The notes below the pieces were generated by a model. That model saw only the letters and a list, made by a program, of their open reading frames with translations, was not told the origin of the DNA and made no database searches. The position numbers and the translations under genes were made by a program. This document shows, piece by piece, positions 1 through 24,328 of a DNA stretch of 24,328 nt. Position 1 is the stretch's first letter; every line of letters begins with the position of its first letter. The DNA lies in the IMG/VR virus record IMGVR_UViG_3300004448_000162, positions 1 through 24,328 of that record. One strand, 5' to 3'. Source of the stretch: a virus.

Positions 1-3000
1 CTAGTTCTATAACCTCTTCTCATTGGTGTCACTATCTTTTCTTCATCAGGGTCCACACCTAACATATAATCTCTTAGTCTATTTGGATATACTTTTCCTT
101 CTTGATAATTCATTATTGCGTCATAAACGCTCTTTTGACCATCAGTTAAGTTTTTATAAAGATCAGTAACGTTTTTTGCTCCCAACGCTTTTTTTATTTT
201 CTTCATTTCAGAATCACTGTAATCATCAAAATTGATACCTTTTTTACCTAAAGTATTTAATGTTTCTGTTGTATTTAAAAACCAGGAAGCAATAGGTGGT
301 AAACTCCATTCAGCAGGTTTTTCAGTTATTATATTATAAGCTACGTTTCCAACGTATCCTGGTAACCCAAGCCCTTGTAAGTTGGAATTTATAGCGTCTA
401 AAAGTAGTTCTACAGATTTTCTTTCTTTAACTTCATCACCTTCATCATTAATAAATGCGTTTACAATTCCATTACCAACCGCCAAGAAAGGGACAGACCA
501 CATTACACTAAAGAATATAGCATCAGCTATTGCTTGCTTTTTTTGTTTGTTGTTTAAGTTTTTCCAATCTCTGGTATCTTCATACGCTCCTAATACTTTA
601 TTCATAGCTGAAGTCTGAGCTGTTTTATAAGTAACAAATAATTTACCTAATTTACTTCTAGCTACTTTTCCTAAAGCATAATCAGCTGATGTCTGCTGAG
701 ACTCATTAGATTCTTCAACAAACCTTTTATAAGTATAGTTCCAGGCATCTTCAAAACTCATTCCTTCTCTCATTTTCTGCTTATGAACAGCTACAGCAAA
801 AGGAACACCTCCACTAACTACACCAATAGCATCACCCATCATTATTGGAGACATAGCTATCTTTTGTAAGGTATTTGTAATTGTATTGTATGTAGAATTT
901 TTATCTAGCCCATCAATAGCTTTACTTAATAAAGGATCTACTTGAGTTTTTTTAATTCTTTCTTTAAGATAAGGACTTTGTAATATTCTAACTGCGATTT
1001 CTCTACCATTATTTGTAGATAGCATTTTTGGAAATCCAAGGGCCCAATCAACAGGATTAATACCATCTTTATATCCAGCTACAGAATAGTTTATAAAAGA
1101 AACAGCCTGTTTTGGAATATTCTTTACAGACATAGCTAGGTTAGTTACTATTCCAAATCTATTTAATTCCAGAATAACTTTTTCTAAAGACTTGACAGGA
1201 TCTGCGTTTAAATTAATTTGGCTATCTAAAGCTTCCATTAAAGATTCAAACTTAGCCTTCCCTAATTTTTGGTATATAGCTCCTATGTTTGGTTTATTAA
1301 ATACCTCATTAATACTTTCAGCAATCGGCATCATTTCCTTTGCGTGACTCATACTTCTGACATAAGAGATAAACATATTAGTAGCATCTAAATACAAATC
1401 AATTGGATCAGCGTTGTCAGTTCTTTCTTTCATCCTGTTTGAAAGAGCACTTCTTGTTATAAAGTCACCACCTTCGTCTAAAGTTTTTAATCTTTCTGTA
1501 GCACCAACTATACCAGTTTCATCTACTTTCCCTGCTTTATTATCAGGTACATATAACTCTTCTTCAAACACCATGTTGGTAGCTTTTTCATAAGTAGGTG
1601 CGAAGTCAGGGGCCATTTCTTCAAAAACTTTATAAAGATTATCTCCAAACTCTTTTATCTTAGGATTAGCTTCTATATACTTATCAAACTCTTTTTCATT
1701 AACACCTGATCTCTCTAGTATTTTATCAAACTTATCTGCTTTATTTAGTAAATTATCTTTAGCTGTACCCTTTAATTCTTGAGCATCCTCCCTCATTTGA
1801 GTAGCTCTTTTCTTGTAAAGGTTCTGGATAGCTACATACCTGCCTACCTGACCATTGTTTATTGTAGTTCCCCTTTTACTTACTACAACTGAGGTAGGAT
1901 TAAGTAATCCGTCTACAGTTTTTGAAAGTTCTTTAACTCCTTTTTTCTTACTGCCAAATACATCAGCCAAGTAGTTGTTATACATGTTCGTATACTTTCT
2001 TCTAGCTACTTGATTATTGGTATAAGCATTTTTAATTTGTTTTACAACCGGCTCTAATATTTTTCTAATTTCAGGAGCACCACGCCATAAAGGTTTCATT
2101 AAGTTTTCTATCGTTGCTATTTGATTAGCTGGATTTATTTTACCTCTTAATACACGAATAGGACTTCTTACATAATCTCTTTGAACTTGTTTCAAATCAA
2201 TAGAGGTATAAGCTTTAGTATTTTCGATAGGTAAGAATGGGTTGTCCTTCAAGAAGCTTTTGTAATTCCCTGGAGTGACCTCATAAGTATCATTAAGTAG
2301 TACAAATCCATTAGGATTATCATTAAAAAACTTATCTAATTCTTCTATTGTATCTATTTCTTTGAAGTCTTCTTTTTTATAAAGTTCTTTAGAAACATCT
2401 GCTTGCTTCTTATATCTAGTTATATTTTGTAAACGTTGAAGTGCATCTTGACTTGCTTTACCTTCTGTAACTATTTCTGTTACTACTTCGCTAAGTGCTT
2501 TAAGCTCTTCAGTAGTTTTGTTCTTTAAGTCTCCTATTTTTAAATCGTCTCTTATTTCTTTTAACTTCTTTCTGGATTCAACACTTATTTTAGGTAATTT
2601 CTTTGGAGAATATAGAGTATTTTTTAAGTATCTAATATTATCTTTTCTAATTATAGGATCCAGTATTTGATTAACCCCTTGTATTATCTCATCTATTTTA
2701 TCCTGAGTAAGTTTAGTATCAACAGAGCTTTTTATTATTCTTCTTACTTGAGCTGGTGTATACTTTTGTTTAGGTAATCCTAACTCTTTGTATTCTTTTT
2801 CTAAGTCTTTTAGTATCTCATCAATCTTAGTAATAGTTTCTTTATTTAAGTCTAGTGCTCTTTCACTTACTTTAGAATCTCTTTTTAGTTGTTGAGCCAA
2901 TTCTTGCAACTCTGTTTTTGGTTTTGCTTTAGACTTAGCTTTAGGTTTTTGAGTAGGTTTTATTTCTTTAGGAGCTTGTGTTTTGTAACCTGATATTTTT

Positions 3001-6000
3001 TCTTTTAAATCTTTAACAACCTCTTCACTTTTAAACTCACTAGCTTCTTCTCTAGCTAAGTCTTTCTCAAGTGTCTCTACTATTTTTTCTTTCGCTTCTT
3101 CTTTAACTTCTTCGGAAGCGACTTCGACTTTGTCTCCTTTTGCCACTGCTCCGCCATCTTTGGCTTGTTGGCGTACATCCACTTCCTTTGTGCTTTGCTT
3201 TTGAACGGCATCTTTCTTTATTTTAGTTTGTAATAGTTTACCCTCTTGCTTAGTTTTATTTATAATTTCTTGCATAGAATCAAGCTTATTACTCAAACCT
3301 TCTATGTTATTATTTAGCAAGTCTTTTATTAAATCTAATGATAGTTTTTGCTCTAATGATGAAACAGGTATGGCATCATATTCTTTCTTAATTTTATTTA
3401 ATGCATCAATGTTGAATTTGTTTAAATACTCAAACCCATCTACCACATTAGTAAATTTAAGAGAACTATTTTCAAAATCTTCAATGCTTTTTATGTCATT
3501 AGAAATCTGATTTTCTTCAATATCGTTATTTCTTTCAATCCAATTTTTTAGTTTGTCTACTTTTTCTTGTAAATACTTTACATCAGGCCTGTCTCCTCTA
3601 GAAGATAGCTCTCTAAGGATATCTCCAGCATTTTCAATTCTTTCTCTAATTACTTGAGATTCACCCCATATTTTTTTATTACCAACTGTTCTTTCAGCAG
3701 TAGCATCTTGCACATCAAAAGTATCTTCAAAAACATCAGCTACCTCTACTTCAGGCTTTTGAACGGCATCTTTTTTAGTTTTAATTATTATCTGAGTTTG
3801 TCTTCCTCCGTTTTGATCATTAGTAATTAACTTAACTACGTCTGCTTTTGAGGCATTTATAGCATCAGTTTCTGCTTGATCATAAGCTTTACCTGGGGAA
3901 AATTTAGAACCGTCAATCTCAACAGTTTCTATAGTTGCTCCTTTAGGTATTATGTCACTTATAACTTCTTTCTCTCCTTTGTATTTTTCAGCGGTGGATA
4001 TATCTTCAGAGTAGAATTTACCTTCAACATCTGGATGTCTGGTTTTTATAGTTCCATCTGCATTTCTCTTACCACCAGTCCCCTTGTATATAGTTAAATC
4101 TGTTTCAAGGACTTCGAGTTCTACCGGTTCTGGAGCAGCTTCTAAACTCACTTCTTTGCTTATTCCTAAATCTTGTTTTTGTTTCTTAGTTAATTTATCC
4201 TTCATCTTAGGATTCATAACTTTTTCCATTGGTAATGTCTCTGGAGTTCCGACTACCTCTCCAAAAGAAAGGCTGACAAAATCCATATTAGAAACGGTAT
4301 TTGTTGATGGTATGTTTTGGCTACCTACTGTTGTTACACCATCTACTTTTTGTTCTACTGTCCTGCTCCCATCCTTTTTAACAGTTACTTCCACAGTTCT
4401 AACACCTTCACCTGGCTCTGTTCTAATGGTGTAAATATCTTTACTTAAAGGTATCTGAGAGTCTTTAATTGTTTCAACCTCATCTACTTCTTTAGTTTCG
4501 TATTCTTTAGATAATTCTTTTAAAGCTTGATTAGTGTTTAATCCTTCTCTTCTCTTTGCTTCAATTTTGCTAACCAATTCTACATTATCTTCTTGCCACT
4601 TGATGTTTCTTAATGTTTTCTCTCTTCTATTTTTGTTAGTAGCTAAGTCAGTTAGTAACTCTGAAGTTGTCTCTGGAGTCTCTGATATTGTTTTAAGTTC
4701 TGATTCTATTTCATTAGACCTTTCATTTAAACTATTCAGTTCTTTCTGAGTTGCCTCATCCCTAAATTTTAGTTTATCTAATTCTTCTGCTTCTGCCTTT
4801 ATTCCTTCTAGCTCATTTATCTTTTCTATTACGACAGACTTAGTCTTACTATTTTGAACTCCTATTTCAGAACTGTTCTTTAATACTTCCGAAACTTTAT
4901 TAATTACATCTTGACCTTCAGCAGCAGTTATGTTATTATTCTTTACTTGAGACTTTACCGAGTTGCTTATGTTCTTTAGTTCTGCTGGAGTAGAGCTAAT
5001 AAAACTATTTATTTCTCCTGCATCTAAATTGACTTCAGTTGGTTCTACCTCTCCTTTTACAACGTCTTTTGTTATTTTTTTAAGACCACTGTTTTGTTTC
5101 TCTTGCCTATCTCTTTGATTAGTTACATCTTGAATTTGTTCTTTAGCAGCATTTAAATTTTCGTTGTAGCTTACATCTTGTATTATGTCAACTAACTTAT
5201 TCTTGTCAGCAGCTGTACCGTTTTTGTTAACTGCCTCTATACCACTTTCAATTAACATGTTTTCAGTGTATGCTTCTCCTTCAGGAGGCTTAGGCGCTTG
5301 TGACTTAACCCATTTCCAATCTATCTTTCTTCCTCTAGCCTCTAAAATATCTTTACCTAAAGCATCGTGAAATTTTTTATAAGTACTCTTTTGAGCAATA
5401 TTTGCAGCAAGCATAACTGACCATAGTTTAAACCCCTTTTCTATTGGATCTTCTCCTTCGGGATTTTCAGGCGTCTTACCATATACTACTTCATCCCAAG
5501 CTATACCAGCTTCTTTACCTTTAATAATTGATTTATCAAAAAGCTCAGCTGCATATATTACAGTAGTTGTTACACCAGCTTCTGCTCCCTTACCAACTAC
5601 AAACTTACCAGTATTGTACCCAGGAATTGAAGCACTTAAGACATCGTCTATTACTTTAGCAGCAGGCAACTTACCTAACAAGGTGCTTCCAGCTTCTGCT
5701 ACTGGAATAAGAACTCCAAAAGTAGCACCTAACAAAGGATCATATTCCTCTTGCTTATCAAGCATAACTCCGGTTAATCCAAACTTAGTTCCTTCAGTCG
5801 CTCCGCCTGCTAAAATTTTCATACCTAAACCTGCCCAGGTGCCATATTTTTTTGTAGCAAATACCGTAGCAGCTTCTAGTACTTGAGGTATTTTAGTAGA
5901 CTTTAGTACTGCTCCACCAGTTCCGTACAGCTCTAAAACCATTCCGCCAATATTACCCGTAAGTTCTTGTGTTTTTTCACCAAAGGTTAATTCAGATGAT

Positions 6001-7610
6001 TTTTGTAATTCGTCTATTGCTTCTCCACTAAAACCTTTTTCTTTTAATACATTTGCTAATGGTTGAGCTTGAGTAACTTTAACTTTAAATTCATTGCTTC
6101 CAGAACCAAAAGAGATGTCAGGGTTTTTACTATATTCGTCACCAAAAACAGTAGATATAAAACCTGATTCTAAACCAGATAAATCTATTAAAGATTTATT
6201 CTCTTCTGCTGGGGGAAATTTATTTAATTCTACGGCTCTGTTAACTGCGTCAAATTGCCTTAGCTTTTCATTAAGCTGTTTAGCAAGAGGATGCTCACTC
6301 ATTATTTGAGGTATTATTCCTTTAAACCCATTATCTTTTTCATTAGGAAAGTTCTCTAACTGAAGTTCAATATTTTTATCTCTTGGATTATCAAACTCTG
6401 CGCCAATAAAGTTCGCTGCTTTATTAACTAAACCTGTACCTTCATCGACTATGCTTCCTAAAAAAGTTCTTTCTTCTAGTACGTCTTCCTTGTTTCTTTT
6501 TACTTGCTTACTTAAGTTTAAAACGTCATAATACAAATCGGTTCTTATCTTTAATAACTCTTCTTCTCCTGTAGTCTCAGACATTTTCTTAGCCTCAGCA
6601 TCAACATTGTCTGTATATTGAATAACAGGTGCAGGTGCGTTTATCTTAAGTACAAATTTTCCGGTAAATGGGTCGTAGATTTTTTGAGACTTGTCATTAG
6701 ATTCTAATAAAGGATTCGATGTCTTAGACCATTCTTTAGTTACTTTATCTAATTCCTTTTGCTTAGACTCTTTCTGCAGCTTGAAATTCTGGTAATTGGT
6801 TTTATCCTCTCCTCTGAGCTCCTCTACTTTTACAGGGATTATTTTTTCTCCTGTGCTAAACTGCAGAAGACTTCTCATCTCCATGTCAATATTTTTTATG
6901 TCTGCCTCTAGCTTTCTTTTATTCTTATAAAGATTTGAAGTGTTAATATTATCCTCTACTTTTTCTCCATCTATAAACCTATCTTCATCTGCTTTAATAT
7001 ATAGATTAGCAAAGTCTGTGACTTTATTCTCTTGAATAGAAAGAGCCTCAGTATTACTTATCCCAGGCTTGTTCACACTCATCACTTCTCCTTGAGGGTC
7101 TGTTCCTACTACCTTCCTCATTGTAGTCTCTTGAATGTTTTTTAAATCGGAGTCTTTATTTATCTCACTTATGGATTCAGTAAATACCTCTTGCTCTACT
7201 TCTGATGCAGGGCGCATACTTGGGTCTTTTATTATACCTGGTGTGGATGTTCCTGATATCCCTGGTATTTGCTCTTCTACAACAACTTCTGTTTCACTAG
7301 GAGTTTTAACTTCTTCTTCTAAAACTGATGCCTGCGAAGTACTCTCGTTTCCGACCTCGGTAGTAGATTCCGTAATTTCCTCTTGAGAATCTGAAACCAA
7401 TTCCGTTTCTTCTTTTTTTTTTAAACCTGCGTTGTTAGCCCAAGTATCAAAGTCACTAGATGTTAATTCACTGTCTATTAAATAACTGTGGATATTGGCT
7501 TGAACATCACTAGATCCAGACACGTTTGTTTTCCAAGTATCAAAGTCACTCTGAGTTAAGCCTTTTTCTGTTAGATGAGACCATATATTATTAAGAATTT
7601 CTTCGTTCAT
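1..7610 (-). CDS. Giant polyvalent-type virion (ejected cargo) protein, 3' end outside window
   Basis: An uninterrupted frame of 2536 codons starts at ATG 7610 and is still open at position 1. In order it shows: two copies of a SDFDTW-containing unit (residues 10-29 and 40-60); a Glu/Ser/Thr-rich linker (64-120); a Gly/Ala-rich hydrophobic stretch (about 545-700); a coiled-coil-like region (910-1050); a candidate ADP-ribosyltransferase-like segment (1170-1275, motifs IYKGTGG, KFYSED, ADVVKL); two KKDAVQK repeats (1279, 1465); a Lys/Pro linker (1545-1567); long helical regions; a conserved-looking segment with SPIMMGD and SNESQQTS (about 2250-2305); and a hydrophobic segment (2353-2380). This mosaic fits phage polyvalent proteins, which are packaged and injected. 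It follows two probable cargo genes 9 bp downstream. crAss-like phages often carry a giant RNA polymerase here, but I see no DxDGD motif. Virion location and ART activity are inferred. Confidence 0.8.
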   Translation of the reverse strand, partial: MNEEILNNIWSHLTEKGLTQSDFDTWKTNVSGSSDVQANIHSYLIDSELTSSDFDTWANNAGLKKKEETELVSDSQEEITESTTEVGNESTSQASVLEEEVKTPSETEVVVEEQIPGISGTSTPGIIKDPSMRPASEVEQEVFTESISEINKDSDLKNIQETTMRKVVGTDPQGEVMSVNKPGISNTEALSIQENKVTDFANLYIKADEDRFIDGEKVEDNINTSNLYKNKRKLEADIKNIDMEMRSLLQFSTGEKIIPVKVEELRGEDKTNYQNFKLQKESKQKELDKVTKEWSKTSNPLLESNDKSQKIYDPFTGKFVLKINAPAPVIQYTDNVDAEAKKMSETTGEEELLKIRTDLYYDVLNLSKQVKRNKEDVLEERTFLGSIVDEGTGLVNKAANFIGAEFDNPRDKNIELQLENFPNEKDNGFKGIIPQIMSEHPLAKQLNEKLRQFDAVNRAVELNKFPPAEENKSLIDLSGLESGFISTVFGDEYSKNPDISFGSGSNEFKVKVTQAQPLANVLKEKGFSGEAIDELQKSSELTFGEKTQELTGNIGGMVLELYGTGGAVLKSTKIPQVLEAATVFATKKYGTWAGLGMKILAGGATEGTKFGLTGVMLDKQEEYDPLLGATFGVLIPVAEAGSTLLGKLPAAKVIDDVLSASIPGYNTGKFVVGKGAEAGVTTTVIYAAELFDKSIIKGKEAGIAWDEVVYGKTPENPEGEDPIEKGFKLWSVMLAANIAQKSTYKKFHDALGKDILEARGRKIDWKWVKSQAPKPPEGEAYTENMLIESGIEAVNKNGTAADKNKLVDIIQDVSYNENLNAAKEQIQDVTNQRDRQEKQNSGLKKITKDVVKGEVEPTEVNLDAGEINSFISSTPAELKNISNSVKSQVKNNNITAAEGQDVINKVSEVLKNSSEIGVQNSKTKSVVIEKINELEGIKAEAEELDKLKFRDEATQKELNSLNERSNEIESELKTISETPETTSELLTDLATNKNRREKTLRNIKWQEDNVELVSKIEAKRREGLNTNQALKELSKEYETKEVDEVETIKDSQIPLSKDIYTIRTEPGEGVRTVEVTVKKDGSRTVEQKVDGVTTVGSQNIPSTNTVSNMDFVSLSFGEVVGTPETLPMEKVMNPKMKDKLTKKQKQDLGISKEVSLEAAPEPVELEVLETDLTIYKGTGGKRNADGTIKTRHPDVEGKFYSEDISTAEKYKGEKEVISDIIPKGATIETVEIDGSKFSPGKAYDQAETDAINASKADVVKLITNDQNGGRQTQIIIKTKKDAVQKPEVEVADVFEDTFDVQDATAERTVGNKKIWGESQVIRERIENAGDILRELSSRGDRPDVKYLQEKVDKLKNWIERNNDIEENQISNDIKSIEDFENSSLKFTNVVDGFEYLNKFNIDALNKIKKEYDAIPVSSLEQKLSLDLIKDLLNNNIEGLSNKLDSMQEIINKTKQEGKLLQTKIKKDAVQKQSTKEVDVRQQAKDGGAVAKGDKVEVASEEVKEEAKEKIVETLEKDLAREEASEFKSEEVVKDLKEKISGYKTQAPKEIKPTQKPKAKSKAKPKTELQELAQQLKRDSKVSERALDLNKETITKIDEILKDLEKEYKELGLPKQKYTPAQVRRIIKSSVDTKLTQDKIDEIIQGVNQILDPIIRKDNIRYLKNTLYSPKKLPKISVESRKKLKEIRDDLKIGDLKNKTTEELKALSEVVTEIVTEGKASQDALQRLQNITRYKKQADVSKELYKKEDFKEIDTIEELDKFFNDNPNGFVLLNDTYEVTPGNYKSFLKDNPFLPIENTKAYTSIDLKQVQRDYVRSPIRVLRGKINPANQIATIENLMKPLWRGAPEIRKILEPVVKQIKNAYTNNQVARRKYTNMYNNYLADVFGSKKKGVKELSKTVDGLLNPTSVVVSKRGTTINNGQVGRYVAIQNLYKKRATQMREDAQELKGTAKDNLLNKADKFDKILERSGVNEKEFDKYIEANPKIKEFGDNLYKVFEEMAPDFAPTYEKATNMVFEEELYVPDNKAGKVDETGIVGATERLKTLDEGGDFITRSALSNRMKERTDNADPIDLYLDATNMFISYVRSMSHAKEMMPIAESINEVFNKPNIGAIYQKLGKAKFESLMEALDSQINLNADPVKSLEKVILELNRFGIVTNLAMSVKNIPKQAVSFINYSVAGYKDGINPVDWALGFPKMLSTNNGREIAVRILQSPYLKERIKKTQVDPLLSKAIDGLDKNSTYNTITNTLQKIAMSPIMMGDAIGVVSGGVPFAVAVHKQKMREGMSFEDAWNYTYKRFVEESNESQQTSADYALGKVARSKLGKLFVTYKTAQTSAMNKVLGAYEDTRDWKNLNNKQKKQAIADAIFFSVMWSVPFLAVGNGIVNAFINDEGDEVKERKSVELLLDAINSNLQGLGLPGYVGNVAYNIITEKPAEWSLPPIASWFLNTTETLNTLGKKGINFDDYSDSEMKKIKKALGAKNVTDLYKNLTDGQKSVYDAIMNYQEGKVYPNRLRDYMLGVDPDEEKIVTPMRRGYRT
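3197..3215. repeat. 19-bp direct repeat, copy 1 (inside giant gene)
   Basis: GCTTTTGAACGGCATCTTT occurs here and again at 3755-3773, exactly 558 bp apart. Both copies are read in the same frame on the minus strand as K-K-D-A-V-Q-K. The separation is 186 codons, so recombination between the copies would give an in-frame deletion. This copy lies at the edge of a segment of about 51% GC. Confidence 0.85.
3755..3773. repeat. 19-bp direct repeat, copy 2 (inside giant gene)
   Basis: Exact second copy of the 19-bp sequence at 3197-3215. It encodes the KKDAVQK motif just after the ART-like segment. Conservation at the nucleotide level, not only in protein, suggests a recent duplication or a recombining linker. 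Confidence 0.85.
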
Positions 7611-7619
7611 ACTTTATGT

Positions 7620-9578
7620 TTATCCCATATCAACAGCTGAAGTTCCTTCTTCTTTGGGTGCTGGTTTTTTATCTTTTGGAGCTTCTTCTCCTTTAAAATA
7701 AAGTTCTTTTCTTAACTCTTGTAGGAAGTTTTCAAATATATCTTTATTTTCTTTAGTACTTTTTCCTTTTCCGGGAAATGGGTCATTGTCTAATGTGTCA
7801 GATTCTATTACTCTACCATCAGGCATAGTATAAGTAATTTTCATAAAATCATCACCACCTAAAGAGCCTGTACCTTTATCAACTACTTCTATATCTAAAT
7901 TGTCAAAGTCTTTCAAGTCTAAAATGCCAGTGTTTAAAGCAAGGTCTTTAACGTACTGAACTTTCTTTGGCGCGTTTTCTGACCAATCATTATCTATGAA
8001 GTTATCAAAACTGTAAGTTATTGGTTTATCTCCAACTTTTATTTTCTGCGTAAAGTCTGCTTCATCTATAACAATTACCTCGTCTCTTGCTACTTGCTGC
8101 CTGTCTTCTTGCTTTAGTATATTACCTTCGTCATCTACGTAACTATTATAATCTTTATCAAATAACTCATCAATTTCTGCTTGATCTAAATCAGGGTTCA
8201 TTAATCTAGCAATTGCTTTCTGACCTTCTTTGTCGGTGGTTAAATAAGTTTCACTGCCACCATCTGGATTTTTATCTGTTCCTTTTAGATAAACTATTAA
8301 TTCGGTCCCGTTTTTACTATAAACAGCGTCCAATACTTTAGGGTTAGATTTAACACGAGAAGCATCTTTAGATTCAAACGATTCTAATAACTGAGTATAA
8401 GGCTTGTACTCAGGTTCTTTAGGGTCATCACCATCACCAGCAGCTAATCTTTTTTCTTTTGCTTTTCTTGCAGCTATTTGTTCATCTAGTTTTGCTTTTG
8501 AAGCTCTTTGCTGTTCATCTAGTTTTTCTTGTTCTAAATTTTCTTTTAAATAAACTTCTTCAAAACCTAACTGAGTATCAGCTATTGCTTTAGACTTCTC
8601 TCTTAGCCTTTGTTTTTGACCATCTGTTAGTTGAGCTCCCCAGTTTCCATCACTTTCTTGAACCATTAAAACACCATCTTCAGCATCTCTTCCCTCAAAT
8701 CTACCTCCTTTATCTAAATCTCCCTCTTGATAAGTAAAGTACTTTTGGTTTTTATTATTTAATATGTTATCTGCTAAATTACTAGCTACTTGATTAGGTG
8801 GTCCAGTTAAAACTGTGTTGTATATGCCATCTATCAAATTGTTATAATCTTGAAGTAGTTTAGGGTCTCTTTCCGCTAATCTTTTTGATATTCCTTTTAC
8901 AGACTCTATTGGTTCATCTCCTATAACACTTTTAAAATCTCCAGCCTTATCAGTAATGCTTTTAATCGTTGCTTGCAAATCTTGTCTATCAACTAATTGA
9001 GCTCTGAAGTTATTAAGCTGATTCATGTGGATTATATCCCTTTTAATAGGATTACCCTCTTTATCAAAACTAACAGAGTATAAACCACCACTACTAGCAT
9101 TAGGAATTAGTTGTTTGTTTTTAAAATCTGCAGCACTTGCGATTCGTTCACCATTCCATAATTCAATAACAGATGACTTGCCTTCTTTGTTTCTGGTTTC
9201 CATTTCCGCTAACCTTGTCTCAAAGTCATTAGAAAACTCTCCAAATTGTTTCCAATCGTTAGTAACCCTATTCATCAGCATTTTATACTGTGTGGAATTT
9301 ATTTTATTACTACGTAGTTGATTGGTATAGGTCATCATAAGATTCCTATTAGCCTCTACACCTCTTGATACATAATCTGAGAAATCTTGACTTACTCCTG
9401 TTGTAAAGTCATTAATAGCAGCTTCTGTTTCTTGCTGAATGTTTAAATCTGTTTCTCTCTGCTTTACTCTTTTATTTACCTGACCAACAAGCTCAGTTTC
9501 CACTTCTCCTAAGACAGTATCCCAATCCGTTACTTGGGGAGCTACATAACCTGCATATTCTATAATTTTACTACTCAT
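7620..9578 (-). CDS. Probable internal virion / cargo protein, 652 aa
   Basis: A hydrophilic, mostly helical protein beginning MSSKIIEYAGYVAPQ, with no signal peptide or membrane segment. Residues about 25-140 look like long helices. A highly charged Lys/Glu/Gln/Ala stretch at about 330-400 looks like a coiled coil and ends in a Gly/Asp-rich linker. The C-terminal part is mixed and acidic, and ends in a Lys/Pro/Glu tail. It is sandwiched between the 346-residue hydrophobic protein (4 bp away) and the giant gene (9 bp away), so all three probably share one transcript. Position after the tail genes, together with this composition, is typical of ejection or cargo proteins in podoviruses. No enzyme motif is visible and the function is inferred from context. 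Confidence 0.7.
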   Translation of the reverse strand: MSSKIIEYAGYVAPQVTDWDTVLGEVETELVGQVNKRVKQRETDLNIQQETEAAINDFTTGVSQDFSDYVSRGVEANRNLMMTYTNQLRSNKINSTQYKMLMNRVTNDWKQFGEFSNDFETRLAEMETRNKEGKSSVIELWNGERIASAADFKNKQLIPNASSGGLYSVSFDKEGNPIKRDIIHMNQLNNFRAQLVDRQDLQATIKSITDKAGDFKSVIGDEPIESVKGISKRLAERDPKLLQDYNNLIDGIYNTVLTGPPNQVASNLADNILNNKNQKYFTYQEGDLDKGGRFEGRDAEDGVLMVQESDGNWGAQLTDGQKQRLREKSKAIADTQLGFEEVYLKENLEQEKLDEQQRASKAKLDEQIAARKAKEKRLAAGDGDDPKEPEYKPYTQLLESFESKDASRVKSNPKVLDAVYSKNGTELIVYLKGTDKNPDGGSETYLTTDKEGQKAIARLMNPDLDQAEIDELFDKDYNSYVDDEGNILKQEDRQQVARDEVIVIDEADFTQKIKVGDKPITYSFDNFIDNDWSENAPKKVQYVKDLALNTGILDLKDFDNLDIEVVDKGTGSLGGDDFMKITYTMPDGRVIESDTLDNDPFPGKGKSTKENKDIFENFLQELRKELYFKGEEAPKDKKPAPKEEGTSAVDMG

Positions 9579-9582
9579 AAAG

Positions 9583-10623
9583 TTATTGGTATTGAGGTAA
9601 AGTTCTTTGGTCTATAGGCACGCCACCCACTCCAAAAACTCTAAATTCTACCGGTATAAAAAGAGAGTTATTAGGATCGTATTGTGGCACATACCTAGGG
9701 TCTCCTGGATCTATGCCATACGGTTCCGTATTGTTTGAGATAGTTGATTGTTGTTGCTTAAGGAGCAAATCAGATTGTTCTTGAGCTTTTTCTCTATCAG
9801 TTTTACTTGATACTTTTTTAATTGTCTCAGTACTTCCATCTGCTTTTGTTGTTGTTGTTGTTGTTTCTGCTGGAGGAGGATTCAATAATAATTGATTTTT
9901 ATAATCTTTTACAGACAACCCTGCTGAGTCAGCTAATTTCTTTGTATCACTGTATAATCCTGCACCTTGAATTCCTGCAGAAATAAGTCCTCCTACAGCA
10001 CCTATCATCGCTGCGTTATTCTCTGCTATTTGGTTTCCAGCAGCAGTAGCAGCTCCTTGAGCTCCAGCTAATCTTTGGTATTGCAGCTGTAAATCTTTTT
10101 TCTCATTCATAATACCTATTCGCTGCTCTTCAGACATAAACTTATCATCTAGCTTTAATTGGATGTCATCTGACCTAGCGGCTACTTTTGCCGATGCATC
10201 TGTCACTCCTTGTTGTACTCTTCCAGCACCTCCAATCGAAGCTCTTTGCCCTCCCTCTTGAAGAGACTCTGTTGTGGACTGAGCTGACCTTTGAACTTGT
10301 TCCATTTGAAGCTTAGTACCTGTGAGGGGAGCTTGTAAAGCCTCGTATCTATTAATGAACTTTCTTTTTTCAATATCTTGACCTAGTCTCACAGCTTCAG
10401 CAGTAGCATCATTAAAAGCACCCTGCGCTTTTTGTTTTTGAAAATAATTAGCTCCTAACTTAAACAAACTAATTGCAGCTGGAATAACAAATGGAGCAAT
10501 TGCTAGATAAGAATCTACAAAACCAAGAGAGAAAATGCAATCAAATAAGTATATATTTAATATAGCTAAAAAACAGTGATATAAAAAAACGAAATAAGTT
10601 TTAATTCTGGACATAAAATTCAC
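9583..10623 (-). CDS. Probable internal virion / ejection protein with hydrophobic N-terminus, 346 aa
   Basis: The N-terminus holds two hydrophobic segments (about residues 9-33 and 38-52, the second containing IAPFVIPAAIS). A helical Gln/Ala-rich body follows (about 60-200) with the segment SLQEGGQRASIGGAG. Next comes an Ala/Gly-rich hydrophobic patch (NNAAMIGAVGGLISAGIQGAG, about 205-225), a Thr6 tract (ACA repeats) and a Pro/Asp-rich tail. This architecture, a small membrane-active head followed by helices, suits a protein ejected with the DNA. The start is uncertain. The ATG at 10623 lies only 7 nt after a promoter-like TATCTTTG, which would leave almost no leader. The alternative is the ATG at 10614, or a non-ATG start nearer the second hydrophobic segment. 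Confidence 0.68.
   Translation of the reverse strand: MNFMSRIKTYFVFLYHCFLAILNIYLFDCIFSLGFVDSYLAIAPFVIPAAISLFKLGANYFQKQKAQGAFNDATAEAVRLGQDIEKRKFINRYEALQAPLTGTKLQMEQVQRSAQSTTESLQEGGQRASIGGAGRVQQGVTDASAKVAARSDDIQLKLDDKFMSEEQRIGIMNEKKDLQLQYQRLAGAQGAATAAGNQIAENNAAMIGAVGGLISAGIQGAGLYSDTKKLADSAGLSVKDYKNQLLLNPPPAETTTTTTKADGSTETIKKVSSKTDREKAQEQSDLLLKQQQSTISNNTEPYGIDPGDPRYVPQYDPNNSLFIPVEFRVFGVGGVPIDQRTLPQYQ
9846..9863. repeat. (TTG)6 microsatellite within coding sequence
   Basis: Six TTG triplets on the plus strand read as six ACA threonine codons on the minus strand, in a linker of the 346-residue protein. The tract can slip by whole codons without breaking the frame. Confidence 0.85.
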
Positions 10624-10630
10624 TTTACCA

Positions 10631-10638
10631 CAAAGATA
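10631..10638 (-). promoter_or_regulatory. Bacteroidota-type -7 promoter element (TATCTTTG), cargo operon
   Basis: On the minus strand the sequence reads GTATCTTTGTGGTAAAG and matches TAnnTTTG, the known -7 consensus for the primary sigma factor of Bacteroidota. It sits in the 20-bp gap before the 346-residue gene and could drive the two cargo genes and the giant gene. I see no -33 TTG/TTTG at the usual spacing. The expected transcription start would fall within a few bases of the annotated ATG. No terminator separates it from the tail genes upstream. Confidence 0.55.
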
Positions 10639-10643
10639 CTAAA

Positions 10644-11429
10644 TTAAGGATAACTCTTGAATATTTCACTACTGACCGCAAATAAATTAGTTTTAGTTTG
10701 ATCAGAGTTTGTTAAAGTAACCTCGTTATAATGACCTCTAAGGCCGTAAGATTCAGCTACACTACTCTTTACTGCAAAAACAAAATTAGTAGCTACAGGA
10801 GTGTTAGTAGGGTTAGTAACTTCAATAAATCCAGAGCCAAACACATCAGAATTAGATAATCCAGTTATTGCACCCATTTCTAACAAGTTTCCAGATCCGT
10901 CTTTAAAGTAAGCAATATCCCCTATATCCACTATAGGATTTAGTTGTTGTGTAGGTTGAAAAGTAAACGTAATAGTTAAAACGTTGCCAATTGATGCTAC
11001 AGTTGAGCTAGATCCTAAACCTTGAGTTGATATTTGAGAGAAATCTACATTTAATCCTGATTCCACCGTTCTTCTAACGTTAGCAAAAAACGATCCCTCT
11101 TTAGGAACAAAGTACTGAGATTCTATTTTTGCTGAATGTAGGTCACTTACCATGTCAGCTTTCCAACTTTTAGTACCCTCTAGTTCAATGGTTTTAAACA
11201 TCTTAGTTTCAATAGGTCCGTCATTAAATACAAATTTAACTACAGAAGAAGCAATAGAGTCAGTTGCGTAATATTGATTTCTAGTAGTGTTACTATGGTG
11301 CTTCCAGGGTTTTCCTTGATAAAACGTATAAAAATTACTATTCATACCCACCATCCATTCAGGAATAAAAGAGTGAAAAGAAGTCCATCCTTTTACTGAG
11401 GGTCCATATGTTAATGTTACTTCTGACAT
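10644..11429 (-). CDS. Tail-associated structural protein, GW-x-SF-x-SFIPE family, 261 aa
   Basis: The first 110 residues carry a motif series I recall from structural proteins of crAss-like and marine phages: KGWTSFHSFIPE, YTFYQGKPWKHH, then VFNDGP, LEGTKSW and the VPKEGSFFANV block. A beta-rich segment with IGDIAYF (about 165-180) and the YGLRGHYNEVTLTN motif (about 228-241) follow. No signal peptide or membrane segment is seen. It starts 9 bp after the nozzle gene and ends just before the cargo promoter, so it is probably the last gene of the tail operon. I infer a role in the nozzle tip or muzzle. In relatives, equivalent sequence may be fused to the nozzle protein, but I cannot check that here. 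Confidence 0.7.
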   Translation of the reverse strand: MSEVTLTYGPSVKGWTSFHSFIPEWMVGMNSNFYTFYQGKPWKHHSNTTRNQYYATDSIASSVVKFVFNDGPIETKMFKTIELEGTKSWKADMVSDLHSAKIESQYFVPKEGSFFANVRRTVESGLNVDFSQISTQGLGSSSTVASIGNVLTITFTFQPTQQLNPIVDIGDIAYFKDGSGNLLEMGAITGLSNSDVFGSGFIEVTNPTNTPVATNFVFAVKSSVAESYGLRGHYNEVTLTNSDQTKTNLFAVSSEIFKSYP

Positions 11430-11438
11430 ATTATTTAT

Positions 11439-14400
11439 TTAAGGACATGTATATATTTCTACTATTACACCTCTATCGTCTATTAATAAAGCTGTTCCGT
11501 TACCAGTTCCTACTATATCCCAAGGTGCTTTATACCAAACGTATCCTCCTCTAAAAACACTTGTTTCTCCAGTTCCGCCTTGTCCGAGGGTAGGCACAGT
11601 AACAATGTCATTTACTTTTGGATAAACAGTAGATCCACTATGGTAAAATAAGGTAGAGTTTAACTGTCCTGCCACTATTCCACATGCGTTACTAGAGCTT
11701 GTTTTAAATTGAGAACCATCCATTTCAAATGTTCTTTGACCCTCTTCAATTACACTAATTGTTATAGTCGAATTGACACTAGTTCCAAAACAATTTTCAG
11801 CATTAAACACCAATGTAAAAGTCCCTGTTTCCGTAGGTGTTCCACTAATAACCCCTTCTTCTTGATTAAAGAATAAACCAGAGGGTAAATATTGAGTTGA
11901 ACTAGTCCCCGAATTAATAAATGTAGTAGTACCAGATGTAGTTGAATAAGTAGTTCCAGTCACTTCAATAACTATAGTGTCATTTGGTTGAATAGAAGCA
12001 GACCTAGCTATGCTTTGACAATCTGACCAGCTTATAGTTGCACCATCTGCACCAGCTGTTACTTGAAGCTCATTGCAAGTTCCTACAACATTATAAAATA
12101 TAGGGTCGTTTGTTGTTTGAATATTTATAGAAGTAACCGTTCCTTGATTAATGTTTATTGTTGAAGGTAAAGTTATTACAGGAACTGCTGTTTCAACACA
12201 AGTTGCACATAAATCTGTTGAATCTACCGTTCCATCCCCCAAAACACTTAGATAATAATTTAATGGAGCAGCTGGTATTGAAGGGGAAGTGTTACTTCCA
12301 TATCTATGGTATGCATCATCTCCTATTCTAACTGTTCCGTTAGGATTTTCATATAAAATATCTCCTGCTTCAGGTAATGGATTCGAACCGTTATGATACT
12401 TAGTAGTACTTGGCAACGCCCCTGATCTACAAACGTAGTTAGCGTCAGTAGTTAATAGTGATGAAGCAGAGTTTTCATAAGTAAATTCAGTAAGAGTAGG
12501 ATTAGTAATATCCATTTTAGCTATTTTATTAATACCTTCTCCAGTTATATTTTCACCTTCTCCATAATGTATTATCTCAGCATCGTAAATAGCGGTTTCT
12601 GTTGTTTTTACAAATTCTAACGTTCCAGCAGTAGTTGTAGCTGTAGCACCTGAAGAAGCAACTATAGTTCCGTTTAACCTGATATTAAATATGTTTCCAG
12701 TAGCTCCTGTACCAGAAACCGGAGTATAAGCCAAGGATATCCGACCTTCTTTATCTCCAAAATCTAACCTAGTTGTAGAATTTCCTGCAGCAGTATTAGT
12801 TTGGATTGGAATTGCAAATTCAGATGTTGCTCCAGCCGTTATTTTTCCCCTGTAATCTATTAAAGTATAAAAGTGGTCAAAACCTGATCTTGAAAAATTA
12901 GATATAGTACCAGTCCAATTGTTTCCTGTTAATACAGGGGTTAGCTCAACAGTACTAGGGTTAGCTATTATTTCATCAACTTGACTTTGTAAGTATTCAG
13001 TATTGGTAAGCAAATAGTACATTTTAGTACCTAATGATGGATCAAAAGCATCTCTGTCAACTGCTCCTAATCTAGAAGCTGTTAAAGTCACGTTGTCTCC
13101 TGTGGATGGATTACGACCAAAACCTTCTATTCCAGTTGTACTTCCACTAATAAAGGCTTCGGAATCATCTAGCATCTGTTGATCAATTGAAGCAAACGCA
13201 CCAGATGTATTTGATGTAAAGTCATAAGTCAAGCTTCCTGTTTGTCTATTTGCATTTGAAGAAATAGCTACTCTACCCGATTTGTTTGTATTTCCTACCC
13301 CTATTACCCCTGTAGTCAACTTACCTTGTCCAGATTGAGTAAAGTCTATATTAGTTGTTGATGATCCACATCCAGCAATTTGTAACTGAAAAAATCTATT
13401 TGATGTACTTGGATTAGCTTGAAAAACCAAAGTAACTATTTCACTTCTAGAATTACCGTAAGACGGACTTGAACCATTAAAAGTTATCCAATTCACTCCG
13501 CTCCCAGTGTCTATTGCTGTTATGGTCCAAGCTTTACTAGATGTTATTTCTAATGTTTCTGTAGACCCGTTTTTACCTATTTGAGGAACAAAATTAGCAG
13601 AAAAAGAAAAGTTGCATGGTGGCGCTGGAGTAGTGTTAGAAGATAAGACATACTGTTCTTTATGTGGGTCCATAGCCCCTAGTTTTTGTGTATTTAAGTT
13701 GCTTCTAAATAAATCCTTAAAATAGTTATTCATTCCTAAATTAGATATCTCGAAAATGCCATTTAAACCTAACTGTAATACAGCTCCTCTTTTAGAGTCT
13801 GTAAAATACATGTTGTTACCCCAACTAGCAAAACTTTCTGGATTTTCACTAATTCCATATTCACCAGTGTAAGTTATTTGAGTACCTAGTACTTGTGGTA
13901 TAGAGGCCACACTCCCCCCACCTATAGAATCAGATAGTAAGTTTTTTCCAAATAATACTCTAGACACTTTATCTTCCTGAAATAAAACTAAATCCGTATC
14001 ACGAGAATATAATTTCTGAATGGGTCCGTATTCTTTATTTACATCTTTAAAGTTTGCCAGTGATAGATTAAACTCATTAAGATTATTAACGTTAGTATAT
14101 TCTGTAAACACACCACTATATGTTAAACTGGCTGTTAAATGTTCTTCCCTGTAATTTTCTATATTTGTGCTTACTCTTGGGCTATATCTTAAAAATGCAG
14201 AATTAAACTGCCCTTTTATTCTAGTTGCTTCCACTCCATTTCCAAAAGAGAAACAGTTAAAAGCAGAATTTTGTGATTGAGTAGTTGTGAAGTCCCCAAT
14301 ATTATATGAGTTTTGATTTAAACTTACTATTGCAGGGTTTCCATTATATTGACTCTGTTGGTTTGCTATATGAGCATTGTTCACTTTATCAATGTTAAAC

Positions 14401-17363
14401 GTATAAGGCATTTCATAAAAAATTCCAGTATCTACTTCAGTAGGTTTGGTTTCAAAAATAGGTGATCCCTTTTCATTTTGTACGATATTAAATTCACAAC
14501 TTAGCTCCATCACTTTATAACTGTCATCTCCCACCGCACTACTACTACCAGAAGCCGTCTGTCCCTTTACTTGACTAGATCTAATAAAAGCTGCAACAGG
14601 ATAATCAAAAGCAATTAGCTGCGCCCAACTTTGCCAATTACCACTACTGTTTAGATAAGGAGCTCCATTTGGACCGCTTGACAAAGCTTGTAAAAAAGTA
14701 TCGTTCAAGTCATCGCTTTGACCAGTTTGATCAGTTCTTTGTAATCCACTTGTGTTTAAAGACCCTGAATCTTGTGAAACTCTTCTAAAAAATATTCTTT
14801 TTCCTCTGTGATTATCATTGGTATCTTGACAATTTACGTGCCTAAAACTTTGCCATATATCTTCTTGATAAAACCACTCTTCTATATTTAGGTAATTATT
14901 ATTTGAAAAAAATCTATTCATGCTAGTCTTTGTAGACGTTAGAGTTCCACCAGCATATAAATTTTCTGTAATATTCATTTCAATTAAAGCTCCTGTTGCT
15001 ATTCTTTTGTCTAAAGCTGGGTAGTCTCTTGTACCATTAGCTCTAAGAGGGATTTGAGTTGGAGCATTTGACAAAACTTGTTGTGCGTATCCTTCGTGAC
15101 CTCCACCACCAGTAATAACGGATATAGCATCCCCTGCTGCAGGATCTCCTTGAGAATATATAGACCCAAACTGACCTGTGTTCGAATTATTATAAGACCC
15201 TGTGGGGCTGGTCTTAACTCCAAAATTTGTTAATCCAAACCTAGAATGAACATTTATTATGAAGTAATCTTTTAAAGCATATCCAGGTCCTTTACTAAAT
15301 CTTAAATATATTAATAAATCATACGCAGGATTCGGAGCAGGAACACCCACTGAAGTTGGAGGGTTGTTTATTAAATAAGGTGAATTATAGTAAAGTGAGA
15401 GATCAATATTTTCATACCACAACTCATAAATGCCATCATTAAAGTTTTCTACCTTAAAAGTTTCATTTTCAGTAATAGTTATCTTTATTCTAGCATCTCT
15501 ATTAGCAGGTGTGTCAAATGGAGTTATTTTACCTGAAGGAGTTGGTGCCATCAGAGTTATTCGGTTATTAGTAGTGGATGAACCGTAAAAAACAGGGATG
15601 TCTATTTGTCCAATTGCATTTCTTTCTCCATTAAATGTACTTCCTGCTCTAGAAAATGTTCCCTGATCTATTATATATTGTCTACGTAAACTATGTTTTC
15701 CATTAAGTTTTGCTCCAGCTAATCCCGTACCTACATATTTAGCATCAAATACATCTGAAATTATATCTCCACCTGTGTCCGATATCATAAAATACAATCC
15801 GCCAAACTCTTCATTTCCTAAAAAATCATCTGGCTTTACTTCTACTTCTATTACTTTGTATTGCTGATTTGAATTAGTAGCTATTCCATTTACCTGTTTC
15901 ATGTATATAAAAGAGCCTACATCAACTTTATTTACCTCAGATCTATCAATCATAAAATAATAATCCGATCCATCTCTGTAAAATATTGTAGGAAAAATAG
16001 TAGAATAATTATCAGTAACAGATTGTTTTAAATATATCCTGTATTTACTTGCAAACTCCGGTGGTCTATTGTATATATAAACTCTTAAATCGTTAATTGT
16101 AGTTGAATTATCAGGAGATATATAGGCTGTATTAGATTGCCCTGGTTGTGGTCCATTAGGATTAGAAACATTAGGAGTTAGAACCGTAGACATTCTCCCA
16201 TAATCATCTAAGTAAACTATACCAACTTCATAATTTCGGTCACTTTTAAAACTAGGTGTCCCCGGTCCAAAACGGCTCCCTTGTCTAGATCCTACAATTA
16301 AGTTAAAGTCAATTGCTATATTATCACCTAAAGAGTCATGTATATTGTATCCTTGAGTGTAATTACCATAAACAAGTCTGCTTCCAATTATTTCTTGTGA
16401 CTGTGCTTTTCTTGGAACATTGTCAAACAGTCTAGTTACTTCGTCAGCACTAAGTATAGAATATATTTTGTTATTATTAAATGTTACATCTGAATTGCTA
16501 TTACTAAGCCAATTATTTAATTTTTTATCAAAGGTCTCAATCACATAAACTGACCCAGTAAACTCATCAAAAAACAAAAGCTGTACATCTGTTACTTGAG
16601 AATCTCCCGTATCTATATTTACTTTAACCTGATTAAATCCATTTTGCATAGAAGTAAATACATCTTCCGAATAATTAACCGAAAATTCAGTTGGTGCAAA
16701 TGCTGTTGCTGAGAAAGGTGATAAAGAACTATACTCATTGTTTTCGTATCTCCATCTATAAGCAAATCTTATATACTTTTCACTAATATTGTTTAATTCA
16801 TTTGTTAATTTTGCTGGAACCAATGACCCTGTTGTGTTTTCAAGAGTTAATGAAGGGGGATTTAAAGGTGGTTTAAGAATAACAGATATGTCATCTTCGG
16901 TAAATGCGTTAGCAGCATAATACTTAAGTATATTTACTCTTCTAGGTGGGTTTAGATTGTCTGTCCAAAAAAGTAAGTCTCCAATAATATTTACTCCAGT
17001 TATTACGTATTCAGAATCAAACTTTAGAACTCTTCCAGCAGTATCTTTAAGGATTATTGCAGTAGAATTAGCCGACTCGTTGTATCTTAATATATAATCA
17101 AAGTTAGTATCCTTAACAAACCAATAGAATTCTTCAGCAGCTGGATTTTCAATAGCTCCTATAGTTTTAGCAGCAGAACTTAAATAACTTAAATCACCAC
17201 CAACCTGGGTATTACCAAGCATATTTTGAACAGACCCCACACTTGAGTTCTCAGATGTTGATACACCTATGTTTTGTCCGTCTCTATATACTCCAGGGGG
17301 TATAAGGCGCTCATCGAGGTCCTTATTCATTATCCCCTTGGTGAATGTTCTTGTTAATTTCAT
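11439..17363 (-). CDS. Giant tail nozzle / stabilisation (muzzle-like) protein with BACON and Ig-like domains, 1974 aa
   Basis: The start is supported by a conserved N-terminal motif, KGIMNKDLDERLIPPG (residues 9-24), followed by YRDGQNIGVSTSE. It overlaps the preceding ring gene by 4 bp (ATGA). Residues 1 to about 1245 are beta-rich and include LYSRDTDLVLFQEDKVSRVL and YGISENPESFASWGN, characteristic of phage stabilisation or nozzle proteins that close the tail. The C-terminal third is modular. A BACON domain (about 1250-1347) has W1279, W1292, R1323 and FTQSG at 1341-1345. A first Cys-bounded module spans 1645-1722. A putative Ig (He_PIG-like) domain with GVISGTP spans 1826-1871. A second Cys-bounded module spans 1894-1973. 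Such domains bind glycans or host surfaces in other proteins, so this chain probably both plugs the tail and contacts the cell. At 1974 residues it is much longer than a bare stabilisation protein would need to be. Confidence 0.82.
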   Translation of the reverse strand: MKLTRTFTKGIMNKDLDERLIPPGVYRDGQNIGVSTSENSSVGSVQNMLGNTQVGGDLSYLSSAAKTIGAIENPAAEEFYWFVKDTNFDYILRYNESANSTAIILKDTAGRVLKFDSEYVITGVNIIGDLLFWTDNLNPPRRVNILKYYAANAFTEDDISVILKPPLNPPSLTLENTTGSLVPAKLTNELNNISEKYIRFAYRWRYENNEYSSLSPFSATAFAPTEFSVNYSEDVFTSMQNGFNQVKVNIDTGDSQVTDVQLLFFDEFTGSVYVIETFDKKLNNWLSNSNSDVTFNNNKIYSILSADEVTRLFDNVPRKAQSQEIIGSRLVYGNYTQGYNIHDSLGDNIAIDFNLIVGSRQGSRFGPGTPSFKSDRNYEVGIVYLDDYGRMSTVLTPNVSNPNGPQPGQSNTAYISPDNSTTINDLRVYIYNRPPEFASKYRIYLKQSVTDNYSTIFPTIFYRDGSDYYFMIDRSEVNKVDVGSFIYMKQVNGIATNSNQQYKVIEVEVKPDDFLGNEEFGGLYFMISDTGGDIISDVFDAKYVGTGLAGAKLNGKHSLRRQYIIDQGTFSRAGSTFNGERNAIGQIDIPVFYGSSTTNNRITLMAPTPSGKITPFDTPANRDARIKITITENETFKVENFNDGIYELWYENIDLSLYYNSPYLINNPPTSVGVPAPNPAYDLLIYLRFSKGPGYALKDYFIINVHSRFGLTNFGVKTSPTGSYNNSNTGQFGSIYSQGDPAAGDAISVITGGGGHEGYAQQVLSNAPTQIPLRANGTRDYPALDKRIATGALIEMNITENLYAGGTLTSTKTSMNRFFSNNNYLNIEEWFYQEDIWQSFRHVNCQDTNDNHRGKRIFFRRVSQDSGSLNTSGLQRTDQTGQSDDLNDTFLQALSSGPNGAPYLNSSGNWQSWAQLIAFDYPVAAFIRSSQVKGQTASGSSSAVGDDSYKVMELSCEFNIVQNEKGSPIFETKPTEVDTGIFYEMPYTFNIDKVNNAHIANQQSQYNGNPAIVSLNQNSYNIGDFTTTQSQNSAFNCFSFGNGVEATRIKGQFNSAFLRYSPRVSTNIENYREEHLTASLTYSGVFTEYTNVNNLNEFNLSLANFKDVNKEYGPIQKLYSRDTDLVLFQEDKVSRVLFGKNLLSDSIGGGSVASIPQVLGTQITYTGEYGISENPESFASWGNNMYFTDSKRGAVLQLGLNGIFEISNLGMNNYFKDLFRSNLNTQKLGAMDPHKEQYVLSSNTTPAPPCNFSFSANFVPQIGKNGSTETLEITSSKAWTITAIDTGSGVNWITFNGSSPSYGNSRSEIVTLVFQANPSTSNRFFQLQIAGCGSSTTNIDFTQSGQGKLTTGVIGVGNTNKSGRVAISSNANRQTGSLTYDFTSNTSGAFASIDQQMLDDSEAFISGSTTGIEGFGRNPSTGDNVTLTASRLGAVDRDAFDPSLGTKMYYLLTNTEYLQSQVDEIIANPSTVELTPVLTGNNWTGTISNFSRSGFDHFYTLIDYRGKITAGATSEFAIPIQTNTAAGNSTTRLDFGDKEGRISLAYTPVSGTGATGNIFNIRLNGTIVASSGATATTTAGTLEFVKTTETAIYDAEIIHYGEGENITGEGINKIAKMDITNPTLTEFTYENSASSLLTTDANYVCRSGALPSTTKYHNGSNPLPEAGDILYENPNGTVRIGDDAYHRYGSNTSPSIPAAPLNYYLSVLGDGTVDSTDLCATCVETAVPVITLPSTININQGTVTSINIQTTNDPIFYNVVGTCNELQVTAGADGATISWSDCQSIARSASIQPNDTIVIEVTGTTYSTTSGTTTFINSGTSSTQYLPSGLFFNQEEGVISGTPTETGTFTLVFNAENCFGTSVNSTITISVIEEGQRTFEMDGSQFKTSSSNACGIVAGQLNSTLFYHSGSTVYPKVNDIVTVPTLGQGGTGETSVFRGGYVWYKAPWDIVGTGNGTALLIDDRGVIVEIYTCP

Positions 17364-18283
17364 TTAATCCATTTAGCTCTTCCTCTTAAAGGCATTAAAA
17401 GTCTTCCAGGTTGCAAGTTGCTTAATCTAATTTTGGCGTTTCTAAGTTTAGCAGTTTTTTCTTTTCTAGCTCTAGTTATAATGTACTCTTGAACGTTTAT
17501 TTTGTTTTCTAAAATCGCCCATCTAATATAAGTATATAAGTAGTCTTCTGCTAGTTTATTTATAACTATTTGATTATCGTCTCCATTTTCCATACCGTCT
17601 GATATGTATTCTAAGACCACTAACTTATTACCCATTTCTGAACTAAAGTTAATTACACCACCAGCTTTATCTATTCTGAAATTAGGATTTTGATTAGCTA
17701 GTGACGTATTCATTCCGTAATGACCTCCTACTGAAAAACCAAAATACCATTCCCCATCACAACAATAACCTTCTTTATTATGATATGGGTGTCCTGTATT
17801 TAAATATAGTGTAGGTCTAGTGCCTTTTATTCTTTGTAAATCTATAGTGGAGTTTTCAGGTCTTAGTGCATTTCCATTTATGTCAAATAGTATTTCGGTA
17901 TCTTGATCCTGTAGATAAGCTGAAGAAAAATTAGTTTGAAAGTTTTCTATTAAAGGAAATAAAACTCCATTTTCATAAAGAGATATTCTCACATAGTTTA
18001 CATAGTCAGAAGGTAATATATATTTTAAGTCATCACTTACTTGTAACTCTAATATTTTTATATTCTTTAACGCATCGTAGTTAATCTCTTGTATACCTCT
18101 TTTGGCATGAAATAATATATTATACCTAGTAGTGTTGCTTACTAATTTATCATCTCCTGAATACATTAGCTCAAAGTTATTTACTATGTCGGCTAGTGAT
18201 ACATACTGGTAATCTCCCCAGTTTATATTCTTAGGAACAACATCATCATTAGTGTAATATTTTCTATCAGTTATATAGGCCAT
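17360..18283 (-). CDS. Head-tail connector / tail ring protein, 307 aa (tail tubular-like)
   Basis: Residues about 15-75 contain WGDYQYVSLADIVNNF and HAKRGIQEINYDALKNI. The middle contains LPSDYVNYVRISLYENG, and a Gly-rich insertion with an HPYHNK...CC...GGHYG cluster lies near 165-190. The C-terminus has VLEYISDGM, LAEDYLYTYIRWAIL, NAKIRLSNLQPGRLLMPLRG and a terminal WIK. I recall this set from the connector/tail-tube position of crAss-like and other podovirus genomes, where the protein forms a ring between portal and nozzle. Its ATG overlaps the stop of the preceding gene by 1 bp (TAATG), and its own TGA overlaps the nozzle start. This suggests translational coupling of three interacting proteins. 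TGA is the only non-TAA stop seen in the window. The exact ring assignment is not determinable by eye. Confidence 0.78.
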   Translation of the reverse strand: MAYITDRKYYTNDDVVPKNINWGDYQYVSLADIVNNFELMYSGDDKLVSNTTRYNILFHAKRGIQEINYDALKNIKILELQVSDDLKYILPSDYVNYVRISLYENGVLFPLIENFQTNFSSAYLQDQDTEILFDINGNALRPENSTIDLQRIKGTRPTLYLNTGHPYHNKEGYCCDGEWYFGFSVGGHYGMNTSLANQNPNFRIDKAGGVINFSSEMGNKLVVLEYISDGMENGDDNQIVINKLAEDYLYTYIRWAILENKINVQEYIITRARKEKTAKLRNAKIRLSNLQPGRLLMPLRGRAKWIK

Positions 18284-19032
18284 TAAGATTCAGTTTTAAT
18301 TTGTAGGATTTCTTCGCTTTTTTCAAAGTTTACTACTTCTTGTTCTCTGATACTTATTCCAGCATATTCACATATCTTAATAGTAATATCTATAGCATCT
18401 GAAAGCGGTAACTCAAAGTCTTGGTAAGAAGCACTAGTAGGGTCAAATACAGGATCACCATCAGCACCAATAGAATTATATGTCCAAGCTGGAGTTTGAG
18501 GATATCTAACATAAGTCAATAAAACATCTGAAGTAATAGACTCTGGATATACTTGAACCGCATTTGCCGCTGGGCTAATAGGACTAGTAATCGGAGCTGG
18601 ACCAACTACATAAGCTGGATAAGAAGTATTAGGAGCTGTTAAATTAGAAGAAAGTAATTTACCTATTTTATATTGAGATACTCTTTCTATTTCTGTATAA
18701 GTTTTTGGAGGTCCTGCAGGAACTACTTCTAGTTTTAGTAGAGTATACCAATCGTTAGGTAATGTAAATGAACCAGTTGCTACATGAGTTAAAGCACTAG
18801 AAACTGAAAAGGTGTCTAAAACCTCTCTCATTTCTTTTACAATATCAGCATAAGACTCTCCTGACATTCTTTGGTTTTGCTTCTTAGTCCAATTAGCTAG
18901 GCTAAAAAAGTATCCTTCAAATACCTCTAGTTGTGCTTGGTTTGCAAATAAATTAAATTCTTCTGGTGTTAAGTACCCGTTGTTGTTCTTGTTTAGTATG
19001 GATAGTACGGTATTTCTTACCTCGTTGATCAT
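18283..19032 (-). CDS. Head-tail connector / ring protein, 249 aa (gp4-like candidate)
   Basis: Begins MINEVRNTVLSILNK and continues GYLTPEEFNLFANQAQLEVF, a conserved start in connector proteins of this phage group. Later come FTLPNDWYTLLKLEV, a Pro-rich region with VQVYPESI and LLTYVRYPQTPAWTY, and a C-terminal FELPLSDAIDITIKICEYAG helix followed by a Glu-rich tail. Helical ends flanking a beta middle fit an adaptor bound to the portal, as in P22 gp4-like factors, though I claim only the role. It is the first gene after a terminator-promoter pair, with the -7 element 16 nt upstream of the ATG. It leads the ring/ring/nozzle/tail operon. Residues 14-25 resemble an EF-hand loop, but this is probably coincidental. 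Confidence 0.75.
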   Translation of the reverse strand: MINEVRNTVLSILNKNNNGYLTPEEFNLFANQAQLEVFEGYFFSLANWTKKQNQRMSGESYADIVKEMREVLDTFSVSSALTHVATGSFTLPNDWYTLLKLEVVPAGPPKTYTEIERVSQYKIGKLLSSNLTAPNTSYPAYVVGPAPITSPISPAANAVQVYPESITSDVLLTYVRYPQTPAWTYNSIGADGDPVFDPTSASYQDFELPLSDAIDITIKICEYAGISIREQEVVNFEKSEEILQIKTES

Positions 19033-19048
19033 CGAAAGCTATTTGTCA

Positions 19049-19056
19049 CAAAGATA
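19049..19056 (-). promoter_or_regulatory. Bacteroidota-type -7 promoter element (TATCTTTG), ring/nozzle operon
   Basis: Minus strand GCTTATCTTTGTGACAAAT lies immediately after the T-tract of the preceding terminator and 16 nt before the ATG of the 249-residue ring protein. It matches TAnnTTTG. The TTTG is part of a perfect odd palindrome, TTTGT-C-ACAAA, at 19042-19052. No -33 element is evident; the terminator hairpin occupies that position. A leader of about 10 nt is expected. Confidence 0.65.
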
Positions 19057-19059
19057 AGC

Positions 19060-19089
19060 AAAAAAAAAGAGCCCCACTTGGAGACTCTT
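19060..19089 (-). terminator. Intrinsic terminator after the 177-aa gene
   Basis: On the minus strand the arm AAGAGTCTC (19089-19081) pairs with GGGGCTCTT (19075-19067) across the loop CAAGT, with two G-U type pairs. A run of nine T ends at 19060. It lies 23 bp past the stop of the 177-residue gene, the expected place for factor-independent termination, and directly before the next promoter element. Confidence 0.85.
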
Positions 19090-19112
19090 ATAGTAATTGT
19101 TTTGGTTTATAG

Positions 19113-19646
19113 TTAGCCTATGCTAATTCCAATAACTTTTTGATTCAAGAAAACTGCCTCTGGAGCCACATTAGTCCATGAAGTTATTAAAGCGGCTTCC
19201 ATTTGCTCTTGTACTTGATCTCTCATTGCCTCACTTCCAGAAGCTACTGGCGTGTGAACTAAAGTTATCAAATCAGTTGCGCTAGGTCCATCATAAGCAA
19301 TGGTAGTTGTGCTTGTGCTAAGTTGCTCTATTAATCCTACGTCACCTATGGAAACTAGTTGATTATTGTAAGAGCTACCTGAATGAATGTAAACTTGTTG
19401 AGAAGCTGGTATATTAGCTGCCGCACCTCCTAAAGGTGTTAAATCTAACTGAGTATTACTAGCTATGTTAATTACTAAATAGTAATCATCAGCAGTTGCG
19501 TTATGAACAATGTCACCTAAAGAAACGTCTGCTAAAAATGTAGCTGAAGAAACTTGAAGTTCGGAACCTCCAGTAGGAGTAATGGAAGTTAAAGGACCTC
19601 CATTGGTTACTAGAAGATATACGGGTACGTTTAAAAACTTTTCCAT
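19113..19646 (-). CDS. Small virion-module protein with inserted domain, 177 aa (paralogue of the gene upstream)
   Basis: Both ends match the neighbouring 92-residue protein: MEKFLNVPV at the start, then QLVS-x2-D-x2-LIEQ, TTTTIAY, ASGSEAMRDQVQEQ, WTNV and a GISIG end. Between VPV and QLVS there is an extra segment of about 85 residues (about 10-95) containing VSLGDIVHNAT and VINIASNTQLDLT. It looks like a small beta-barrel of the type inserted in phage structural proteins. The protein is thus the short paralogue plus an inserted domain. It starts 3 bp after its paralogue and ends before a strong terminator, so the two form a dicistronic unit with its own promoter. Function unknown. A capsid decoration, plug or minor head role is plausible from position only. 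Confidence 0.72.
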   Translation of the reverse strand: MEKFLNVPVYLLVTNGGPLTSITPTGGSELQVSSATFLADVSLGDIVHNATADDYYLVINIASNTQLDLTPLGGAAANIPASQQVYIHSGSSYNNQLVSIGDVGLIEQLSTSTTTIAYDGPSATDLITLVHTPVASGSEAMRDQVQEQMEAALITSWTNVAPEAVFLNQKVIGISIG

Positions 19647-19649
19647 ATA

Positions 19650-19928
19650 TTACGCTATTATAATTGCGCTTACTGCTTTTGGCATTACTAGGTCAATAGA
19701 AACATTAGTCCATCTTTGGCTTAAAATGCTAACTACTCCGTCTTGAATAGCATCTCTCATTTCTTCGCTTCCTGAAGCTGATGCTGCGTGAGTTATAGTT
19801 GTTATTTTTCCTCCGCCATAAGTAATTTTTACGGTAGTTGTAGAAGCTTGTTCTATTAATTTAATGTCGTTGGCTGAGACTAATTGTTTTTGCTCGCCTG
19901 TAACTGGTATACTTAAAAACTTTTGCAT
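19650..19928 (-). CDS. Small conserved virion-module protein, 92 aa
   Basis: A compact alpha/beta protein: MQKFLSIPV, QLVSANDIKLIEQASTTT, VKITYGGGKITTITHA, ASGSEEMRDAIQD, RWTNV, then a hydrophobic end. No membrane segment, signal peptide or enzyme motif. It is the uninterrupted form of the fold also seen in the 177-residue neighbour. It is the first gene of a two-gene unit bounded by terminators on both sides, with a TACCTTTG promoter element 31 nt upstream of the ATG. Placement between the capsid and connector genes suggests a structural or assembly role needed at its own dose. I recall similar short proteins near capsid genes of aquatic phages but know no function. Confidence 0.7.
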   Translation of the reverse strand: MQKFLSIPVTGEQKQLVSANDIKLIEQASTTTVKITYGGGKITTITHAASASGSEEMRDAIQDGVVSILSQRWTNVSIDLVMPKAVSAIIIA

Positions 19929-19959
19929 TGTTTAAAAAATTAAGTGGTTAATAATCTTA

Positions 19960-19967
19960 CAAAGGTA
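19960..19967 (-). promoter_or_regulatory. Bacteroidota-type -7 promoter element (TACCTTTG), paralogue pair
   Basis: Minus strand GCTTACCTTTGTAAG lies directly after the T9 tract of the upstream terminator. It matches TAnnTTTG and is almost identical to the arrangement at 19049-19060. The TTTG core sits between arms CTTAC and GTAAG (19956-19969). The expected leader to the ATG at 19928 is about 25 nt. No -33 element is seen. Confidence 0.65.
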
Positions 19968-19970
19968 AGC

Positions 19971-20000
19971 AAAAAAAAAGGAAGCTTTGAAGCCTCCCTT
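19971..20000 (-). terminator. Intrinsic terminator after the 247-aa gene
   Basis: Minus-strand arm AAGGGAGGC (20000-19992) pairs with GCTTCCTTT (19985-19977) around the loop TTCAAA, with two G-U type pairs, and nine T follow (19979-19971). It lies 9 bp past the stop at 20010 and 3 bp before the next promoter element. Confidence 0.85.
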
Positions 20001-20009
20001 ATTTAGTGT

Positions 20010-20753
20010 TTATTTTACTTTCTTCTCAAGTAGCTCTAAGACTTCTAGCCCATCATCTGTCTTGAAATAAGATATTAATGAACGCTTATGGTCTTCACCA
20101 AACGGAACAGTAATAATTCTTTTTTTGTTTTCTTTTAGATTGTAATAGATTTCTCTCTTTTGCTTTCTAAAATTAATTAACTGCTGGTCAAATGCTTTAG
20201 TAACTAATTCTTCTAGCTCTAAATCTGAGTCATCTAACATTTCTAAAAACCCTTCTGGATCTTCTCTAGCGTATAGTAATACATCTCTTTTAAGCTCATT
20301 AGTTTTTACCCTGTCTACTTTAGATCCCATTAGTACCCTACCTATCATCTCTAATTTAGACAAAGGTAATTCCGAAGCAGCTTTTAAAGCGTCTATCTCT
20401 AAGGTCAGCAGCTCTAAATCATCCACAGCATCACGATCTAAATCTACTTCTTCGTAAAGAGTTCCATTTAAAGGGTGAAGAGCTAAAAATTGTTGAAGTA
20501 GTGTATCTGTTCTTTTAGTGTTTAAGAATCCATCTTCAAATATAATAGGCTCTATTAATACATTTTTATCTTGTTCGTCTTCGAAAATAGACTTTTGGTT
20601 TTTGGCATATCTCATTGCCCTGTTGATTCCCTTTTCTTCATCAAAGTGTAATAAAGGGTTACTCGGTGAGTGAGTTGAATTTATCATTGTGGAGATAGGT
20701 GTCTTATCTGACTTTAACCTATACATCCTGTCTTTTAATACTTGTTTTTTCAT
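20010..20753 (-). CDS. Conserved phage protein of unknown function downstream of MCP, 247 aa
   Basis: I place the start at ATG 20753 (MKKQVLKDRMYRLKSD). The frame stays open upstream to 20894, but that extension would be read out of frame through the MCP end and through the hairpin at 20782-20797, so it is not credible. The protein is charged and mainly helical. About residues 83-95 carry QFLALHPLNGTLYEEVD, followed by an acidic DRDAVDDLELLTLE helix. The middle has DPEGFLEMLDDSDLE, and the C-terminus has RKQKREIYYNLKE and TVPFGEDHKRSLISYF. No catalytic motif or membrane segment is recognised. It has no obvious promoter of its own and is probably reached by read-through past the MCP hairpin, then ended by a strong terminator. 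A minor virion or assembly role is inferred from position only. Confidence 0.75.
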   Translation of the reverse strand: MKKQVLKDRMYRLKSDKTPISTMINSTHSPSNPLLHFDEEKGINRAMRYAKNQKSIFEDEQDKNVLIEPIIFEDGFLNTKRTDTLLQQFLALHPLNGTLYEEVDLDRDAVDDLELLTLEIDALKAASELPLSKLEMIGRVLMGSKVDRVKTNELKRDVLLYAREDPEGFLEMLDDSDLELEELVTKAFDQQLINFRKQKREIYYNLKENKKRIITVPFGEDHKRSLISYFKTDDGLEVLELLEKKVK

Positions 20754-20781
20754 TTGATTTAATTTAATTAAGTAAATAATA

Positions 20782-20797
20782 GGGGGCCGAAGCCCCC
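20782..20797 (-). terminator. C(UUCG)G hairpin after MCP: leaky terminator or 3' stabiliser
   Basis: Minus strand GGGGGCTTCGGCCCCC forms a 6-bp all-GC stem closed by the very stable UUCG tetraloop, 17 bp after the MCP stop. The following sequence (TATTATTTACTTAATT) is AT-rich but not a clean T-run. Termination may therefore be partial, or the hairpin may mainly protect the abundant MCP transcript from 3' decay. No promoter motif follows before the next gene, consistent with read-through. Confidence 0.7.
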
Positions 20798-20814
20798 ATA
20801 TATAATTGTCTTTT

Positions 20815-22248
20815 TTATCCTTTGAACAATACAAAGTTGTTTGCACCCATAGTACATAGAGCTCTTTCAGATAAGAAGTTGACTTCCATCGCATCTAAAT
20901 CTGAAGTAGCAGCACCACCAGCACTACCAGTCATCCACGTTTTGTAACGTCTGTCTTCTGTTTCAGAAGCTCTGTATCTTACGTGTAAGAATGGTCTCTT
21001 AGCATTTTTTCCTAAGATTTGATCGTATACTGAAGTAGAACCAGCTGGTACTAAAGCACCGCTTACTTTTCCACCACTAATACCACCTCTTAAAGTAGCA
21101 TCGTTTAAGTATTTCCAATCTGACTTATAAAAATCATAACCTCTTCTGAATCCTTTGAATCCAAGGTTAAGTGCCATTTCTTCGTCATTGTCAAACAATC
21201 CGTAAGAAGTACCACCTGCACCGTAAGAGTTTTGAGCAGCTAACATGTCATCAATTGCGAAAGAGAAATTTCTATCAACAAAGATTACATTTTCCTGAAT
21301 AGCACCTTGCTTGTCTAACCTTTTGATTATAGTATCAAATGCAGCTAAAGTAGTTGGATAACCACCTGCCCATACATTTCCTCTATCTTCAATAGCTTCG
21401 AACATTCCTTCAGTACCTTGGCTACCTAAATCACTATCAGCACCAGTAACTGGAGCTAAAGCTTTTACACCTGAACCTGCAACGGCATCAACACCTTCGA
21501 TCATAGACATCTCTAAGTAGTCTTCAAATCTTAGTCTTGTTTCGTGCTCAGACTTTAAATACCAAAGATATCCAGTAGCTCCGTTTTCAGTAGTTACTTC
21601 AACCCATCCAATTTGAGCCATATCAGAACCAGAAACAACATACTTGTCTTTGATTATAATTGGTTTGTTAGATAAGAAGACATCTTCAGACTCTAAAGAA
21701 CCAACCATTCCGTTAGCACCTTTTTTGAATTCAGAACCGTATACGAAAATAGTAGCTGTTCCTGCGTTCATTCCAACTGCTTGATTTGCTTCGTAGTAAG
21801 CTACTTCAAAAGCATCAGCTGTACCAGCAGCAGTAGCAGCACCAACGGCTGTTACGATAGCTTTGTTTGAAGTTGATCCACCTTCTAAAGAAATGAAAAG
21901 TGTTTGACCTACTCTAAAGTTACAAGCTGCACCACCTGCAGTTATCCAAGGAACGTTAGTTGCAGCAGTAGCACCATCAGCTCCTGTTGTACTACATCCT
22001 TCGTACTTTGTGTGTAGTCTACCTTGCTCTGCCCATTTAATAAGGTCTGAGTTAGTAGGCATTTCAGCTCCTACCATACGTAAGAAAGCTGCGATTGTTC
22101 TGTTACCGTATCTTTCGAATTCTTTTTCGTAAGTATCAGGTAAATATTGATTTAAAAAATCAAAGTTTGTTATATAATTGCTTGGTAAAGCTGCCTTTAC
22201 CGAACTGGGAGTTAATGCAACTCCACCAGCGTTTAATGATCCTGCCAT
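20815..22248 (-). CDS. Major capsid protein, 477 aa (HK97-fold expected, crAss-like type)
   Basis: Recognised from a motif set I associate with crAss-like and related phage capsid proteins: HETRLRFEDYLEMSMIEG (about 235-252), VIFVDRNFSFAIDDML, GYDFYKSDWKYLNDATLRGG (about 368-387), FLHVRYRASETEDRRYKTW, and the C-terminal DLDAMEVNFLSERALCTMGA followed by NNFVLF. Gene order portal, scaffold, MCP supports it. Residues about 85-175 form a Gly/Ala/Thr-rich beta segment with FRVGQTLFI and GTATIFVYGSEFKKG, likely an insertion domain exposed on the capsid surface. The start gives MAGSLNAGGVALTP. It lies 18 bp after the scaffold gene, with an A-rich leader and no Shine-Dalgarno, as usual in Bacteroidota. 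Codons are somewhat more regular than in neighbours, as for a highly expressed gene. The HK97 fold is inferred from family knowledge. Confidence 0.9.
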   Translation of the reverse strand: MAGSLNAGGVALTPSSVKAALPSNYITNFDFLNQYLPDTYEKEFERYGNRTIAAFLRMVGAEMPTNSDLIKWAEQGRLHTKYEGCSTTGADGATAATNVPWITAGGAACNFRVGQTLFISLEGGSTSNKAIVTAVGAATAAGTADAFEVAYYEANQAVGMNAGTATIFVYGSEFKKGANGMVGSLESEDVFLSNKPIIIKDKYVVSGSDMAQIGWVEVTTENGATGYLWYLKSEHETRLRFEDYLEMSMIEGVDAVAGSGVKALAPVTGADSDLGSQGTEGMFEAIEDRGNVWAGGYPTTLAAFDTIIKRLDKQGAIQENVIFVDRNFSFAIDDMLAAQNSYGAGGTSYGLFDNDEEMALNLGFKGFRRGYDFYKSDWKYLNDATLRGGISGGKVSGALVPAGSTSVYDQILGKNAKRPFLHVRYRASETEDRRYKTWMTGSAGGAATSDLDAMEVNFLSERALCTMGANNFVLFKG

Positions 22249-22266
22249 TGTTTTTGTTTTTAGTTA

Positions 22267-23406
22267 TTAGTTTTTATTTTTGTTACTTTTTATTCTTAAT
22301 CCAGAACCACTACTACTACTAACTGCTGACACTTTAAAACCTCCACTAGACACCGATTGAGTCGCGTTACGAATACCATTCATATCAATGTTTTTACTTT
22401 CTTTAGTTATGTCATTTACCGCATCTGACTTGCCTTGTTCATAAAAGAACTTAGCAAACGAATCCGGGTGCATAGCTAACGAAAGTGACTTATGATACGA
22501 AGCGGCATCTTTTAAGTAACCATCCTCAGTCAAATGTTTAGATATGAAGTTATTTAGATCTGCCTGTGACTCTTTTAGTTTTTCTGAATCTGCAGGTTTG
22601 TACTTTAGAGACTTATCATTTAACTTGAATTCGAAACCTTCAAATTTATCATTAAACAACTCGTTTGTTTTCTCAGAAAAGTACTCCGATCTTTTAGTTG
22701 TCTCAGCTTGTGATTGTTGTGACTCTGTTTTATTGTTCTTGTAAGCGTTAAAATCCTCTAACTCTTCGGCAGGTATAAAATCCTTTGTTGACTCAACTTT
22801 TGTCTTATATGTTTCCTTGAGTTTGTTAAAGTACTCTTTTGCTTTTGCAAGTTCTTCTTTCTTTGCTATCTTTCTTTTTCGAACATCAGAAGCATCATCT
22901 GCATCTTCATCGTATGAAAATCTCTCACTAAGTTCAAAATCTACATCATCTGAATCTAAATGAGGCTTTTGTTGTTTCCAAAATTCAAACAGCAACTGGT
23001 CTTCATTCATACCATCAACATCTTTTGTTAATCTCATGAAATCATCTAGACCTCTTCCAGTTTCCTTTTTGTAGTTTAAATAATTAACTATTTCTTCAGG
23101 AAGGTCTGGGGTATCTTTACGTTTAGAAGTAAAATCGTCTAATGACGAAACTTCATCACCATATCTATTTTTAATAAATGAAAGAACTTCTTCCTCTTTT
23201 AAAGAGGGTTTATCTTCTACTTTCTCTTTTACCTTTTCTTCAATTTTAGTTTCCTCGTTAACAACGGGTGTTTCTGAAGGAACTTCTGTTGTCTCTACTG
23301 TTGTCTCTTCTTGGCCTTGACCTGCTTTCTTTAACAAGTCTGCTTCTCTTTCAGCTACTGACTTTTCTTCAGCATCATCTAGAGCTCTTACTTTTATATT
23401 ATCCAT
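22267..23406 (-). CDS. Capsid scaffolding protein (putative), 379 aa
   Basis: A very charged, helical, probably coiled-coil protein directly between portal and MCP. The N-terminus is a Glu/Thr/Lys-rich low-complexity region (about 10-75). Then come LNYKKETGRGLDDFMRLTKD, MNEDQLLFEFWKQQKPHLDS, the acidic FSYDEDADD and a long Lys/Glu helix (about 175-220). The C-terminal third has FEGFEFKLNDKSLKYK, LSLAMHPDSFAKFFYEQGKS and a Ser/Gly/Lys/Asn-rich tail. Scaffolds typically combine an acidic, extended body with a basic C-terminus that binds the coat protein, and this layout fits. No protease triad is apparent. The upstream gap holds a TAACTTTG promoter element 20 nt from the ATG, so scaffold and MCP probably share a transcript. 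Confidence rests on position and composition plus recalled motifs. Confidence 0.8.
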   Translation of the reverse strand: MDNIKVRALDDAEEKSVAEREADLLKKAGQGQEETTVETTEVPSETPVVNEETKIEEKVKEKVEDKPSLKEEEVLSFIKNRYGDEVSSLDDFTSKRKDTPDLPEEIVNYLNYKKETGRGLDDFMRLTKDVDGMNEDQLLFEFWKQQKPHLDSDDVDFELSERFSYDEDADDASDVRKRKIAKKEELAKAKEYFNKLKETYKTKVESTKDFIPAEELEDFNAYKNNKTESQQSQAETTKRSEYFSEKTNELFNDKFEGFEFKLNDKSLKYKPADSEKLKESQADLNNFISKHLTEDGYLKDAASYHKSLSLAMHPDSFAKFFYEQGKSDAVNDITKESKNIDMNGIRNATQSVSSGGFKVSAVSSSSGSGLRIKSNKNKN

Positions 23407-23426
23407 TTGATTTGATTTTAATTGTA

Positions 23427-23434
23427 CAAAGTTA
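23427..23434 (-). promoter_or_regulatory. Bacteroidota-type -7 promoter element (TAACTTTG), scaffold-MCP operon
   Basis: Minus strand AGTAACTTTGTACAATT matches TAnnTTTG and lies 20 nt before the scaffold ATG. It overlaps a perfect palindrome of 7-bp arms around one base, AAAGTTA-G-TAACTTT (23428-23442), which could be an operator. No -33 element and no terminator after the portal stop are visible, so read-through from the portal gene is also possible. Confidence 0.55.
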
Positions 23435-23451
23435 CTAACTTTTTTTGATTT

Positions 23452-24328
23452 TTATCTGGGGTTAAACTCAGCAAAATTAAATCCGTCTAAACTATCCTCG
23501 TTAGATTCAAAATTTATAGGAGGTAATTTACTTTGTCTTTGCTGTATTAACTTAGACTGTTCAGTGTTTTGTTTTGATATCCTAGCTGATTTAGCTTGCT
23601 CTCTTTGGACTTCCCTTTCTTGCATGCTGCCTACATCAACTCCTTTTAGCTGCATTTGATACATAAACTCTTCCGCCATAAGCTCCTTCTTGAGCATAGC
23701 TTCTTGTTGTAGTTTTTGTATAGCGAATTGCGTTTCTGACTTTTCAATCTCTATTTTAGCCTGCATTTCAGCTTGTATTGATTGCATTTTATTTTGAGCA
23801 GCTGCTTGTTGAGATTGCATATTTACCTGACCCTGCATTTCCATCTTCTGGTTTTCTCTAGCGATATCTTGCTCTTGTTTCTTTCTTCTTTTTAGCTTCA
23901 ATAGCTCATTTGCCATCTTTAGGTTCTTTATCTCCCTAATGTCAATAGCATCTTCTAAACTAATTTGATCACGACTCATAGCCATTTGAATATTAGCTTC
24001 TAATTGTGCTTTTTGTTCTTCATCAGGAGCAACTTCTAAAAACACTCCAAAATCATGCAGGTATAAATCTTTTATGCTATCTAATATAGATACGTTGTAC
24101 TTACCTACTTGCATAGCAAACTCTTCTTTGAAATCTGCATATTCTAAAACATCTGCTAGTCTACAAGACAATGCTTCAGCTAACTTCTGGGTTATTTGAA
24201 CATTTGCCTCTAATATGTGTCTAGTTGCAACATTTGAATTTAAAGCAGCTAATTTTTGTAAACCTACCAAAGCATCTGGATTAGGTGTTGATGCATCTCT
24301 AGCTTCGTTAAGTCCCGTTACATCTCTA
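23452..24328 (-). CDS. Portal protein, C-terminal part (5' end outside window)
   Basis: The frame is open to the window edge, so only the last 291 or so codons are present. A TTG at 24270 is an internal leucine, not a start. The edge reads RDVTGLNEARDASTPNPDAL, followed by VGLQKLAALNSNVATRHIL and GKYNVSILDSIKDLYLHDFG, which I recognise as the C-terminal half of crAss-like portal proteins. After LEANIQMAMSRDQISLEDAIDIREI comes a long Gln/Glu/Lys/Met coiled coil (about 130 residues), which in portals of this kind forms the barrel or crown projecting into the head. A short tail ends in FAEFNPR. The portal ring is the vertex through which DNA is packaged and to which the ring proteins encoded downstream attach. 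Confidence 0.88.
   Translation of the reverse strand, partial: RDVTGLNEARDASTPNPDALVGLQKLAALNSNVATRHILEANVQITQKLAEALSCRLADVLEYADFKEEFAMQVGKYNVSILDSIKDLYLHDFGVFLEVAPDEEQKAQLEANIQMAMSRDQISLEDAIDIREIKNLKMANELLKLKRRKKQEQDIARENQKMEMQGQVNMQSQQAAAQNKMQSIQAEMQAKIEIEKSETQFAIQKLQQEAMLKKELMAEEFMYQMQLKGVDVGSMQEREVQREQAKSARISKQNTEQSKLIQQRQSKLPPINFESNEDSLDGFNFAEFNPR

Follow-up and report, generated by a model that had tools for sequence, protein, structure and literature searches.

A tandem gene pair with an exchangeable inserted domain in the virion module of crAss-like phages

What might two small neighboring genes contribute to a phage when one of them looks like the other with a whole domain set into it? 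The question is raised by a 24,328-base virus record, analyzed here over its full length and called the window, in which a 92-residue protein (S) and a 177-residue protein (L) are encoded side by side. Most environmental crAss-like phages are known from sequence alone, and the viruses with neighboring S and L genes are uncultured, mostly marine, and infect bacteria.

Genomic setting of the pair

The window holds a crAss-like virion module comprising portal, MCP, G294, S, L, ring protein, and muzzle, and all genes described below lie on the minus strand. The portal is represented by its C-terminal part only (phrog_6547 match), and a 379-residue protein was named SCAF from its position alone. 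The MCP-like protein (20815-22248; phrog_13704), G294 (open reading frame 20010-20894; phrog_34748), S (19650-19928), L (19113-19646), the ring protein R249 (18283-19032; phrog_14543), and R307 (phrog_13977) are followed by a muzzle-like protein of 1974 residues, then by a 261-residue protein with the Pfam domain crAss_MUZ_C (44.1 bits against a cut-off of 27), with further genes beyond. An open frame at 3-7610, encoding 2536 residues, leaves the contig at its left end.

In profile comparisons with proteins of phage phiCrAss001, the 1974-residue protein matches the muzzle gp44 (probability 93%, E = 3e-7) and R249 matches the ring protein gp34 (hhalign probability 64%, E = 6.5e-5, 147 columns). 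G294 has gp33 as a weak counterpart only, gp32 stands outside the four best matches of the MCP among 13 phiCrAss001 proteins, and R307 has no clear match among these 13. Phage records containing an MCP relative number 85 and comprise 68 from Flavobacterium, 15 from Cellulophaga, 1 from Maribacter, and 1 uncultured.

Terminator-like sites are found after the MCP, G294, and L genes, and the last two are each followed by TTTTTTTGCTTAYCTTTG, which has two perfect matches in the window against an expectation of 0.4 with up to three mismatches. The hairpin between G294 and S spans 19977-20000 and that past L spans 19067-19089. The promoter-like string TTTTTTTGCTTACCTTTG upstream of S (19960..19977) contains a TAnnTTTG box, which may be a Bacteroidota -7 element, and the same string stands upstream of the ring-protein gene (19049..19066). 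Among relatives, 103 of 104 distinct intervals have a terminator-like site after the unit (about 1.0 after shuffling) and 100 of 104 have a TAnnTTTG box no more than 70 nt upstream of S (about 5.3 after shuffling), whereas an upstream terminator-like site is present in just 18 of 104. As read from these sequence signals, the pair probably has its own transcript, as the first-pass annotation of the window had proposed. The G294 open reading frame as listed overlaps the MCP end and a terminator-like site at 20782-20797; as its PHROG match begins at residue 47, the real start is probably downstream of that site.

Paralogy, predicted structure, and origin of L

S and L, separated by 3 nt in the window, had been described from the sequence as paralogues alike at both ends, and BLASTP bears this out (58 bits, E = 6e-17, 35 of 77 residues or 45% identical), with a second match at the N terminus. 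The approximately 85 extra residues noticed near the N terminus of L are likewise recovered: alignment places about 86 at residues ~10 to 95 (19362..19619), followed by a core of residues ~96 to 177 (19116..19361) that is paralogous to S. Structure prediction, which had been proposed for both proteins, gave confident AlphaFold models (pLDDT 90 and pTM 0.78 for S, pLDDT 84 and pTM 0.80 for L). Compared by order of elements rather than by superposition, the common part of the two models has five strands, a helix, and a last strand in the same order. The extra segment falls between core strands 1 and 2 and is predicted to be mainly beta.

Against solved structures the S model has no close relative, PH domains coming first (Z 5.2 over 68 residues at 4.1 Å), and the nearest structures to the L insert are generic barrels with Z of about 6, including the E-loop domains of the phiCrAss001 MCP and phage VP1. 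S and L have no Pfam or PHROG match, S reaching only a weak MliC match at E up to 10; S, L, and the module profiles found no credible match among PDB sequences, and BFVD yielded close models without name or function (best A0A516LJI9, TM 0.98). A KTSC-like fold for S was rejected, the fold likeness being Z 3.1 only and a Pfam KTSC match absent. The idea that the L insert was copied from the MCP E-loop domain was rejected as well: that domain is on the structure list, but generic barrels score equally and profile comparison gives 0.3%. Profile comparison also shows no sequence relation between the insert and the lineage's own MCP domain. In some S relatives (L034, L036, L041, and others) the loop between strands 3 and 4 is 6 to 8 residues longer, a possible second variable site.

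Relatives were collected from IMG/VR at 72 loci for S, 35 for L, and 17 for a distant S, and by profile scans of IMG/VR, from which the best 80 of 342 matches for S and the best 80 of 145 for L were used. The 108 distinct intervals from G294 to the ring protein contain S and L in 67 cases, S only in 31, S, a second S-type gene (S'), and L in 6, and none in 4, frequencies that differ from natural ones since loci were gathered through similarity to S or L. Wherever both neighbors are present, the genes run G294, S, (S'), (L), R249, the S-only relatives having the same gene order as those with S and L, and in all 67 S+L and 6 S+S'+L intervals S (or S') lies 2 to 31 nt from the next paralogue on one strand. 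The four intervals counted as having none are those of the phage records elemo 6-9C, Panino, and ctfjg026, plus L057, where an S gene with an in-frame stop (L057:5998-6279) is either a pseudogene or a sequencing error.

Several loci depart from the common form. L228 and L229 have an S relative and none of the anchor genes; that of L229 (4965-5255) is a lone 96-residue protein about 1.4 kb upstream of what appears by eye to be a large terminase-like open reading frame, in a gene order that is not crAss-like. The 345-residue L protein of L067 matches the insert profile three times, twice ahead of the core and once near the end. L proteins of 267 residues (L088:6246-7049, L092:5614-6417, and L093:1557-2360) have, near the C terminus, an additional glycine-rich module of a different kind, which in L088 matches the structural protein phrog_697 (E = 3e-9).

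Searches of 50,697 phage records at E up to 1, and of a bacterial genome collection, turned up no relative of either S or L, and the insert module peptide had no match among named phages. The lineage's named members lack both genes, which makes the pair non-essential to it.

The first-pass annotation had taken L to be the product of duplication followed by domain insertion. The core tree agrees: all 63 L rows fall on one side of a single branch (SH-aLRT 95) in a tree of 90 columns with many open forks and several long branches. This placement fits a single duplication-plus-insertion, which, judged from the sequences, would be the simplest history of L.

Exchange of the inserted domain

The L insert is a cassette exchanged between related phages independently of its gene, a point that goes beyond the earlier annotation, which had proposed tracing the insertion across related phages. 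Insert identity is frequently at odds with that of the core among 62 of 73 L proteins (those of 150 to 190 residues, longer and shorter forms being excluded). When cores are at least 85% identical, inserts fall below 50% identity in 98 of 184 pairs; conversely, 24 of 82 pairs with inserts at least 85% identical have cores below 65%. These pairs are interdependent, belonging to ten groups of relatives, of which two (17 and 9 members) mix insert types. The window itself illustrates both directions. Compared with L009, its MCP, R249, and R307 DNA is 0.99 identical and its insert just 0.58, while compared with L098 the insert is 0.996 identical and the same three genes 0.93, 0.90, and 0.88. Eight pairs picked as illustrations show abrupt changes in the DNA near codon 9 and where the core begins, in both directions, and the first nine codons and the S-L junction are 94 to 100% identical even between diverged pairs.

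As a control, five neighbor genes, in segments of about 85 residues, and the whole of S were compared in the pairs with cores at least 85% identical. Identity below 50% occurs in 0 of 184 pairs for S, 0 of 184 for G294, 0 of 132 to 162 for R249, 0 of 116 for R307, and 1 of 59 for SCAF, in one of its four segments. Four MCP segments likewise have no such pair, and the segment at the place of the E-loop has 11 of 107 (median identity 0.69), making the MCP E-loop domain the only comparably variable segment besides the L insert among those measured. The two do not covary, 76 of 500 permutations giving a value as high. Insert types change 17 times on the core tree (minimum 8; shuffled mean 35) and 16 times on an MCP tree of 44 rows (minimum 8; shuffled mean 25).

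Exchange of this kind could be neutral, with the insert acting as a spacer that recombines often owing to the conserved DNA on its flanks and without selection for a changed surface. The near-identical first codons and junction would then simply be a recombination arm, and the common pattern shared by several insert types is in keeping with a spacer. Against this stand the many insert types that are kept and the near constancy, in the same pairs, of the other segments of these genes and their neighbors, and we regard neutral exchange as improbable.

A possible place at the virion surface

The explanation that we favor, and to which as a whole we give an even chance, is that S and L are virion-surface proteins, L bearing an exchangeable barrel that faces outward. 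An ancestral S gene would have duplicated, and a small beta-barrel would have entered the first hairpin loop of one copy. The two proteins, presumably co-transcribed, would sit on the virion surface of a crAss-like podophage lineage; as they keep the same core, both probably dock at one type of site. That site would most likely be on the head, where L may decorate part of the positions with its barrel pointing outward. Recombination at the short conserved DNA flanking the insert would let phages swap the barrel, altering the exposed surface for binding to the host or surroundings, or for escape from recognition, with the assembly core untouched.

Gene position is consistent with a virion role, S and L being fixed between the MCP and G294 genes and the ring and muzzle genes in loci with both. 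The ring protein, a virion structural family, points the same way. The L-insert profile matches R249 relatives of 309 to 323 residues, where the module splits the phrog_14543 match (for example, L110:4440-5390, L220:2866-3813, and L036:2504-3433). Among complete R249 proteins, the module is present in 33 of 62 from S+L relatives, 1 of 28 from S-only relatives, 0 of 6 from S+S'+L relatives, and 0 of 4 others, a pattern rather than a test because clades are confounded; the 0 of 6 is perhaps an undercount, as inspection by eye shows an insert at that position in L169. R249 of the window lacks an insert-type module. One muzzle also matches the L-insert profile (E = 1e-4).

These occurrences bear on a different possibility, that S and L are assembly helpers outside the virion, or other infection proteins, whose insert varies with the phage or host partner that it binds. 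The pair is missing from the named relatives, a virion sighting of any relative is lacking, and the lone S relative of L229 lies in a different phage context, all of which would suit such a role. However, the insert family is present in virion families, namely ring proteins of phrog_14543 and a muzzle, and the second module of L088 matches a structural protein. A role outside the virion seems to us quite unlikely.

As to where on the virion S and L would be, evolutionary distances favor the head for S. Distances among S proteins track those of the MCP best (partial r 0.25), the MCP being top in 191 of 200 half-samples, which is weak evidence because slow MCP evolution alone may yield better distances. 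For the L core, the MCP is not ahead of the ring protein and is top in 58 of 200. In phiCrAss001, a large part of the exposed surface of the capsid is made up by the E-loop domain (PMC10172136), and the variability that the insert shares with it hints that the insert is exposed too.

The head is our preferred location, and the chief rival is a part of the tail or neck, with S and L serving in collar or fibre docking at the ring proteins much like the A2B hubs of phiCrAss001 (two THA, one THB). We consider this alternative possible and less probable than a head location. The genes adjoin that of the ring protein, itself matching gp34, and many S+L relatives have the related module inside it; the L core tracks R249 no worse than it tracks the MCP, and the phiCrAss001 hubs combine a larger and a smaller protein (PMC10172136). 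Gene order had even suggested that S and L are the tail hubs THA and THB. This identity was set back, as gp38 (THA) carries a TPR annotation and S is mainly beta, and the core profile has no match to those of gp38 and gp39, its best hhalign probability among 13 phiCrAss001 proteins being 0.4%. The closer tracking of the MCP than of the ring genes by S also speaks against the tail.

If S and L share a site on the head, they may assemble together, with S and L at some ratio in one lattice. S and the L core do co-vary (partial r 0.78 given four neighbor genes), which is compatible with mixed assembly and is explained equally by physical linkage of adjacent genes.

Known phage systems offer partial parallels. 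In SPP1, plain and domain-bearing forms of the major tail protein gp17.1 (gp17.1 and gp17.1*) occur in one assembly at 3:1 (PMC8718954). The likeness is that of a plain and a domain-bearing version of one protein, mixing being conjectural for S and L. In SPP1 a ribosomal frameshift appends an FN3 domain at the C terminus, whereas S and L come from tandem genes, two separate open reading frames with their own starts and stops, and the domain lies in an internal hairpin loop. T4-like Hoc proteins combine a conserved, capsid-binding anchor with variable displayed beta domains, and phages Muldoon and PG7 encode Hoc in both short and long versions (PMC10385173). The Hoc domains are Ig-like and lie in a row at one end of the anchor, whereas L has one barrel, swapped as a cassette, inside a 92-residue core; no Hoc chain is among the PDB sequence and fold matches listed for S and L, nor was a sequence relation to Hoc found.

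Within the crAss-like virion, the capsid auxiliary protein gp36 of phiCrAss001 (333 residues) has a PH-like domain with an inserted domain resembling flagellin and FliD (PMC10172136). It resembles L in having one domain inserted in another, the PH likeness of S being weak. Together with the head fibres gp21 and gp29, gp36 is a head-surface protein (PMC10172136), the location that we propose for S and L, and in profile comparison the S/L core showed no sequence relation to any of the three. Domain mosaicism of receptor-binding and other phage proteins likewise involves recent fragment exchange on a conserved anchor (PMC10684548). It is described there in fibres, spikes, endolysins, and polymerases, whereas here it is limited to a single loop in a small pair of paralogues located between the MCP and ring genes. 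None of the tests made showed that S and L belong to the gp17.1, Hoc, or receptor-binding systems.

Three points are new: tandem duplication gave rise to the two forms, the variable part occupies a hairpin loop within a core of 92 residues, and exchange is restricted to that loop. Among the titles and abstract openings listed in searches of an open-access library, none described the pair or the insert exchange. More tentatively, S and L may make up a two-gene constant/variable system, in which S is the constant component and L carries the variable domain within one lattice. Swapping would involve an 86-residue cassette flanked by two fixed recombination arms, and cassettes related to it would have spread to the ring protein and one muzzle. 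At this compact site, DNA alone reveals which unit is exchanged, where its borders lie, and which constant part carries it. Should the insert bind hosts or surfaces, its type would mark phage specificity and could be read from metagenomes.
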